64,000 bases of DNA from Geomonas agri (GTDB taxonomy: Bacteria; Desulfobacterota; Desulfuromonadia; Geobacterales; Geobacteraceae): assembly GCF_020179605.1 (NCBI RefSeq), contig NZ_JAINZO010000001.1, forward strand, positions 1,834,799 through 1,898,798. Reading direction: 5' to 3'. The position numbers were made by a program, and so were the translations under genes. The notes beneath the pieces were generated by a model. That model worked only from the letters and a program-made list of their open reading frames with translations. It was not told the DNA's origin and searched no databases. Each line of letters begins with the position of its first letter. The stretch's first letter is position 1. This document shows, piece after piece, positions 1 through 64,000 of the stretch.

Positions 1-1
1 G

Positions 2-193
2 GAACTGGAGGGGAAGGCCCTCACCCCCGCATTCAAAGACCTGCTCACCCGCCTGACCGGGCGCGGCGTGCGCTTCATGACGCTGGCGGAGGCGGCCACC
101 GAGTACGGTGCCGGTGCCCCCGACTGCGCGGTGTCCATGGGGTACACGGCCGGCCGGGCCATGCCGGTCGCCCTGCAGGGCCCGGCGCTCTAA
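2..193 (+). CDS. ArnD-like polysaccharide deacetylase, C-terminal fragment
   Basis: Only the last 63 codons are in the window; the 5' part lies upstream of base 1. The fragment starts ELEGKAL and continues F-x-DLL-x-RL, GVRFMTLAEA and ends GRAMPVALQGPAL. This pattern (E-x-EG, DLL, G-V-x-F, final GR...Q) resembles the C-terminus of ArnD, the deformylase that removes the formyl group from undecaprenyl-phosphate 4-formamido-arabinose in lipid A modification. The catalytic NodB motifs would be in the missing part, so the assignment rests on the tail alone. Its stop overlaps the stop of the convergent WbuC gene by four bases. Another polysaccharide-deacetylase subfamily is possible. Confidence 0.55.
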   Translation, partial: ELEGKALTPAFKDLLTRLTGRGVRFMTLAEAATEYGAGAPDCAVSMGYTAGRAMPVALQGPAL

Positions 194-669
194 CCGCGGC
201 CGGGCCAGCGCTGCCCGACCTCGGCATCGCGGAACCAGCGCATCAGCTCACGGTGCGCGTCATCCTCGGCGGCAGGAGACCAGGCGGCGAAGTCTTCCTC
301 CTTGAAGGGTACGTAGGGTCCGCACTTGAACTCAAAGATGACGCCCCCGGCATCGAGGGAAAGCACGGCGTGCCACCCGCCTACCGGTATCTCCACGACG
401 CAGGCCTCTTCCCCCAGCACGGCACGTCCCACCACCACACCCCCATCATCAAAGGTCAGCACCACAAAGCGGCCCCGCAGCGGGGTCAGAACCTCCCAGG
501 TGTGCCGGTGATGATGGGGACGGATGTAGGTACCGGGCTCCATGGCAATGGCCAGGCGCTGTACCGGGTCAGCCAGGTCGGTGTGCAGGTTGCGGTTCAT
601 GCGCTGGCGTGGCGACTGCCGCGCCTCGGCGCTCAGGCTATTTAGATCATCGTACTCGAGTGTTTTCAT
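190..669 (-). CDS. WbuC-family cupin-fold metalloprotein
   Basis: 159 residues, a single small cupin. The N-terminal half carries RMNRNLHTDLADPVQR followed by PGTYIRPHHHRHTWE, the histidine-rich metal-binding strand typical of WbuC proteins; a second cupin motif follows around GGWHAVLSLDAG. WbuC proteins are often coded beside O-antigen or lipid A sugar genes and their exact reaction is unsettled. The ArnD-like fragment next door fits that pattern. An ACAGGAG ribosome site precedes the ATG. The gene lies 84 bp downstream of the PAS kinase and may be read with it. Family assignment is firm; function is not. Confidence 0.85.
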   Translation of the reverse strand: MKTLEYDDLNSLSAEARQSPRQRMNRNLHTDLADPVQRLAIAMEPGTYIRPHHHRHTWEVLTPLRGRFVVLTFDDGGVVVGRAVLGEEACVVEIPVGGWHAVLSLDAGGVIFEFKCGPYVPFKEEDFAAWSPAAEDDAHRELMRWFRDAEVGQRWPGRG

Positions 670-753
670 GTCTGTGACTCCTGTCAGATAGATGAGGCGC
701 GTGCGCCGATTCCAGCAGCGCTGTGGCGCCCGGCAGGCTGGTTGGACTGTCCC

Positions 754-3700
754 TTATGGTTTTGGTGCCTCTCCTGAGGCGGCCAGTTCCGCGGGTACCG
801 CGACCACCACCCGCGTCCCCACCCCCAGTTCCGTTTCGATGCGGAGTTCGCCCCCCAGGTACTCGATCTTCTTGCGCACGTTAAACAGGCCGAAACCGCC
901 GGTACGGCTCTTTTTCGCGGCAACCTCGGCCGGGTCGAAACCGGTGCCGTTGTCGGTGACCTCGATCTGCATGCGCCCCTCGTCGCTGCTCAACCGGATG
1001 CGGGCCAGGCTGCAGTGTGCATGCTTGACCACGTTCAACAGGATCTCGCGCACCGCCTGGAAGATGGAGGCGCGCACCTCGTACCTGAGGGCCAGGGGGG
1101 AGTGGTCGTCGACCAGTTCAAAGTTGAGCCCGTAGTTTTCCCTCAGCTCTTCCGCCAGCCACTTGATGGCCGCGCCCAGCCCTGCGTTGGCGAGGATGGG
1201 GGGGCGCAACTGGAAGGTGAGCGACCGGATGTCCTGGATCGACTGGGACAGGAGCTTGTCGATCTCCTCGGCTAACGTGATGTCCCTCTTGGAGGTCAAC
1301 TCGTTGGCCAGCCACTGCAGCTTGAGCTTCACAAGGATGAGGTGCTGCCCGACCTGGTCGTGCAGCTCCCCGGCGATGCGCTCGCGCTCGCGCTCCTCGG
1401 TGAGGGAGAGTTCCTGGGTCAGGGCCTCCATTTTCTTCTGGTGCTCGAGGATCTGGTCCTCGGCGCGCATGCGCTCCTCGACCTCGGCGCGCAGCCGGGC
1501 GTTGGTCGCGGTAAGCGATTCCGTTCGCGACGCGACCTGGCGCTCCAGCTCGTCGCGGGCGTCCTCCAGGGCCATTTCCGCCAGCTTGCGCTCGGTGATA
1601 TCGATGGTGACCTGGATGGCACAGTCCATCCTGCCGTCGGTGACCAGCGGCCCCAGCACGGTCTCGAACCAGCGCGTAGTGCCGTTGTCACCGAGCCCCG
1701 ACACGATGATCCGTTGCGGGGTCTGCTGCTCGAAGGTCCGCTCCAGTGCGGCGCGGTAGATCTCCGTGCTCTCGCCGGCCAGGTAGTCGTAGGAGCTGGT
1801 TCCGATGACCGTTTCCGGATCGAACCCCTCCGAGCACCTGTTGATGAACTCGATGTTGCCGGCACGGTCGACGTTGGTGACCAGGAACGGGGCGTTCATG
1901 ACCAGGTTGCGGAACTTGAGCTCGCTCTCGGTAAGTTTCAGTTGGAGGTTCTTGCGCTCGGTTATGTCCTGGGCAATGCCGAAGATGACGGTGTCGTCGC
2001 CGGCGACCTCGGGTTTGATCAAGGCGTCGTGCAGCCAGATCCAGGCACCGTCGCTGTTGCGCACGCGGTACTCGACATGTTGCTCCCCCTGTCCCTGGTC
2101 CCGTATTCCCGCGATGATCGCTTCGATCTTGCCGACGTCATCGGGGTGCAAAGAGTTCTTCCAGAGCATCGGGTCGTTGTAAAACTCCTGCAGCGGGTAA
2201 CCAAAAACCCTCTCCACCTGGGGAGAATAGAAAAGCCCGCCCCGCTTGATGGAGTAGTTGTAAATGATCGCCGGCACGTTCTCCAGGAGGGTACGGTACA
2301 GCCTTTCCCCCTCGCGCAGTGCCTCTTCCATCACCCTGCGCTCGGTCACATCCTCCAGGAGCCACAGGGTCCCCTGGGACAGGTCCATGGGGTTGATGGC
2401 CTTGCCGACGTACCTGACCCGCAGCCGCGCGCCGTCCTTTCTGATCAGTTCCTGCTCCGTTTCAAAGGGCAATCCCTGGGCCAGGACAGGATAGGCGTCC
2501 CGCCCCAGTTTTTCATACGCCTCATCCGACGGGTAGAGCTTGCGTGTGGTCTGCAGCTCCATCTCCTTCTTCGTATACTGGAACAGTTCCTCCGCCTTGC
2601 GGTTAAGCCACACCTGTTTTCTGTCCACGATCTTGAATATGGCGATGGGGGCATTCTCCAGGATAATGCTCTGCTCCTGCAACACCCTGTCCAGCTCATC
2701 ATGCGCCTGCTTGAGGTCGGTGATGTCGCGCGATATGCCGAACAGGCCGGAGGATGCCCCGGCGGCATCGAAGAGGGGGCCCTTGGTGGAAAGGAAGGTG
2801 ACGATCCGACCGGACGCGTCGGCTACAACTTCCTGGTAGGTGTTGACCACCCCGGACTCGACCACCCTGCGATCGCAGGCCATCACCGCTGCGGACTCTT
2901 CCGGCGAGAACAGGAAGCCGTCGTCCTGGCCCAGTACCTCGGCCGCCCCCTTGCCCACGACCCGTTCGGCCGCGGCGTTGAACAGCGTGTAGCGCCCGAG
3001 CAGGTCCTTTGCGAAGATGGCGTCGGAGGTGCCGCTGATGATGTTGACCAACAGCATGCGGTTTTCCTGCAGCGCCTTCTGGGTCATCTGTTGTTCAGCA
3101 ACGACCCGCTGCAGTTGGGCGTTCATCTGCTCCAGTTCGCTGATGCGCCTGCGGGATGCCTCGCCGTAGGCCTCGGCGATGGGGCGGCCGGTGCTGAGGA
3201 TGGACCTCCAGAAGGTAAGCACGCCGACCAGGATGCAGATCCCGCCCGTGTACTGAGCCGTTCTCCCGGCCCACCCGATGGGACTCCCAACCGACTTCTG
3301 CAGCAGCACGCCAGTCAACCCGGTGGCGAACAGCGCCAGCCCGGTGGCGTACCAGCGTACCTGTTCCAACCGGGTCTGCAGGTACTGCCTCAGCGACAGC
3401 GCGGCGGTGGCGGCGTAACATGCGATGGCGGCGGCCAGTACCGCCCTGCCGGTCGAGGTGGCGCCCTCCCCCTGCACGATGAAGGGGGCCGCCAGGTCGG
3501 TGACAGCGGCAGCAACGATACCGCCAGAGACCAGGGCGACGGCGAGGTAGCCGGCCAGGATCAGAGGGAGCCGAAACCGTGGCGGGGTCTCCTTGGGATC
3601 ACGCAGCGAAACGACAGCGCTGGCCATGAGCAACAGCCCGCTAAGCAATGCGCCGCTATTGTAGATGGTGACTGTAATGTTGGGGCCGTCGGCCTGGCCG

Positions 3701-3966
3701 ATGAACCACCCGGAGACCGCCCCGGCTCCTCCCAACGCCAGCATGCCGCACCCGAGCATGAGCATGGGCAGGCGGCCGACGGCCAGGAAGAGCCTCGTGG
3801 AGACAAACACGATGATACAAGGGATCAGGGCAAGGAAAATGGTGTTCAGGAAGGGAAGGAGCGCGGTCGGCTCCAGGACTACGCGGGGGGCGGCCCAGTA
3901 AAGCGTTGCTATCAGTGTCGCGAAGCACGTAAGCAGCGGCGCCGCCATGTTGCCAAACCGGTACAT
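754..3966 (-). CDS. Membrane multi-PAS sensor histidine kinase (NarL/HisKA_3 type)
   Basis: About 1,070 residues. Residues 1-265 are very hydrophobic with about eight likely transmembrane helices. A short coiled coil leads into four successive PAS/PAC units (about 305-425, 430-560, 565-690, 695-815), each ending in a DITERK-like or equivalent PAC tail. After a second coiled coil come a HisKA_3 dimerisation domain with RERERIAGELHDQVGQH (phospho-acceptor His869) and a HATPase_c domain with DNGTGFDP and GGFGLFNV boxes. Such kinases normally phosphorylate a NarL/LuxR-type regulator; none is adjacent, so it looks orphan. I take ATG 3966 rather than TTG 3972 because GGTGG lies at a suitable distance. 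The signal sensed is unknown. Confidence 0.9.
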   Translation of the reverse strand: MYRFGNMAAPLLTCFATLIATLYWAAPRVVLEPTALLPFLNTIFLALIPCIIVFVSTRLFLAVGRLPMLMLGCGMLALGGAGAVSGWFIGQADGPNITVTIYNSGALLSGLLLMASAVVSLRDPKETPPRFRLPLILAGYLAVALVSGGIVAAAVTDLAAPFIVQGEGATSTGRAVLAAAIACYAATAALSLRQYLQTRLEQVRWYATGLALFATGLTGVLLQKSVGSPIGWAGRTAQYTGGICILVGVLTFWRSILSTGRPIAEAYGEASRRRISELEQMNAQLQRVVAEQQMTQKALQENRMLLVNIISGTSDAIFAKDLLGRYTLFNAAAERVVGKGAAEVLGQDDGFLFSPEESAAVMACDRRVVESGVVNTYQEVVADASGRIVTFLSTKGPLFDAAGASSGLFGISRDITDLKQAHDELDRVLQEQSIILENAPIAIFKIVDRKQVWLNRKAEELFQYTKKEMELQTTRKLYPSDEAYEKLGRDAYPVLAQGLPFETEQELIRKDGARLRVRYVGKAINPMDLSQGTLWLLEDVTERRVMEEALREGERLYRTLLENVPAIIYNYSIKRGGLFYSPQVERVFGYPLQEFYNDPMLWKNSLHPDDVGKIEAIIAGIRDQGQGEQHVEYRVRNSDGAWIWLHDALIKPEVAGDDTVIFGIAQDITERKNLQLKLTESELKFRNLVMNAPFLVTNVDRAGNIEFINRCSEGFDPETVIGTSSYDYLAGESTEIYRAALERTFEQQTPQRIIVSGLGDNGTTRWFETVLGPLVTDGRMDCAIQVTIDITERKLAEMALEDARDELERQVASRTESLTATNARLRAEVEERMRAEDQILEHQKKMEALTQELSLTEERERERIAGELHDQVGQHLILVKLKLQWLANELTSKRDITLAEEIDKLLSQSIQDIRSLTFQLRPPILANAGLGAAIKWLAEELRENYGLNFELVDDHSPLALRYEVRASIFQAVREILLNVVKHAHCSLARIRLSSDEGRMQIEVTDNGTGFDPAEVAAKKSRTGGFGLFNVRKKIEYLGGELRIETELGVGTRVVVAVPAELAASGEAPKP

Positions 3967-4195
3967 AAACAACCACCATTAAGGGTAGCGCCACCAGGAA
4001 GCCTGGACGGGACCACTACCTGCCGGTCTACGTGCCAACGGTGCCCTTGGACAGCTTTGTTGCCTGCGCCTGCTGCGGAACCTGCGCCCCACAGAGGCGG
4101 GGGTCTCTCGAGAGCGGCCAAAATACCACACAATCTGTTGATTACATAGCAATAATGCTGCTGGTGCCTGCGCCGTTGCGCTGGCTGCGCCACGT

Positions 4196-4225
4196 AAAAA
4201 GGCCAGGCCATAAAGACCTAGCCTT
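4196..4225 (-). terminator. Rho-independent terminator after the PAS-only gene
   Basis: Read on the minus strand, a stem of about nine pairs (AAGGCTAGG with CCTGGCCTT, one G-U) with a nine-base loop is followed by five T residues. It lies about 30 bases past the stop of the PAS-only gene and would separate that transcript from the large kinase downstream. Confidence 0.7.
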
Positions 4226-4256
4226 TCCCGTAGGCCGTAAAGGGAGGGACCGTGCG

Positions 4257-5069
4257 CTAGTTTTGCCGCTTGGGGGAATGGCGCAGGGTGATGTCCCGGT
4301 CGATGCCGCGGAAACCGCAAAAGACACCGTTACCGTCGAAGATGGGGACGCCGCTGGTCTCGAGCAGCACCTCGTTGCCGTCTTTGCGAACGTTGACGTT
4401 CTCGAGGTTGTGAAACGGCTCCTGGCGCGCGGTTAACTCGGCGAAGATCATGAGCAACCGGTCGGCCTCGTGCCGCGGCATGAAGTCGAAGGGCGTCTTC
4501 CCCACCACCTCTTCTGGGGTGTAGCCGAGCAGGTCGAACACCTTGGGGCTGACGTAGGTGTAGACTCCCTTGGCATCCACCTCCCAGACCAGATCGGAGG
4601 TAACCTCCACCAAGGACTTGAAACGCTTCTCGCTTTCCCGCAAGGCGCCCTCGACCAGCTTCTGCCGACTCACGTCCAGCATGACGATGCGGTACTCACG
4701 CTGCTGTTGGGAAACGGCAGACTCCAGCCGGACCGGCGTGCCGTTGTGCAGCCGCACCTCGCACTCGACGCCGTCGCTGCAGCAGAAAATCCTTTCCAGG
4801 TAGTCGAGCAGGGCCGGGCGATCCTCCTTGGTGACCAGCTCCAGGAAATCCTTCCCCAGCAGGACCACCCGGTCCCGTTGCAAAAGGGTGCAGCAGGTCA
4901 GGTTGACCTTTACGATGCGCCGCCCTTCCCCAATGGTAAGGTAGCCCACCGGTGCGAAGTCGTACAGCTCCGCGTACTGGGCCAGGACCCGGTCCAGCTC
5001 GGCGTAGGCATCCAGCAGCTGTTGGTTTTGCCGCTCCAGTTCCTGGTTGTGAGCATTGACATCATTCAT
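4257..5069 (-). CDS. Two-PAS-domain protein without an output domain
   Basis: 270 residues. An N-terminal coiled coil (residues 5-35, LERQNQQLLDAYAELDRVL) is followed by PAS 1 (about 38-145, with YDFAPVGYLTIGEG) and PAS 2 (about 148-262, with LVWEVDAKGVYTYVSPKV and a C-terminal PAC tail GFRGIDRDITLRH). No kinase, GGDEF, EAL or receiver domain follows, so it cannot signal alone. It starts 22 bases after the beta-barrel gene and is probably co-transcribed with it. It may partner with the large PAS kinase, which is the next gene downstream, but that is inference from position. No Shine-Dalgarno sequence better than GGGGCAG precedes the chosen ATG, so the exact start is uncertain. Confidence 0.8.
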   Translation of the reverse strand: MNDVNAHNQELERQNQQLLDAYAELDRVLAQYAELYDFAPVGYLTIGEGRRIVKVNLTCCTLLQRDRVVLLGKDFLELVTKEDRPALLDYLERIFCCSDGVECEVRLHNGTPVRLESAVSQQQREYRIVMLDVSRQKLVEGALRESEKRFKSLVEVTSDLVWEVDAKGVYTYVSPKVFDLLGYTPEEVVGKTPFDFMPRHEADRLLMIFAELTARQEPFHNLENVNVRKDGNEVLLETSGVPIFDGNGVFCGFRGIDRDITLRHSPKRQN

Positions 5070-5091
5070 GGCTGCCCCGTCATGTGTCCGG

Positions 5092-5736
5092 TCAGAACTT
5101 GAACCTCAGCCCCACGGTCGCATTGTGGGTCTGGACCTCGAACTCGGTGTCGATGAAGGAGACCTGCGAGGTGCCGAAGTAGCGGTAGGCGAGGTCGAGA
5201 GAAAGCTGCCGATTCAGGGCGACCTCCAGGCCGGCCCCGGCCTGGTAGGCGAATGCCACCTGGTCGTCGGAGCCATACAGGAAGGTCCCGTCACGGCTGA
5301 CGACATCGTTCATGTGCAAAGAGGCAAAGCCTATGCCGCCACCGACGTAGGGAGTGATGGGGGTGTTGTTGTGCATATCGAAGAAGACGTTGGCCATGAA
5401 GGCGGTGGTGTCGACGTTGCCGTCCTCGATTCGGTAAATGGGGCCGCCACTTTCGCTCACCCTGTTCAACTGCAGATCCTTGTAGGAAATCTCCCCTTCA
5501 AGGCGCATCATGCCGAAGTCGTAGCCCAAGGTCCCCCCGACGTTCAGGCCGGGATCGAACTTGATGCGGTCGTTATAGGTGGTGCTCCCGTCGAAGCTGG
5601 TGGCATTGACGGTCTCGGGAACGGTTAACCCGATAAAGCCGGAGACGTAGGGGCCGGGACGGGGGGGCGTCGCCATGGCGACGGCGGGAAGTGCAAGCAA
5701 AGACAGAACGAGGATAGCGAGTAGGTTCTTTTTCAT
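5092..5736 (-). CDS. Small outer-membrane beta-barrel protein
   Basis: 214 residues. A Sec signal peptide (residues 1-22, MKKNLLAILVLSLLALPAVAMA) precedes alternating polar/apolar strands, including GPYVSGFIGLTVPE near the start and ATVGLRFKF at the C-terminus. The final residue is Phe, as expected for BamA-dependent barrels. GGxxGYDFGMMRLEGEISY and YVGGGIGFASL look like the strands of the OmpA/OmpX-like eight-strand barrel superfamily (porin family, OMP_b-brl). The start at 5736 is chosen because AAGGAGG lies just upstream and the signal peptide begins there. It forms a two-gene unit with the PAS-only gene. Cargo or role is unknown. Confidence 0.8.
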   Translation of the reverse strand: MKKNLLAILVLSLLALPAVAMATPPRPGPYVSGFIGLTVPETVNATSFDGSTTYNDRIKFDPGLNVGGTLGYDFGMMRLEGEISYKDLQLNRVSESGGPIYRIEDGNVDTTAFMANVFFDMHNNTPITPYVGGGIGFASLHMNDVVSRDGTFLYGSDDQVAFAYQAGAGLEVALNRQLSLDLAYRYFGTSQVSFIDTEFEVQTHNATVGLRFKF

Positions 5737-5851
5737 GGACGTCCTCCTTGTGTGGCAGGTCTCTTTCATAGCAGCAGGTCACTTCAGGGTAATCGCGGAT
5801 AAGTATACAACCTGCGCCGGCGCTTGTACACTTTTCGTTATCCATCTCCCT

Positions 5852-6286
5852 TTATAACGCTGGCCGGTGCGGCTTTACTTCAGTGCCGGCAGCTGGGGCC
5901 GACTGCATAGCCAGTACCTTTGCCAGCGACTGATCTATGGCTGAGAACAGGTCGCGGTAGTCGACCGGTTTTTCGATGTAGTGGTCGAGCTGGAATCCCG
6001 CACCAACCGAGTGCTCCAGGGTTGCCCTTCCGGCATCCGCGGTGATGAAGATGAACTGCACCTGCGGCCTGATCCCCCTGATGGCCTGCACCATGGCGAC
6101 GCCCCCCATCTCGGGCATGTTGACGTCGGTGATCACGATGTCGGCGTTCCGCTCCTTGAACAGGTCCACCCCCTGCCTGCCGTTCTCGGCGGTGTACAGC
6201 TGCAGGTCGCCGTATTTGCGCCGCAGTACGACGGAGAGTATGTCCAGGGTGTCACGATCGTCTTCGACAAGCATTATGGTAGCCAT
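5852..6286 (-). CDS. Stand-alone CheY-like response regulator
   Basis: 144 residues, one receiver domain with nothing after it except a short Pro-rich tail. The acidic pair is LVEDDRD, the phosphorylation site is Asp54 in VITDVNMPEMGG, and the conserved lysine is in HYIEKPVDY (about residue 106). No DNA-binding or enzymatic output domain is present, so it acts by protein contact or as a phosphate relay. It begins one base after the stop of the Cache histidine kinase and is surely its cognate partner. Confidence 0.92.
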   Translation of the reverse strand: MATIMLVEDDRDTLDILSVVLRRKYGDLQLYTAENGRQGVDLFKERNADIVITDVNMPEMGGVAMVQAIRGIRPQVQFIFITADAGRATLEHSVGAGFQLDHYIEKPVDYRDLFSAIDQSLAKVLAMQSAPAAGTEVKPHRPAL

Positions 6287-6287
6287 C

Positions 6288-8141
6288 TTATACCTCTATC
6301 CTGAATTGGGCGCCGCCGTCCACGTTGCACGCGGTAAGCACTCCCCCCATGTTTTTTTCTATGATGGTCTTGGACATGAACAGTCCGACCCCGGTCCCGG
6401 CCTGGGGCCCCTTGGTGGTGAAGTAGGGGTCGAAGATCCGCGTCATGATCTCCTCCGGGATCCCCCCTGCATTGTCGGTCACCGTGAGCACCGCCCGTCC
6501 CTCATGGTCCGCGATGCAGACCTGCACCGCGGGAGCGGCCACAGCACGCTCGGCGATGACATCGCGGGCGTTGATCAGGATGTTGAGCAGTACCTGGGCG
6601 AATTCGTTTGGGTATCCCTCGATGACGGGATCCCCCTCCTGCTGCACCTTGAGGGAGACCCCCAGGGACTGCAGGCTGCCATCGACCAGCGACAGCACCT
6701 TGGCGACTTCGTCGGCCACCTTGAAGCGCAGCTTCTCCTTGTCGGGCCTAAAGAAGTTCCTGAAATCGTCGATGGTCTGCGACATGTGGCGCACGATCGC
6801 CATGGACTTGGCGACGTGCCCCTCGAGAAACTCCCGGTCCAGCTGCCCCAGTTCGTGGAACAGGAGGGGCTGCTGTACCAAAAGCCCCAGCGCATTCAAC
6901 GGCTGGCGCCACTGGTGGGCGATGTTGCCCACCATCTCCCCCAGGGCGGCCTGGCGGCTTTGCTGGATGAGCAGCTGTTCCTGCCGGCGCACCTCCTCCA
7001 TGGCCCGGCTACGCTCCTCCGTTTCGCGGCGCAGGTCGACGATGGTGAGGGAGAGCTGCCGTTCGGCCTGATCCCTTTCCGCGGCACGGCGCTGCAGCAG
7101 TTGCGAAGCCTGCACCAGGGCCTCGGCCAGTTCCGCGGTCTCCTTGGAATCGGTGGCGACCGCCGGCGCGACCTCGCCGCTGCCGATGGCGAGCGCCGGC
7201 TGCACCAGCGACTGGATGTCGTGAGCGATCCGGTTGGCGAGCCAGGAGGCAAACAGGATCCCCAGGAGCGATACGGCTACGCCGACCCCTACCGCCCAGC
7301 CCACCCAGCTGTAGATTTGGGCCAGTGCGACATCGGCGGGAACCGCGACCGCCACGGTCCACCCGGAGAAGGAAGATTTGGAAAAGGCGGAAAAGGTGGT
7401 CCCCCCCTTGGTGGTGGTAATGAGCAGCGTTCCCTCGTTGGAGCGCGCCAGGGCGGTGCGCAGGTCCCCGGTCAGTTTTTTGCCCACGAACTTGTCCAGG
7501 TTGCTGGTACGGGCGGTGATCACGCCGTTGCCGTCCACCACGGTACCGTACCAGTCCTTGAAGACGTTTTGATTTTGCAGCACCGAGGAGAACACCTCGG
7601 AGGGAAAGGACATGGAAAGGTCGTAGGCGGTAACGCCGTCGATGACCACCGGCACGTCGATGGCGATCACCGGCCGCTTGGTGACCGCGCCGTAAAAGAG
7701 GTTACTGACGACGGGCTTGTTGTCCTGGAAGATACGACTCACGGTGTCGAGGTTGCTGCGCTTGGGGAGCTTGCTCCCCAGGGGACGGTAGGTGTTCACC
7801 AGTTGCTGCCCCGTGATGTCGGCAACGATGATGTCGGCGCCGGGATAGTGCTTGAGGATGTCCTTGCTCTGCTGGTGCAGCGCAACGAAGTCACGTTGCT
7901 TGAAGGATGGGGAGCTGCCCAGGGCGCTGAGGGATGCCTGGACGCTGGCCAGTTCACGATCCACCGCCATGGTCATGGCGCGGGCGTTTTCGAGCAGGTC
8001 GCCGCTCACCTGGTCAAGCTTGGAGACGTAAGCGTGCCGTGCCATGACGGCGGCGATGAGCCAGACCGGCAGGACGCAGGCGGCGACCAGGACGGACAGC
8101 TGGCGCCGTATGGTTGGTCTTCGTTGCAGTTGGTTAGTCAT
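6288..8141 (-). CDS. Cache-domain sensor histidine kinase
   Basis: 617 residues. A transmembrane helix (about 15-35) is followed by a periplasmic double-Cache-like sensor (about 40-290), a second transmembrane helix (about 300-320), a HAMP-like linker and coiled coil (about 325-395), a HisKA box GNIAHQWRQPLN with His409, and HATPase_c with LLNILINARDV, TDNAGGIP and GTGVGLFMSK. The ATG at 8141 is preferred over an upstream in-frame start because it follows the stop of a 48-codon ORF by one base. The following receiver gene is one base away, giving a compact small ORF-kinase-receiver operon. The ligand is unknown; Cache domains usually bind small organic acids or amino acids. Confidence 0.9.
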   Translation of the reverse strand: MTNQLQRRPTIRRQLSVLVAACVLPVWLIAAVMARHAYVSKLDQVSGDLLENARAMTMAVDRELASVQASLSALGSSPSFKQRDFVALHQQSKDILKHYPGADIIVADITGQQLVNTYRPLGSKLPKRSNLDTVSRIFQDNKPVVSNLFYGAVTKRPVIAIDVPVVIDGVTAYDLSMSFPSEVFSSVLQNQNVFKDWYGTVVDGNGVITARTSNLDKFVGKKLTGDLRTALARSNEGTLLITTTKGGTTFSAFSKSSFSGWTVAVAVPADVALAQIYSWVGWAVGVGVAVSLLGILFASWLANRIAHDIQSLVQPALAIGSGEVAPAVATDSKETAELAEALVQASQLLQRRAAERDQAERQLSLTIVDLRRETEERSRAMEEVRRQEQLLIQQSRQAALGEMVGNIAHQWRQPLNALGLLVQQPLLFHELGQLDREFLEGHVAKSMAIVRHMSQTIDDFRNFFRPDKEKLRFKVADEVAKVLSLVDGSLQSLGVSLKVQQEGDPVIEGYPNEFAQVLLNILINARDVIAERAVAAPAVQVCIADHEGRAVLTVTDNAGGIPEEIMTRIFDPYFTTKGPQAGTGVGLFMSKTIIEKNMGGVLTACNVDGGAQFRIEV

Positions 8142-8142
8142 T

Positions 8143-8289
8143 TCACTCCAGCATCTCAGCGAGTATGGCGTCGAGGGTTTTTCCCTCGTAGAGACTCTCC
8201 AGTAACTTGTGCAAGGTGGTCTGAACGCCTTTGTACTGACAGTTGGCCACCAGTTGATTCTCAAGGATCTGAAGTTGGTCCCTCGTCAT
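8143..8289 (-). CDS. 48-residue ORF leading the kinase operon
   Basis: The ORF reads from ATG 8289 to TGA 8143 (48 residues, beginning MTRDQLQILENQL and ending DAILAEMLE). GGAGGT lies six bases before the ATG and a strong promoter (TTGGCA, 17 bp, TATAAT) is placed so that transcription starts about 12 bases upstream. The kinase ATG follows the stop by one base, which suggests translational coupling. The peptide is soluble, mostly helical by composition, with one Cys. I do not recognise a family. It may be a regulator of the kinase/receiver pair or a coupling leader peptide. Confidence 0.65.
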   Translation of the reverse strand: MTRDQLQILENQLVANCQYKGVQTTLHKLLESLYEGKTLDAILAEMLE

Positions 8290-8307
8290 TGCCACCTCCG
8301 GTTTCTC

Positions 8308-8336
8308 ATTATAATGTCAGACACCAATTCTGCCAA
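8308..8336 (-). promoter_or_regulatory. Sigma-70-type promoter of the small ORF-kinase-receiver operon
   Basis: On the minus strand TTGGCA (8336-8331) is separated by exactly 17 bases from TATAAT (8313-8308). The -10 box is a perfect match and the -35 box differs at one position. The expected transcript start near 8301 leaves only about a dozen bases before the 48-codon ORF, just enough for its ribosome site. Confidence 0.75.
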
Positions 8337-8387
8337 ACACCGAGCCGCTGTCAATGAGCGCCATGACGATCTATGCCATAAGCGGCA

Positions 8388-8831
8388 TCACTTTGACTGC
8401 AAGCGCCGGAACCAGGCCACCACCGCTTCTGCCGACTGGGCCCCGGCCAGTTGATCGACCGACTTGCCCTTGCGCACGAGGTGCAGCACCGGGATGCCGC
8501 GCACCCCGAAGCGCCCCGCCAGCGCCGGGCTCTCATCCGTGTTGACCTGGACCACCACCGCCTCCCCGGCAAGGAGTGCCGCCACCTTTCGCACCGCCGG
8601 TGCGAATGAGACGCAGTGCGGTCACCAGGGGGCCCAGAATTCCGCCAGCACCGGGCCGGGATAGGCCGCGAGGAAGGCGTCGAAGTCGGCGTCGTGGAGC
8701 GCGCGGGGCGTACTGTAGAGCGGCGGGAGCTTGGCGCGGCAGTTACCGCAGGTCCCGGCCACCCCCTCCTTGTCGGCGGGGATGCGGTTCACGGTGCCGC
8801 ACGCGGGGCACTTGAGCTGGTATGAAGTCAT
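8388..8831 (-). CDS. Thioredoxin 2-like protein with probable selenocysteine (UxxC active site)
   Basis: Read through one in-frame TGA, this gives 147 residues. Residues 8-32 hold a CPAC...CGNC zinc-ribbon as in TrxC. The thioredoxin fold follows with VLAEFWAPW, then TGA at 8622-8624, then PHC: the TGA takes the place of the first active-site Cys (U70-P-H-C73). The rest of the fold continues unbroken: VAALLAG, VVQVNTDESPALAGRFGVRG, cis-Pro in GIPVLHLV, and a C-terminal helix. AAGGAGGA precedes the ATG. An 8-bp hairpin with a GGC loop begins 15 bases after the TGA, where a bacterial SECIS element is expected. Thioredoxin 2 reduces disulfides in the cytoplasm. A frameshift-free pseudogene is the alternative, but a stop landing exactly on the redox Cys beside such a hairpin argues for Sec. 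Confidence 0.85.
8588..8606 (-). promoter_or_regulatory. Probable bacterial SECIS hairpin
   Basis: The minus strand reads TTCGCACC-GGC-GGTGCGAA, an 8-bp perfect stem with a three-base loop starting with two G. The loop lies 23 nt after the TGA codon at 8622-8624. Known bacterial SECIS elements lie inside the coding region just after the UGA, with the loop roughly 16-37 nt downstream and a G in its first two positions; this one fits. SelB binding is inferred, not shown. Confidence 0.75.
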
Positions 8832-8987
8832 ATCTTCCTCCTTTACACGGAATTGGAACTGGAGAATTCTACCACCCTGCCGGCGATCCAGCCCGTTGCT
8901 TACTTTTCATCACGCATTCTGCGTTTCACATTTCTGCGCTTTCTGGTATGTTGGGGTGTTCGAAAATCAACCGGAGGTTTTGTACCG

Positions 8988-9809
8988 ATGAAGTATCGCA
9001 TCCTGCTCCTGCTCCTCGCCGTCGCCCTGTTGGCCGTACCGGGCGCGCAGGCCGTCACCCCGACCGCCAAGTCGGCCCAGCCCGCCGCCAGCCAGGGGGT
9101 CCACGTCCCCATACTGCTGTACCACCGCTTCGGCCCCACCGTGGCCGATGGCATGACCATCAAAACCTCGGTCTTCGAGGAACACCTCAAGTACCTCAGG
9201 GACAACGGCTATACCGTGATCCCGCTCAGGAAGCTGGTGGACTACTACCTGAAGAAGGGTCCCGCCCCCGCACCGAAATCGGTGGTTATCGTCGAGGACG
9301 ACGCGCACAAGTCCGTGTACAGTGACATGCTGCCGCTGGCCAAGAAGTACAACATCCCGGTGACCGTGTTCGTGTACCCATCGGCCATCTCCAACGCCAA
9401 GTACGCCATGACCTGGGAACAGCTGAAAACCCTGCAGAAGAACGGCTTCGACATCCAGTCGCACACCTTCTGGCATCCCAACTTCAGGCACGACAAGAAG
9501 AAGATGGCTCCGGCCGAGTTCGAGAAGTCGGTGCAGACCCAGCTCAAGAAGTCCAAGGCGAAGCTGGAAGAGAAGCTGGGGACCAAGGTGGACCTGCTGG
9601 CCTGGCCGTTCGGCATCTACGACGACTACCTGCTCAAGAGAGCCGCCGAGGCGGGCTACGTGGCGACCTTCACCATCGAGGCGCATCACGCTGGCCCCAA
9701 CGACACAGCTATGAAGCTGCCGCGCTACCTGCTGATCAACGCCGACCAGGGCAAGTCCTTCGCCCGCATCGTCGAGGGGACCGCCCCCAAGAGGAACGTG
9801 GTGTACTAA
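8988..9809 (+). CDS. Secreted polysaccharide deacetylase
   Basis: 273 residues. The signal peptide is MKYRILLLLLAVALLAVPGAQA. The mature part has the NodB-homology fold: VPILLYHRFG, an altered motif 1 VIVEDDAHKSVY (usual form TFDDG, both Asp kept), motif 2 SHTFWHPNF with the two metal-binding His, and AWPFGIYDDYLLK as motif 3. It resembles the deacetylase half of PgaB/IcaB, which removes acetyl groups from poly-N-acetylglucosamine in the periplasm. GGAGG lies upstream of ATG 8988, so the longer in-frame start at 8853 is rejected. The gene stands alone, divergent from the thioredoxin and followed by a terminator. The substrate is not certain. Confidence 0.88.
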   Translation: MKYRILLLLLAVALLAVPGAQAVTPTAKSAQPAASQGVHVPILLYHRFGPTVADGMTIKTSVFEEHLKYLRDNGYTVIPLRKLVDYYLKKGPAPAPKSVVIVEDDAHKSVYSDMLPLAKKYNIPVTVFVYPSAISNAKYAMTWEQLKTLQKNGFDIQSHTFWHPNFRHDKKKMAPAEFEKSVQTQLKKSKAKLEEKLGTKVDLLAWPFGIYDDYLLKRAAEAGYVATFTIEAHHAGPNDTAMKLPRYLLINADQGKSFARIVEGTAPKRNVVY

Positions 9810-9819
9810 ACCGCACAAG

Positions 9820-9856
9820 AAAAGCGGCGCACGGCGATGAGGCCGGCGCCGCTTTT
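9820..9856 (+). terminator. Terminator after the polysaccharide deacetylase
   Basis: An 11-bp perfect stem (AAAAGCGGCGC with GCGCCGCTTTT) around a 15-base loop ends in four T residues. It sits 10 bases after the deacetylase stop. Confidence 0.75.
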
Positions 9857-9882
9857 CAGTGACAACCATGGTGAACGGTACT

Positions 9883-10068
9883 ATGGAAGAAAAGAAAGAG
9901 TGTGCTCACGACTGCAAGAAGCATCCCTGCCCCGACTGCAGCTTCTGCCAGTGGTGTTCCGACGACCGGTGCAGGATGTGCCTGGGCAAGCAAAAGCCCA
10001 GGAAAAAGCTGTCCAGCGCCGAGCAGATCGCACTTTACGAATCTCTGAACCAGAAGAAGCCCGCCTAG
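9883..10068 (+). CDS. Cys-rich small protein
   Basis: 61 residues from ATG 9883 (preceded by GGTGA), with possible longer starts at ATG 9868 or GTG 9859. Eight Cys are packed into residues 7-33 in the order CAHDC, CPDC, CQWC, CRMC, followed by a basic tail KQKPRKKLSS and a short helix. The paired CxxC spacing suggests binding of two zinc ions or an iron-sulfur cluster. No signal peptide. I do not recognise a named family. It lies just past the deacetylase terminator and is probably transcribed separately. Confidence 0.6.
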   Translation: MEEKKECAHDCKKHPCPDCSFCQWCSDDRCRMCLGKQKPRKKLSSAEQIALYESLNQKKPA

Positions 10069-10139
10069 CCCCCCGCTGTTTCAGTAGCCCCCTTCAAATC
10101 GCTCAAGAAGTCTCCCCTCTATCCGAATAGTAGCTTGGG

Positions 10140-10739
10140 TCAGATATCAGTCCCCTGGCGCACCACCACGTTTCTGACCGCCACCCGCGCCTTCACGCCG
10201 CACAGTTCGCGGAACAGGGAGGCCAGGTACCTGATGGTGACCACCTTGTGAAAGAAGGACTGCGTCATCCCGTAGCAGAGCTTGCGCAGCCGGGAAGGGT
10301 TCCTGCTCCCCAACAGGAGCGGGCAGTAGTCGGAGAGCTGCACCGTGACCCGTCCCCGGTCGGCACCGATGGTGGTGAGCAGGGAAAACATGCCGTTGTC
10401 GCACTCCCCTGGCTGCACCAGGATGCCGCCACTGATGCACAGGTGCACCGCCTGCACACCTTCTTGGTCCGCCTCGAACTGGGCCGCGCTGAAAGCAAGC
10501 AGGGCGCGGCGGGTCCCGGTGACCCGGAACTCGACGCCGTGCGGCTCCAGGACTGGTGAGATCAGCCCCAGGGTACAGCGACGGACCACCGTAAAGTAGT
10601 GCTGCAAGAGGAAAGCGGGGGTGGCCCGCAGCGCCGCCTCAACGGGGAGGTCGATCCACTGCACGGAGTAGACCGACGAGTCGGGCAGCAGGATCTGCTG
10701 GCAGGAGATTTCCAGTTCATGCGGTGAGGGCTCGGCCAT
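10140..10739 (-). CDS. Conserved hypothetical protein
   Basis: 199 residues, soluble, without signal peptide or membrane segment. It begins MAEPSPHELEISCQQ and holds several Cys, with stretches that alternate like beta-strands (VEFRVTGTRRALLAFSAAQF, AVHLCISGGILV, RVTVQLSDYCPLLLG). The C-terminal third is helical and basic. No catalytic motif is recognisable and no domain name can be given. It is divergent from the bacteriohemerythrin gene, with 123 bases between the starts. Confidence 0.6.
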   Translation of the reverse strand: MAEPSPHELEISCQQILLPDSSVYSVQWIDLPVEAALRATPAFLLQHYFTVVRRCTLGLISPVLEPHGVEFRVTGTRRALLAFSAAQFEADQEGVQAVHLCISGGILVQPGECDNGMFSLLTTIGADRGRVTVQLSDYCPLLLGSRNPSRLRKLCYGMTQSFFHKVVTIRYLASLFRELCGVKARVAVRNVVVRQGTDI

Positions 10740-10862
10740 GAAGGCTCCGATCGCTACGGCAAAGTTGAAGTTGGCGTAAGGAAAAAGATAGCACAGAGTT
10801 GGCCCGGTTGGCTACGGAGCACGCATAGAGACAGTTTCAACACCCTGCACAGGGAGAGGTTC

Positions 10863-11270
10863 ATGGACATAATCGAGTGGTCGGAAAGTTTGAGCGTGGG
10901 AATCGTAAAGGTAGACGAGCAGCACAAGATGCTGATCCAGTTAATGGACGAGTTGGACCAGGCGATCAGGAACAACGAGAGCGCAGACGTGGTGGAGGAC
11001 GTGCTCACCAACCTGTTCAACTACGCGCAGGCCCACTTCGCCGTGGAAGAAGAACTGTTCCGCACCCACAGGTACCCCGAGATGGCCCTGCACGAACTGG
11101 AGCACCAGCGCTTCATCGCCAAGGCCTTCGCCTTCAAGGAGCGACTGAGCTCCAAGCGCCCCGGACTGGCACTGGAACTATTGAACTTCCTGTCCAGCTG
11201 GGTGCTCAACCACATCGAACTCACCGACAAGCGCTACGCCAAGTTCCTGCACGACTGCGGGGTGAGCTGA
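10863..11270 (+). CDS. Bacteriohemerythrin
   Basis: 135 residues, a single four-helix hemerythrin domain. All seven di-iron ligands are present: His21, His58, Glu62, His77, His81, His117 and Asp122, in the usual contexts DEQHK, HFAVEEELF, HELEHQRF and NHIELTDKRY. The protein binds O2 at a non-heme di-iron site in the cytoplasm and in microaerobic bacteria is thought to store, deliver or scavenge oxygen. No transmembrane or chemotaxis domain is attached. GGAGAGG precedes the ATG. The gene is single and convergent with the methyltransferase gene. Confidence 0.95.
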   Translation: MDIIEWSESLSVGIVKVDEQHKMLIQLMDELDQAIRNNESADVVEDVLTNLFNYAQAHFAVEEELFRTHRYPEMALHELEHQRFIAKAFAFKERLSSKRPGLALELLNFLSSWVLNHIELTDKRYAKFLHDCGVS

Positions 11271-11280
11271 TCCCGCCCCG

Positions 11281-12480
11281 TTACCCCTTGACGGCGATGA
11301 CGTACTTGAGGTAGCGCCCTTCGGGGAAGGTCACCGGGTAGGGAAAATCCTCGGGCTGACCGCCGAAGGAAACCACCTGCAACTGGTCCCCCCCCTGCAG
11401 CGCCCCGCGACGCAGTTCCTTCAAGTAGTCCGCCAAGTCGACCTTCTGGTGGTTGGACGAGGTGATCAGCAGCCCGCCGGTCTTGAGCAGCTTGAGCGCC
11501 GCGGCCACCAGGTCCGAGGTGCCGCCGCGCGTGGTGAAGCGGCTTTTGGCCGTGGTGGAGAAGGAGGGAGGGTCCATCAGGATCACGTCGTAGACCTTCT
11601 TCTGCCGAGCCAGGTCGTCCAGTACCGTGAAGCAGTCCCCGACCAGGAACTCGTGCCGCTTGGGGTTCAACCGGTTCAGATCGAAGTTCTCCTTCGCCTG
11701 CCCCATGTAGCCGGGCGAAGCGTCGACGCTGGTGACCAGGCTCGCCCCGGCCGCGGCGGCGGCGACCGAGAAGGCGCCCGTGTAGGAGAAGAGGTTCAGG
11801 AAGCGTTTGCCCTGCACCCGCGCCATGAGGTCGCGCCGGTTCTTGCGCATGTCCAGGAAGAGCCCGGTGTTCAGGCCCAGTTCCAGGCTGACCCGGTAGG
11901 TGAGCCCATTTTCCCGCACCAAGAGCGGCTCCGCTGCAGGCTTGCCCGCCAGCAGCCGCCCGTACTTCTTGTTGTCGCTCTCCGCCTCCAGTTCCCTGGT
12001 GTTCTGGGGGCGTCCCTTCTCGTAGATCCCCGCCGGCGCCAGGAGCTCTTCCAGCGCCTGGGTCACCAGTTTCAGATGCCTGCGCCATCCCGAGCAGTAG
12101 ACCTGCACCATCAGGTAATCGCCGTAGCGGTCCACGGTGAGCCCGGGGAGGCCATCCCCCTCACCGTTGACCAGCCGGTACGCGTCCGAGTCGTCCAGCT
12201 GCGCGTGGTTTTTCCTGAGCGCCACGGCCCGTTCCAGGCGTGCCTGCACCCAGCCCCGGTCCAGGCGCATGCGCTGCCGCGACAGGATCCGGGCCACGAT
12301 GCGGTCCTTGGGATCGAGCAGTGCTGAGGCAAGGAAGCGGCCGGAGCCGTCCACCAACTCGACCAGGTCCCCGGCCTCGCCGGCAGGCCACTTCCTGGTA
12401 TAGGCATCGGCGATGATCCAGGGGTGCCCGAGTTCGATCATGCGCACCGACTCGTTTCCCACCACGTACTGTTTGGACAT
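11281..12480 (-). CDS. rlmI: RlmI-like 23S rRNA (cytosine-C5) methyltransferase
   Basis: 399 residues. An N-terminal PUA domain (about 1-75, with HPWIIADAYTRK and GDLVELVDGSGRFLASAL) precedes a linker/EEHEE-like domain (about 80-190) and a Rossmann methyltransferase with FLNLFSYTGAFSVAAA (SAM loop) and ILMDPPSFS (catalytic motif IV). This order matches RlmI, which makes m5C1962 in 23S rRNA, and the related RlmK/YccW families. AAGGAG lies ahead of the ATG. A close paralogue with another target base cannot be excluded. The gene is monocistronic by appearance. Confidence 0.85.
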   Translation of the reverse strand: MSKQYVVGNESVRMIELGHPWIIADAYTRKWPAGEAGDLVELVDGSGRFLASALLDPKDRIVARILSRQRMRLDRGWVQARLERAVALRKNHAQLDDSDAYRLVNGEGDGLPGLTVDRYGDYLMVQVYCSGWRRHLKLVTQALEELLAPAGIYEKGRPQNTRELEAESDNKKYGRLLAGKPAAEPLLVRENGLTYRVSLELGLNTGLFLDMRKNRRDLMARVQGKRFLNLFSYTGAFSVAAAAAGASLVTSVDASPGYMGQAKENFDLNRLNPKRHEFLVGDCFTVLDDLARQKKVYDVILMDPPSFSTTAKSRFTTRGGTSDLVAAALKLLKTGGLLITSSNHQKVDLADYLKELRRGALQGGDQLQVVSFGGQPEDFPYPVTFPEGRYLKYVIAVKG

Positions 12481-12576
12481 GTGACTCCTTACTGCGTCCT
12501 CTAGCTAAGATGAACAGGCAGCTAACGGCCCCTCCCTCCAGGGGAGAGGCGATGACGGCCTGACGCTACCAAAACA

Positions 12577-12609
12577 AGGGGCGGCGATCCCGTACGGGAT
12601 GCCGCCCCT
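12577..12609 (-). terminator. Terminator after the 125-residue conserved gene
   Basis: AGGGGCGGC and GCCGCCCCT pair around an inner palindrome ATCCCGTACGGGAT, giving one long hairpin. On the minus strand it is followed by TTGTTTT. It lies 24 bases past the stop of the gene at 12633. Confidence 0.75.
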
Positions 12610-12632
12610 GTTACTTTGCTGTCGTAGATGCT

Positions 12633-13010
12633 CTAGTGGGTGACCTGGCCTGCCTGCTCGGCTGCCATAGCCTGGCGTGCCTGCTCGAGGGCGTCGAGTT
12701 CCTTGATCTTCTCGCCCAGCCAGTAGTGCAGCTCGCGCGCGGTCTGGTGGTTCACCACGATACCGTTGATGACCTGGCGCACCAGGCTGCGGCCCAGATC
12801 CGACGGCTCCACTTCGGTCTCGGGACCGATCTGGCCGGCTGCAGTGATCTCGTGGCTGATGGCGTTCGGGAGCGGCTGGCGCTCGAGGTAGAAGTTGATC
12901 ACCAGTTCGCCTCGCGGGGAGATCCCGCCGTGGGCACCGTTGATATAGACGGGGTTGTAATCGTAGGTAAAGATGTATTTAAAGGTCATTTCATTTTGGT
13001 TTTTCGCCAT
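12633..13010 (-). CDS. Conserved hypothetical protein, YNPVYINGAHGG type
   Basis: 125 residues, soluble. The N-terminal half is beta-rich with KYIFTYDYNPVYINGAHGG, ISPRGELVINFYLER and LPNAISHEI; the C-terminal half is helical (LVRQVINGIVVNHQTARELHYWLGEKIKELD). The pattern of a conserved aromatic/Gly strand, a strand with a polar pair and a long helix suggests a small regulatory or structural fold, but no family is recognised with confidence. It has a good ribosome site (AAAGGAG) and its own terminator, so it appears to be a real monocistronic gene. Confidence 0.7.
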   Translation of the reverse strand: MAKNQNEMTFKYIFTYDYNPVYINGAHGGISPRGELVINFYLERQPLPNAISHEITAAGQIGPETEVEPSDLGRSLVRQVINGIVVNHQTARELHYWLGEKIKELDALEQARQAMAAEQAGQVTH

Positions 13011-13133
13011 TGCAATCTCCTTTGGTTGAGGTCATTGAATTACAGCACCGCTCTTATAGCACGGAGCAGCCTTTTAAGGCAAACACTGAATGAATGCCCC
13101 CCTCATCTCCACCGTTGTCAGTCCCCTCCCCGA

Positions 13134-14756
13134 TCAGGCATGTACCGTCTTGGAAAGGTAGTAATCGTAATTCCCCTCATAGAGACGCATCTCGCCGTGA
13201 TCCACTTCGATGACCCGGTCGACGAGCTTACGCAGGAAGTGACGGTCGTGGCTCACCAGGATGACGGTCCCCTGGAAGTTCTCCAGCGCATCGAGGAGGA
13301 TCTCACGGGAACGGATGTCCAGATGGTTGGTGGGCTCGTCCAGCACCAGGAAGTTCACCGGGCGCGCCAAAAGCGTCGCCAACACCACGCGGCTCTTCTC
13401 GCCGCCGGAGAGGTTCTCGATCCTCTTGTCGACGTCGTCCCCCTGGAACAGGAAGGCGCCCAAGAGGTTGCGGATCACCCCGATGGTGGCCAGCGGGATA
13501 ACATCCTGCACCGTCTCGAAGATGGTCTTCTTGGGATCGAGGATCTCCATGGCGTGCTGGCTGAAGTAGCCGAGCTCGACGTTGGCGCCCAGGTTAACGT
13601 TCCCCTCGGTGGCGTCTGTATGGCCGGCGATGGTCTTCAGGAAGGTCGATTTGCCGGCGCCGTTGACACCGACCACGGCGATCTTGCTCAGGCGCTTGAT
13701 GACCCCGGTCACGCCGGAGAAGATGGGATGCACACTGCCGTCGGGGTTCAGCCAGCTCTTGCCCAGGTTGTCCATGACGACGACATCGTCGCCGCTCCTG
13801 GGGGGGGTGGCGAACTCGAACTTGACCACGCGCTCCTCGGGCGGGATCTCGATGCGCTCGATCTTGTCGATCTTCTTCACCCGGGACTGCACCTGCGCCG
13901 CGTGCGAGGCACGTGCGGCGAAGCGGGCGATGAACTCCTCTTCCTTGGCCAGCATCTCCTGCTGGCGCTTGTAGCTCGCCAGGAGCTGCTCGCGCCGGAT
14001 GTCGCGCTCCCTCTCGTAGAAATCGTAGTTGCCGCCGTAGGTGGTGACGGTCTTGTTGGCCACCTCGACGATGCGGTTCACGACGCGGTTCATAAAGTCA
14101 CGGTCGTGGCTGGTCATCAGGAGCGCGCCCTTGTACTCGTTAGCGATCCACTCCTCGAGCCAGATAATGGACTCGACATCGAGGTGGTTGGTCGGCTCGT
14201 CCAAAAGGAGCACGTCGGGCTGCAGGGTCAGGATTCCGGCCAGGGCAACGCGCATGCGCCAGCCGCCGCTGAAGGACTCGACCGGGTTGTGGAAGCGGTC
14301 CGGGCCGATGCCGAGGCCAGTCAGGACCTCCTTGGCGCGCGAGTCGAGATCGTAGCCGCCGCGATGCTCGAACTCTTCCATGGCGACGCCGTAGCGCTCC
14401 AGGAGAGCCGCCATGTCGTCGTCGGACATGGGGAGCCCCATCTGCTCCTCCATCTGCTTCAGTTCCCCGGCCAGGCGCACCGTATCCGCGGAGACCGCCA
14501 TCACCTCGTCCAGCGCCGAGCGTCCCGCCATTTCGCCGATGTTCTGCGAAAAGTAACCGATGGTAGTTTTCTTGGCGACGGTGATATCACCGGCATCAAC
14601 CTCTTCCTCGCCGGTGATGATCCTGAAGAGCGAGGTCTTGCCCGCGCCGTTGGGGCCGACCAGGCCGGAGCGACTACCGGGCAGTATCTGGAAGCTGGCG
14701 TCGCGGAACAGGACCTGCGAGCCGTGCTGTTTCGTTATGTTGGACAGATGGATCAT
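13134..14756 (-). CDS. ABC-F family ATPase (YbiT/Uup/EttA class)
   Basis: 540 residues with two ABC domains and no membrane part. Domain 1 has Walker A GLVGPNGAGKT, signature SFSGGWRMR and Walker B VLLLDEPTNHLD; domain 2 has VGVNGAGKS, NLSGGEKSR and LVLDEPTNHLD. Between them (about 235-320) lies the charged helical linker YERERDIRREQLLASYKRQQE that enters the ribosomal E-site in this family. The sequence looks closest to YbiT. ABC-F proteins act on stalled or antibiotic-bound ribosomes. There is no C-terminal coiled coil as in Uup. GGGAG precedes the ATG. Confidence 0.93.
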   Translation of the reverse strand: MIHLSNITKQHGSQVLFRDASFQILPGSRSGLVGPNGAGKTSLFRIITGEEEVDAGDITVAKKTTIGYFSQNIGEMAGRSALDEVMAVSADTVRLAGELKQMEEQMGLPMSDDDMAALLERYGVAMEEFEHRGGYDLDSRAKEVLTGLGIGPDRFHNPVESFSGGWRMRVALAGILTLQPDVLLLDEPTNHLDVESIIWLEEWIANEYKGALLMTSHDRDFMNRVVNRIVEVANKTVTTYGGNYDFYERERDIRREQLLASYKRQQEMLAKEEEFIARFAARASHAAQVQSRVKKIDKIERIEIPPEERVVKFEFATPPRSGDDVVVMDNLGKSWLNPDGSVHPIFSGVTGVIKRLSKIAVVGVNGAGKSTFLKTIAGHTDATEGNVNLGANVELGYFSQHAMEILDPKKTIFETVQDVIPLATIGVIRNLLGAFLFQGDDVDKRIENLSGGEKSRVVLATLLARPVNFLVLDEPTNHLDIRSREILLDALENFQGTVILVSHDRHFLRKLVDRVIEVDHGEMRLYEGNYDYYLSKTVHA

Positions 14757-15222
14757 GCTTTCTCCCTGTGCTGAATTCGCAACTTATGAGCGTTAGCACG
14801 AACCCGACCGCAGTGACAACTTAATTTTCTTCAAGGAAGTTAAAACCAAGCCCTTTAGTCACTGAGAAAATCGAAGAGGTTCGAGAACAGCAAAGTCAGT
14901 TAAACGAAAAGCTTTAGGGTGCAACAGGACATGAGGTACAGGGTGAGGGGGGGGCAGAGCTCCTTTAGATGTTCTCCGTGGCCGATGGTTTCGTCCCTGG
15001 GCTATTTCGCGTAATAACCGAACAGCATCTGTTCAAAAGCCGTACAGCATGGACCACCTGCGTTGCCCCACCTTATGCTGGACCATCCTTACCTGCACTG
15101 CAACCCTCTGTAATAACGCAGCTTTGGTCTTAATGAGAGATAATGTCGCTAGAAGGGGTTTTGGGCGTTGTTTGTGCTACAGCGAGGAAAACGAATGTGA
15201 ACTGCTAGCGGGAGGAGAATTT
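14757..15222. other. 466-bp gene-free stretch
   Basis: This region separates the divergent ABC-F gene and the small membrane-protein gene. It is less GC-rich than its neighbours and must hold both promoters, but I could not pick convincing -35/-10 pairs. An in-frame extension from 15049 exists but has no ribosome site and an unlikely Cys-rich composition, so it is left out. No tRNA, terminator or known riboswitch was recognised. Confidence 0.5.
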
Positions 15223-15600
15223 ATGAACATGTTCGGCGCACTGATGATGACCGTCACCATGACCATGACCGCGGTCATGTTGCCTCGCATCTACATGTCG
15301 TGGATCGTGGCGGAACGCTACTTCCTAGAGGGCGAAATCGAGCAGTTGATGCAGCTCCTGATCGAGCAGAATAACTGGGTGTGGCGGCAGTTCGGTTGCG
15401 GTGCGGTGGCAGTGGCAATGATCTGGATGGTGCGCAACTCCCAGCACGACCTTTCCATCCCGGCCTCGATGGAGGCGACGCTGGCGGTCTACGCCACTAT
15501 TTCGCTGGTGTTCGCCATACTGGAATCGCTGGTGGCCCAGCGGGTTTCCGGCTTCCTGGCGCTGGTGCCGGCACCGGTAAAGATTGCCGACGAAGACTAG
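15223..15600 (+). CDS. Small membrane protein of unknown function
   Basis: 125 residues with about three transmembrane helices: residues 1-25 (Met/Thr-rich, MMTVTMTMTAVMLPRI), 55-72 (GCGAVAVAMIWMV) and 83-105 (ATLAVYATISLVFAILESLVA). A charged amphipathic stretch EGEIEQLMQLLIEQNNW joins the first two. GGAGGAG lies five bases before ATG 15223, which decides the start. Its stop overlaps by four bases the stop of the convergent gene. No family recognised. Confidence 0.7.
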   Translation: MNMFGALMMTVTMTMTAVMLPRIYMSWIVAERYFLEGEIEQLMQLLIEQNNWVWRQFGCGAVAVAMIWMVRNSQHDLSIPASMEATLAVYATISLVFAILESLVAQRVSGFLALVPAPVKIADED

Positions 15601-15842
15601 CGTTTCTTCAAGGACTCGACCCCACGTCGCAGCAGGTTGGCCAGGTAGATGGCGACGAACATGATCAGCGCGACGTTGACGAAGCGGGTCCAGATGGGAT
15701 CGGCAGCTGCGCCGCTGTTGCCGAAATTGCGGTAGAGATACCAACCACTCAGCGATGCCCCCACCACGGCGCCCGCTACCACGAAGGGGCGCCGTAGCTT
15801 TGATACCTGCTTTTCCTGCCCAGGCTCCATGATCTCCCCCAT
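15597..15842 (-). CDS. 81-residue membrane protein, end of the maf-yggS operon
   Basis: 81 residues. Two hydrophobic segments (about 19-37 FVVAGAVVGASLSGWYLY and 51-70 FVNVALIMFVAIYLANL) flank a short loop; both ends are basic. The ATG at 15842 begins one base after the yggS stop, so translation is probably coupled. Unknown family. As a guess from size and position it may be a local membrane helper; nothing in the sequence gives a function. Confidence 0.65.
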   Translation of the reverse strand: MGEIMEPGQEKQVSKLRRPFVVAGAVVGASLSGWYLYRNFGNSGAAADPIWTRFVNVALIMFVAIYLANLLRRGVESLKKR

Positions 15843-15843
15843 T

Positions 15844-16539
15844 TCAGTAGTACTGGCGCGCGCCGAACAGGGCGGATCCAACCCGCACCAGTGTGGCGCC
15901 TTCCTCGATGGCCGCTTCGAAATCGCCGGACATCCCCATGCTCAATTCCTGCATTTCCACCCCGGGGATGGCTGCCCGCCTCACCTCGTCGGCCAGTTCG
16001 CGCAGCTTGCGAAAGTAAGGGCGCGCCGCTTCCGGGTCGTCGAAGAAGGGGGGCATGGTCATCAGCCCCTTCACCTTGAGGTTTGGCAGTTGCGCCACCT
16101 CGCGCACCAGGTCCAGGAGCTCGTCGCTGCTGGTACCCCCCTTGGTTTCCTCGCGGGATATGTTCACCTGGACCAGGATATCGCACACCTTGCCGAGAGT
16201 GCCCCACTGCCGGTCGATCTCTCTCGCCAGGCTCAGGCGGTCCACGGAGTGGACCAGGTCGACCTTGCCGGCGATCTGGCGCACCTTGTTGCTCTGCAGG
16301 CTGCCAATGAAATGCCACGAGATTTCCGCGGGGAGCTCGGATTGCTTCGCCACCAGTTCCTGGACGTAGTTCTCGCCGAAGATGACCTGGCCGCAGGCGA
16401 AGGCCTCGGCTATGGCGGCGGCAGGTTTGGTCTTGGAAACGGCGACCAGGTGCACCGCACCGGGATCGCGCCCTGCCCTTAAAGCGGCTTGCGCGATGCG
16501 TTCACGGATCTCCCTGAGATGCTCACTTACCTCCCCCAT
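15844..16539 (-). CDS. yggS: YggS/PROSC family pyridoxal phosphate homeostasis protein
   Basis: 231 residues, an alanine-racemase-like TIM barrel without the second domain. VAVSKTKPAAAI carries the PLP-binding lysine, then FGENYVQEL, ISWHFIGSLQSNKV, SVDRLSLA, VQVNISREETKGG, GLMTMPPF, and SMGMSGDFEAAIEEGATLVRVGSALFG (phosphate-binding end). This full set is diagnostic. The protein buffers free PLP in the cytoplasm. ATG 16539 with AGGAGGA upstream sets the start; the longer reading frame is a shadow of maf. It follows maf by 16 bases and precedes an 81-codon gene by one base. Confidence 0.95.
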   Translation of the reverse strand: MGEVSEHLREIRERIAQAALRAGRDPGAVHLVAVSKTKPAAAIAEAFACGQVIFGENYVQELVAKQSELPAEISWHFIGSLQSNKVRQIAGKVDLVHSVDRLSLAREIDRQWGTLGKVCDILVQVNISREETKGGTSSDELLDLVREVAQLPNLKVKGLMTMPPFFDDPEAARPYFRKLRELADEVRRAAIPGVEMQELSMGMSGDFEAAIEEGATLVRVGSALFGARQYY

Positions 16540-16555
16540 AACGTCCCCCTTCCTC

Positions 16556-17131
16556 CTACAGTGCTCCCAGGACCCTGAGTTTCTCGACCACCTCGCACAG
16601 AGGCAGCCCGACCACGTTGGTGTAGGAGCCGTCGATCTTCTGGACCATGTGTGCGGCGCCCCCCTGGATGGCGTAGCCGCCGGCCTTGTCGAAGGGACAG
16701 CCTGTGGCGATGTAGGCGTCGATTTCCTCGTCGTGCAGCGGCTTGAAAAATACCTTGGTGCGCACCGCCTCCACCAGGGCATCGTCGCGATCGCGGTCGT
16801 AGATGGCGAAGCCGGTGACCACCTCGTGCGGCACGCCTGAGAGCTTTCTCAGCATGCGCTGGGCGTCGGCATGGTCCTTGGGTTTGCCCATGATCTCGCC
16901 GTCGCAAAGGACGATGGTGTCCGCGCCCAGGAAGAAGCGGCCTTCGGTCATTTCCGCGGCGGCGCGGGCCTTTCCTTCGGACAGGCGCAGCACGTGATCG
17001 ACCGGCTCCTCGCCGGGAAGCTGATCCTCGCAGATGTCGGCGGGAACGACGCGGAAGCTGATCCCGGCGGATTCAAGGAGTTCGCTGCGCCTTGGGGAGG
17101 CGGAGGCAAGTACGATGGTTGGTGCGGACAT
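16556..17131 (-). CDS. maf: Maf-family nucleoside triphosphate pyrophosphatase
   Basis: 191 residues, the normal length. The N-terminal motif is IVLASASPRRSELL; GADTIVLCDGEIMGKP carries the metal-binding Asp, followed by LSGVPHEVVTGFAI and the late motif KAGGYAIQGGAAHMVQKIDGSYTNVVGLPL. Maf proteins hydrolyse non-canonical or canonical dTTP/UTP/CTP-type nucleotides to the monophosphate and so clean the nucleotide pool. The DTIV and YAIQG forms match the dTTP/UTP subgroup (YhdE-like). AAGGAG lies before the ATG. It sits between a small membrane protein and yggS in one operon. Confidence 0.94.
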   Translation of the reverse strand: MSAPTIVLASASPRRSELLESAGISFRVVPADICEDQLPGEEPVDHVLRLSEGKARAAAEMTEGRFFLGADTIVLCDGEIMGKPKDHADAQRMLRKLSGVPHEVVTGFAIYDRDRDDALVEAVRTKVFFKPLHDEEIDAYIATGCPFDKAGGYAIQGGAAHMVQKIDGSYTNVVGLPLCEVVEKLRVLGAL

Positions 17132-17157
17132 GATTTCTCCTTAACGGCAAAAACTGA

Positions 17158-17358
17158 TTATTCACCCTTACAACGGCGGCAGAAGCGGAAGATGAGGATG
17201 ACCGCCAGCATGACGGCGGCGCCGAGGATGGTCTTCCAGTGACTGCCGGTGGCGAGGCCGTAGACGAGGGAGGCAGTGCCCATCACGAAAACCAGGGCCT
17301 CCAGCGATAGCAGCCGTCCGACGACGCTTATCTCCTGCTGTTCCTTGTTCCCTGTCAT
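17158..17358 (-). CDS. 66-residue membrane protein
   Basis: 66 residues with two transmembrane helices (about 17-35 LEALVFVMGTASLVYGLA and 42-58 ILGAAVMLAVILIFRF) and a Cys/Arg-rich tail FCRRCKGE. AGGAGG precedes the ATG. It lies between trmFO and maf with short gaps, so it belongs to the same operon. No family recognised. Confidence 0.65.
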   Translation of the reverse strand: MTGNKEQQEISVVGRLLSLEALVFVMGTASLVYGLATGSHWKTILGAAVMLAVILIFRFCRRCKGE

Positions 17359-17397
17359 AGCAACCTCCTCGGCACACCCCGGCGGGCGGCCCGGCGG

Positions 17398-18708
17398 CTA
17401 CCCGGTTACCTTAGGCAGCCACGTTTGCAGCGCCTCCAGCCCTCGTTGGGCCAGCAGGCCGCGCTTTTCCTTCTTTTTGATGCGCCCGACCAGCGCCGGG
17501 AAGAGCCCGTAGTTGACGTTCATGGGCTGGAAGTGCGCCGCTTCGGTATTGGTGATGTGGCGCGCCAGCGCGCCGATGGCGGTTTCGGCCGGAGGGACGA
17601 TCAGCTCCTCCCCCTTGGCCAGGCGCGCCGCGTTGACCCCGGCGACGAAACCGCTGGACGCGGATTCCACGTACCCCTCGACGCCGGTAATCTGCCCGGC
17701 AAAGAGGATGCGCGGATCGCTCTTCAACTGGCAGGTGGCCAGAAGGAGCTCCGGCGCATTGATGAAGGTGTTGCGGTGCATGGAGCCCAGGCGTAAAAAC
17801 TGCGCCTGCTCCAAGCCGGGGATCATCCGGAAGATCCGCTTCTGCTCGGGCCAGGTGAGCTTGGTCTGGAATCCGACCAGGTTGAACATGGTGGCCTCGC
17901 GGTTCTCCTGGCGCAGCTGTATCACAGCGTACGGCTCCACGCCGACCCGGGGATCGGCGAGCCCCACCGGTTTCATCGGGCCGAAGCGCAGCGTCTCCAC
18001 ACCGCGGCTCGCCATTTCCTCGATGGGCATGCACCCCTCGAAGTGGACCACCTTCTCGAAGCTTTTCGGCTCCACCTTCTCTGCGGCCAGGAGTTCCTTG
18101 ACGAAGCTGTGGTACTGCTCCTCGTCCATGGGGCAGTTCAGGTAGTCGTCGCCGTCACCCTTGCCGTAGCGGGAGGCGCGGAAGGCCTTGTCGTAGTCGA
18201 TGGAATCGGCGGCGACGATGGGGGCGATGGCGTCGTAGAAGTAGAGGTAGCTGCCGGCCAGGCGACCGATTTCTTGGGCGAGCGGGCCGCTGGTAAGGGG
18301 GCCGGAGGCGACCACCACGATCCCTTCTTCGGGGATGCTGGTCAATTCCTCGCGCACCACCTCGATGTTGGGGTGCTGTTCGATCTTTTCGGTGATGTAG
18401 TTGGAGAAGAGTTCTCGATCAACGGCCAGCGCGCCGCCGGCGGGGACCTTGGTGGCCTCGGCGCCTTCCATGAAGAGCGAGTCGAGGCGACGCAGTTCTT
18501 CCTTCAAGAGGCCCACCGCGTTCTCCAGCGAATCGCCACGCAGGGAGTTGGAGCAGACCAGTTCGGAGAGCCCGGGGAGGTGATGCGCCTCGGAGTACTT
18601 GCCGGGCTTCATCTCGCACAGGCGAACCTTAACGCCGCGTTGGGCCGCCTGCCAGGCCGCCTCGCATCCGGCCAGTCCACCGCCAATTACCGTGATCTGC
18701 TTCGTCAT
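17398..18708 (-). CDS. trmFO: TrmFO, folate-dependent tRNA m5U54 methyltransferase
   Basis: 436 residues. A GidA-like flavoprotein: FAD-binding [16 protein letters not shown] at the N-terminus, [38 protein letters not shown] and a C-terminal [15 protein letters not shown]. These are hallmarks of TrmFO, which uses methylenetetrahydrofolate and FADH2 to make ribothymidine-54 in the tRNA T-loop. ATG 18708 with AGGAGA upstream is chosen over a start 12 codons earlier. A repeat lies between it and topA, but the order dprA-topA-trmFO is conserved in many bacteria. Confidence 0.96.
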
Positions 18709-18738
18709 TCTTTCTCCTAAAACCAAAACCGAAACCAG

Positions 18739-18815
18739 CCTCACGCAAAGACGCCAAGGCGCAAAAAGTAAAACAAGACGATTTTTGCCTTTGCGCCTTT
18801 GCGGCTTTGCGTGAA
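18739..18815. repeat. Inverted repeat with TTTGCG/CGCAAAG units
   Basis: Two arms face each other: TCACGCAAAGACGCCAAGGC on the left and CCTTTGCGGCTTTGCGTGA on the right, with GCAAA/TTTGC steps inside and a loop of about 14 bases. The arms pair imperfectly over about 30 bp. It fills the gap between topA and trmFO. I recall similar strings between genes in many unrelated bacteria; its role (terminator, mRNA end or mobile repeat) is unknown. Confidence 0.7.
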
Positions 18816-18882
18816 ACAGCCTTGAAAATCAAAGCGGGGTCCGAAGACCCCGCGCTCACTTCATCTATCGCTACCGCCTGCG

Positions 18883-21225
18883 CTACTCCTTGTTGCTCTG
18901 GTAGTCGCACCCTTCCTTGGGACACTTGAGGAACTCGCCCTCGCGCTTGTACACCTTCTTCACCAACAGCGGATTGCCGCACTTGGGACAGGGCTTCTGC
19001 ACGGGGAGATCCCACAACGCGAACTTGCACTCGGGATACCGGTTGCAGGAGTAGAACAACTTTCCGAAACGGGACTTCTTCTCGATCAGCTCACCCTTGC
19101 CGCAGGCGGTGCAGGTGATGCCGGTCCCCTTGGGCTTCACCAGGGGCTGGATGTTCTTGCAATTGGGGTACGCGGAGCAGGCGAGGTACTTACCGAAGCG
19201 CCCGTCCTTGATCAGCATGTGGCTGCCGCACTTGTCGCAGACTTCCTCGGAAACCACGGGCTCGACCACCTCGCCGGTTTCCTTGTCCAGGGGACGGATG
19301 TAGCGGCATTCGGGATAGCCGGTGCAGGCGAAGAACTTGCCGAACTTGCCGAGCTTCACCACCAGCGGCTTGCCGCACTCGGGGCAAACCTCGTCGGTGG
19401 CCTCGGTGGTCAGGTCGGACTTGCTCACCTCCCCTTCCTTCAGCTTCAGGAGGTTGATGAACGGCCCCCAGAACTCGTGCAGGAGCGGCCGCCACTGCTT
19501 CTCGCCGCGGGACACCATGTCGAGCTGCTCTTCGAGGTTCGCGGTGAAGTTGTAGTCGACGTATTGGTTGAAGTGGTTGGTCAACAGGTCAGAGACCACC
19601 ATCCCCACGTCTTCGGGGAAGAAACGCTTCTTGTCGAGGCGCGCGTACTTGCGCTCGATGATGGTGTTCATGATGGAGGCATAGGTGGACGGACGCCCGA
19701 TGCCGTACTCCTCCAGGGTCTTCACCAGGGTCGCCTCGGTGTAGCGCGGCGGGGGCTGGGTGAAGTGGCGCTCGGGGAGGAGTTGCTGCAGCTTCAGGAT
19801 GTCACCCTCGGCCAGCGGCGGGAGCGTCCCTTCCTTCTCCTTGCCCTCCTCCTCGTCGTCGACGCCCTCGATGTAGAGCTTCATGAAACCAGCGAAGCGG
19901 ATCACGGTGCCGGCCACGCGGAAACGGTACCCCTCGCCGGCGGTGATCTCGACGGAGGTCTGGTCCAAAAGCGCCTCGGCCATCTGGCAGGCCACGGTCC
20001 TCTTCCAGATCAGGTCGTAGAGCTTGAACTGGTCCGAGGTGAGGAACTTCTTCACCTCGATCGGGGTCTTGGAGATGTAGGTCGGGCGAACCGCCTCATG
20101 CGCCTCCTGGGCGTTCTTGGACTTGTTCTTGAAGAAGCGGGGCTTCTCCAGGGCGTATTCCTTGCCGTAGAGCGAGGTGATCAGCTGCCGCGCGTCCTCG
20201 AGGGCCACGTTGGAGAGCGCCACGGAGTCGGTACGCATGTAGGTGATGAGACCGACCGCGCCTTCCCCGACGTCGATACCCTCGTAGAGCTTTTGCGCGG
20301 TGGACATGGTCTTCTTGGCGGAGAAGCCGAGCTTCCTGGCCGCCTCCTGCTGTAACGTGGAGGTGGTGAACGGCGGCGACGGCGAGCGCTTCCTCTCGCT
20401 CTTGGTGACCTTGTCGACGCGGTACTCGGGGTTGGCCGGCGTCTTTACCACGAGCGGCGTCGCGCCTTCGTCCCCTTCCTGCTTGGGGAATTCACCCTTG
20501 CCGCCCAGTTTCTCGTAGAGCCCGAAGGCCACCTCGCGGTTGGGGATGTCGAACTTGCCGAGCTTCTTACCTGCCGCCTCGACCAGCGCCGCGGTGAGTC
20601 CCTGCTTCTTCGCAGTCTCCAGCTTGGCGCCGATGGTCCAGTATTCCTGCTCCTTGAAGGCCTGGATCTCCTTCTCGCGCTCGCAGATCAGTCGCAGCGC
20701 GACCGACTGCACGCGCCCGGCGGAGAGGCCGTAACGGATCTTCTTCCACAAAAACGGAGAGAGGGTGAAGCCGACCAGGTAGTCCAGAATCGAGCGCGCC
20801 TGCTGCGCGTCCACCAGGTGCTCGGAAATGCCGCGGGGATTCTGCACCGCGTGCACGATGGCGTCCTTCGTGATCTCGTGGAACACCACGCGCTTGATAT
20901 CGAAGGGGACCTTCTTCTTACCCTCCAACCCGAGCGCCGCCAGGAGGTGCCAGGAGATGGCCTCCCCCTCGCGGTCGGGGTCTGTCGCCAGGAGCAGCGA
21001 GGAGATACCCTTCATCTCCTTCTTGATGGCGTCGATATGCTTCTTGCTCTCGGGGAGCACCGCGTACTTGGGCTCGAAATCGTGCTCCACGTCCACGGAC
21101 CCCTGCTTGCTGGGGAGCGCGCGCACGTGGCCGAACGACGCCAGCACTTTGTAATCGGGGCCGAGAAATTTTTCTATGGTCTTCGCCTTGGCGGGAGACT
21201 CGACTATGACGAGATTCTGAGACAT
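18883..21225 (-). CDS. topA: DNA topoisomerase I
   Basis: 780 residues, type IA. The Toprim domain has LVIVESPAKAKTIEKFLG and LLATDPDREGEAISWHL; the catalytic Tyr329 is in GLITYMRTDS; GRVQSVALRLI and YTEATLVKTLEEYGIGRPS follow. The C-terminus holds four C4 zinc-finger repeats (CPECGKP, CDKCGSH, CTACGKG, CPKCGNP). It relaxes negative supercoils ahead of and behind replication and transcription forks. dprA lies 25 bases upstream and is co-transcribed. The start ATG is the first in frame and matches the family N-terminus. Confidence 0.97.
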   Translation of the reverse strand: MSQNLVIVESPAKAKTIEKFLGPDYKVLASFGHVRALPSKQGSVDVEHDFEPKYAVLPESKKHIDAIKKEMKGISSLLLATDPDREGEAISWHLLAALGLEGKKKVPFDIKRVVFHEITKDAIVHAVQNPRGISEHLVDAQQARSILDYLVGFTLSPFLWKKIRYGLSAGRVQSVALRLICEREKEIQAFKEQEYWTIGAKLETAKKQGLTAALVEAAGKKLGKFDIPNREVAFGLYEKLGGKGEFPKQEGDEGATPLVVKTPANPEYRVDKVTKSERKRSPSPPFTTSTLQQEAARKLGFSAKKTMSTAQKLYEGIDVGEGAVGLITYMRTDSVALSNVALEDARQLITSLYGKEYALEKPRFFKNKSKNAQEAHEAVRPTYISKTPIEVKKFLTSDQFKLYDLIWKRTVACQMAEALLDQTSVEITAGEGYRFRVAGTVIRFAGFMKLYIEGVDDEEEGKEKEGTLPPLAEGDILKLQQLLPERHFTQPPPRYTEATLVKTLEEYGIGRPSTYASIMNTIIERKYARLDKKRFFPEDVGMVVSDLLTNHFNQYVDYNFTANLEEQLDMVSRGEKQWRPLLHEFWGPFINLLKLKEGEVSKSDLTTEATDEVCPECGKPLVVKLGKFGKFFACTGYPECRYIRPLDKETGEVVEPVVSEEVCDKCGSHMLIKDGRFGKYLACSAYPNCKNIQPLVKPKGTGITCTACGKGELIEKKSRFGKLFYSCNRYPECKFALWDLPVQKPCPKCGNPLLVKKVYKREGEFLKCPKEGCDYQSNKE

Positions 21226-21250
21226 GTGTCCACCTGGTTACGGTAATGGT

Positions 21251-22330
21251 TCAGACGACCGCAAAGCGCTTGCCGGGAAGCTGGATGATGATCCCTTTCA
21301 ATTCCAAGCGAAGTAAAGTAGCGGAAACCTCGCCGGCTGTCAACGCGCTCTGTACGATGATGTCGTCAATCTGCAGTACGCCCTGGCACAGCAGGGCATA
21401 CAGTTCCGCCTCCTGCGGGGTGAGCGGGAAGGATGGGGGCGGCTCCGCGGGATGGGTCGCCTGTGGCTCGATGCCCAGTTCCTCGAGGACGTCCTCGACC
21501 CGCTCCACCAGCTTGGCTCCCTCTTTGATGAGACCGTTCACGCCGCGGCTGCCGGTCGTGGTGACGTTGCCCGGGACGGCAAACACCTCCCGCCCCTGCT
21601 CCAGCGCGTACTGGGCCGTGATCAGCGACCCGCTCCCCTCCCCCGCCTCGACCACCAGCACCCCCTTGGCGAGGGCGCTGATGATGCGGTTACGCCTGGG
21701 GAAGTTCTCGGGAAGCGGCAAGGTCCCCATGGGAAATTCGCTCACCAGGGCCCCCTGCTGGCACAGCGTGCGGTACAGGGTGTCGTTTTCCGGCGGGTAG
21801 ATGACGTCGACGCCGCAGCCGAGGACAGCGATACTGCGCCCCCCCGCCTTAAGGCACCCCCAGTGGCTGGCGGTGTCGATGCCGCGCGCCATGCCGGAAA
21901 CCACCGTGACACCCTGCCCGGCCAACTCCTTGCCGAGGCGGGTCGCGGTGCACAGGCCGTACTGGGAGGCGTGGCGCGACCCCACCATGGCCACCGCGGT
22001 CTCGTTACCGTCGAGCGCCCCCATCAGATAGAAGAAGGGGGGCGGGTCGGGTATCTGCATCAAAAGGCGTGGGTAGCGCTCCGACAGGATGTCCACCACC
22101 TGGGCGCCGCCGGCACGGACCCGTTCGCATTCGGCCTCGGCCTCGGCGCCGTACTGGTGCTCGACGATGGAACGGGCGGTCGCCGCGCTCACCCCCTTCA
22201 CTGAGACGAGTTCCTCTGGGGAGGCCTTAAGCGCCCTTTCGGGGGAGCCGAAGTGCGCCAAAAGCCGCAGGAAGGTGACGTTACCAACCTGCGGCACGGA
22301 CTTCAGCGCGAACCAGTAGTAGTGATCCAT
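21251..22330 (-). CDS. dprA: DprA (Smf) DNA-processing protein
   Basis: 359 residues. The N-terminal helical HhH-like part contains VKGVSAATARSIVEH; the Rossmann core has AVAMVGSRHASQYG, VVSGMARGIDTASHWG, IAVLGCGVDVIYPPEN, SEFPMGTLPLPENFPRRNRII and VVEAGEGSGSLITAQYALEQGREVFAVPG. The C-terminus (about 285-359) has a winged-helix DML1-like domain. DprA loads RecA on incoming single-stranded DNA in natural transformation; a fuller competence system is not visible here. It follows the LysM gene by 19 bases and precedes topA by 25. Confidence 0.95.
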   Translation of the reverse strand: MDHYYWFALKSVPQVGNVTFLRLLAHFGSPERALKASPEELVSVKGVSAATARSIVEHQYGAEAEAECERVRAGGAQVVDILSERYPRLLMQIPDPPPFFYLMGALDGNETAVAMVGSRHASQYGLCTATRLGKELAGQGVTVVSGMARGIDTASHWGCLKAGGRSIAVLGCGVDVIYPPENDTLYRTLCQQGALVSEFPMGTLPLPENFPRRNRIISALAKGVLVVEAGEGSGSLITAQYALEQGREVFAVPGNVTTTGSRGVNGLIKEGAKLVERVEDVLEELGIEPQATHPAEPPPSFPLTPQEAELYALLCQGVLQIDDIIVQSALTAGEVSATLLRLELKGIIIQLPGKRFAVV

Positions 22331-22349
22331 GGGGTTACCCCCTTTGGCG

Positions 22350-23348
22350 TCACCTGCTTTTTTTCATCTCCACGCGGTCACCGCGGTACACGGTGTCCAC
22401 GCTCTTGACGATGACGGCGGTGGAGCTGTTCATGCCGGTGGCCACCACCACCAGCGCCCCGACCACCTCGACCGGGAGCTTCTCGATCTTGGCGTTGGCG
22501 TAGCGCTGGTCGGGCACCACGTCACGCACGATGTAGAGCATGTTGCCCGGCTGCACCCCTTGCGCCTTGCCCAGGTCGAGGAAGACCACGTCGTTCACCG
22601 CCAGGGCGGTGTTGCCGGTCTGGGTCTGCACGATGTAGCCGGTCAGGTCGCGGTCAGGGGATTTGAGCGCGATGGTCATCTTGCGGTCCTGGTAAGGAAG
22701 CAGGAAGGAGCCTGCGCTGATCTCCTGGAAGGACTTGGTAATGATTGCCTTGGAGGCGTTGTCCTCGAGTTCCGAGAGCTGCAGTTCACCCAGCGGCATA
22801 ACCTGCTGCCCGAGGATGACGTTGGTGACCGGATGGCTCACCGGGCCGATCTTCTTGAAGATCTGGTAGCGGTCACCGGGGTTGCCCCCCTGGGCGCGCC
22901 CGATGTCGGTATAGACGATGTCGTCGGCGCCGGCCATTTCCCGGTTCTGGTGCAGGGAGATCACGATTCCAGACGGCTTCGTGCCGTTCTCGATCAGGAA
23001 GCCTTCGCTGCCGTTGACGGTGAAGGTCACCGCTTGCGGCTCTTCGCGCAGTTCCTGCGATGCCGGCGCCGGGACTGCCGGGGCGGTGGACTCAGGTCCG
23101 ATCTCGATGCGGTCGGAATAGATGCGCACCTTCTGGCCGGGATAGATGAAATGGGGGTTGCCGACGGCCTGGTTGTTGGCCCAGACGTTGGGCCAGTAGT
23201 AGGGGTCCTTCAGGAAGCGCTGCGACAGCCCCCACAGGGTGTCGCCGGGGACGATGGTGTAGATGGTGGGTTGTTCCTGTGCCGCCGCAAACGGTGCAGT
23301 CGCGGTCAGACCCAGGAAGAGCAGTGCCAGACAGAGGTGTTTTTTCAT
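22350..23348 (-). CDS. Secreted LysM-domain protein
   Basis: 332 residues. A signal peptide (MKKHLCLALLFLGLTATAPFAAA) leads to one LysM domain at about residues 28-77 (YTIVPGDTLWGLSQRFL ... NPHFIYPGQKVRIY), which binds peptidoglycan. The remaining 250 residues are beta-rich with repeated units such as DIVYTDIGRAQGGNPGDRYQIFKK and DVVFLDLGKAQGVQPGNMLYIV; their duplication suggests tandem small domains. No hydrolase motif is seen. Start 23348 is set by AAAGGAG and the signal peptide. It heads the LysM-dprA-topA-trmFO block, an arrangement I associate with Deltaproteobacteria. Confidence 0.88.
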   Translation of the reverse strand: MKKHLCLALLFLGLTATAPFAAAQEQPTIYTIVPGDTLWGLSQRFLKDPYYWPNVWANNQAVGNPHFIYPGQKVRIYSDRIEIGPESTAPAVPAPASQELREEPQAVTFTVNGSEGFLIENGTKPSGIVISLHQNREMAGADDIVYTDIGRAQGGNPGDRYQIFKKIGPVSHPVTNVILGQQVMPLGELQLSELEDNASKAIITKSFQEISAGSFLLPYQDRKMTIALKSPDRDLTGYIVQTQTGNTALAVNDVVFLDLGKAQGVQPGNMLYIVRDVVPDQRYANAKIEKLPVEVVGALVVVATGMNSSTAVIVKSVDTVYRGDRVEMKKSR

Positions 23349-23738
23349 AGGCTCCTTTAGGGGCACCAATCGCCCCACCCTCCTCCTCGCCCTTACCCCC
23401 GGCGAGGTGTGCAAAGTGATACAGCGCTCATGACATCGGTAACCAGATCGACAGCAGGTCCTTCATTAGTTTTCGGGACGCATTTTAAAGGGAAAGCGTG
23501 GAAAGGGCGCCGGATAAGTCTCTGAAACCGCGAGCTTAGCCAACCGCTTTTTTGGCCTGGCAACCCTTGGTACCGAAAAAATTTAACATAATTAAAGCCT
23601 TTTGCCTATCAATGTCAAGGGGAAAGCGCCTTTGGGGGGTTCCCTTAGCCGCCCGGTGTATGCTAGGTTGTCCGGTGTCCGGGTGCGCCGCACGAGCGGC
23701 AAGGCGAACCGGCAGCGAAGCACGACAAGGAGCATGGT
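23349..23738. other. 390-bp divergent intergenic region
   Basis: Lies between the divergent LysM and U32 genes. The middle (about 23540-23620) is clearly AT-rich, with TTTAACATAATTAAAG, and is the likely promoter zone. I tested the stretch for tRNA, cobalamin, TPP, SAM and c-di-GMP riboswitch cores and found none. No ORF with a ribosome site was seen. Confidence 0.5.
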
Positions 23739-25022
23739 TTGACGGGTAACGGGATGGGGCTGGAGAAGCTGCAGATGGTTGAGACACAGGGAGAGCGGGT
23801 AACACGCCCGCGGGTGAAACCGGAGCTTTTGGCACCGGCCGGCAACATGGAGAAGCTGAAGGTGGCAATCCGCTACGGCGCCGACGCCGTCTACCTGGGC
23901 GGCAAGGCATTTGGTCTCAGGAACCTGGCCGGCAACTTCACCCGGTTGGAACTGGACGAGGCAGTGGCCTACGCACACGCGCACGGGGTGAAGGTCTACC
24001 TCACCGTGAACGCCTTCGCCGACAACGATGACCTTCCGGGCCTGGAGCGCTACCTGTCCGAGGTGGCCGACATCCCCTTCGACGCCTTCATCGCCGCCGA
24101 TCCCGGCGTGGTGGCTCTCATCGCCGAGCGCTACCCTGGTCGCGACATCCACCTCTCCACCCAGGCCAACACCACCAACTGGCGCGCCGCCCGCTTCTGG
24201 CAGGCCCAGGGGGTGAAGCGGGTCAACCTGGCGCGCGAGATGTCCCTCGACGCGATCAGGGAAACGGCGCAGCGCTGCGACATGGAGCTCGAGGTCTTCA
24301 TCCACGGCGCCATGTGCATCTCTTATTCCGGGCGCTGCCTGCTCTCCTCCGCCATGACCGGGCGCGACGCCAACAAGGGTGAGTGCACCCAGCCCTGCCG
24401 CTGGAACTACTCCATCGTCGAGGAGACCCGCCCGGGCGAATACTTCCCAATCCACGAGGACGAAAGCGGCACCTTCATCTTCAACTCCAAGGACCTCTGC
24501 CTGATCGAGCAGCTCCCCGCGCTGGTCGAGTGCGGGGTCGACTCGCTGAAGATCGAGGGGCGCATGAAGGGGATCTACTACGCGGCCAGCGTGATCCGCA
24601 TTTACCGTGAGGCGCTGGACCGCTACTGGGAGGACCCGCAGGGGTACCAGCTCAAGCCGGAGTGGCTCGAGGAACTGGCCAAGGTAAGCCACCGCGGCTA
24701 CACCACCGGGTTCCTCTTGGGTAAGCCGCGCGACGTGGACCACGAGTACCTCTCCTGTTACGTGCGCAACTTCGAGTTCGTGGCGCTGGTGGAAAAGGAA
24801 GTAGAGGGCGGGGTCCAGGTCGTGGTGCGCAACCGGCTCCAGGCGGGCGACGTCCTGGAGGTGATCGGCCAAGGGGCGCACTTCACCCGCTTCACCCTGT
24901 CCGCCATGACCGACTTGGACGGGGTCCCGCTCACCGTGGCCCACCCCAACCAGCACGTCATCCTCACCGGGGTGCAGGGCGCCGGCGAGTTCGACCTGAT
25001 CAGGCGGGAGAAGACGGGGTAG
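23739..25022 (+). CDS. Peptidase U32 family protein, TrhP/YegQ-like
   Basis: 427 residues. The N-terminal barrel has PELLAPAGNMEKLKVAIRYGADAVYLGG, and the U32 signature follows as ELEVFIHGAMCISYSGRC, with NKGECTQPCRW giving further conserved Cys. SLKIEGRMKGIYYAASVIR is also typical. Members such as TrhP make 5-hydroxyuridine at the tRNA wobble position from prephenate; others are annotated as collagenase-like proteases. Length fits TrhP/YegQ. TTG at 23739 has AAGGAG at the right distance; ATG 23754 is the alternative. Its last 23 bases overlap the convergent diguanylate-cyclase gene. Confidence 0.88.
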   Translation: MTGNGMGLEKLQMVETQGERVTRPRVKPELLAPAGNMEKLKVAIRYGADAVYLGGKAFGLRNLAGNFTRLELDEAVAYAHAHGVKVYLTVNAFADNDDLPGLERYLSEVADIPFDAFIAADPGVVALIAERYPGRDIHLSTQANTTNWRAARFWQAQGVKRVNLAREMSLDAIRETAQRCDMELEVFIHGAMCISYSGRCLLSSAMTGRDANKGECTQPCRWNYSIVEETRPGEYFPIHEDESGTFIFNSKDLCLIEQLPALVECGVDSLKIEGRMKGIYYAASVIRIYREALDRYWEDPQGYQLKPEWLEELAKVSHRGYTTGFLLGKPRDVDHEYLSCYVRNFEFVALVEKEVEGGVQVVVRNRLQAGDVLEVIGQGAHFTRFTLSAMTDLDGVPLTVAHPNQHVILTGVQGAGEFDLIRREKTG

Positions 25023-25965
25023 CCCCCGCAACTACCTTGTTCTTGCCGCTGTTCTTGGCCTGGTACAGGAACTGGTCGGCACGCTCCAAGAGCGCCTGGG
25101 CCTCGCAACCGTCCTCCGGGAACGAGGCCACTCCCACGCTCACGGTGACCCGCCCCAAGGGCTGGGTCTCCCTCCCCGCGAAAGGGTGCTCCGCCACCCG
25201 CGCCCGCATCTCCTCGGCCGCCTTCACCGCCCCTTCCTTCGCCGTCTCCGGCAACAGCAGCACGAATTCCTCGCCGCCGTAGCGCGCCGCGATGTCGCAG
25301 GCCCGGGAATGGGACATGACGATCTGGGCCAGTCCCTTGAGGAGCCGGTCCCCCTCGGGGTGGCCGTGGGTGTCGTTGTAGTGCTTGAAGTTGTCCACGT
25401 CGAAGAAGATCAGGCTGCAACGCTTGTCGAAGCGCTTGGAGCGTGCCACCTCCTGGGCGAAGGCCTCCTGGAAGTAGCGGTGGTTGAACAGCGAGGTGAG
25501 CCCGTCGCGCACCGCCATCTCTTTGAGCGCCTGGTTCGCCTCCTGGAGTTCCTGGTTGGCCCGGGTCAACTGCTCCAAGAGCACCCGGTTCTGCGCCACC
25601 AGGCGCGCCTTCTCCGCCGCCCGCCCCGCCACCGCCGAGATCAGGTCCAGACTCTCGAACGGCTTGACCAGGTAATCGTAGGCGCCGGCCCTAAGCGCCG
25701 TGAGCGCGCTGTCCAGCGAGGCGTGGCTAGTCATGATCACCACCTGGGTGTCCGGGTTGTGGCTCTTGATCTCGCCCAGGAGTTCGATGCCGCTCATGCC
25801 GCTCATCCTGATGTCGGTGATCACCAGCTGGTGCGACCCGGCCCGGAACGCCTCAAGGGCCTCCTCCCCGCTGGCCGCCTCGGAGACGGTGAATCCGTCC
25901 GCGGACAGCACCTGCGATACCACGCTTCTCAAGGTCTCCTCGTCGTCGACGACTAACAGTTCCAT
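25000..25965 (-). CDS. Receiver-GGDEF diguanylate cyclase
   Basis: 321 residues. A receiver domain (1-120, acidic DDEE, Asp51 in VITDIRMSG, KPFESLD) is joined by a coiled coil (about 125-160) to a GGDEF domain. The active site is GGEEF at about residue 229 and the RACD sequence five residues before it is an intact inhibitory I-site. It therefore makes c-di-GMP when phosphorylated and is feedback-inhibited. It begins 12 bases after the histidine kinase stop, which makes the two a likely cognate pair, last in the five-gene cluster. Confidence 0.94.
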   Translation of the reverse strand: MELLVVDDEETLRSVVSQVLSADGFTVSEAASGEEALEAFRAGSHQLVITDIRMSGMSGIELLGEIKSHNPDTQVVIMTSHASLDSALTALRAGAYDYLVKPFESLDLISAVAGRAAEKARLVAQNRVLLEQLTRANQELQEANQALKEMAVRDGLTSLFNHRYFQEAFAQEVARSKRFDKRCSLIFFDVDNFKHYNDTHGHPEGDRLLKGLAQIVMSHSRACDIAARYGGEEFVLLLPETAKEGAVKAAEEMRARVAEHPFAGRETQPLGRVTVSVGVASFPEDGCEAQALLERADQFLYQAKNSGKNKVVAGATPSSPA

Positions 25966-25977
25966 GTCCGTCCTCCT

Positions 25978-27765
25978 CTAGGCCGCGTTGGCGGCAGCCG
26001 CTGCGGGAAGGGTGATGATGAAGGTGGTGCCCGCCCCCTCCTCGCTCTCCAGGCGGATCTCGCCGCCGTGGTCCTTGACGATGCCGTAGCTTACCGAGAG
26101 CCCCAGCCCCGTCCCCTGCCCCGCCGGCTTGGTGGTGAAGAAGGGGTCGAAGATCTTCGCCTGGACTTCCTTCGGGATGCCGGGGCCGTTGTCGGCGACC
26201 CGCAGTTCCAGCCCCCCCTGTTCCAGCCGTCGCGCCGACAGGCGCACCACTCCCGCCGTCCCCCCCATGGCCTGCTGTGCGTTGATCATCAGGTTCATGA
26301 GCACCTGCTGCAGCTGGTTCGCGTTGCCGCGGCAGGAGGGCAGCCCCGCCTCCACCTCCTGCTCCACCTTGACGCTGTTGATCCCCAACTGGTGGTCCAC
26401 GATGGCGAGCGCGTCGGCTACGACCTGGGCAAGGTCCACCTCGTCGAACTCCACCTGTTCCTGGCGGGCGAACTTCAAAAGGTTCTCGATGATGGTCTTG
26501 CAGCGCTTGGTCTCCTTCTCGATGATGTGCAGGTTCTTCTCGAGCGGGTGGCCTGTCTCCACGCCGCGCAGCGATAGCTGGGTGATGCCGAGGATCCCCG
26601 CCAGCGGGTTCTTCACCTCGTGGGCGATACCCGCGCCGAGCGCTCCGAAGGCCGCCATCTTCTCTGACTGCACCAGCTGTCCGTAGAGGTCTTTCAGGGC
26701 CTGCTCGCGCTGTTTCAGCTCTACCGCCATGCGGTTGAACGAACCGGCCAGGGCGCCGATCTCGTCGCCGGAGACCGCCGGCACTTCGATCTCGAAGCGC
26801 CCCTGCCCGACCATCCTGGTGGCCTCGGAGAGCTTCTCGATGGGACGGGTGAGCCGGCGCGACCAGAACTGGCTTAAGAGCGCCGCCCCCCCCAAGAGGA
26901 CCAGGGAGAGCACCAGGAGGTCCGCCAGGAGCGCACGCGAGGTAAGGAAGGCGGCACTCTTCAGGATCTGCACCCCGACGGTGATGCCCCCCAGTTCGGT
27001 GCGGGAGAAGCCTCCCACCATGGCGCGGTCGCGCTCCTGGTACTCGAGGGTCAGCCCACTCAGGCGCGGGGTGCCGCGGACCTTGCCCCACCACCCGGTC
27101 TGCGGGGGCTGCCCGATCCTGCGGCGATCGGCATGGGCCAGGTAGTTGCCGGAGGCATCGATCAGGAAGGTATCGAAGACCCGCGAGCGGCTCGCCAGCC
27201 GCTGCAGCCGGTCCAGGCGAATCAACGCGGAGGTAACCACCGCCTCCTCCACCTTGGCGGCAGGTTCGGCAATGGTGAGCGTCAGGGTGGTCAGCCCCGG
27301 GGCCACCGTGGAAAGGAGCAGCCGGGGTCCTCCCCCCGGTGTGGGGGCCGGGAGCGGGTGGCTCTCGCGGTAGGAGAGGACCTGCTCCGCGGTTACCCCG
27401 GCGCCGGCCAGCGCCCCCTGGTCGTAGACGTTCTGCTCGCCGTCGGCGCCGCTGCGGCTTACCATGATGAACTCGCCGAACTCCTCGAACAGACCCTGCA
27501 GCGCCTGTTCGCGTCCCGCCATCTCCTGGTCCCCCATCAGCCGGGAAAAGAGCCTCAGTTTCTCGGTGTATCCCGCCACCAGCGAGTTGGCCTCTTCGGC
27601 GGTGTGCAGCACCATGGTCGAGGTGAGGTCGTGGATGTAGGCGGTCTTGTCGGCCTGGAACAGGTTGGCCATGGTGAAGGTGATCAGGCTGAGCACCACC
27701 GATACCACCAGCAACTGGGAGAGGAGCATCTTGAACCGGAGCGGGAATTTGAGTCTGCTTTGCAT
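25978..27765 (-). CDS. Membrane sensor histidine kinase
   Basis: 595 residues. TM1 (about 12-35) is followed by an extracytoplasmic sensor (about 36-270), TM2 (about 285-305) with a HAMP domain (RRLTRPIEKLSEATRMVGQG), a HisKA box GIAHEVKNPLAGILG (His382) and HATPase_c with LMNLMINAQQA, DNGPGIPKE and GTGLGLSVSYG. The class resembles NtrB/AtoS-type kinases. The sensor region has no recognised ligand motif. It sits between the FecR gene (12-base gap) and the diguanylate-cyclase gene (12-base gap), so the sensor probably monitors the surface-protein system coded just upstream. Confidence 0.93.
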   Translation of the reverse strand: MQSRLKFPLRFKMLLSQLLVVSVVLSLITFTMANLFQADKTAYIHDLTSTMVLHTAEEANSLVAGYTEKLRLFSRLMGDQEMAGREQALQGLFEEFGEFIMVSRSGADGEQNVYDQGALAGAGVTAEQVLSYRESHPLPAPTPGGGPRLLLSTVAPGLTTLTLTIAEPAAKVEEAVVTSALIRLDRLQRLASRSRVFDTFLIDASGNYLAHADRRRIGQPPQTGWWGKVRGTPRLSGLTLEYQERDRAMVGGFSRTELGGITVGVQILKSAAFLTSRALLADLLVLSLVLLGGAALLSQFWSRRLTRPIEKLSEATRMVGQGRFEIEVPAVSGDEIGALAGSFNRMAVELKQREQALKDLYGQLVQSEKMAAFGALGAGIAHEVKNPLAGILGITQLSLRGVETGHPLEKNLHIIEKETKRCKTIIENLLKFARQEQVEFDEVDLAQVVADALAIVDHQLGINSVKVEQEVEAGLPSCRGNANQLQQVLMNLMINAQQAMGGTAGVVRLSARRLEQGGLELRVADNGPGIPKEVQAKIFDPFFTTKPAGQGTGLGLSVSYGIVKDHGGEIRLESEEGAGTTFIITLPAAAAANAA

Positions 27766-27777
27766 GGATGGCCTCCC

Positions 27778-28995
27778 CTATTCTTTGCCGTACACCACGC
27801 GCGAGGCGTAGCTGGCATTGCCGGCCTGGTCGACCGCCTCGACCCGGATCAGGTTGACTCCCGACTTGAGCTCGATCTCGTGGCTGAAGCTACCGTCATC
27901 GGCCATGGCCGCCGCCATCCCGTTCACGTAGACCGTGGAGCCAGGCTGGCACCTGCCGGTGACGCGAAAGCCCCCGATGCCGACCGTGGCTGGAGGGAAC
28001 TCGACCCGAAGCTGGGGCGGGTCTAAAAGCTGCTGCAACCGGCAGCGCCCGGTCCGGCTGAAGGGCCCTTCCCTCCCATCCTCGATACGGCTCACCCGCC
28101 AGTAGTAGCTCCCGGCATCGAGCAGCCCCGCGGCGAACTCGGTGCCGGCGACCCTGCTGTCCAACAGCACCTTCATAAAGCGCGGCTCGTTGGAGAGCTG
28201 GAAATGATAGACCCCTTCGCCGCCGGTCCAGTTGAAGCGGACCTTGGGCGGCAGCTGGCGGTAGCGGTAGAGCAGGTTCTCGTTCTTCAGCCTGGGGGAG
28301 CCCGGCAGGGGCAGCCCGGGCCCCAGCGGCACCCCGCGCCTGATCGTCACGCCGTAGTGGGCCGGGACCCTGATCACCCCGTCCTCGCCCTGGACCCGGA
28401 CTTCCCCGGCATGGACGGTGAGGCTGGAGGCGTTGTCCCCGAGGGGGGTGAAGATGAAGCGCGAGTGGCCCGGCACCACCCGGGCCAGGTGACCGGCGGT
28501 GGCGACCTCCAGGCGCACCCGCTTCTCCGCTGATAAGCTTCCGCGCAGTTCCCCCTCGACGTGGACCCGGTACGACCTCGGTCCCCCCTCCACCGTCTCG
28601 TTCAGCCGGGTCACCACCACCATGGAGTTGCTCCCCATGGCCAGGGCGTCGCCGGGTGCAAAGGAGATGGTGGCGCCGGAACGGTCGAAGGTCTGGATGG
28701 CGTCGCGGTTGTACAGGAGCATCCCCTCGCTGGCATCGCCCCAGGCGACGGAGTCGCCGCGCCGGCAACGAACGTCCCGGACCAGCGACTGCAGCGCCGC
28801 CTCGGGGCGCCTGGCGCCGCGCGCCGGCGACGGCTCGCCCGGTTCGGTGACCAGTTCCTTGAGGGGCGTCCCCGAAGGGAACACGGCAAACAGGAACAGG
28901 ATGAAGAGCCAGAAGAGCACCAGGACCAGCAGCAGGGAGAGCGTTGTCTCCGCGGCCAAGCCGGCCCATTTCCGCACACGCTCCCGCACTGTCAT
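27778..28995 (-). CDS. FecR-domain envelope protein
   Basis: 405 residues. A short cytoplasmic N-terminus (TVRERVRKWAGLAAE) and one transmembrane helix (about 18-42, LSLLLVLVLFWLFILFLFAVF) put the rest in the periplasm. A FecR-like beta-domain covers about residues 70-245 (GDSVAWGDASEGMLLYNRDAI, DALAMGSNSMVVVTRLNE, LTVHAGEVRVQGEDG). The C-terminal part has two Ig-like strands (VRFNWTGGEGVYHFQLS, GSTVYVNGMAAAMADDGSFSHEIELKSG). There is no sigma factor nearby as in FecIR systems. ATG 28995 overlaps the stop of the giant protein gene by four bases and GGAGGTGG lies upstream, so the two are translationally coupled. Confidence 0.88.
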   Translation of the reverse strand: MTVRERVRKWAGLAAETTLSLLLVLVLFWLFILFLFAVFPSGTPLKELVTEPGEPSPARGARRPEAALQSLVRDVRCRRGDSVAWGDASEGMLLYNRDAIQTFDRSGATISFAPGDALAMGSNSMVVVTRLNETVEGGPRSYRVHVEGELRGSLSAEKRVRLEVATAGHLARVVPGHSRFIFTPLGDNASSLTVHAGEVRVQGEDGVIRVPAHYGVTIRRGVPLGPGLPLPGSPRLKNENLLYRYRQLPPKVRFNWTGGEGVYHFQLSNEPRFMKVLLDSRVAGTEFAAGLLDAGSYYWRVSRIEDGREGPFSRTGRCRLQQLLDPPQLRVEFPPATVGIGGFRVTGRCQPGSTVYVNGMAAAMADDGSFSHEIELKSGVNLIRVEAVDQAGNASYASRVVYGKE

Positions 28996-31900
28996 GGCTG
29001 AGCCACCTCCGGCATGATGAGCTGTTTTTCCGAGCGCAGCCGCAGGTTGAGGAGCTTGGAGCACCCGGCCCCGTTCCTGACCACCATGCCCAGCACCCGG
29101 TCGCCGCTGCCGAGCGGGAAGTCGAGGGCGAAGGCCCCCAGGGGGTTCTGCGGGACCTCGCGGCCATCGAGCTCCAGGCGCTCCCCTTCACCGGCAGCCC
29201 CCGAGACCCGGCACTGGATGGCGCCGTCGGGAGAGACGCTGACACCGGAAGCGGCAGCACCGTAGCGGACCACGACGGCACCGGCAGGTTGCACGATGGT
29301 GAGTTCCGGCAGCGGCAGTTCGGTGGCGAGAAACCTGCCGCGCGAATCCCCCATCTCCACCTTGAGGCGGCCGGTCTCGCCGGGGAGAGAGGTTTCGTAG
29401 CGCCCCAGCGAATCGACCGGGATGTCGCGCCCGTTGATGATCACGAAGGGGCGGGTGCGATACCTGTCATCGGGGCCGGTCGGCCGCAGCTGCTCGTAGT
29501 CACCCTTCAGTTCCACGCGGCGGTTCAGGCGCCGCCCCGGTGTGGTCACGTTCTCCGCGACTGGCCTGGACTTGCCGAACCAGCGCCGCACCAGCTGCGT
29601 CGGGGCGATCCCTTCCGAGCGCACCAGGTAGTCTGCGGCCGCGTCGCAGCGTCTCCTGGAGAGGGCCATGTTGTACTCCACGCTGCCGATGCCGTCGGTA
29701 TGCCCCTCGACGATGACCTTCTCGTCGGGATGCTCCCGCAGCACGCGGGCCGCCCCGCTCAAAAGGCGCTTGGCCTCGGTGGTCAGGGCCGACTTGTCGA
29801 AGACGAAGGCGCCGCCGGCCAGGGTCAGCAGCACGGCCTCGCGCCGGTTGACGCCGAAAAGTTCGCGGCCGGTACGGAACACGGAGCCGTCCAGGTAGGT
29901 GACCTGGAGCTGGCACTGGTAGATTTCTCCCTGTTCCACTTTGCTCCGGTCGGTCTTCCCCTCCCAGTCGATGCGCCCGGGGGGAGCGCCCTTGCCGCCG
30001 ATCTTCCTGATCTCCTCGCCGGAGCGGTTCATGAAAGTGATGCTCCAGGAACGGATCTGGTCCGGATCTTCGACGCTGGCCAGCAGCCGCAGCGGGATAG
30101 CGAAGCGTCCCCCCTTCAGGTCCAGCGAGGCGAGCCGTTCCCGGGACAGGGTGACCGCAGTGGAGGGGAGCCGGGCCGACTCGCCGTTGACCAGCAGGGT
30201 GAAGAGCTCAGCGCTGCCGGAAAGGAGCAACGGTTCGTCGATCCGCTCCAGGGTGACCAGAACGGCCGGCACCGGTTCCGGTTCGGGTGGAGCCGCGGCC
30301 ACCGGCGCCGGGGGAGGATCGGGCAGCGGCAGCACCCTGGCATCGGCCGATTCGAACATGTCCTCGTCGAGCTTCACCTTGATGCCGAAGAAGGGGCCCT
30401 GCCCCTGGTAGCTTTCGCCGGTGAGGTCGCGGTCGTCGAGCCGGGCGTAGTTGTAGCCTGCGGAGAGAACCACGTTGCGGTAGACCCGGTACCCCGCGCT
30501 GCCGACCGCGCCGAGGGAGTGCATGCCCGCATCGTACTGGTTCAACAGTTTCAGGTAGGCGGAGAGCTCCCAGCGCTCGGCAAGGTCGTAGGAGAGGCCG
30601 GCCAGGACCAGGTCGGTGTAGGTATTCCAGGCTCCCCCGGTCCCGTTAGCCCAGCTCACTTTGCCGGCGTACTTCCCCTGGGCGGTCCACCGGCTCACCA
30701 GCCGGTAGGTCGGTTCCGCTGAGACGATCACGCTGCGCAGGTCCGGGCTTCCTGCCAGGGTACCCCGCTTCTCCACCTTGTAGCGCACCAGGGAAAGGAG
30801 CTGGAGCGGGTTGCCGGCCAGGGGGCGAAAGGCGCCGCCCAGGTAGCTGTCCACGGTGACGTCGTCGCCGGCATCGGTGTCGCGGTCCCAGAAGGAGGCC
30901 TTCCCCAGGAGCGTGAAGGAGGGGTTCCAGCGGTAGGCGGCATGGGCGCCGTAGAGTGAGGCGGTCTCGCCCGGCCCGGTACGGATCTCGTAGCGGCCGG
31001 TCAGCTTCAGGTCCCGGGTACGCAGGTACTCACCGGCCAGGGTGAACGCGGTACGGGTGCCGCCGTCGCCCTGCACCGTCTGCACCCGCTCCAGGCTGGA
31101 GTTGACCAGGAGCCCCTCCGCCACGCGGTAGCGACTGTTCAGCCCAAGGACCGCTTGGCCGCGCTCGCCAGAGAGGGAATTTTCCAGCTGGTAGCCGGTG
31201 CGGGAGGCGAGGCTGAAGCCATCCTGCTCCACCAGCTTGCTGTGCAGATCGACGTTGCTCTGCTCGGTGCTGCCGAGGACGCCGCTGGAAAGGCTGTAGC
31301 CGGTGGTGAGGCGCATCCGGTCGGAAAGCCTGCTCTCCAGCCCGAACAGGGTTGCGTGCCGGATCAGGGGGGAACCTTCCTGGTATTCCTCGGTGACAAA
31401 GGCCTTGGTGCGCTCGCTCAGGCGGTAGTCGAGCTTCAAGAAGGTCTTGGACTGGTACTCCGCGATGCTGGAAGAGGAGAGCAACTGCTCGCGGTGCAAG
31501 GTCGCGTCGAGCCTGGGGGTGAGGCTTCCTTTCACGCCGCCGTAGACGAGGTCGGCGTCACCGCTCTTGCCCTCCTTCTCCTCGCTCATCAGCTTCACGC
31601 CCGCCTCCGCATCGAGCAGGCTGAATTTTCGGGTCGCCGCCAACTGGTTGCCGACCAGCCTGCGCCTGGCGATCTCGTCGCGCTGCACGAAGCTCTCCGC
31701 GAACAGGAGGGTGCTGAAGGGTGCGCGGTAATCGAGCCGGCCGCCGTACTTCTCGGTGCCGGTCTCGTTGCCGCTCATGGAGGGGTTGAAGAAATCGGCG
31801 TCGACCTTGCGGTAGTAGAGCCCCAGGGCGATGGGGTCCAGCGGCCGCAGGGTCAGGTCCGTCTTCCAGGCGCTCCCTCTCCCTTTTTCCAGGCTCTCGC

Positions 31901-34595
31901 TGACCGCCCCTTCCCCCTTTAACGTGAGCCACGTGCCCAGGCGCCAGCCACCATCGAGACCGTACAGCGAGGTGTCGCGGCCGGCGTGCTCCTCGATCAC
32001 CGCGGTTGTGCCAAGGTAGGAGCCCTGGTCGGTGCGCAACTGGGCGCGCCCGCCGTAGACGTAGCGCTCCTCACCTCCGCCCTGGGCCTGGTAGGTGACC
32101 ACGATGGTGACCGGGTTCAGAAACTGGTCCAGCGATGGGACCGGCTCCTTGAAGAGGATGGTGCCGGCGAGGTAGTCGATGGAGTAGTCGGCGTAGCGCA
32201 CCTTTTCGGTGATCGACAGGACCCGTTCCGAGTGGTAGCGGTCGCGCACCTCGATGCGGACCCGCTCGCTGTTCTCGAAGACGGGCCGGCGCGTCAGCAG
32301 GTAGTTGCCGGAGGTGCCGTTGCCGGCGATCTGGTCGCGGACGATGGTTTCCTCGGTGCGGCTTTCGAACCCTTTCACGGTAAGGTGGTCCCGGTTCACC
32401 TCCAGCTTGACCCCGTTCAGGGCCCGGTCATAGCGGGAGAACTCGTTCTCGGAGAGGTCGGTGCGGTAGTCGCCCGCCATGAGGTAGGAGCGGCCGGATT
32501 CGACCTTCAGGAAGAGTTTGCCCCTGGACTCGGCGTCGTAGCCGATGTCGGTGGCGTCGCCGTAGACCGGGTAATACTTCTCGGGGTCGATGGTCTGGAA
32601 CACGCCGTCGCGACGCTCCTTGTCCGAGTCGTAAGCGGCCGTCAGCCGGTAGTCGCCCAGGAGGCTGCCGCGGGTGTAGAAGGCGAGGCGCTCCTCGTGG
32701 AAGACTCCCGCGTCGCCGCCACCGGCCTTGGCGCCCACGGTGGCGCTGCCCAAGCCGACCAGGAGCCAGTCGGCGGGGTTGGCGAGGCGCGCGGGTGTCA
32801 CCGAGGCCATGGGCGCCAGGGGAGCCGCGGGAGCGACGGGTGTGGGGGGCGCCGCACCGGCGGCGGCCGCGTCCGGCGGCGAGGGCGCGCCTGGCGCCGG
32901 CACCAGGGCGAAGTCGCCGCGCGCGGGGCCGCCGAAGGGGACGGTGACAAACTGCGACCACCCCACCCCGGCAAAGGCGGTGTTGTACGGCAGCGAGCGC
33001 AGCGTGGGGTCCAAGGTGCTGCGGTCTATCTTCAACACGTGGTTGCCGGCAGCAACCCCGGTGAAACTGTACTTGCCCTCGCCATCGCTGAACACGAAGG
33101 AGCCGTCCTCCAGGTAGATCCTGACGCCCGGCTCTCCCGGCTCACCCGGGTCGGGAATGCCGTTGCCGTTACTGTCCCGGAAGACCCTGCCCATGATGAC
33201 CGCCTTGTCCCCCAGGATGGAGGGACGCACCTTGACCGCCGCACTGGCCGGAGGGGAAATGCTGCTGCTCCCGCTCTCGGTGACCCCGGAGGCGCGGGCC
33301 GAGTTGACGCTGGTCCCAACCGGCACCTCGGCGGAAAGAACCAGCCGGTACGAGAGCACCTTCGCCGCGCCGGGCGCCATGCCTCCCACGTCCCAGCTCA
33401 GCAGCTGCGCTCCGCCCTTGGGGTCGGCGACTGCGAAGCCGTCGACGTGGCTCGAACCCTTCAGGTACCGGAAGCCCCTGGGGATGCGGTCCTCTACCGT
33501 TACGTGTTCCAGGGGCGCCGCCCCGACGTTCTCCACCCGCACGGTGTAGCCCACGATGTCCCCCGCCTCAGCGACGGCGCTGCCGGCCTGCTTGGTAACC
33601 GCGAGGGCGCGCGCGAGCACCGTGTTGAAGGTGCTGTTGCTGAGCACGGGCGCGCTGCTCAGGCTGCTGGTGACGCCGGCCGTGTTGACGATGGGGGCGT
33701 TGCCCGGTGCATCCTGGCGTACCGCTGCGCGAAAGGTTATTGCACCGCTAAAACCCGCCGGGAGTTCGGGAATGTCAAAGCGCAGCGACCTGGTGCCGGC
33801 GTCGTAGCTCACCGTGCCGGCCGCCCCGTCCGAAAAGACTGCGCTGCCCGGCTGGTACTCGAGGAGCTCATCCAGCGGGTCAACCACCAGCACCCCGGAT
33901 ACCGGCGTCGCTGCGCCGTTGGTCAGGGCGAGACTGTAGGAAAGCACGGTGCCGGGCAACACCCCCCCCCCGGGACTGACGGTCTTCAGGACTGCGAGGT
34001 TGCCCGGAACCGGGACCAGCAACTGGTCGTTGATACTGCTACTCCGGGCGGGAACAAGCACCGAGGTCGCCGACACCACGATGTTCGCCACCTTCCCCTC
34101 GCTCCCCGCCGGAGCGACCGCCCTCAGTACCAGGTCCACCGAGCCACCCGCGGGAATTGGCCCTACCACCTGGACTCCCTCCGACGTCGTCGGTACCGGG
34201 GTCACCCCGTCGGCCTGGTAAAAACGCAGCGTGGGCGCCGGGTCGGTGTCGGTCACCCCCTGCGCCACCACCGCCTTCAGCTGGAAACTGTCCGCGAAGT
34301 TCCCCTTGTTGGTAAGAACGTGCTGGAAGTCGACCGGGGCTCCGGCCTTGGCGGTGGCGGTCCGTGGGGGAACCAGCGCCGGATCGGCGAGATCCTTGAT
34401 GGCGATCTGGGTTTGATTTGAGCGGAGTTGGCGCAGTGCGGGGATCGCGAAGCGGGCGGTGAAGTCGTGGCTGATCACGGTCCCTGACGGGGTGAGGCTG
34501 AGCGCAGCACCCGGGAGGGCAAGCGTGAGTGCCACCCCGAGGAGGCATGCCCGGACCAGTTCCCCTCCCATCTTACGCCATCCCGGGACCGTCAT
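28992..34595 (-). CDS. Giant DUF11/SdrD-B/beta-barrel/OmpA surface protein
   Basis: About 1,867 residues. Signal peptide at 10-35; two or three DUF11-type repeats to about 465 (GNLAVLKTVSPGGGVLPG, LAVTKQAGSAVAEAGDIVGY); an SdrD-B-like domain at about 468-535 (MGRVFRDSNGNGIPDPGEPG); a Pro/Ala linker; a long beta-strand region at about 610-1410 resembling an outer-membrane barrel (YLMAGDYRTDLSENEFSRYDR, RTDQGSYLGTTAVIEE and many paired strands); a Pro/Glu-rich spacer; an OmpA peptidoglycan-binding domain at about 1595-1705 (VEGHTDGIGSVEYNMALSRR); and a C-terminal beta tail. It probably spans the outer membrane and is anchored to peptidoglycan. ATG 34595 follows GGGGA by five bases. Function unknown; surface attachment or sensing is a guess. 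Confidence 0.85.
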   Translation of the reverse strand: MTVPGWRKMGGELVRACLLGVALTLALPGAALSLTPSGTVISHDFTARFAIPALRQLRSNQTQIAIKDLADPALVPPRTATAKAGAPVDFQHVLTNKGNFADSFQLKAVVAQGVTDTDPAPTLRFYQADGVTPVPTTSEGVQVVGPIPAGGSVDLVLRAVAPAGSEGKVANIVVSATSVLVPARSSSINDQLLVPVPGNLAVLKTVSPGGGVLPGTVLSYSLALTNGAATPVSGVLVVDPLDELLEYQPGSAVFSDGAAGTVSYDAGTRSLRFDIPELPAGFSGAITFRAAVRQDAPGNAPIVNTAGVTSSLSSAPVLSNSTFNTVLARALAVTKQAGSAVAEAGDIVGYTVRVENVGAAPLEHVTVEDRIPRGFRYLKGSSHVDGFAVADPKGGAQLLSWDVGGMAPGAAKVLSYRLVLSAEVPVGTSVNSARASGVTESGSSSISPPASAAVKVRPSILGDKAVIMGRVFRDSNGNGIPDPGEPGEPGVRIYLEDGSFVFSDGEGKYSFTGVAAGNHVLKIDRSTLDPTLRSLPYNTAFAGVGWSQFVTVPFGGPARGDFALVPAPGAPSPPDAAAAGAAPPTPVAPAAPLAPMASVTPARLANPADWLLVGLGSATVGAKAGGGDAGVFHEERLAFYTRGSLLGDYRLTAAYDSDKERRDGVFQTIDPEKYYPVYGDATDIGYDAESRGKLFLKVESGRSYLMAGDYRTDLSENEFSRYDRALNGVKLEVNRDHLTVKGFESRTEETIVRDQIAGNGTSGNYLLTRRPVFENSERVRIEVRDRYHSERVLSITEKVRYADYSIDYLAGTILFKEPVPSLDQFLNPVTIVVTYQAQGGGEERYVYGGRAQLRTDQGSYLGTTAVIEEHAGRDTSLYGLDGGWRLGTWLTLKGEGAVSESLEKGRGSAWKTDLTLRPLDPIALGLYYRKVDADFFNPSMSGNETGTEKYGGRLDYRAPFSTLLFAESFVQRDEIARRRLVGNQLAATRKFSLLDAEAGVKLMSEEKEGKSGDADLVYGGVKGSLTPRLDATLHREQLLSSSSIAEYQSKTFLKLDYRLSERTKAFVTEEYQEGSPLIRHATLFGLESRLSDRMRLTTGYSLSSGVLGSTEQSNVDLHSKLVEQDGFSLASRTGYQLENSLSGERGQAVLGLNSRYRVAEGLLVNSSLERVQTVQGDGGTRTAFTLAGEYLRTRDLKLTGRYEIRTGPGETASLYGAHAAYRWNPSFTLLGKASFWDRDTDAGDDVTVDSYLGGAFRPLAGNPLQLLSLVRYKVEKRGTLAGSPDLRSVIVSAEPTYRLVSRWTAQGKYAGKVSWANGTGGAWNTYTDLVLAGLSYDLAERWELSAYLKLLNQYDAGMHSLGAVGSAGYRVYRNVVLSAGYNYARLDDRDLTGESYQGQGPFFGIKVKLDEDMFESADARVLPLPDPPPAPVAAAPPEPEPVPAVLVTLERIDEPLLLSGSAELFTLLVNGESARLPSTAVTLSRERLASLDLKGGRFAIPLRLLASVEDPDQIRSWSITFMNRSGEEIRKIGGKGAPPGRIDWEGKTDRSKVEQGEIYQCQLQVTYLDGSVFRTGRELFGVNRREAVLLTLAGGAFVFDKSALTTEAKRLLSGAARVLREHPDEKVIVEGHTDGIGSVEYNMALSRRRCDAAADYLVRSEGIAPTQLVRRWFGKSRPVAENVTTPGRRLNRRVELKGDYEQLRPTGPDDRYRTRPFVIINGRDIPVDSLGRYETSLPGETGRLKVEMGDSRGRFLATELPLPELTIVQPAGAVVVRYGAAASGVSVSPDGAIQCRVSGAAGEGERLELDGREVPQNPLGAFALDFPLGSGDRVLGMVVRNGAGCSKLLNLRLRSEKQLIMPEVAQP

Positions 34596-34615
34596 CACTT
34601 TCCCCGATCATTGCA

Positions 34616-35923
34616 TTATTGGACTTGTGCCTTGAAAAACAGGTAGATCGTTTTGCCCGGCGGCAGGTGACCGCCGGTGGCGACGGTGGCACCTGAGCCG
34701 AGTTGCGCTGTGACGCTCCCGTCCGCAATCCTGGCCAGCCCGCACTCAGCAGCGGCGCAGGGGGACCCTTCCCCGGTCGAGACCAGGGACAGCAGCAGCG
34801 AATCGGGCGCAACCGAGAGCCCGGCGGGAATGGGGCTGTCGATGGTTACCGAGGTGGCCGGGGCAGATCCGCCGTTGGTGACGGCCATGCGGTACTGCAG
34901 CAGCTCTCCGGGCACGGCATCGGCGCTGGCCGCAAAGATCCCCCCCCTGGTGAGGTTGCGCACCCCTTCGCTCAGCACGACCACCGGGGCTACCGCGGTG
35001 GTGTTGACCTGGTCGGTGCCGCTCGCCCCGCTGCCCGACACCGCAAGCAGCGACTCAGCGCGTGCCCCGTTGGCGCCTGCCTCCGGTACCGTGACCGCCA
35101 GGAAGAAGCGGTAGGACGATACGGGCGTGAGGTATCCCGTTCCCAGGCAGCCGTTGGTCTCGCCGGGCTGGCGGATCCCGTCGCCGGCGACCCCACCTCC
35201 GGCGCCGTCGTCGGCGAAGAGCTCGCCTCTCCAACCGCTCCCCATGGTGACGGAGAGGGCGAAGGCATTGTCGCCGTTACCGACGTTGGTGACCGTGTAC
35301 GGGTAGTTGACCACGGTACCCGGAGCGGCGGTGTCGTCCGGTGGTGCGGAGACGGTGACCGCGGGAGTCTGCACGCACGCCACCGTCTCCGTCTTGGCCT
35401 GGTCAACGGCCAGTGGGTCGCCGACGGAGAGCGCGGTTACCGCGACCCGGTAGCTGGCACCCAGGGTAAACGCGGTGGGACTCACCCGCACCAGCACAAC
35501 CAGCGACTCTCCGGGACCCAGCGTCCCCGTGAGATAGCCGGCGCCGGACAAGGCGACCGTCTGGTCGGCGCCCGCACCATCGAGGTAGCTGACAGTAACC
35601 CCGCTGCCGCTCCCCGGCCCGTTAAGCAGGAAGCGGTCGGGCTGGTCTCCGGCGTTCTTCAGCAGCACCCGGAACTGGGCCGGGAGCCCCGGGTAGGCGG
35701 GCTGCGACCGGGACTGCAGTACCGCGGTACTCTCGTAGATCCCCTCGCCGATATACGCGGAGTCGGTCTCGCTCGCCAACCGGACCATGAGGTCGGCTCG
35801 GCACGCCGCGTAGGCCCCATTTCCCATGAAGAACAGGAAAAACAAAACGCAGCAAAGCTGCGCAAGTTGTCGGAACGGGGTCTTAGGGGGCAGAGAGTAT
35901 TTATTAGAACCAACTAATATCAT
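34616..35923 (-). CDS. DUF11-domain surface protein, first gene of the cluster
   Basis: 435 residues. The N-terminus has a hydrophobic signal (LAQLCCVLFFLFFMGNGAYA) after a polar stretch. The mature part has three beta-sandwich units of the DUF11/conserved-repeat type (PAQFRVLLKNAGDQPDRFLL, TVVNYPYTVTNVGNGDNAFA, LQYRMAVTNGGSAPATSVTI) with Gly/Thr-rich linkers. No LPXTG, OmpA or lipobox is seen, so it may be periplasmic or secreted. It lies 20 bases upstream of the giant surface gene. No Shine-Dalgarno precedes the ATG; a promoter seven bases away suggests a leaderless message. Confidence 0.8.
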   Translation of the reverse strand: MILVGSNKYSLPPKTPFRQLAQLCCVLFFLFFMGNGAYAACRADLMVRLASETDSAYIGEGIYESTAVLQSRSQPAYPGLPAQFRVLLKNAGDQPDRFLLNGPGSGSGVTVSYLDGAGADQTVALSGAGYLTGTLGPGESLVVLVRVSPTAFTLGASYRVAVTALSVGDPLAVDQAKTETVACVQTPAVTVSAPPDDTAAPGTVVNYPYTVTNVGNGDNAFALSVTMGSGWRGELFADDGAGGGVAGDGIRQPGETNGCLGTGYLTPVSSYRFFLAVTVPEAGANGARAESLLAVSGSGASGTDQVNTTAVAPVVVLSEGVRNLTRGGIFAASADAVPGELLQYRMAVTNGGSAPATSVTIDSPIPAGLSVAPDSLLLSLVSTGEGSPCAAAECGLARIADGSVTAQLGSGATVATGGHLPPGKTIYLFFKAQVQ

Positions 35924-35930
35924 GTCTTAG

Positions 35931-35958
35931 AAAATATCAGACAGCGGCGCATCGGCAA
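35931..35958 (-). promoter_or_regulatory. Possible promoter giving a leaderless transcript for the surface-protein cluster
   Basis: On the minus strand TTGCCG (35958-35953) and TATTTT (35936-35931) are 16 bases apart. The ATG of the first gene is at 35923, so initiation 6-8 bases past the -10 box would fall on or beside the start codon. The absence of a ribosome site here supports the idea. Confidence 0.4.
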
Positions 35959-36037
35959 CCGGGGAAAGAAGATTTGTCTTTTCCACCTTCAAATGGTATG
36001 AACGATGACCGGGCCGAAGGGGCCCGAGGGAGGAATG

Positions 36038-36277
36038 ATGGATACCGCCAATCGCTATTACCAGCTGGCCAACCGCGACATCGTGTACATGAAGTACATC
36101 CTGGAGGCCCACGAGGGGCTGACCATGATGAGCACCATCGACGGCAAGCGGGGCATCGTCCGGGTCAACTACCCGGTATGTTTCGCCGCCGAGGTGGAGT
36201 CGATGATGCAGGCGCTGGCACAGGAGATACAGGTTACCGAGGTGACCGAGGCAGGTGAGCCGTGCTCGAAAGCGTAG
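36038..36277 (+). CDS. DUF4911-type small protein
   Basis: 79 residues. MDTANRYYQLANRDIVYMKYILEAHEGL and IVRVNYPVCFAAEVESMMQAL match the compact alpha/beta DUF4911 pattern. GGGAGGA is five bases before ATG 36038, which is chosen over the earlier in-frame start at 36005. Its end overlaps the start of tldD by 16 bases, so it is translated with that gene. DUF4911 proteins have no settled function; the overlap with tldD is the only clue. Confidence 0.75.
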   Translation: MDTANRYYQLANRDIVYMKYILEAHEGLTMMSTIDGKRGIVRVNYPVCFAAEVESMMQALAQEIQVTEVTEAGEPCSKA

Positions 36278-37644
36278 ATGCCAAGGCCATCCTGAAACGC
36301 GCCCTGGCCGCTGGGGGCGAGTTCGCCGACATTTACTACGAGGACGGCGCCTACACCTCGGTCACCTGCGAGGACGGCAAGGTGGAACGGGTGCTGTCGG
36401 CTGCGGACCGCGGTATCGGGATCCGCGTCATCTCCGGCTTCTCGACCGCTTACGCCTACACCAACCAGCTCAACGAGGACTCCCTGCTGCAACTGGCCGA
36501 GACGGTGAGCCGCGGCGTGCGCAGCGGCATCCCCCACCCCGATTTCAACCTCTGCGTCCGCAAATCGGCACAGGGGTACCCGGCGGCGATCCCTCCCGAC
36601 CAAGTGGAACTCGCGCGCAAGGTGGAGTTGGTGCAACGCGCCGACCGTGCCGCCCGCGGCTTCGACCCGCGCATCCGGCAGGTGCTGGCGGTGTACCGCG
36701 ATGCCAGAGTCAAGACACAGAGCGTGAATTCAATGGGGGAGTTCCACGAGGAGAGTTCCTGCTCGACCGTCTTTATCACCCAGGTCGTGGCACAGGACGG
36801 CAAGGTGACCCAGACCGGGTATGAGCCGGTGGGCGCCGCCCGCGGCTTCGAGCTCTTCGACGACTTCCCGCCCGAGGAACTGGCGCTGAAGGCGGCGGCG
36901 CGCGGCGTGATGATGCTCGGTGCACGAAAATCCCCGGCAGGACAGTTCCCGGTGGTCCTTTCCAGCGAGGCGGGGGGAACCATGGTGCATGAGGCGATCG
37001 GCCACGGTTTGGAGGCGGACCTGGTGCAGGCGGGAAGTTCGGTGTACCGGGGCAGGATCGGAGAGCAGGTCGCTTCGGAGTTGATCACCGTCATCGACGA
37101 CGCCACCATCCCCTACCAGCGCGGTTCCTTCGGCTTCGACAGCGAGGGGACGCCGGCCCAGAAGACGGTGCTGGTGGAAAACGGCATCCTCAAGGGGTAC
37201 CTGTACGACCGGCTCTCGGCCCTGAAGGACGGCTGCGCCTCCACCGGCAACGGCCGGCGCGAGTCCTACCGCAACCGCCCCATCGTGCGCATGACCAACA
37301 CCTTGATCGCGCCGGGCACAAGTGATCCAGGGGAGATACTTAAGTGCGTGCCCAACGGGCTGTTCGTGAAACGCATGGGCGGGGGACAGGTCAACACGGT
37401 AAACGGGGATTTCGTCTTCGAGGTTAGCGAGGGATACCTGATCGAGAACGGCGCTATCGGCGAGCCGGTTCGAGGGGCGACCCTGGCGGGCAACGGCCCC
37501 GCGGTGCTGCGCCAGATCGCCATGGTGGGCAACGACCTCGGTTTCGGCATCGGCACCTGCGGCAAGGATGGCCAGGGCGTGCCAGTCTCTGACGCGCAGC
37601 CGACGCTTCTCATCCCCGCCATCACGGTCGGCGGCGCACGATAA
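36262..37644 (+). CDS. tldD: TldD/PmbA-family metalloprotease
   Basis: 460 residues. The N-terminal domain (ADIYYEDGAYTSVTCEDGKVER) and the C-terminal domain with MVHEAIGHGLEADLV (zinc HExxxH, His243-Glu244-His247) match TldD; GTCGKDGQGVP near the end is also conserved. TldD normally forms a heterodimer with TldE/PmbA that trims unfolded peptides, including microcin B17 and CcdA. A TldE gene is not in the window. The GTG start at 36262 lies inside the upstream DUF4911 gene. The following intergenic repeat probably ends transcription from both sides. Confidence 0.94.
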   Translation: MLESVDAKAILKRALAAGGEFADIYYEDGAYTSVTCEDGKVERVLSAADRGIGIRVISGFSTAYAYTNQLNEDSLLQLAETVSRGVRSGIPHPDFNLCVRKSAQGYPAAIPPDQVELARKVELVQRADRAARGFDPRIRQVLAVYRDARVKTQSVNSMGEFHEESSCSTVFITQVVAQDGKVTQTGYEPVGAARGFELFDDFPPEELALKAAARGVMMLGARKSPAGQFPVVLSSEAGGTMVHEAIGHGLEADLVQAGSSVYRGRIGEQVASELITVIDDATIPYQRGSFGFDSEGTPAQKTVLVENGILKGYLYDRLSALKDGCASTGNGRRESYRNRPIVRMTNTLIAPGTSDPGEILKCVPNGLFVKRMGGGQVNTVNGDFVFEVSEGYLIENGAIGEPVRGATLAGNGPAVLRQIAMVGNDLGFGIGTCGKDGQGVPVSDAQPTLLIPAITVGGAR

Positions 37645-37686
37645 AAAAGAGGCCGAGCGTTGCTGCTCAGCCACTGCTGTTACCTA

Positions 37687-37777
37687 CCCTCTCCCCCTGG
37701 GAGAGGGCCAGGGTGAGGGGATTGGTAGCGACTTCCCTCACCCGCCCTGCGGGCACCCTCTCCCGGAGGGAGAGGGA
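37687..37777. repeat. Inverted GGGAGAGGG/CCCTCTCCC repeat between convergent genes
   Basis: The left arm (37687-37720, CCCTCTCCCCCTGGGAGAGG then GGTGAGGGG) and the right arm (about 37735-37777, CCCTCACCCGCCC then CCCTCTCCCGGAGGGAGAGG) are imperfect reverse complements, each with its own inner hairpin. The block separates tldD from the convergent C13 protease gene, so it could act as a bidirectional terminator. A related half-copy is at 55535-55556. I recall this motif in many proteobacterial genomes. Confidence 0.65.
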
Positions 37778-37814
37778 TATTCCTTCTGACAAGCGCCCCC
37801 CACCGGCATCCTGC

Positions 37815-39317
37815 CTACTTTGCTCCCCGCTGTTCCAGTTCTTTTTGCAGCCTCTTCAGCACCGGCCAAATCTCTTTCCCGGCCCAGATCTGCGGGTTGG
37901 ACGGGGTCTCATCCTTCTCGGTTTCCCACTTCCTGATGGTGTCGCGGCTCTTTTCGAAGGCATCGGTAAAACTGTAGGTGCCGCGCAACGCGTCGCCGAC
38001 GAATGCCTCCCCGAACCAGGTAAAGTTCTCACCGAAACCGCAGCCGAAGGACTCGTGGGTCGCGTCGGCCGCCGTGATCACCAGGCTACCGTTATCCTGC
38101 AGCGGCTGGATGAATCCGCCCGAGAAGCAAGCCGACACCACCACGACCTTGTACTTGATGCCGGACTTTTGCAGCATGCGCCGCAGGGACTCCGGCGTCA
38201 CCTGCTTCAGCTCCAGGGGAGGATTGCTCACCTCCAGTTCCTGGTCACGGGAGCCGTGCGAACTTAAGTAGAGAAAGAGGACGTCCTCGTCGCGGTTCAT
38301 CACCTCGCCCACCCGGACCAGGGCACGCTCCAGGTTGGCGGCAGTGGCGAAGGGGAGCGCGGTGGCACTCTGCGGGTTGTTAACCAGCAGCACCGACCGC
38401 CCCGCCGTCCCGAAGCGGGTGTCGAAGAGCTGTCGGGTCACGCTGAGTTCTTTGAGGAAGACGTCCTGCGAAGCGTCCCCGGCAAAGCCTACGAAATAGA
38501 GATCGCTGTGGCCGGGACGCCCCGGCTGCAGGGCGGCGAGTTGGTCGTCGAGGAGATGGCTCTGGGCCGTGAGTACCTCGTCGGTGAGCGATAACTCCCC
38601 GCTCTCGTTGCCCCCTTCGTTGCTTACCCAAAGATCGCCGCGCTGGTAGTAATAAAGCGGCACCGCCACCAGCACCAGGAACAGGAGCACCAACCGGAGG
38701 CGACGCCCTACCCCGAGGCACCCGTCCAGGCGCAGCAGAAAGACCAGGGAGGCTGCGCACCACCAGCCGAAGAAGCGGTAGTAGTGCGGTGCGGCGAGGT
38801 AATCGGAGAGCCATTCGAAGGGGCGCCACTGGGCGAGCCACTCCAGGATACCGTGGCAGACTTCGATGGGGATGCTGAAGGCGACCAGCGCCGCGGCAAT
38901 GCAGGAGATAGCGAGGGGACGATGCACCAGGTACCGCGCGGCTACCGGAAAGAGCAGGAAAAGCGGCAGGTGGAACAGAAAGTACGGCAACGAGGATAAC
39001 GAGAAGCTCCCACCTCGCCCCACCAGCAGCAAGGAGACCAGCAGGTTAAGCACCAGGTCGGCGCAGACCAGCAGCACCAGGTTAACCGGCGTGCTATCGA
39101 GCTTTTCGAACCCCGAGGCCAGAAGACATGCGCCGCGCAAGCCGCCGTACAGGTCCGCCCCCAGCCGGGACAGGACGCTCCGTAAAGTCACCGGTTGGGC
39201 AGGTGCGCCGTCTTGCGCGCTGCACTGCTTCGCTTCCACGGCAGCATCGGGTGCAGTTTCGGCCGGTGGTTCAGTGGGGTCATTCGGTGTCATGTCGGTA
39301 CAGGGATCCTCAGTCAT
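37815..39317 (-). CDS. Polytopic membrane C13-family (legumain/caspase-like) protease
   Basis: 500 residues. After a polar N-terminus there are about six transmembrane helices (residues 75-235, e.g. VNLVLLVCADLVLNLLVSLLLV and VLLFLVLVAVPLYYY). The C-terminal domain (about 240-480) has the clan-CD dyad: His354 in LYLSSHGSRDQE and Cys397 in VVVVSACFSGGF, with LYFVGFAGDASQDVFLKEL before it. These match peptidase C13, relatives of legumain and GPI transamidase. Substrate unknown. No Shine-Dalgarno is obvious at ATG 39317; ATG 39293 is the alternative. The gene stands alone between two intergenic regions, convergent with tldD. Confidence 0.88.
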   Translation of the reverse strand: MTEDPCTDMTPNDPTEPPAETAPDAAVEAKQCSAQDGAPAQPVTLRSVLSRLGADLYGGLRGACLLASGFEKLDSTPVNLVLLVCADLVLNLLVSLLLVGRGGSFSLSSLPYFLFHLPLFLLFPVAARYLVHRPLAISCIAAALVAFSIPIEVCHGILEWLAQWRPFEWLSDYLAAPHYYRFFGWWCAASLVFLLRLDGCLGVGRRLRLVLLFLVLVAVPLYYYQRGDLWVSNEGGNESGELSLTDEVLTAQSHLLDDQLAALQPGRPGHSDLYFVGFAGDASQDVFLKELSVTRQLFDTRFGTAGRSVLLVNNPQSATALPFATAANLERALVRVGEVMNRDEDVLFLYLSSHGSRDQELEVSNPPLELKQVTPESLRRMLQKSGIKYKVVVVSACFSGGFIQPLQDNGSLVITAADATHESFGCGFGENFTWFGEAFVGDALRGTYSFTDAFEKSRDTIRKWETEKDETPSNPQIWAGKEIWPVLKRLQKELEQRGAK

Positions 39318-39496
39318 GGTCGTGCATCATACCACGACAGCGCGGGTTTGGAAGAGTCTTTAACATGACCTTCATTGATTTTATTAACTTTTTAGTTTTT
39401 CAATCGCGCTCAATCCTGCTACCATTGCAACGCGTTCGCCGACACGCCCGCGCAGCCGCCACGGATACCATTCTCACCGATAAAAGAGGTTTCAGC

Positions 39497-40849
39497 ATGC
39501 CTACCACGAAATGGAGCAAATCGAGCTGGCGCTCTTTTCCCGCCCTGCAGCAGCCGGTGTGGCCCGCCGGGCCCGCACTGGATGAATCACTGAAAACGCT
39601 GTCGCAACTCCCGCCGCTGGTGTTCGCCGGCGAGTGCCAGACCTTGAAGGCGCAGCTGGCCGAGGCCGTCGACGGCAATGCCTTCGTGCTGCAGTGCGGC
39701 GACTGCGCCGAGGATTTCTCGCGCTGCACGGGGCCCGACATCCGGGAATTGCTGAAGGTCATCCTGCAGATGTCCGTGGTCGTCGCCTACGCCGGCGAGA
39801 AGCGGGTCATCAAGATCGGACGCATGGCCGGACAGTACGCCAAGCCGCGCTCCTCGGATACCGAAATTGTGAACGGGGTTGAAATGCCCAGCTACCGCGG
39901 TGACATGGTGAACAGCCCGGAGCCGACCCTGGAGGCGAGAACGCCCGATCCGCGCCGCATGCTGGAGGGATACTATCGTGCCGCCGCCACGCTCAACCTG
40001 GTGCGCTCCTTCACCCTGGGCGGCTACGCCGCGCTGGACCGGGTGCAGGCCTGGCACCGCGCCTCGCTTGACGCCCTCCCCGCTGGGCAGAAGTACGAGG
40101 ACCTGGTGCACCAGATCTGGAAGACCATCAACTTCATGACCGCCATCGGCCTGGACCCGCAGCACACCCCGCAGTTGAACCAGGTAACCCTGTACACCTC
40201 GCACGAGGCGCTGCTGCTCGACTACGAGGAGACACTGACCCGCATGGATTCCACCACCGGCGGCTGGTACGACTGCAGCGGCCACATGCTCTGGATCGGC
40301 GATCGCACCCGGCAGCTGGAGGGCGCCCACATCGAGTTCCTGCGCGGTGTGAAGAACCCGCTGGGGATGAAGATCGGCCCCAACTACGACCTCGACAACA
40401 TCAAGGCTATCGTGGAGCGGTTGAACCCGGACAACGAAGCTGGACGTCTCACCCTTATCACCCGCTTCGGCGCCGACAAGGTGGCCAACTACCTCCCCAA
40501 GCTGCTGCGCGAGATAAGCCACGAGGGGTACCGGGTGGTCTGGAGCTGCGACCCCATGCACGGCAACACCTACCAGAACGAGTTCGGGCAGAAGTCCAGG
40601 AAGTTCGAGGACATCCTGCGCGAGATCAAGACCTTCTGGGAGATCCACAAGGCCGAGGGGACCGTGGCGGGCGGAGTGCACCTGGAGTTGACCGGCGACC
40701 ACGTCACCGAATGCACCGGTGGCAGCCGGCAGCTCCTCGACAAGCACCTGCACCAGAACTACCAGACCAACTGCGATCCGCGCCTCAATGCCGAGCAAAG
40801 TGTCGAACTCGCTTTCGAGCTGGCCGAGATGCTGCACCCGTGCAAGTAA
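39497..40849 (+). CDS. Class II DAHP synthase
   Basis: 450 residues. Full-length type II 3-deoxy-7-phosphoheptulonate synthase (plant/AroG-II type): KSSWRSFPALQQPVWP at the N-terminus, FVLQCGDCAEDF with the metal-binding Cys, KRVIKIGRMAGQYAKPRS, GDMVNSPEPTLEARTPDP, YTSHEALLLDYEE, GPNYDLDN and GGVHLELTGDHVTECTGG. It condenses PEP and erythrose 4-phosphate, the first step of the shikimate pathway. ATG 39497 has AGAGGT upstream; the longer frame is rejected. It is 20 bases before pepA, so the two are likely co-transcribed, with no obvious metabolic link. Confidence 0.96.
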   Translation: MPTTKWSKSSWRSFPALQQPVWPAGPALDESLKTLSQLPPLVFAGECQTLKAQLAEAVDGNAFVLQCGDCAEDFSRCTGPDIRELLKVILQMSVVVAYAGEKRVIKIGRMAGQYAKPRSSDTEIVNGVEMPSYRGDMVNSPEPTLEARTPDPRRMLEGYYRAAATLNLVRSFTLGGYAALDRVQAWHRASLDALPAGQKYEDLVHQIWKTINFMTAIGLDPQHTPQLNQVTLYTSHEALLLDYEETLTRMDSTTGGWYDCSGHMLWIGDRTRQLEGAHIEFLRGVKNPLGMKIGPNYDLDNIKAIVERLNPDNEAGRLTLITRFGADKVANYLPKLLREISHEGYRVVWSCDPMHGNTYQNEFGQKSRKFEDILREIKTFWEIHKAEGTVAGGVHLELTGDHVTECTGGSRQLLDKHLHQNYQTNCDPRLNAEQSVELAFELAEMLHPCK

Positions 40850-40869
40850 CGGAACCTTAGGAGGTATGC

Positions 40870-42342
40870 ATGAACATCGAAATTAGCTCAGTCCACCCGC
40901 TGCGGCACGCCACCTCCGCCCTGGTCCTCGGTTGTTTCGAGGACGATAAGGACCAGATGTACCACGACTGCGACGCCGCTCTGGACGGACTGCTCGGGCG
41001 CCTGGCGCATAGCCGTGAGTTCACCGGCAAGAACGGCTCCGCCCGGGTGCTGCACACGCTGGGGAAGCTCACCGCCGAGCGCCTGGTGCTGGTAGGACTG
41101 GGAAAGAAAAAGGACATGAGCCCTGAGCGTCTGCGCCAGGGTGCCGGCAATGCGGTATCCGCGCTACGCGGCGCGCGAGTTGCCTCCTTCACGAGCGCGC
41201 TGCACATGGCCAGTGCCGCCCCCGACGCGGTCGAGAATGCAGCCCTCGGAATGCTGCTCGGCAGCTACAGCTTTGAACAGTACAAGACCAAGGAAAAGGA
41301 AGAGCGTTTCGGGTTCGACACCATGACCGTGCTGCTCCCCCCAGACCAGGAGCAGGCCGGGCATGAAGCGCTGCAGCAGGCGCAAATCGTCTGCGACGGC
41401 GTCTCGCTGGCGCGGGACCTCGTTTCCCATCCCGGCAACGTGGTGACGCCGGCCTACCTCGCCGAAGCCGCCCTGGAGCTCGCGCAGCGCAATGGGCTGG
41501 AGTGCCGGGTCTACGAACTCGCTGAGTTGGAGCAGATGGGAATGAATGCTCTGATCGGCGTCGGCAAGGGGGCGGCCGTCACGCCACGCCTGATCGTACT
41601 GCAGTACCGCGGCGGCAAGGGGCGTCCGGTAGCGCTGGTCGGCAAGGGGATCACCTTCGATTCCGGCGGCATTTCCATCAAGCCCGGCGCCGGCATGGAG
41701 GCGATGAAAACCGACATGGCCGGCAGCGCCGCGGTACTCGGAACTCTAGAAGCGGCGGCACGGCTCAAGCTCCCGGTGAACCTGGTAGGCGTCATCCCCA
41801 CCGCAGAGAACATGCCCGACGGCAATGCTTTCAAGCCGGGCGACATCCTCACCTCCCTGTCCGGGACCACCATCGAGATCACCAACACCGACGCCGAAGG
41901 ACGCTTGATCCTGTGCGACGCGCTCCACTTCGCCCGGCAGCAATTCAAGCCCGCCGCCATGGTGGATCTCGCCACCCTTACCGGGGCCTGCGTGGTCGCC
42001 CTGGGGCACGAGGCGAGCGGCCTGATGGGCAACGACCAGCGCCTGGTGGACGCCTTGAAGCGGGCCGGCGACGAGACAGGCGAGCGGGTCTGGCCGCTGC
42101 CGCTTTGGGAGGAGTACGGCGAGGTCATGAAGAGCGACGTCGCCGATCTGAAGAATGCCGGCAGCAGGGACGGCGGCGCCATCAGCGCCGGGTGGTTCTT
42201 GAAGCAGTTCGTGGGTGACACCCGCTGGGCGCACCTGGACATTGCCGGCACCGCCTGGAACGACAAGGCCCGCCCCTACGGCCCCAAAGGCGCCACCGGC
42301 GTCGGCGTGCGGCTGCTGCTGGAGTTCCTGCAGGCGCGATAA
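40870..42342 (+). CDS. pepA: Leucyl aminopeptidase (M17)
   Basis: 490 residues. The C-terminal catalytic domain has the zinc/manganese ligands in VGKGITFDSGGISIKPG and MKTDMAGSAAVLG, the signature NTDAEGRLILCDALH, and DLATLTGACVVALGHEASGLM. The N-terminal macro-like domain is present (about 1-160). It removes N-terminal residues, preferably Leu, from peptides; in some bacteria it also binds DNA at recombination sites. TAGGAGGT precedes the ATG. Confidence 0.96.
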   Translation: MNIEISSVHPLRHATSALVLGCFEDDKDQMYHDCDAALDGLLGRLAHSREFTGKNGSARVLHTLGKLTAERLVLVGLGKKKDMSPERLRQGAGNAVSALRGARVASFTSALHMASAAPDAVENAALGMLLGSYSFEQYKTKEKEERFGFDTMTVLLPPDQEQAGHEALQQAQIVCDGVSLARDLVSHPGNVVTPAYLAEAALELAQRNGLECRVYELAELEQMGMNALIGVGKGAAVTPRLIVLQYRGGKGRPVALVGKGITFDSGGISIKPGAGMEAMKTDMAGSAAVLGTLEAAARLKLPVNLVGVIPTAENMPDGNAFKPGDILTSLSGTTIEITNTDAEGRLILCDALHFARQQFKPAAMVDLATLTGACVVALGHEASGLMGNDQRLVDALKRAGDETGERVWPLPLWEEYGEVMKSDVADLKNAGSRDGGAISAGWFLKQFVGDTRWAHLDIAGTAWNDKARPYGPKGATGVGVRLLLEFLQAR

Positions 42343-42372
42343 GGGAAAAGCGCGCCCGCAACACGGGCGCGC

Positions 42373-42400
42373 CTCCCACTCCCACTCCCACTCCCACTCC
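42373..42400 (+). repeat. Tandem CTCCCA hexamer
   Basis: About 4.7 copies of CTCCCA follow the pepA stop and a GC-rich hairpin (GCGCGCCCG/CGGGCGCGC at 42350-42372). Such a run could expand or contract by slippage. It is non-coding. Confidence 0.8.
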
Positions 42401-42472
42401 AGCCTCCCCTTAGCCTCCCCTACGGCCCACGCCCGTCAGAGCAGTCAGACCTGTACTAGCCGGTTGCCTTGT

Positions 42473-42500
42473 TTGACATCCCCCCTGCGCCCGCTAATCT
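42473..42500 (+). promoter_or_regulatory. Probable promoter of the EEP-PLD operon
   Basis: TTGACA (42473-42478) lies 16 bases before TAATCT (42495-42500), with ATAAAAG just after. The expected start is about 30 bases before the ATG of the EEP gene, leaving room for its ribosome site (CAGGGAG). Confidence 0.55.
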
Positions 42501-42539
42501 ATAAAAGTTTTTTAATATTACTGGGCCAGGGAGCCCCCC

Positions 42540-43280
42540 ATGCCCAAGACTTTCTCCGTCATGACCTACAACGTCCACAGTTGCATCGGTACCGATCGTA
42601 AGCTCTCACCGCTGCGTATCGCCGAGATCATCGACCGCTGCAACCCGGACATCGTTGCGCTGCAGGAACTCGATGCAGGATTGCCGCGCACCCAGATGAT
42701 CGATCAGGCCCACCTCATCGCCATGACCCTGGAGATGTCGTTTCATTTCCACTCTTCCATACACCTGAAGGAAGGGGGGTACGGCAACGCCGTGCTCAGC
42801 CGCGGCGAGGTACGGCTCATCAAGGCGGGCGCGGTGCCCACCGACCCGCTGCGCACCTCCTTCGAACGCCGCGGCGCGATCTGGGCCGAGGTGACGCTGC
42901 GCGGCCACGTGATCCAGGTGCTCGCCACCCACTTCGGTTTGAACCGGGGGGAGCGGGTGCAGCAGGCACGCGCCATAACGGGTCATGAATGGCTGGAGCA
43001 TCCGGAATGCAGCCACCCGGTGGTACTGTGCGGCGACTTCAACGCCATGGTGGGCTCGCAGGTGTACCGGCTTTTGACCCGGCAACTGCACGACGTGCAG
43101 CGCGGCCTAAAGGGACGCTTCCCTCGCGGCACTTGGCCGTCCCAGCTGCCGTTTATGCGCATCGACCACATGTTCGTGTCGCGTGAGCTCAAGGTACGCC
43201 AGGTATGGGTGCCGCGCACGCCGCTCACCAGGGTCGCCTCCGACCACCTGCCACTGGTGGTCACGCTGGAGTTGCCATGA
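42540..43280 (+). CDS. Endonuclease/exonuclease/phosphatase-family phosphodiesterase
   Basis: 246 residues. The fold motifs are VMTYNVHSCIGTD at the N-terminus, VALQELDAG (metal-binding Glu), ATHFGLNRGERVQQA, VLCGDFNAM (catalytic Asp/Asn), IDHMFVS and ASDHLPLVVTLE. No signal peptide. Such enzymes cut phosphodiesters in DNA, phosphoinositides or sphingomyelin. Its stop overlaps the ATG of the phospholipase-D-like gene (ATGA), so both are made together; this pair favours a lipid or nucleic-acid phosphodiester substrate, unknown which. Confidence 0.9.
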   Translation: MPKTFSVMTYNVHSCIGTDRKLSPLRIAEIIDRCNPDIVALQELDAGLPRTQMIDQAHLIAMTLEMSFHFHSSIHLKEGGYGNAVLSRGEVRLIKAGAVPTDPLRTSFERRGAIWAEVTLRGHVIQVLATHFGLNRGERVQQARAITGHEWLEHPECSHPVVLCGDFNAMVGSQVYRLLTRQLHDVQRGLKGRFPRGTWPSQLPFMRIDHMFVSRELKVRQVWVPRTPLTRVASDHLPLVVTLELP

Positions 43281-44809
43281 GCGTCCTGAACTCAGGCACC
43301 AACTGCATGGGCATCTACCCGGTCGAGGAAACCGGCGTGCTGGTCGACGCGGAAGACTACTACCGCGCCTTCTACCACACCTCCATTGCCGCCCGCAGCT
43401 ACCTGCTCCTGGCCGGGTGGCAATTCGACTCGGAAGTTCGCCTGCTGCGCGGGGACGAGGAACACGGATCCATGGGGGACACAAGATTCCTGAAGTTCCT
43501 GCAGCGGCTCTGCCAGGAGAACCCGTACCTGCACATCTACATCCTCGCCTGGGACTTCAGCGCCGTTTTCTCCCTGGAGCGTGAATGGTTCCAGGACATC
43601 ATCTTCAATTGGACCACCAACAAGCGGGTTCAATTTCGCTTCGACAGCGTCCACGCAACCGGCGCCACCCACCACCAGAAATTCGTAATCGCCGACGGCA
43701 CCATCGCCTATCTTGGAGGGATGGACATCTGCTCCTCGCGCTGGGACGACCGCCGCCACATGAGGGACAACCCCGACCGGGTCGACGTCGACGGGGCGAA
43801 CTACGGTTCGTATCACGATATCCAGACCTACCACACCGGACCGGTGGTCGGGGTCCTGCTCGAGCTGTTCCGCCAGCGCTGGCGCGACTCGGGCGGGGGC
43901 GAACTGAAGCTGCCGCACGCGGGGACCCTGACGCCGTCGGTCCCTGCCGGCGCCTTTCCACTCACCACCTCGCGGGTCGCAATCTGCCGGACCGTTGCGC
44001 GTACCCCGCTAACCGACCAGCGCGAGGTCCACGAGATCAGGCACCTGTTCGTCAACGCCATCATGTCGGCTCAGCACCTCATCTACCTAGAAAACCAGTA
44101 TTTCAGTTCCCAAGTGGTGTTCTGGTCGCTGGTGGCCCGGATGAGCATGGCGGAGCGTCCTCCGTTGCAGATCATCATGATTCTCCCGGACCGGCTGCCG
44201 CTTACCGAGGAGTTGTTCCTCGGCCTCCCCCAGATGCGCATGATCCGAGCCCTGCAGCAGGTAGCCGACAAGACCGGGCATACCCTGAGCGTCTATTCTT
44301 CGGCGGAGATGGACCACGGCAACCGCAAGATGACCTTCATCCACAGTAAGCTGCTCCTGATCGACGACCGCTTCCTCACCATCGGCTCGGCCAACGCCAC
44401 CAACCGCAGCATGGGGCTAGACACGGAGCTCAACGTAGCCTGGGAAGCGGAGCCGGGCAACCAGGAAGAGGAGATGGCGGCGGCGATCCGCAGCCTGCGC
44501 GCCTCGCTCCTCGCCGAGCACGCAGGCCTTTTGGGTTGCGGCGAGGATTGGCGCTTCGAGAACGTAGAGAATTTGACCCGCCACCTGGAGTGCCTGGCCG
44601 ACGACCACGATGCACGTCTGTGCCGCTACCAGCCGGACACCACCTTCGACAACAGCAACCTCCCCGAGGTACTGGATCCGATCCAGCGGATGGTGGACCC
44701 GGAGCACCCGGTCGGCAACGAACTGATCTTCGAGAGCCTCACAAAATCGGAGCTTGGTTCCTTCGCAAGGGGTATATTGAAATTAAGCCAGATGATAATC
44801 GGGCTTTAA
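43277..44809 (+). CDS. Phospholipase D-like protein (two HKD motifs)
   Basis: 510 residues. Two complete HxKx4D motifs are present: His133/Lys135/Asp140 in THHQKFVIADG and His356/Lys358/Asp363 in FIHSKLLLIDD, each followed by GG or GSAN. No transmembrane segment at the N-terminus, unlike classical ClsA. The family includes cardiolipin synthases of the C type and phospholipase D. It is coupled by a four-base overlap to the EEP-phosphodiesterase. Residues 425-510 form a helical C-terminal extension with no recognised motif. Confidence 0.92.
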   Translation: MSVLNSGTNCMGIYPVEETGVLVDAEDYYRAFYHTSIAARSYLLLAGWQFDSEVRLLRGDEEHGSMGDTRFLKFLQRLCQENPYLHIYILAWDFSAVFSLEREWFQDIIFNWTTNKRVQFRFDSVHATGATHHQKFVIADGTIAYLGGMDICSSRWDDRRHMRDNPDRVDVDGANYGSYHDIQTYHTGPVVGVLLELFRQRWRDSGGGELKLPHAGTLTPSVPAGAFPLTTSRVAICRTVARTPLTDQREVHEIRHLFVNAIMSAQHLIYLENQYFSSQVVFWSLVARMSMAERPPLQIIMILPDRLPLTEELFLGLPQMRMIRALQQVADKTGHTLSVYSSAEMDHGNRKMTFIHSKLLLIDDRFLTIGSANATNRSMGLDTELNVAWEAEPGNQEEEMAAAIRSLRASLLAEHAGLLGCGEDWRFENVENLTRHLECLADDHDARLCRYQPDTTFDNSNLPEVLDPIQRMVDPEHPVGNELIFESLTKSELGSFARGILKLSQMIIGL

Positions 44810-44827
44810 CGTATGGAGGATTGGGCC

Positions 44828-45037
44828 ATGACAGACGACAGAAGGGAAACCGGAGTGGAATTGGATGATCATTCCTGCGGTGTCAGGGTTTGGAGTTCGT
44901 CCTGTGAACGCAACGTCTACAGCGACCAAAGCGAAAAATATCTCTGCACCACGTGCGGCACCATACCGGGGCTGAAACACGAGATGCACCACGAGCACTT
45001 CCCGCACCTGTGCGGGGACAGCGACGAGATGAGTTAA
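44828..45037 (+). CDS. 69-residue His/Cys-containing protein
   Basis: 69 residues from ATG 44828, seven bases after GGAGG. It holds Cys/His that could bind a metal: CGVRVW, SSCERN, LCTTCGTIPGLKHEMHHEHFPHLCG. The start lies just past the PLD stop and is probably read with it. No family recognised. A strong terminator follows. Confidence 0.6.
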   Translation: MTDDRRETGVELDDHSCGVRVWSSSCERNVYSDQSEKYLCTTCGTIPGLKHEMHHEHFPHLCGDSDEMS

Positions 45038-45062
45038 CGATCGGTTTCAGTCAGGCGTAAAA

Positions 45063-45088
45063 AAAGGGGCGAGTCATCTCGCCCCTTT
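45063..45088. terminator. Bidirectional terminator between convergent genes
   Basis: An 11-bp stem (AAAGGGGCGAG with CTCGCCCCTTT) with a TCAT loop. Seven A residues precede it and three T follow on the plus strand, so it works best on the minus strand for the M16 gene and may also end the plus-strand unit. Confidence 0.8.
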
Positions 45089-45112
45089 CCATTTCCTGCG
45101 GCACTTGGTTCC

Positions 45113-46387
45113 CTAGCAGGGCAGTCCCGGCCCCTCTCCCGGCCCGACCGATTCCACCCGCGGCACCACGTCTTTGAACAGCAACTGTGCCACCTCCCGC
45201 ACCTCGTCGGCGCTGACCGCGGCTATTCCCTCCAGGGAAGATTCGATCGGTTCAGGGGCGCCCAAGAGCGAGGTGGTGTTGGAAATCCTGCGTACCTGGG
45301 TCTCGCAGTCGTCCAGAGCCATCAGCCGCGCGCAGCGGATCTGCTCCTTGGCCGCCGCCAGGACATCCTCGGTCACCTTTTCCTCGCAGAACCTCAGCAC
45401 CTCGGTGTGGCATACGTCCACCGCTTCCTGGGCCCGTTCCGGGCCGGTGCCGGCGTAGATCATGAGGCCGGCGGAATCGGAGTAGGAGGACATCATGGAG
45501 TAGACGGTGTAGGCGAGCCCCCTGCGCTCGCGCACCTCGCGGAACAGGCGCGAGTTCATGCCGCTGCCCAGGATCTGGTTGAAAACGGCCAACTGGTGCC
45601 GATGTTCATTGCCGGCCGGCGGCAGGGGATAGCCCATGTAGAAGTGGGTCTGTTCCATGGGGCGGGTGTAGTGCACGTGCTGGCCGACGGCGACCCGGTA
45701 GTCGGCAGCCCCCTTCTTGCCACGCGGCGTACCGGTGGGAAGTTCACCCAGGAGGCGGGCCGCCTGCTCTGCGATCTGGTCGTGGTCCACGTTGCCCGCG
45801 ACGGAGACGATGGTGGCGTTGGTAAGGTAATTGGCACGCTTGTGCTCCATCAGGCGCTCCCGTGAGATGGCGCCGATGGTATCTGCCGTGCCGAGGATCG
45901 GGGTCCCCAGCGGGTGTCCTTGCCAGAACCCTTGGTGAAACTGGTTGTAGATGAACCGGCTCGGGTTGTCCTGGTTCATCAGGATCTCCTGCAGCACCAC
46001 GCCGCGTTCCTTCTCCACTTCCTCATCCGGGAGCGAGGAGTGCACGAACATGTCGGCCAGGATATCGAAGGTGGCCGGGATGATGGAGGCCAGTGCGACG
46101 GCGTAGTAAAACACCTCCTCCTGGCTGGTGTAGGCATTGGCCCGGGCACCGATGCTGTTGAACTCGTCGGTAATCTGATCGGCCGTGCGGCTCGGGGTCC
46201 CCTTGAACAGAAGATGCTCGATGAAATGGGAGGCGCCGCCGGTGTCGGGTTCTTCGTTCCGGGTGCTGCTGTCGATGCGGATACCGATGGCGGCGCTCTG
46301 CATCCCCGGGATCTGCTGGCTAACTACCCGCACCCCGTTGGGGAGCGTAGTGAGGCGAAGCTTGGGGGGAGTCGACGAAGTGAACAT
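45113..46387 (-). CDS. M16-family zinc metalloprotease
   Basis: 424 residues, the usual size of a single-unit pitrilysin/MPP-like protein. The inverted zinc motif is His54-x-x-Glu57-His58 in ASHFIEHLLFKGT; EEVFYYAVALA, VVLQEILMNQDNPSR, TNATIVSVAGNVDHDQ, GMNSRLFREVRERRGLAYTVYS are family hallmarks. It is intact for catalysis (no signal peptide, so cytoplasmic or membrane-associated). AAGGAG precedes the ATG. The gene stands alone. Confidence 0.95.
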   Translation of the reverse strand: MFTSSTPPKLRLTTLPNGVRVVSQQIPGMQSAAIGIRIDSSTRNEEPDTGGASHFIEHLLFKGTPSRTADQITDEFNSIGARANAYTSQEEVFYYAVALASIIPATFDILADMFVHSSLPDEEVEKERGVVLQEILMNQDNPSRFIYNQFHQGFWQGHPLGTPILGTADTIGAISRERLMEHKRANYLTNATIVSVAGNVDHDQIAEQAARLLGELPTGTPRGKKGAADYRVAVGQHVHYTRPMEQTHFYMGYPLPPAGNEHRHQLAVFNQILGSGMNSRLFREVRERRGLAYTVYSMMSSYSDSAGLMIYAGTGPERAQEAVDVCHTEVLRFCEEKVTEDVLAAAKEQIRCARLMALDDCETQVRRISNTTSLLGAPEPIESSLEGIAAVSADEVREVAQLLFKDVVPRVESVGPGEGPGLPC

Positions 46388-46476
46388 ATAAGCTCCTTAA
46401 AGCTGTGGAATCGTTTCGGTTTGGCTGTCAGGAATTATAACACGGAGCCTTAAGGAAAACAGTCAGTGAAAAAATA

Positions 46477-46500
46477 CGCCTGCCGGGAACCCGGCAGGCG
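46477..46500 (-). terminator. Terminator after the P460-like cytochrome gene
   Basis: CGCCTGCCGGG and CCCGGCAGGCG form an 11-bp stem around AA. On the minus strand it is followed by TATTTTTT, giving a classic intrinsic terminator 28 bases past the stop. Confidence 0.8.
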
Positions 46501-46527
46501 CGTTTTGAGGCGGAGCAGAAGGGGGTG

Positions 46528-47004
46528 CTACTTGAAATCTGCGTAGCGGGACAGGACGAAGCCACGGTCCTTGGCGTCCTTCTCGTGGCAGCTAAAGCAG
46601 TCGCGCTTACCGTCCAGGCCGGAGGGCTTGCCGTCGGGGGTAAAGCCGACGAAACGCCAGCCGCCGGTCTCCTGGGCCTTCTTGTCGCGCTGCATCATGA
46701 CGATCATGCTCTTTTTGCCCGGGACCTGCTTGCCACCCTCGTCCTTGATGGTGTAGTTGACCGCCACGAAGCGGCTGCCGTCCGGGTAGTTGGCGCCGCC
46801 GGCTTTGTAGGTGGGCATGGCCTTCTTGTTCACGTAGATGTAGTGGATGCCATAAAACATCGATTTCTTGTCGGTGATGACGCGGGCCTTGCTCTTGTCC
46901 CAGTTCTCGTAGTTTCTGGGGAGCGAGCCCTGCTCGGCGGCGCAGGCTGCGCCGACGGCACCGAGAACGGTGGCGAGGGTGAGGATGGAAATCGCTTTTT
47001 TCAT
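46528..47004 (-). CDS. Cytochrome P460-like periplasmic c-type heme protein
   Basis: 158 residues. The signal peptide is MKKAISILTLATVLGAVGAACA. The mature part has the P460 pattern (YENWDKSKA, HYIYVNKKAM, PDGSRFVAVNYTIKDEG, MIVMMQRDKKA, WRFVGF) and a single heme c site Cys136-Phe-Ser-Cys139-His140 near the end. P460 hemes oxidise hydroxylamine in some species, but the Geobacter-type homologues are of unknown role, and the cross-linking Lys needed for true P460 cannot be judged by eye. Export and heme attachment imply periplasmic electron transfer. GGAGGT precedes ATG 47004. Confidence 0.85.
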   Translation of the reverse strand: MKKAISILTLATVLGAVGAACAAEQGSLPRNYENWDKSKARVITDKKSMFYGIHYIYVNKKAMPTYKAGGANYPDGSRFVAVNYTIKDEGGKQVPGKKSMIVMMQRDKKAQETGGWRFVGFTPDGKPSGLDGKRDCFSCHEKDAKDRGFVLSRYADFK

Positions 47005-47130
47005 GTCATACCTCCGAAGACTGGAAATTGGTCCTTGTGCGGGACGGGGTGGGCGAATGTCATTCGCCCCTAAGGGATACCACACGGGGGCATCTCCTTC
47101 AAAGCGGGCATTGGATATTTTTCTTTAGCA

Positions 47131-48003
47131 TCAACCGCGGCCATTATGCCCTGAGGCGGCTGGCGACCAGGGGTAATCGGCAAGGTGCGCGGCCAGTTCG
47201 TCCTTGTGGTAGCGGTCGAGTTTTTGGCGGAAAAGGACCAGGGTCATCACCACCGGCAGCGTGAAGATGAACAGGCCGGTGAGCCCCATCAGGTTCTCCC
47301 CGATGTAGAAGGTGACCCCGAGGTTGAAGGCGATCACGCAGAGGTAGAGAAAGGGGCCGTACAGCGAGCGATACGGGGCAGCGCCAACTCCGGCGGGGCG
47401 CTCCTTGCTGGAGCACAGGCGATCGATCAACTGCAGCACCAGGACCAGGAGGGCGCTTACCAGCCACCACCCGAAATAGTTGGACATCGGGATGCCAAAG
47501 TGGGTGCCCACCTCGCGGTAACCGTAGATCCGCCCCAGGAACCACCGACTCCCCTGCAGAGCCACGGGGTCGGTGACGATGTCAAGGAACACCTGGAACA
47601 GCGAGCCGAGCACCAATACAGCGAAGGAGCGCCGGATGCGCCCGGTCTCTAAAAGGACCAGGTCCCCCTTGACCCGTTTGGCGGGCGACAGCACCAAGAG
47701 GGCCGTCGCGTAGCTGCAGTAGGTCAAAAAGACGTAAGAAAGCGAGTCGAAGAAGGGCACACCGGCGATCCAGAACTCCCGGTCGCGGGTCACGTCAACG
47801 TAGTAGTACCAGCCGTAGGGGAAGCCGGTGTTGATGGAGGAAAACTCGGAGGCGAAGGCGACCAGGTAGCCGCACACAGTGAACCAGATGGTCTTCTTCC
47901 ACCCCAGGTGCAGCACCGCCGCCACCAGGTAGACGGCGAAAAAAGCGAAGACATAGGGACGCATGGTGAAGGTCCCCACGGCGATATCGAGGATGTGGGT
48001 CAT
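47131..48003 (-). CDS. Carotenoid biosynthesis (CruF/DUF422-like) membrane protein
   Basis: 290 residues with about eight transmembrane helices. FGIPMSNYFGWWLVSALLVLVLQ, INTGFPYGWYYYVD and VTDPVALQGSRWFLG resemble the carotenoid 1',2'-hydratase CruF/DUF422 family, which hydrates the end group of acyclic carotenoids. No other carotenoid gene is in the window, so the substrate is uncertain. ATG 48003 with AAGGAG nine bases upstream is chosen over a GTG at 48036. It follows mlaD by 90 bases and may share its message. Confidence 0.78.
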   Translation of the reverse strand: MTHILDIAVGTFTMRPYVFAFFAVYLVAAVLHLGWKKTIWFTVCGYLVAFASEFSSINTGFPYGWYYYVDVTRDREFWIAGVPFFDSLSYVFLTYCSYATALLVLSPAKRVKGDLVLLETGRIRRSFAVLVLGSLFQVFLDIVTDPVALQGSRWFLGRIYGYREVGTHFGIPMSNYFGWWLVSALLVLVLQLIDRLCSSKERPAGVGAAPYRSLYGPFLYLCVIAFNLGVTFYIGENLMGLTGLFIFTLPVVMTLVLFRQKLDRYHKDELAAHLADYPWSPAASGHNGRG

Positions 48004-48093
48004 GCCGGAGAGCTCCTTGAGAAAAAGAGGCGCCACGCAAACGTGGGGGCGGATTGTTCCGCCCCCACGCCGCCAGCACTGTCGTTTTGTTAT

Positions 48094-49164
48094 TTAGAAC
48101 AGGGTCCCGACGATGGAGCCAAGCACGGAGATCGGGCCGGTGTCGCCCAGCCCCTCCATGGCGCGCTCCGCCTTCTTGAGGGTGGCCGTGGTGTCTCGGT
48201 AGAGCTGGTCCTCGTTGACCAACTTGCCGATGGTCCCCTGGCCGGAGTTGATCTTCTGGGTGATCTCCTTCACGTTCTTGGAGGCGTCGCGCAGCTCGGT
48301 GTAGAGACTATCGTCGTAGACCAGCTTGCCCAGGGTCCCTTCGCCCTTGTTGATCTTGGCGGTGATGTCCTTCACGTCCTTCATGCCCGCGTTCAGGTCC
48401 TTAACCCCGCTCCTCAGGTCTTTGATCAGGGCAGAGGCGTCGTTGTAGACCGTCTCGTCGTTGACCAGTTTGCCGAGAGTCCCCTCCCCTTTCTCGATCT
48501 TGCTGGAGACGACCTTGAGGCTGCTCACCGCGCTGGAGGCGTCGTCGTAGAGCTTGCGATCGTTCAGGAGCAGGGCCAGCGAGCCATCGCCGCGGTCAAT
48601 CTTGCCGGTGATGCTACTGATGTTGGACAGGGCGTCCCTCAGGTTGCCTCGGTTCTCATCCAGCATGCCCGAAACCTTCTTGAGCACGTCATCCTGGTTC
48701 TTGTTCAGGTTGTTGATCAGGACCTTGGTGTCCTTCACCACATCGGAAAGATTATCCACGATGATGTCTATGTTTGCGACATCCTTGCCGCGCACCGTCC
48801 CGCCTTCTGGGAGCAGCGCGCCGTTGGGAGAGCCGAAGGAAAGCCCCAGGAACTGGCCGCCCAGGAGGTTGGTCAGCCTGAGACCCGCTACGGTGTCGAC
48901 CTTTATGCGGGTACCGGGTTTCACCTCGAAGTCGATCTCTATCTTGTCGTTCAAGACAATGATCTTGGTGATGCGCCCGACGTCGACACCCGCCAGGCGG
49001 ACCGGGTCCCCCACCTTGAGGCCGGTGATGCTGGTGAGGTAGGTCCGGTACATGATCTTCTTTTCAAAGGGGTTCCACTTCTCCCCGACCTCGAGCAGCA
49101 CGCCCAGGATAATGAGGCCGAACACGAAGAACATGCCGACTTTTTTCTCGACTGACAAAGCCAT
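48094..49164 (-). CDS. MlaD/MCE-family lipid-transport substrate-binding protein
   Basis: 356 residues. One N-terminal transmembrane helix (about 9-26) precedes an MCE domain (about 38-117, with GLKVGDPVRLAGVDVGRITKI and TNLLGGQFLGLSFG). Residues 185-340 hold four tandem units of about 40 residues, each like KIEKGEGTLGKLVNDETVY followed by a helix (KIDRGDGSLALLL, KIEKGEGTLGKLV, KINKGEGTLGKLV, KINSGQGTIGKLV). MCE proteins form hexameric tubes carrying lipids across the periplasm. ATG 49164 has AGGAAGAG upstream. It lies 35 bases after the MlaE gene; the ATPase gene usual in this set is missing. Confidence 0.92.
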   Translation of the reverse strand: MALSVEKKVGMFFVFGLIILGVLLEVGEKWNPFEKKIMYRTYLTSITGLKVGDPVRLAGVDVGRITKIIVLNDKIEIDFEVKPGTRIKVDTVAGLRLTNLLGGQFLGLSFGSPNGALLPEGGTVRGKDVANIDIIVDNLSDVVKDTKVLINNLNKNQDDVLKKVSGMLDENRGNLRDALSNISSITGKIDRGDGSLALLLNDRKLYDDASSAVSSLKVVSSKIEKGEGTLGKLVNDETVYNDASALIKDLRSGVKDLNAGMKDVKDITAKINKGEGTLGKLVYDDSLYTELRDASKNVKEITQKINSGQGTIGKLVNEDQLYRDTTATLKKAERAMEGLGDTGPISVLGSIVGTLF

Positions 49165-49199
49165 ATATCTCTTCCTCCGGAAACGGAAAACGTAAAGTG

Positions 49200-49976
49200 C
49201 TACATGAGCAGCCTGGTCAGCACGTAGTCGGCGACCAGGATCAGCATGAACGAGAGCACGACGGACCTCGTGGTGGACTGGCCGATCCCCCTGGCGCCCC
49301 CCGAGGTGGCGAAGCCAACGTAGCAGCAGACCAGGGCGATGATGCCCCCAAAGCACATGGACTTGGTGAGACCGATGCCGATCTCCTTCATCTTCAGCGC
49401 GGCGGTGAGGCTGTCGTAGTAGGTTGCGTACGAGACGAAGATCTGCGGGTGCAGGTTGCTGATCAACGCGCCCCCGAAGATGCCGATCAGGTCCGAGTAG
49501 AGCACCAGGGCCGGGACGCAGATGATGCAGGCGATGAAACGCGGCATGGCGAGGTAACGCACCGGGTCGATATCCAGCGTCTTCAGCGCGTCGATCTCCT
49601 CGTACACCGTCATGACCCCCAGTTCGGCGGCCATGGCGGAGCCGCAGCGCCCGGCAACCAGGAAGCTGGTCATGACCGGCCCAAGTTCGCGCACCATGGA
49701 ATGGCCGACGATGGCCCCGATGATGTTCTGGCCGCCGTACTTCTGCAACTCGACCCCGGTCTGCAGGGCGAGCACCATCCCAACGAAAAAGGCCATGACC
49801 GATGCGACGGGAAGGGTGTCCCAGCCGACGATCGCCATCTGGGTCAGGATGCTGGGGATATTGCGGGGCGCCTCGCGTATGAAGTATACGACCTTGCCCA
49901 TCAGGATGGTCATCTCCCCCAGCACCTGGTAGAAGTAGAGCACCCTCTTGCCTAGCGGTTCGAAAACTTGGCTCAC
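49200..49976 (-). CDS. MlaE-family ABC transporter permease
   Basis: 258 residues. Typical MlaE/TGD1: REAPRNIPSILTQMAIVGWDTLPVASVMAFFVGMVLALQ, VRELGPVMTSFLVAGRCGSAMAAELGVM, EEIDALKTLDIDPVRYLAMPR and GIGQSTTRSVVLSFMLILVADYVL. About five transmembrane segments. The permease of the phospholipid-transport ABC system, normally paired with an MlaF ATPase. Here the next gene is MlaD directly. The start overlaps the end of the upstream repeat-protein gene by four bases. Confidence 0.94.
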   Translation of the reverse strand: MSQVFEPLGKRVLYFYQVLGEMTILMGKVVYFIREAPRNIPSILTQMAIVGWDTLPVASVMAFFVGMVLALQTGVELQKYGGQNIIGAIVGHSMVRELGPVMTSFLVAGRCGSAMAAELGVMTVYEEIDALKTLDIDPVRYLAMPRFIACIICVPALVLYSDLIGIFGGALISNLHPQIFVSYATYYDSLTAALKMKEIGIGLTKSMCFGGIIALVCCYVGFATSGGARGIGQSTTRSVVLSFMLILVADYVLTRLLM

Positions 49977-51568
49977 TTATCCCCCCATTTCAGTCCGAAG
50001 GGGAGCCAGAAGAGGCTCAACTCCTCTTGCCCGCCATCGCGCTTCAGGCTTACCAGCCCCTTCAGGAATTTCAGTTCCCTCTCCTTGGCGGTGTCGCGGT
50101 AGGAGATGAACGGGAAGAACTCGTAGGCAAGGTCGTTGCCGCGCCGCTCATGCCAGAACAGGTTCCAGAGCAGGCTGGACGTGGAGTTGCCCCCCTGGTC
50201 CCAGCGTCTCTGGTAGATGCGCCACAAAGGCGCCCAATCCTTCTCGATCCCTTCCTTGTCCAGGATCGACTCCACGGGGGCGGGGAAGGAGAAGGAAGAG
50301 ACACCCTCGGGGCTCTTGCGGTACAAAAATAGCGGCCACATGGTGGTGCGGCGCCGCTCGTTGCCGTCTTTGGGCCAGAACTCGTGATTATCGCGGTACA
50401 GGAAGAAGAGGATCCGGTCCTGGTCCTGACCGAAGTTTTCCGACTTCAGCTCCTCGTGCCTGTACAGGGGCCACAGATACCAGCTCTTCTCGCCGCCAGA
50501 GAAGGCCTCGTGCGAGTAAAACGGCAGGAAGCTGTCGCTGTTCTTCTTCTCGCCGCGCACCTTGGTGATGAAGGGCCAGAAGTAGTCCACCTCCTCCTGC
50601 TTCTTGCCGCGGTCGTCGGTGTAGCCGAAGAAAGGCCACAGGTAGCTGCGCGAGGTCCTTTTGGGCGAGTCGGTCGATGCGTACAGCGGGAAGATGAACT
50701 TCTTGCTGGTCGGGTTATCCGTGTTGAGGCCGGTGCTCTCCGAGGTGTAGAACGGCCAGAGCACGAAACGTTTCTGGTACACGCCGGTCTTGTGCGATTC
50801 GCCGTAGAGCGGGAAGACGCCGAAGCCCGACTCGTTCTCGCCGGAGGTGGTGGAGAATATGGGCCAGAGGTAGTGCCTGGTGGTGGTCCCCTTCTTCACG
50901 GTGCTGCCGTAAAGCGGGAACATGACGAAGTGGTACTCGTCGCGCCAGAAACGGTCGTAGATGTTGCCGTAGACCGGGAAAAAGGCGCGGTAGTGCCCGT
51001 GCTGTTTGGAGTCGCCTGCGATATAGAACGGAAAGAGCATGGTCGACTGTTCGCGTTCCGGCGCCGTCTCCTGCTTTCGATAGCTGGAGGTCCTGAACAG
51101 CTGCAGCACCTCGAAGTTGTCCGCTTCCGGGGTCTTCTCCTGGGTTGCCACCGGGTAGAGGTAGTAGGAAGAGGAAGCATGCTCGTCGGTGCGGGTGGTC
51201 CTGTAGAACAGCGGACGCAGGGCGACATCCCTGTCATCCCCGTTGCGCTGGTACTTGAACAGCGGACCGAGGATGGCGAGATTGCTGAAGCGCTCCTTGG
51301 GGCTCTCGCGATAGTCGATCAGGGGCCACAAGGTGAAGATGGTCCCTTTCTGCTCGGGTGCCTGCTCAGCCTTCTGCTCAGCCTTCTGCTCAGCCTTCTG
51401 CTCAGCCTTCTGCTCAGCCTTCTGCTCAGCCTTCTGATCAGCTTTCTGCTCAGTTGGAGGCTCAGACCTCGGTACCGGCTGTGGCTCAGGCTGGGGTTCA
51501 GCGCAAGCAACGGTTGCCAGGAACAACAAAGCGGACAACCCGGTTATGGACGGCGTGAAACGTGTCAT
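49973..51568 (-). CDS. Exported WPLF/FPLY-repeat protein upstream of mlaE
   Basis: 531 residues. The signal sequence ends near Cys22 (ATVACAEPQ), a possible but weak lipobox. Residues 39-75 are a (QKAE)n tract. Residues 77-525 consist of about fifteen short units ending in W-P-[LFI]-[IFY] or F-P-[LFV]-Y-[GA] (LWPLIDY, LRPLFYR, MLFPFYI, AFFPVYGN, VMFPLYGS, YLWPIFST, GVFPLYGE, VLWPFYTS, IFPLYAST, YLWPFFGY, YFWPFITK and so on), which suggests an antiparallel beta meander. The ATGA overlap with mlaE implies a joint role. No named family recognised. Confidence 0.8.
   Translation of the reverse strand: MTRFTPSITGLSALLFLATVACAEPQPEPQPVPRSEPPTEQKADQKAEQKAEQKAEQKAEQKAEQKAEQAPEQKGTIFTLWPLIDYRESPKERFSNLAILGPLFKYQRNGDDRDVALRPLFYRTTRTDEHASSSYYLYPVATQEKTPEADNFEVLQLFRTSSYRKQETAPEREQSTMLFPFYIAGDSKQHGHYRAFFPVYGNIYDRFWRDEYHFVMFPLYGSTVKKGTTTRHYLWPIFSTTSGENESGFGVFPLYGESHKTGVYQKRFVLWPFYTSESTGLNTDNPTSKKFIFPLYASTDSPKRTSRSYLWPFFGYTDDRGKKQEEVDYFWPFITKVRGEKKNSDSFLPFYSHEAFSGGEKSWYLWPLYRHEELKSENFGQDQDRILFFLYRDNHEFWPKDGNERRRTTMWPLFLYRKSPEGVSSFSFPAPVESILDKEGIEKDWAPLWRIYQRRWDQGGNSTSSLLWNLFWHERRGNDLAYEFFPFISYRDTAKERELKFLKGLVSLKRDGGQEELSLFWLPFGLKWGDK
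51362..51457 (-). repeat. 12-bp tandem repeat coding QKAE units
   Basis: Eight units of CTGCTCAGCCTT-like sequence lie head to tail; the first six are identical and the last two have diverged (CTGATCAGCTTT, CTGCTCAGTTGG). They encode the QKAE/QKAD tract of the repeat protein. Identical units at DNA level mean recent expansion and likely length variation between strains. Confidence 0.9.
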
Positions 51569-51781
51569 GTACCTCTTAATAGCCCAGATATTATATAGGA
51601 TTCCGGATAGTAACTGCTGTAATCAGGCATAGTCAATCAAAATATAGTCTCGACGGCAGTCACGAATGAATCTGGAGGAGCAGTGTATGGACAATCTCCC
51701 TTCCTGCAGCCTCTATCTAAAACGCCACGCGAAAGTTATGCCACCTCTTGGGCAAATGTCCAGCATTGAAGCGAAAAAGAG

Positions 51782-51811
51782 CGAGGCAGGAAACGTCTGT
51801 CTCCTGCCTCG
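51782..51811 (-). terminator. Terminator of the leuC-leuD operon
   Basis: CGAGGCAGGA pairs with TCCTGCCTCG around a ten-base loop. On the minus strand CTCTTTTT follows. It lies 34 bases past the leuD stop. Confidence 0.8.
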
Positions 51812-51844
51812 TTGAATGATGATCTGCTTTGGACTACGGGTCGA

Positions 51845-52372
51845 TCAGTATTTGCTGTCGGCGTAATCAACCCAGCCGCCGGCAAGAACCAGCGCCTTGT
51901 CAAACGGAGAGATTTCGAACTGCATCGACTCCTCTCGTCCTCCCCCCTTGATGGTGAGGGTGGTGTTGGCCACGTCCACCTCGATGGCCGCGTCGGCAGC
52001 GCCGGCGTAGCTGAAGAGCTGGTCGATCTTCTCCGGGGAGAGCTCGATAGCCGCCATGCCACAGTTGAACATGTTCTGCCGGAAGATCCTGGCGAAAGAC
52101 TGGGCGATGACCACGTTAATGCCATTCACCTCGAAGACCCAGGGAGCATGCTCGCGGGAGGAGCCGCAGCCGAAGTTGGCGCGGGTCACCACGGCGCCGG
52201 CGCCGAAGGTTTTATCGCTCTTGGGGTCAAAGCCCGGGAGTTTGAGGTCCTCGAGCAGGTACGGCTTCAGGTCCTCCTTGGTGATCTCGGTGAGGTACTT
52301 GGCCGGGATGATCTCGTCGGTGTTTATGTCGCTACGGTCCAGGAAAAGGGCCGGGCCGCCAAATGTTTTCAT
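51845..52372 (-). CDS. leuD: 3-isopropylmalate dehydratase small subunit
   Basis: 175 residues. The swivel domain has FLDRSDINTDEIIPAKYLTE, VTRANFGCGSSREHAPWVFEVNGINVVIAQSFARIFRQN and NCGMAAIEL, as in LeuD of the short type. It isomerises 2-isopropylmalate to 3-isopropylmalate with LeuC, and often also acts on citramalate in these bacteria. GGAG precedes the ATG; leuC lies 116 bases upstream. A homoaconitase small-subunit role is the alternative, but the leuA gene nearby favours leucine. Confidence 0.92.
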   Translation of the reverse strand: MKTFGGPALFLDRSDINTDEIIPAKYLTEITKEDLKPYLLEDLKLPGFDPKSDKTFGAGAVVTRANFGCGSSREHAPWVFEVNGINVVIAQSFARIFRQNMFNCGMAAIELSPEKIDQLFSYAGAADAAIEVDVANTTLTIKGGGREESMQFEISPFDKALVLAGGWVDYADSKY

Positions 52373-52416
52373 ATCGATCTCCTAGTCTAGCGGGAGCACC
52401 CGCATTTTCGTTGTCA

Positions 52417-52490
52417 GTGTGTCAACGGTGATAGTCGACGACAACGACGTGCGTCATCGTCAAGTGTCAATTATCCATTGTCAGTTGCTT
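52417..52490. repeat. Repetitive GTCAA/TTGAC-rich spacer between leuC and leuD
   Basis: The short pieces GTGTCAACGG, GTCAAGTGTCAATTATCC and ATTGTCAGTTGC repeat related TGTCAA/TTGACA cores in one direction. It fills the gap between leuC and leuD. I recall similar AATTGACAATGGATAATTGA strings in unrelated genomes. Meaning unknown; it may also affect the relative yield of LeuD. Confidence 0.45.
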
Positions 52491-53772
52491 ACAAGTACTT
52501 GCGCGGGTCGGCAAGTTTGCCTTCGATGGCGGAGGCGGCGGCGGTCGCCGGCGAGAGCAGGTGCACCATGCCCCCTTTGCCCATCCTGCCCATGAAGTTG
52601 CGGTTGGTGGTAGAGGCGCAGACCTCACCCTCAGCCAGGACGCCGTTGCTCATGCCCAGGCAGGCGCCACAGGTCGGGTTGGTGACGCAGAAGCCGGCGT
52701 CCATGAAGATCTGGATCAGCCCCTCGGCCACCGCGTCCTTGTAGATCTGCGGGGTTGCCGGCGAGAGGATGCCGCGCACGGTCGGGGCGATCTTCTTCCC
52801 CTTAAGGATCTGGGCCGCGACCCTGAGGTCCTCGAGACGACCGTTGGTGCAGGAGCCGAGGTAGACCTGGTCCACCGGCTGGCCGGCCATCTCGTCGATG
52901 CTCTTGACCTGGTCCGGCTTATAGCCGAAGGTGCACAGCGGGGTCAGGTTGGAGAGGTCGAGGTCGATCACCTTGTCGTACTCGGCGTCGGCGTCGGAGG
53001 CCCACTTGCTGTACTCGGCGACCGCCGCTTCCTTGGAAGCGAAGGAGTCGGAGATGAAGGGCCAGAGGTAGTCGACGGTGACGCGATCCGGAGCGCAGAT
53101 GCCGGAGGTGCCGCCCGCCTCGATGGCCATGTTGCACAGGGTCATCCTGGACTCCATGGTCATGCCGTCGACGATGGGTCCGCCGAACTCGATGACGCGG
53201 TCGGTGGCGCCGTTCACAGTCAGCTCCCCGATGACGCGCAGGATGGCGTCTTTCGCGAATACGCCTTTGGGGAGGGTGCCGTTCAGGTTGATCCTGATGG
53301 TCTTGGGCTCGCGGAAGGCGCAGACACCCTTCAGGATCCCCACCTCGAGGTCGGTGGTGCCGACGCCGGCGGCGAAGGCGCCGAAAGCGCCGTGGGTGCA
53401 GGTGTGGGAGTCGCCCATGATGACGGTGTTACCCGGGCGGATAAAGCCCTTCTCCGGAAACAGCGCATGGCAGACGCCGTTGGCGCCGATGTCGAAGAAG
53501 TCCTTGATATCGTGGCGGCGCGCCCAGTCCCTGAGCATCTTGGCCTGGGTTGCGGTCTTGGAGTCCTTGCTCGGGGTCACGTGGTCAATGACCGCCTTGA
53601 TCTTGGTGTTGTCGAAGACCCGGTCTTTGCCGCGCGCCATGAGGTCCGCGATGGCGATGGGGGTGGTGATTTCGTGACACATCACCACGTCGATGCCGAG
53701 CACCTTGGTTCCTGCAAAAGGCTCATCAACCAGATGGGCCGCGAATATCTTTTGAGCCGTAGTCATACCCAT
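52489..53772 (-). CDS. leuC: 3-isopropylmalate dehydratase large subunit
   Basis: 427 residues, the short LeuC/HacA type. GIDVVMCHEITTPIAIADL, IMGDSHTCTHGAFGAFAAGVGTTDLEV, GGTSGICAPD and YLGSCTNGRLEDLRVAAQIL are the aconitase-family motifs; the [4Fe-4S] Cys residues are in SHTCTHG-type, GSCTNG and NPTCGACLG. With LeuD it converts 2- to 3-isopropylmalate. AAGGAAG precedes the ATG. The divergent LOG gene starts 161 bases away. Confidence 0.93.
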   Translation of the reverse strand: MGMTTAQKIFAAHLVDEPFAGTKVLGIDVVMCHEITTPIAIADLMARGKDRVFDNTKIKAVIDHVTPSKDSKTATQAKMLRDWARRHDIKDFFDIGANGVCHALFPEKGFIRPGNTVIMGDSHTCTHGAFGAFAAGVGTTDLEVGILKGVCAFREPKTIRINLNGTLPKGVFAKDAILRVIGELTVNGATDRVIEFGGPIVDGMTMESRMTLCNMAIEAGGTSGICAPDRVTVDYLWPFISDSFASKEAAVAEYSKWASDADAEYDKVIDLDLSNLTPLCTFGYKPDQVKSIDEMAGQPVDQVYLGSCTNGRLEDLRVAAQILKGKKIAPTVRGILSPATPQIYKDAVAEGLIQIFMDAGFCVTNPTCGACLGMSNGVLAEGEVCASTTNRNFMGRMGKGGMVHLLSPATAAASAIEGKLADPRKYL

Positions 53773-53876
53773 AAATTGCGCTTCCTTTTAAAGGTTGGAA
53801 TGGTTTTTCACAGCAGCCAAGATAATAAAATAAGAGCAACAAATCAAACTAATAATTGTTCAATGTTATTAAACAT

Positions 53877-53904
53877 TTGCCTACAGATATACCCGTGCTA
53901 TAAT
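53877..53904 (+). promoter_or_regulatory. Promoter of the LOG-family gene
   Basis: TTGCCT (53877-53882), 16 bases, then a perfect TATAAT (53899-53904). The start codon at 53934 would follow a leader of about 23 bases that contains AGGGAG. The flanking DNA (53800-53880) is very AT-rich, and likely also holds the leuC promoter on the other strand. Confidence 0.7.
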
Positions 53905-53933
53905 GGCCCCCTCAATCCAACAGGGAGCCTCCT

Positions 53934-54962
53934 ATGCAACTTCGTTTCAACAGGACAAACAATGAAATCGACCAGATGATCGACGATCTTATGCAGAAGG
54001 CCGGAGGGGTGCACCACCCCGAGCAGACGCGCGAGATGATTATCGCGGCCCTCAAGGCGGGACAGGATACCAGCTACCTGGCAGACCTGAAGCTTTTAAG
54101 CAACACCATGAAGGAGATGCGCTACACCACCACCGTATTTGCGCCCTACCGCCAGAAGAAAAAAGTCACCATCTTCGGCTCGGCGCGGACCCGCCCCGAG
54201 GAGGAGATGTATCAGAAGTGCATCCAGTTCAGCCGGCTCCTGGCTGACAAGGGGTACATGATCATCACCGGAGGCGGTGGCGGGATCATGCAGGCGGGCA
54301 ACGAAGGGGCCGGCAGCGAGGCGTCCTTTGCAGCCAACATCAAGCTCCCCTTCGAACAGAGCGCCAACCCGATCATGCTGAAGAACCCGAGGCTGATCAC
54401 CTACAAGTATTTCTTCAACCGCAAGGTCGCCTTCGTAAAGGAATCCGACGCCATCGCTGTTTTTCCGGGCGGTTTCGGGACGCTGGACGAGGCCATGGAG
54501 GTGTTCACCCTGGTGCAAACCGGCAAGACCAGCCCCAAACCGCTGGTTCTGGTGGACGACGAGGAAGGATACTGGGAACAATTCTTCCGCTTCATCAAGG
54601 AAAGACTGCTTGTTATGGGTTTCATCTCCGCCGAGGACTTCTCCATCTTCACCATCACCAAGAGCTACGAAGAAGCGGTTCAGGTCATCGACGACTTCTA
54701 CACCAACTACCATTCTATTCGCTTCGTCAACGGCGAGCTCATTATCCGTCTCACCAAGGTGCTCACGGCGGAGCAAATCGAAATGCTGGAGAATGAATTC
54801 CCCGAATTAAGATTGGAAGGGAGCCGGATCGAGCTCATTAGCGCCCGTCCCGAGGAGGTCGACGAGCCGGATCTGCTTGATCTGCCGCGCATCGCCTTCC
54901 GCTTCCACCACCAGCACTACGGCCTGCTTATAGCCTTCATTAGGAGGTTAAACACCTTTTAG
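53934..54962 (+). CDS. LOG-family Rossmann nucleotide-binding protein
   Basis: 342 residues. The core is the lysine-decarboxylase-like fold: VTIFGSARTRPEEEMYQ, MIITGGGGGIMQAGNEGAG, and the PGGFGTLDEAMEV motif of phosphoribohydrolases. LOG proteins release cytokinin bases or other nucleobases from nucleoside 5'-monophosphates; the closest bacterial class is PpnN-like. Residues 1-70 and 250-342 are extra helical segments, longer than plain LOG. Function in bacteria is nucleotide salvage or unknown. Confidence 0.88.
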   Translation: MQLRFNRTNNEIDQMIDDLMQKAGGVHHPEQTREMIIAALKAGQDTSYLADLKLLSNTMKEMRYTTTVFAPYRQKKKVTIFGSARTRPEEEMYQKCIQFSRLLADKGYMIITGGGGGIMQAGNEGAGSEASFAANIKLPFEQSANPIMLKNPRLITYKYFFNRKVAFVKESDAIAVFPGGFGTLDEAMEVFTLVQTGKTSPKPLVLVDDEEGYWEQFFRFIKERLLVMGFISAEDFSIFTITKSYEEAVQVIDDFYTNYHSIRFVNGELIIRLTKVLTAEQIEMLENEFPELRLEGSRIELISARPEEVDEPDLLDLPRIAFRFHHQHYGLLIAFIRRLNTF

Positions 54963-55000
54963 TAGAGAGCCTTTGAAAAAAACGTTTTGTAAATATTTTC

Positions 55001-55029
55001 TTGACAAGGTTATTACACGATGTTAATTT
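55001..55029 (+). promoter_or_regulatory. Promoter of the cold-shock gene
   Basis: Perfect TTGACA (55001-55006), 17 bases, then TAATTT (55024-55029). The region just upstream (54975-55000) is AT-rich, like an UP element. Confidence 0.75.
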
Positions 55030-55035
55030 TTATTC

Positions 55036-55183
55036 CAGCAGCTAGTTCTGGAAGTTTGCCGCGCCGAAAAGCCAAAGGGTTACCGCCACTTTGAGCCATT
55101 TCCAGCCCAAGAACCTTCCGGAAATTGCAGCATCAAACGTAGATCCGGCAGAGTCCCGGAGGTTAGAAAAAGGAGGCAGGAAA
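55036..55183 (+). promoter_or_regulatory. Long 5' leader of the cold-shock mRNA
   Basis: If transcription starts about seven bases after the -10 box, the leader is roughly 150 bases before the ATG at 55184. Long structured leaders on csp genes act as RNA thermosensors in other bacteria. I did not identify a fixed cold-box motif, so the role is inferred from length and gene. Confidence 0.45.
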
Positions 55184-55387
55184 ATGGCACAGGGCAAAGT
55201 TAAATGGTTCAACGACGCGAAAGGATTCGGCTTCATCGAGCAGGAGAACGGCGAGGACGTGTTCGTGCACTTCTCCGCAATCACCGGGGAAGGCTTCAAG
55301 TCCCTGGCTGAAGGGGAATCGGTCTCCTTTGACGTGACCAACGGGCCGAAAGGTCTGCAGGCTGCGAACGTCAAAAAGATAGGCTAA
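55184..55387 (+). CDS. Cold-shock protein (CspA family)
   Basis: 67 residues, a single OB-fold cold-shock domain with the RNP1 motif KGFGFIEQ and RNP2 [21 protein letters not shown] at the N-terminus is standard. It binds single-stranded RNA/DNA and melts secondary structure. ATG 55184 follows AAAGGAGG. The longer in-frame frame to 55091 is part of the leader. A perfect terminator follows. Confidence 0.96.
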
Positions 55388-55410
55388 TAGTTAGCCTCAA
55401 GCGTCAAAAA

Positions 55411-55444
55411 GGCCCCGCCGGAATCCCGGCGGGGCCTTTTTTTT
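55411..55444 (+). terminator. Terminator of the cold-shock gene
   Basis: GGCCCCGCCGG and CCGGCGGGGCC form an 11-bp GC stem with an AATC loop, followed by eight T. Confidence 0.92.
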
Positions 55445-55556
55445 GTCATAAAACCTGACACTCCCTAAACTGTCCCCCAGGGATCACCTCCTCCCGGTGA
55501 CAGCTCCCCTCGCAACCCCCTCGCCCTTCTTGAGAGGAGCAGGGGGAGGGATCCTT

Positions 55557-57407
55557 TTAGAGGGCAACAGCCTGTCGTCCCCTCCCCTTCAGCAGCAGCA
55601 CTCCCCAACGCACGGACACCCCCACCACCAAAAGCAGCAGCGCCAGCGCCACCACCGGATGCTCCACCGCGAAAATCAGCGGCAGTAACAGGCAACGCAC
55701 CCCGCTCTTCATCCACTCGTGCCGGGCGATCACGTCGGCGATCGGCGGGCTGATCCGGTAGTACGCCGCCACGAAGAGCCGGCCAGGAGCGTTGGTCAAG
55801 AGGTAGCGGTCGCGGAAGGCCCGCAGTTCGGCAACCTTGGGGTGCAGGTAGCTGCCGTAAGCCGCCGTCGCGATGAAGCACCCTCCTCCCCCGCCGCCCC
55901 CACCAGTACCAGTACCACTGCCAGTGCTCACTGTAGGCTCGGTGACGGCGGAGGCGCTGCCGTCGGTACTGAAACTAACCTGGTGATTATCGACGTTGGT
56001 GGTGTTGACGACGACCAGCACCACCTCGTCGGTAGCGGGGTTGAGCGAACCAAAGCCGGTGACCGTATAGGTGGCTCCACCGACATTTGCGGCAATCTCG
56101 CTGACCACGCCGCTGACCTTTTTCAGCACCGACACCTGCGCCCCCGTGGTTTTGGTGACGCTGATGGTAAGATCCGCCACACCCACTGTGGGGACGAACC
56201 GGTAGAAGGCGAAGGTGTAGTGCGGCATCGTGACCAGGTTGGCAGGAACCGGATACGCCGAATAGCTAGCGGCGATGCTTGCAGAGGGAATCTTGTTAAG
56301 GTCGGCAAGATGGGTTGACCAACTCCGGGCATAAATTTTCTTGGCGAATCCCACGAAGTCAGCGGTCAGGGAACTGCCGTACGAGTTTACCAGTACCGAA
56401 TCGATCACAGGCGGCATCTGCAGGTCACCGGCAGCGGTCTTGGGGCTGTTGGTCGGGCTGAGAGTGCCCAGTTTTTCCCAGATAAGCCGTACCACCGAAG
56501 TGGTCTGGGTGTCGTGCTGCTCGGCCAGGTAGCGGTTTAAAAGCCAGCGGCCGTACTCCGACCCGCCATTGAGCCCGGCGTTGAGCGAGATGGTCGCCGC
56601 CACGGAGACGTAGTCCGGCAGGTAGATATAGCACTGATTGACGCTGTCATAAACCTGGTCTTCCATCCAGGTCGAGGTGGCCTCGCCGTACCAGATGTCG
56701 AAGTAATAGTTATAGCCAAACTGGATGGCGTGATGAAACTCGTGAGCCGCCGTTATCTGAAGCATCTGGTCAGCGGTGTAGAGACCGTGAACGGTGAACA
56801 TCGGATCGCTGAAGGCCTTGTCGATCTCGATATAACTCCCGACCGAGACATTCGATGTGGTAGGCGCCCCAAAGTCGGAGGTAAAGCCGTAGGCCCCCTG
56901 GCTGGTGAGATCCAGAAGGTAGACATCGTACTTGGAAACCGGCGGGGGCCGATACCCCATTGTGCCAATCTCTGTGGAATAAACCTCTTCGAAAACTGCT
57001 GCGACACGTTCAACATGATCCGGGACGCCGTTGGCGTTGGCATCGGTCAGGCTGGGAGCGTCAACACCGGTGGTGGTGTAGTGGATGGTAAAATGCGTGC
57101 TGCTGAAGGTCGGGGCAGATGACGGTGAAGTCTGGCCCGAAAGGGTCGGGGGGGTGATGTAACTCGCCAACGCCTTTTTGGTGGCCGGCTGCAAAGCAGC
57201 GAAGTCCCTCTTGAGGCTGCGGTACAAATCGGTGCGGCAGCGTTCGGCGGTGTGGCTTTGCAGACCGACCACGCTCTCCAGCGCCTTGGCAAGTTGGGCC
57301 TGTGGCCCGAACTTGGACAGGTAGTAATCATCAAGCGACGCGGCGGAAGCGATTGCCGGAAACAACAGCGTGACGAAGAGCGCACGCAGCGATGTAAATT
57401 TTGCCAC
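55557..57407 (-). CDS. Secreted HExxH protease-like protein with a CFI-box C-terminus
   Basis: 616 residues. Signal peptide 1-22; [10 protein letters not shown]-type calcium-like loop ([15 protein letters not shown], about 122-136); zinc motif HEFHH at 222-226 ([14 protein letters not shown]) with [10 protein letters not shown] downstream as a third-ligand candidate. This layout resembles the MXAN_6640-type putative metalloproteases. After a Thr/Val-rich beta part and a Gly run comes [20 protein letters not shown] (about 510), the CFI-box C-terminal domain, ending with two transmembrane segments (about 570-600). The GTG start overlaps by one base the stop of the upstream gene. Substrate unknown. 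Confidence 0.85.
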
Positions 57408-57916
57408 TAGTCCACCATCCTTTTCCCCACGCGCACGGGGATGAAATTGGTTTTACCTTTTTCGATCTGGACCTCGAGTTGCTGGTTGCCAACCCTATAA
57501 CTCCCGGGCGGGAGGACCATAACGAAATAACCGTTGCTGTCGGTCTGCACCGATGTCGCGGACTGCGCACCTGCCGCTGTGACGTCGATCTCCTGCATGG
57601 GGACGGGATGAAACCCACGCGCAGGCTTCAGCTTTCCACCGTACGACTGCACGTAACAGATACCGACCAGGGCGCCGGTTCCCTCGGGCATTTTCACTTC
57701 CTTGATCCGCTCTTCCCTGGTCTCGACCACCGGGAGAAAACCAGCCCTCACCGCGACAAAGGGTGTCAGTTGCGCAGGCCTGCCGGCAACGAAGGTTGTT
57801 CCGTCGTAGTAGAAGAAGGACCAGAGTTCAGCCGGCTTCTTCGCGAAGGCATGAGCAGTCAGACAGGTCAGGGCTACAGTCAAAGCGACAAGGCAGAAGC
57901 GGAAACCACTGGACAT
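57407..57916 (-). CDS. Secreted hypothetical partner of the CFI-box protein
   Basis: 169 residues. A signal peptide ([24 protein letters not shown]) leads to a beta-rich domain; the C-terminal half with [33 protein letters not shown] looks like a carboxypeptidase-regulatory (CnaB-like) unit. ATG 57916 follows AAAGGTG by seven bases. It is coupled to the downstream CFI-box gene by a one-base overlap, so the two form one unit. No function known. Confidence 0.7.
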
Positions 57917-58063
57917 GGTTGTCACCTTTTATGGATCGGATGGTGTGGGAATAGATTTAGAGAGATGAGTCTTAAGATTACACAGTAGTAAAAACAATTA
58001 CAGTAAAAAAAATGTAAAGAAAACGAAGAGAGGGATGGCTGGCATCCTACAGGGTAACAAAAA

Positions 58064-58099
58064 GCCCCGTCCTCACAGTTTCAGTTGCAAGAACGGGGC
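58064..58099 (-). terminator. Terminator downstream of leuA
   Basis: A seven-pair GCCCCGT/ACGGGGC stem with a 22-base loop, followed on the minus strand by five T. It lies about 135 bases past the leuA stop, beyond the CTCTGTG repeat. Confidence 0.55.
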
Positions 58100-58107
58100 A
58101 AAAGCCT

Positions 58108-58230
58108 TACCACAGAGGCCCCGGAGGTCCCCAGAGGACACAGAGAAATACCGAATGCGGGGTTGCAAACCCTCAAGCCGTTCCCTCTGTGTCCTCTGTG
58201 CTACTCGTGTCCTCTGTGTTCCTGGTTTCA
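58108..58230. repeat. CTCTGTG/CACAGAG intergenic repeat
   Basis: The left part has CCACAGAGG and CCAGAGGACACAGAG; the right part has CCCTCTGTGTCCTCTGTG then GTGTCCTCTGTG. The two parts are imperfect reverse complements with a loop of about 45 bases, placed between leuA and its terminator. The same CCTCTGTG word recurs in many bacterial genomes in my memory. No ORF. Role unknown. Confidence 0.7.
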
Positions 58231-58233
58231 GCT

Positions 58234-59781
58234 TTAAAGAGATTCTACATCGCGGTCGGTGGCAAAGTAGAGCCGGTTAAGTGCGTCGATGTAGGCCTTG
58301 GCAGATGCCTCGATGATGTCGGTGGAGGAACCGCGGCCGACGACGGGGGTGCGTTCACCTTCGGTGATGCGGACGGTGACTTCACCCAGCGCATCGGTGC
58401 CACCGGTAATGGACCCGACGTTGTACTGCAGAAGCTGGGCGTCACGCTTGGCGAGCTTCTTGATAGCTTTCAGCGTCGCATCGACCGGGCCGTCACCCAG
58501 CTCGGCGGTCCGCACCTGCATGCCGTCGATCTCCATCTGCACGGTCGCGGTGGCAACGGCGAAGGAACCGCAGGTCACGGTGATGTGGCAGAGCTTGTAC
58601 TTCTCGTCGATCTTCTTGGTCTGGTCGGCGACGATGGCGTCCAGGTCCTCGTCGTAGACCTCCTTTTTGAGGTCGGCGAGGGCCTTGAAGCGGGTGAACG
58701 CCTTGTTCAGCGCTTCTTCGTCCAGGTCGTGCCCCAGTTCTTCCAGCCTCTTCTTGAAGGCGTGGCGGCCGGAGTGCTTGCCGAGCACCAGGGCGCTCGC
58801 CTTCAGGCCCACCGACTCCGGTGTCATGATCTCGTAGGTCGACTTGTCCATCAGCATGCCGTGCTGGTGGATCCCCGCCTCGTGGGCAAAGGCGTTGGCG
58901 CCGACGATGGCCTTGTTCTGCTGCACGGCGATGCCGGTCACCTGGGTCAACAGGCGCGAAGCCGGGGTGAGCTGCTCGGTGACCACGTTGGTCTTGAAGG
59001 GGAGGATGTCGCCGCGGGTCCTAATGGCCATGACGAACTCTTCCAGGGAGCAGTTGCCGGCACGTTCGCCGATGCCGTTAATGGTGCACTCTACCTGTCC
59101 GGCGCCAGCCTGGACGGCGGCGATGGAGTTGGCCACGGAGAGGCCGAGGTCGTTGTGGCAGTGCACGGAGATGACCGCGTCGTCGATGTTCTTCACGTTG
59201 TCCTTCAGGTACTTGATGATGTTGAAGTACTCGAAGGGAATGGTGTAGCCGACGGTGTCTGGGATGTTGACCACGGTGGCGCCGGCGTCGATGACCGCGC
59301 CCACCACCTCGGCCAGGAACTTCAGATCGGTGCGAACGGCGTCCTCGCAGGAGAACTCGACGTTACCGGTGTAGGAGCGGGCCCGCTTGACACCTTTCAC
59401 GGCGGCCTCCAGCACCTGGGCCGGGGTCATCTGCAGCTTGTACTTCATGTGGATGTCGGAGGTGGCGATGAAGGTATGGATGCGACCCTTATCCTCGGCG
59501 AACTTGAGAGCCTCCCAGGCACGATCGATATCCTTGAAACCGGCGCGGCACAGGCCGGCGATCTCCGGCCCCTTGATGGTCTGGGCCACCTTTTTTACCG
59601 CCTCAAAATCCCCTTCGGAGGCGATCGGGAAACCCGCCTCGATGACGTCCACGTTCAGTTTCTGGAGCTGCTTGGCAAGGCGGAGTTTCTCCTCGATGTT
59701 CATGCTGGCGCCCGGGGACTGCTCCCCGTCTCTGAGTGTGGTGTCAAAGATCTTGATGGTCTTCGGTTCCGTGTTGTTCAC
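58234..59781 (-). CDS. leuA: 2-isopropylmalate synthase
   Basis: 515 residues. The HMGL-like TIM barrel has FDTTLRDGEQSPGASM, VIEAGFPIAS, VHCHNDLGLSVANS and NGIGERAGNCSLEEFVMA; the C-terminal LeuA dimer/allosteric domain runs from about 385 to the end (GEVTVRITEGERT, GRGSSTDIIEASAKAY). Together with 2-oxoisovalerate and acetyl-CoA it makes 2-isopropylmalate, the first step of leucine synthesis; the C-terminal domain gives leucine feedback inhibition. A citramalate synthase role is less likely from the N-terminal half. A T-box leader with a leucine specifier precedes it. Confidence 0.95.
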   Translation of the reverse strand: MNNTEPKTIKIFDTTLRDGEQSPGASMNIEEKLRLAKQLQKLNVDVIEAGFPIASEGDFEAVKKVAQTIKGPEIAGLCRAGFKDIDRAWEALKFAEDKGRIHTFIATSDIHMKYKLQMTPAQVLEAAVKGVKRARSYTGNVEFSCEDAVRTDLKFLAEVVGAVIDAGATVVNIPDTVGYTIPFEYFNIIKYLKDNVKNIDDAVISVHCHNDLGLSVANSIAAVQAGAGQVECTINGIGERAGNCSLEEFVMAIRTRGDILPFKTNVVTEQLTPASRLLTQVTGIAVQQNKAIVGANAFAHEAGIHQHGMLMDKSTYEIMTPESVGLKASALVLGKHSGRHAFKKRLEELGHDLDEEALNKAFTRFKALADLKKEVYDEDLDAIVADQTKKIDEKYKLCHITVTCGSFAVATATVQMEIDGMQVRTAELGDGPVDATLKAIKKLAKRDAQLLQYNVGSITGGTDALGEVTVRITEGERTPVVGRGSSTDIIEASAKAYIDALNRLYFATDRDVESL

Positions 59782-59880
59782 TTGCGCTTCCCCCTTGTGT
59801 GGTTGTGCTGCTTCGTTAGCCTGCCCTGCCCCGCCTGCTAATTAAAACAGACAAGGTGGCAAAAACCAGCAGGCCGAAAT

Positions 59881-60154
59881 AAAAAAAGCCTCCGCCCCAG
59901 TAAGGGGCGAAGGCTTCTGAAAGCTTCCGCGGTACCACCCTCATTCATCCGTCGACGACGGACCTCTTGGGCCCTTTACGCGGGCTGACGGCCACAGCTA
60001 GCACCGGCCAATTCCCCTTTCGGAAAATAGAACGACCGTTGTTCACCGAGACGGCTCCAAGGCGAGTTCACCTGCTTCCTCACCGGTTTGCACCAACCAC
60101 CGGCTCTCTGTAGGGGAAGGGAAAGGCTACTACTCCTCATCACTGCCTTTAGTT
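59881..60154 (-). promoter_or_regulatory. T-box riboswitch leader of leuA (leucine specifier)
   Basis: Read on the minus strand the leader has an almost complete T-box: AGGGTGGTACCGCGG at 59940-59926, with an antiterminator-competing terminator hairpin just after it (GCCTTCGCCCC with GGGGCGGAGGC, 59913-59887, then six T). Stem I contains AGAGAGCCGGTGGTTGGTG and, near its base, GGTGAACTCGCCTTGGAGC; the specifier codon appears to be CTC at 60065-60063, a Leu codon. Uncharged tRNA-Leu should stabilise the antiterminator and allow leuA transcription. This agrees with the gene downstream. Exact pairing was not computed. Confidence 0.92.
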
Positions 60155-60160
60155 TCGGGA

Positions 60161-60189
60161 GATAATAGAAAAGGCACCGACGGCTGTCA
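60161..60189 (-). promoter_or_regulatory. Strong promoter of the leuA T-box transcript
   Basis: On the minus strand a perfect TTGACA (60189-60184), exactly 17 bases, and TATTAT (60166-60161). The T-box leader begins just after it. Confidence 0.88.
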
Positions 60190-60226
60190 AGCGCTTTTTG
60201 TTTTATTTTCGTGCAGCGGCAATTAA

Positions 60227-60253
60227 AACGGCGTTGCCGCTATGGCAACGCCG
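60227..60253 (-). terminator. Terminator after pssA
   Basis: ACGGCGTTGCC and GGCAACGCCGT form an 11-bp stem with five loop bases, followed on the minus strand by TTTTAATT. It lies 84 bases past the pssA stop and separates the phospholipid genes from the leuA promoter. Confidence 0.75.
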
Positions 60254-60337
60254 TCATCTTTTGAGTCCACGAAACCACTATTTGATGTCCCGGCACGAGA
60301 GTCCGGTTTAACTCAGAAAGCAGAACGTCGGACCAGC

Positions 60338-61126
60338 CTACTGGTTCTTCTTCATCCCCTCGTGCCCGCGGTGCATGGCGCGCTCCAGGCGGCGCCGGCG
60401 CGGATAGGTGATCACGAAGCCGATGGGACCGGAGAGGATGTAGCAGATGAAGATGGTGAAGAGCATGATCACGGGCTCCGCAGCAATGACGATCAGGAGC
60501 AGCACCGCCAGCACCAGCAGGGCGAAGGGCTGCCGCTTGATCAGGCTCGGGTCCTTGAACGAGTAGTACTTGACGTTGGACACCATGAGCAGGGCAAGGA
60601 AGTAGATCAGCACCAGGATGGCGAGCTTGTTGTAAGAAGCGGGCCAACCCATGTGGTAGAAGAAGAGCACTGTAGCCGATACCATGCTGGCCGCGGCCGG
60701 CGTGGGGAGGCCGACGAAACGCTTGCTCTCCACCGTTTCCACCTGGACGTTGAAGCGCGCGAGCCTGAGCGCCGCGCAGGCCAGGAACAGGAATCCGGCC
60801 AGCCACCCCAGGCGCCCGAAGGGCTTCAAGGCCCAGCAGTACATGAGGAGTCCCGGCGCAGCCCCGAAGGAGACCACGTCGGCAAGCGAGTCGAACTCGA
60901 CGCCGAACTTGCTCGCGGTACCGGTCAGACGCGCCACCTTGCCGTCGAGACCGTCGAAGATGGAGGAGGCCAGGATCCAGAGCGCTGCGGTGCGGTAGTC
61001 GCTGTTCACGGTGGACACCATGCAGTAAAAGCCGGCGAACAGGCTCCCGGCGGTGAACAGGTTGGGGAGGATGTAGATCCCCTTGCGCATCCCTTCCCTT
61101 TCTACTTTCGGTCTATCTTCGCTCAC
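60338..61126 (-). CDS. pssA: CDP-diacylglycerol-serine O-phosphatidyltransferase
   Basis: 262 residues with about eight transmembrane segments. The CDP-alcohol phosphotransferase motif DGLDGKVARLTGTASK is followed by FGVEFDSLADVVSFG (D-G-x2-A-R-x8-G-x3-D-x3-D form). It makes phosphatidylserine in the inner membrane. ATG 61126 overlaps the psd stop by four bases (ATGA), so the two enzymes of phosphatidylethanolamine synthesis are translated together. A charged tail (RRRRLERAMHRGHEGMKKNQ) ends the protein. Confidence 0.95.
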   Translation of the reverse strand: MSEDRPKVEREGMRKGIYILPNLFTAGSLFAGFYCMVSTVNSDYRTAALWILASSIFDGLDGKVARLTGTASKFGVEFDSLADVVSFGAAPGLLMYCWALKPFGRLGWLAGFLFLACAALRLARFNVQVETVESKRFVGLPTPAAASMVSATVLFFYHMGWPASYNKLAILVLIYFLALLMVSNVKYYSFKDPSLIKRQPFALLVLAVLLLIVIAAEPVIMLFTIFICYILSGPIGFVITYPRRRRLERAMHRGHEGMKKNQ

Positions 61127-61782
61127 GGCAGTATCCCCAGCACGGTCTCACCGGCAACAGTCATCTGGTTCATGGCAACATCGATCCGCGTCCCCAGCGG
61201 CAGGTAGACGTCCAACCGGGAACCGAAACGGATCAACCCGTAGCGGCGCCCGCGGGTCAACTGGTCCCCCACCTTGGCGTAGCAGATGATGCGGCGCGCG
61301 ATCAGACCGGCAACCTGCACCACCACCATCCGCAAACCGGTCGCGGATTCCAGCACCAGCCCCTGCTGCTCGTTCTCGAAGGTCGCCCGCTCGTCGCGCA
61401 CGTCGTAGAACTTCCCCTTGTTATAGAAGGAATCGACCACCTTGCTGGTAAGCGGAGCGCGGTTGATGTGCACGCTAAAAACGGACATGAAAATGCTGAT
61501 CTTCTCCATCTCTGCGCCGGTATGCGGCTCGGTCACCTTGCCGAGGAAGATCACCTCGCCGTCGGCGGGAGCCACCACCACGTTTTCACCCGGAGGGGTG
61601 GTGCGCTCGGGGTTTCTGAAGAAGAAGATGGAGAACAGGGCGAGCAGCAGGAAAAGCGCTGCAGGGATGAAGAATCCGAAATGCAGGAACTGGCCAAGCA
61701 GCGCCAGCAGGGCCGCGACAGCGGCGAAACCGGCGATGAACGGGTACCCCTCGACTGCGACGGGGGTATTTGTGTTGCGCAT
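61123..61782 (-). CDS. psd: Phosphatidylserine decarboxylase, short type
   Basis: 219 residues, the short proenzyme class. Two hydrophobic helices (about 12-50) precede the body: FFRNPERTTPPG, VVAPADGEVIFLGKV, SIFMSVFSVHINRAP, GLIARRIICYAKVGDQLTRGRRYGLIRFGSRLDVYLP. The Gly-Ser in FGSR is the self-cleavage site that makes the pyruvoyl group. It decarboxylates phosphatidylserine to phosphatidylethanolamine. It is overlapped by pssA downstream and lies about 150 bases after ilvN, with a hairpin between. Confidence 0.95.
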   Translation of the reverse strand: MRNTNTPVAVEGYPFIAGFAAVAALLALLGQFLHFGFFIPAALFLLLALFSIFFFRNPERTTPPGENVVVAPADGEVIFLGKVTEPHTGAEMEKISIFMSVFSVHINRAPLTSKVVDSFYNKGKFYDVRDERATFENEQQGLVLESATGLRMVVVQVAGLIARRIICYAKVGDQLTRGRRYGLIRFGSRLDVYLPLGTRIDVAMNQMTVAGETVLGILP

Positions 61783-61855
61783 CTAGTACCTCTTGAAAAG
61801 TAGTCGTGCGGGAGAAGCGGAGCCGATGGGAACTCCTTACGGGACCGGGACGGAA

Positions 61856-61913
61856 AAAGGCCGTTTCCGGGCCCCTGCGCACCAAGGCGGGAGTATGCCC
61901 GAAAACGGCCTTT
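61856..61913 (-). terminator. Hairpin between ilvN and psd
   Basis: A 17-base arm (AAAGGCCGTTTCCGGGC) pairs with GCCCGAAAACGGCCTTT with one mismatch and a 24-base loop. On the minus strand it is followed by TTTTTCC. It would end or weaken the ilvBN transcript before psd. Confidence 0.7.
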
Positions 61914-61933
61914 CTTGCAATGAAAAGAAGCTG

Positions 61934-62425
61934 CTACCCCTTCCAGGCCTTGGCGCCGCGCCCGATCACCACCGGACCGGTGCTGACCAGCTCCTTAAGC
62001 CCCAGGGGGCGCAGCAGCTCGACCATGGCGCTTACCTTGGCCGGGGCACCGGTGGCCTCCAGGGTGTAGGACTTCGGTGTCACGTCGATGACCTTGGCGC
62101 GGAAGATGTCGGCGATTCTCAGCACCTCGGCGCGGCTTTGGTCCTCGGCAGACACCTTGACCAGCACCATCTCGCGCTCGATGGCGTTCTCCGGTTCGAA
62201 ATCGATCACCTTGATCACGTCGATCAGCTTGTTGAGCTGCTTGGTGATCTGCTCGATGATCTGCTCGTCGCCGCGGGTCACCAGGGTGATGCGGGACAGC
62301 GCCTCGTCGTTGGTGGGAGCCACGGTGAGCGAATCTATGTTGAAGCCGCGCCCGGAAAAAAGTCCGACCACGCGGGAGAGAACGCCGAACTCGTTCTCGA
62401 CCAGAACAGCAATGGTATGTCTCAT
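61934..62425 (-). CDS. ilvN: Acetolactate synthase small (regulatory) subunit
   Basis: 163 residues, the standard size. An ACT domain at the N-terminus (HTIAVLVENEFGVLSRVVGLFSGRGFNIDSLTV) carries the valine-binding site; the C-terminal ALS_ss domain follows (VLRIADIFRAKVIDVTPKSYTLEATG). It binds IlvB and gives valine feedback inhibition. It lies 27 bases after the ilvB stop, so both are co-transcribed. Confidence 0.96.
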   Translation of the reverse strand: MRHTIAVLVENEFGVLSRVVGLFSGRGFNIDSLTVAPTNDEALSRITLVTRGDEQIIEQITKQLNKLIDVIKVIDFEPENAIEREMVLVKVSAEDQSRAEVLRIADIFRAKVIDVTPKSYTLEATGAPAKVSAMVELLRPLGLKELVSTGPVVIGRGAKAWKG

Positions 62426-62452
62426 GTTTACCCTCCTCAGGCAGTTGGCAAA

Positions 62453-64000
62453 TTAGCTGGCAAGAACCATCTCGGTCAGCGAAGCGCCGGCCGGGACCAT
62501 CGGCAGCACCTTTTCCTCGCGTGCAACCTTGAACTCCATCAGTACGGGGCCCTTGATGGCGAACCCTTTCTTGATGACCTCGTCAACCTCGTCCACCTTG
62601 GTGGCCTGCAGGCCGGTGGCGCCGAAGGCCTCGGCGAGCTTGATGAAGTCGATGGGAAGTTCCATGCAGGTCGAGGAGTAGCGCTTGTCGAAGAAGAGCT
62701 CCTGCCACTGGCGTACCATGCCCAGGAAGTTGTTGTTGAGAATGACGATCTTTACGTTGAGACGGTTCTGCACGATGGTGGCGAGTTCCTGCATGTTCAT
62801 CTGGAAACCGCCGTCGCCGCAGACCACCATGACCTGGCGCTCGGGGAAGCCCGCCTGCGCCCCCATGGCAGCTGGGAGGCCGAAGCCCATAGTGCCCAGG
62901 CCGCCGGAGGAAAGGAGCGTCCTCGGGGCGGTGAAGCCGAAAAACTGAGCGGTCCACATCTGGTGCTGGCCGACGTCGGTGGCCACGATGGCGTCCGGGT
63001 CGGACAGGGCGCGCAGTCTCTGGATCACGTACTGCGGCTTGATCACCGAGGTGGACTGCTTGTAGGTCATCGGATGTTTCGTCTTCCACTCGTCGATCTC
63101 GGCGATCCAGGGGGCAAGTGCCGCCTGGCAGGCCTTGGCGTCCGGACCGATCTCGTCGGCCACCTTGAGCATCTTCTGGAGGACGTCGCGCACGTCGCCC
63201 ACGATGGGGAGGTCGACGCGGACGTTCTTCTTTATCGAGGTCGGGTCGACGTCGACGTGGACGATCTTCGCGTGCGGTGCGAACGAGGCGATCTTGCCGG
63301 TGACGCGGTCATCGAAGCGGGCGCCGATGGCGATCAGCATGTCGCAGTGGGACACGGCCATGTTGGCGTAGTAGGTGCCGTGCATGCCCAAAAGCCCCAG
63401 GGACTGCGGGTCGTTCTCCGGGTACGCACCGAGGCCCATCAGGGTCGTGGTGACCGGGATGCCCAAGCGCTTGGCGACCGCGACCAGCTCGGCGGCAGCG
63501 TTGGCCAGGATGACACCACCCCCCACGTAGATCACCGGCTTCTTCGCCTGCATGATCGAGGCGATCGCCTTCTCGATCTGCTTCGGGTGCCCCTCGACGG
63601 TCGGTTTGTAGCCACGGATCTCGACGCTCTCGGGGTAGTGGAACTCGGTTTGAGCGATCTGGACGTCCTTGGGGAGATCGACCACGACCGGGCCGGGACG
63701 GCCGGTGCGGGCGATGTAGAACGCCTTCTTCATGATGGTGGCGAGGTCTCTGACGTCTTTCACCAGGAAGTTGTGCTTGGTGCAGGGACGGGTGATGCCG
63801 ATGATGTCGGCTTCCTGGAAGGCGTCGTTGCCGATCAGCGCGGTGGGCACCTGCCCGGTGATGATCACCATCGGGATGGAGTCCATGTAGGCGGTGGCGA
63901 TGCCGGTGATGGTGTTGGTGGCACCGGGCCCCGAGGTGGCGATGGCGACACCGACCTTGCCGGTGGCGCGGGCGTAGCCGTCGGCCGCGTGGACGCCGGC
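62453..64000 (-). CDS. ilvB: Acetolactate synthase large subunit, partial at the window edge
   Basis: The gene runs off the window at 64000; 515 C-terminal residues are seen, about 90% of the protein. The visible N-terminal part reads VHAADGYARATGKVGVAIAT. TPP-binding motif VVCGDGGFQMNMQELATIVQ and the FAD-associated VYVGGGVI region are intact. IlvB joins two pyruvates, or pyruvate and 2-oxobutyrate, to make acetolactate or acetohydroxybutyrate for valine, leucine and isoleucine. The ATG at 63886 within the frame is internal. It is followed by ilvN after 27 bases. Confidence 0.96.
   Translation of the reverse strand, partial: AGVHAADGYARATGKVGVAIATSGPGATNTITGIATAYMDSIPMVIITGQVPTALIGNDAFQEADIIGITRPCTKHNFLVKDVRDLATIMKKAFYIARTGRPGPVVVDLPKDVQIAQTEFHYPESVEIRGYKPTVEGHPKQIEKAIASIMQAKKPVIYVGGGVILANAAAELVAVAKRLGIPVTTTLMGLGAYPENDPQSLGLLGMHGTYYANMAVSHCDMLIAIGARFDDRVTGKIASFAPHAKIVHVDVDPTSIKKNVRVDLPIVGDVRDVLQKMLKVADEIGPDAKACQAALAPWIAEIDEWKTKHPMTYKQSTSVIKPQYVIQRLRALSDPDAIVATDVGQHQMWTAQFFGFTAPRTLLSSGGLGTMGFGLPAAMGAQAGFPERQVMVVCGDGGFQMNMQELATIVQNRLNVKIVILNNNFLGMVRQWQELFFDKRYSSTCMELPIDFIKLAEAFGATGLQATKVDEVDEVIKKGFAIKGPVLMEFKVAREEKVLPMVPAGASLTEMVLAS

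Follow-up and report, generated by a model that had tools for sequence, protein, structure and literature searches.

Gene, reading frame and domains of the protein

The window, which is the whole 64-kb stretch of Geomonas agri DNA that was analysed, contains on its minus strand a predicted gene for a thioredoxin with selenocysteine (Sec) in its active site. The locus comprises the following features:

8388..8831, minus strand: selenoprotein thioredoxin gene (predicted) with Sec at codon 70; 147 residues when TGA is translated as U
8837..8843, minus strand: Shine-Dalgarno-like AAGGAGG upstream of the ATG, read by eye
8733..8810, minus strand: N-terminal zinc ribbon with Cys 8, 11, 28 and 31 (PF21352, 3.1e-7)
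8409..8702, minus strand: thioredoxin domain, residues 44-141 (PF00085; AlphaFold model)
8622..8624, minus strand: in-frame TGA, codon 70, first position of the UxxC active site; 76 TGA and 21 TGC/TGT among 97 distinct homologues
8588..8606, minus strand: SECIS-like hairpin of 8 bp with a GGC triloop; pairing kept, wobble bases frozen and paired double changes present in homologues

The gene starts with the ATG at 8831 and ends with the stop codon TGA at 8390-8388 of the minus strand. The only TGA triplets in this frame are codon 70 (8624-8622) and the terminal stop. The residues around codon 70 read EFWAPW-U-PHC, with Sec replacing the first active-site cysteine. An earlier sequence-only reading of the locus had placed an in-frame TGA at this cysteine (W-U-P-H-C) without naming a strand, and the codon was located there on the minus strand. 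The plus strand of 8388-8831 was rejected as coding because its translation contains three TGAs and no thioredoxin.

The same reading described the thioredoxin fold as intact across the TGA, in agreement with the Pfam Thioredoxin match (PF00085), which spans the codon and covers residues 44-141 with an E-value of 1.8e-24 when U is entered as C. Residues 8-33 match Zn_ribbon_Thio2 (PF21352; E 3.1e-7, 30.6 bits versus a cut-off of 27.1), and the zinc-ribbon cysteines 8, 11, 28, and 31 do not vary across an alignment of 15 rows, of which two are identical. The AlphaFold model of the protein has a mean pLDDT of 92.6; its input was a 15-row alignment (two rows identical) in which Sec was entered as Cys. 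The top Foldseek matches to the model are the Trx2 crystal structures 7ysi, 2ppt, 7d6l, and 3p2a.

A frame of 48 residues is positioned downstream of the thioredoxin gene and ahead of a sensor kinase (window 8289-8143, minus strand). It is also found in Geomonas anaerohicana (L047 3540-3692) and is conserved between that species and the window.

Hairpin downstream of the TGA codon

The sequence TTCGCACC-GGC-GGTGCGAA forms a perfect 8-bp stem that starts 15 nt after the TGA and was found at 8606-8588, as the sequence-only reading had proposed. The loop of 3 nt begins 23 nt after the TGA, and the 45 nt that follow the TGA fold with an energy of -17.7 kcal/mol into a structure that includes the hairpin. 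For bSECIS elements, passages of the 2026 review PMC13188914 quote an upper stem of 4-16 bp, a loop of 3-9 nt with G at the first two places, a distance of 16-37 nt between UGA and loop, and an energy no higher than -7.5 kcal/mol. The hairpin lies within every one of these quoted limits (8 bp, 3 nt, GG, 23 nt, -17.7 kcal/mol), and the claim that it stands at the distance of a bacterial SECIS was thus borne out. There are four perfect stems of at least 8 bp with a 3-nt loop in the whole window, the hairpin at the TGA among them. Synonymous recoding of the 20 residues after the TGA, with the peptide and the local codon usage held, yielded a perfect stem of at least 8 bp, with a loop that starts with GG 16-37 nt from the UGA, in 4 of 20,000 sequences. 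Rfam at gathering scores reports no SECIS in the window; its only match is a T-box leader at 59900-60152 on the minus strand (110.3 bits, gathering score 93).

Homologues were collected from the family and the class. One or two thioredoxin matches with an in-frame TGA are present in 38 of the 48 genomes of the family (40 sequences), whereas the other ten contain no TGA-bearing match and just a weaker TGA-free thioredoxin match. The class search of 277 genomes returned matches with E-values of 1e-24 or better in 96. All family and class matches at this threshold, together with eleven of the 17 loci from the search for relatives, form the set; six distant Cys thioredoxins (L058-L063) and the selA and selD loci (L064-L065) were excluded beforehand. 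The resulting 112 loci were reduced to 97 distinct ones by removal of 15 that are identical over 300 nt, and many of those retained are close relatives and so not independent. The nearest named relative among the matches listed is Geomonas anaerohicana with 91%, from a search that may omit records very near the genome of the window. Mechanical identification of open reading frames at its thioredoxin locus gives two, of 69 residues each.

Codon 70 is TGA in 76 of the 97 distinct homologues, TGC in 12, and TGT in 9. This alignment with cysteine homologues, which had been suggested as a check, separates the 21 Cys sequences into 12 orthologues, with C-P-H-C in eleven and C-T-H-C in one, and nine more distant forms, with CGPC in eight and CGYC in one. 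In the homologues with TGA the protein is conserved on both sides of codon 70. Trp 69 is replaced by Thr in 14 distinct TGA sequences. Five genomes (G006, G007, G201, G202, and G243) contain two TGA-bearing thioredoxin copies apiece; in the first four, one copy has Trp 69 and the other Thr, and in G243 both have Thr.

The eight base pairs of the hairpin are all present in 69 of the 76 TGA sequences, seven are present in six, and six in one. The innermost pair is broken in register in L037. Altogether 600 of 608 paired cells are kept, a number that was reached in 0 of 2000 shuffles, which ignore relatedness. The first two places of the loop are G in 76 of 76. Changes that maintain pairing by substitution on both sides are found at pair 3 (C-G to T-A, four sequences) and at pair 2 (T-A to A-T, one sequence). 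The third-base entropy of the four-fold codons 77, 78, 79, and 80 in the TGA sequences is 0.18, 0, 0, and 0 bits, with codon 79 computed over its 39 Ala sequences, while the 39 others scored among codons 58-115 range from 0.53 bits (codon 75) to 1.96 bits and exceed 1 bit at 34 positions. Where the stem has its foot, at codon 81, the entropy is 1.03 bits in the same sequences. The corresponding values for the Cys orthologues are 1.89 bits at codon 78 (nine sequences) and 0.87 bits at codon 80 (eleven sequences); codon 77 is changed from Ala to Glu in seven of the 12.

The nine distant Cys forms have only 1-4 of the 8 hairpin pairs. Among the 12 orthologous Cys sequences, three have seven pairs with an inner break, seven have 3-5 pairs, and two, L109 (genome G265) and L125 (genome G196), retain the intact hairpin with 8 of 8. 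Folded at minimum energy, the 45 nt that follow the TGA hold the inner five pairs in 58 of the 76 TGA sequences and lack them in 18.

Reading of the UGA codon

The genome that carries the thioredoxin gene (4.68 Mb in seven contigs) encodes the complete set of selA, selB, selC, and selD, the genes whose absence had been named in advance as evidence against a selenoprotein. All score above their curated cut-offs: the tRNA-Sec (selC) with 74.9 bits versus a gathering score of 47, SelB with 395.9 bits, SelA with 602.6 bits, and SelD, which has an in-frame TGA of its own, with 359.2 bits. A thioredoxin reductase, TrxB, was identified with 390.3 bits. A first tRNA-Sec search at E 0.001 produced matches in 14 of 14 control genomes, over the cut-off in 5, and therefore a tRNA-Sec was counted only if it scored above the gathering score or had an E-value of at most 1e-9 (the latter threshold gives matches in 3 of 14 controls). 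Three tRNA-Sec matches over the cut-off are present in genome G265, and two SelB and two tRNA-Sec are present in each of G085 and G089.

We estimate a probability of about 0.96 that the gene encodes a zinc-ribbon thioredoxin whose attacking residue is Sec and whose UGA is read by means of the hairpin and SelB, as predicted from comparison of sequences. The hairpin 15 nt downstream would recruit SelB with Sec-tRNA(Sec), so that the UGA at codon 70 would be read as Sec; the Sec-tRNA(Sec) would be made by SelA with selenophosphate supplied by SelD. The finished protein, which is probably cytoplasmic, may reduce disulfides through a U70-C73 selenenylsulfide and be recharged by thioredoxin reductase as its presumed partner. 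We infer the insertion of Sec in vivo and the substrates as parts of this explanation. The candidate selenoprotein passes every computational test of function applied here.

The thioredoxin gene could be decaying, with the TGA as a nonsense mutation. One member of the family, L041 from genome G004, has two further in-frame stops, and because of these the copy is interpreted as decaying or as misassembled or poorly assembled. Genome G004 is 78% complete and contains SelB, with no tRNA-Sec match at E 1e-9. Against decay of the family as a whole, 76 distinct homologues have TGA at this very codon, the RNA is constrained directly after it, and the other TGA sequences of the family and class searches are without further stops. 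A TAA in L112 was considered as a sign of decay and rejected, as this codon is where the L112 gene normally ends. Decay or sequencing error was rejected because the TGA is found again in different genera and in separate assemblies; the expectation of the sequence-only reading that the gene is not decaying is upheld, and a pseudogene is very unlikely. It is just as improbable that the UGA is read by ordinary near-cognate suppression, for example as Trp, which would place a non-redox residue at position 70. A UGA followed by C, as here, is a weak stop context. However, codon 70 specifies Cys in all 21 homologues without TGA, and suppression of this kind would explain neither the hairpin nor the Sec machinery.

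It is also conceivable that Sec is inserted and that the hairpin has no part in the insertion, acting instead on mRNA stability or pausing. The 18 of 76 TGA sequences in which the 45 nt have a different minimum-energy fold are in favor of such a function. However, full pairing tracks the TGA, with 69 of 76 TGA sequences having it and 10 of 12 orthologous Cys sequences lacking it, and the hairpin is positioned at the published SECIS distance. We consider an unrelated element slightly less improbable than the two preceding alternatives, although still highly unlikely, and favor reading of the UGA as Sec directed by the hairpin.

Sec/Cys history and known relatives

The relationships of the Sec and Cys forms were approximated with a quick tree, calculated with the U/C site masked from few alignment columns, which leaves 40 of its 94 inner branches open. 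Four Sec/Cys changes are needed on this tree; shuffled assignments need 19.3 on average, and 0 of 500 shuffles needed as few as four. Well-supported branches alone force three changes. A tree with all Sec sequences on one side of a branch was rejected (p-AU 0.00115). The 12 orthologous Cys sequences fall within the Sec clade at three points, as a group of ten, in which the hairpin is not intact, and as the singles L109 and L125. These 12 forms are probably returns from Sec to Cys, as judged from their placement. From this nesting and the shared hairpin, we read the history as a single gain of Sec that was followed by about three reversions to Cys on the best tree. The designation of three returns as a minimum was dropped, since no more than three changes overall are forced by the branches with good support.

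Ten of the 12 genomes with Cys orthologues retain SelB and tRNA-Sec, which indicates that Sec was in most cases still available when Cys replaced it; in G235 and G238, neither was found at the thresholds used. L109 and L125 are apparent recent changes from Sec to Cys with a leftover SECIS. Their assemblies are drafts (about 40 contigs for L109 and about 570 for L125), in either of which a one-base consensus error is possible, and the L125 match starts only at residue 20. Table 1 of the 2006 survey (PMC1794560), which covers 7 thioredoxin sequences, records no Sec/Cys conversion for this family.

Pro and His directly follow Sec in 76 of 76 TGA sequences. Selenenylsulfides are more reducing than disulfides, and one may speculate, by analogy, that the invariant Pro-His dipeptide offsets the strongly reducing Se-S bond. 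In a passage of PMC4395160, CPHC placed in one thioredoxin shifted the potential by +66 mV, which is still far from DsbA. We propose tentatively, as a picture somewhat more likely to fail in some part than to hold throughout, a Sec thioredoxin that spans the order, was converted to Cys about three times, mostly with the machinery kept, has left hairpins behind in two single sequences, and uses Pro-His to tune its selenenylsulfide for a duty other than the ordinary one.

The 76 Sec and 12 Cys versions, with near-identical surroundings of the active site and two leftover SECIS hairpins, constitute a natural series, which may be used to study when selenium repays its cost and how the constraint on the RNA relaxes after the loss of Sec. 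Such a gene would be split by gene-calling software in which UGA counts as a stop.

The sequence-only reading called the product a functional TrxC-type selenoprotein. The Sec part of this designation is supported, and the predicted architecture, an N-terminal zinc ribbon followed by a thioredoxin domain, is shared with thioredoxin 2 (TrxC), which is also the best NCBIfam match. However, assignment to the TrxC equivalog was rejected with a score of 101.1 versus a cut-off of 125 bits, and TrxC has Cys and CGPC in place of Sec and U-P-H-C. A search of PDB sequences gives PDI A4 first and Trx2 third, and a search by structure gives Trx2 first. The Pro-His between the redox residues is the same in DsbA and in the CPHC thioredoxins AfTrx1 and Patrx2, according to passages of PMC4395160 and PMC12830090, whereas the protein from the window differs from them by its N-terminal zinc ribbon and Sec. 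Membership in the DsbA family was rejected, because the match to PF01323 (Pfam DSBA) is insignificant (E 0.11, 12.7 bits versus a cut-off of 25.6).

Passages of PMC5877670 and PMC2398784 mention Geobacter selenoproteins or Sec thioredoxins, none naming this protein. A passage of PMC13188914 lists the family 'Thioredoxin (Trx) PF00085 UxxC' as experimentally verified, citing Kim et al. 2015, and the protein from the window shares with it a PF00085 domain that has UxxC as its active site. Selenoproteins had been expected from Geobacter relatives, and passages of PMC1794560 list a thioredoxin among those of G. metallireducens, G. sulfurreducens, and 'G. uraniumreducens', and of PMC1914089 list GSU3446 as a TGA-containing thioredoxin. 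These thioredoxins likewise have an in-frame TGA and belong to the same lineage, in species other than Geomonas agri; the same passages describe no conservation of a SECIS for the family. From its spread over the family, the gene is very probably orthologous to the Geobacter selenoprotein thioredoxins, including GSU3446. It joins a family already published, the Geobacter selenium thioredoxins predicted in 2006-2007, as one more member from one more species. Judged against openly licensed papers, the new parts are possibly the Pro-His dipeptide, which is invariant and DsbA-like, and the Sec-to-Cys returns in which hairpins were left over.
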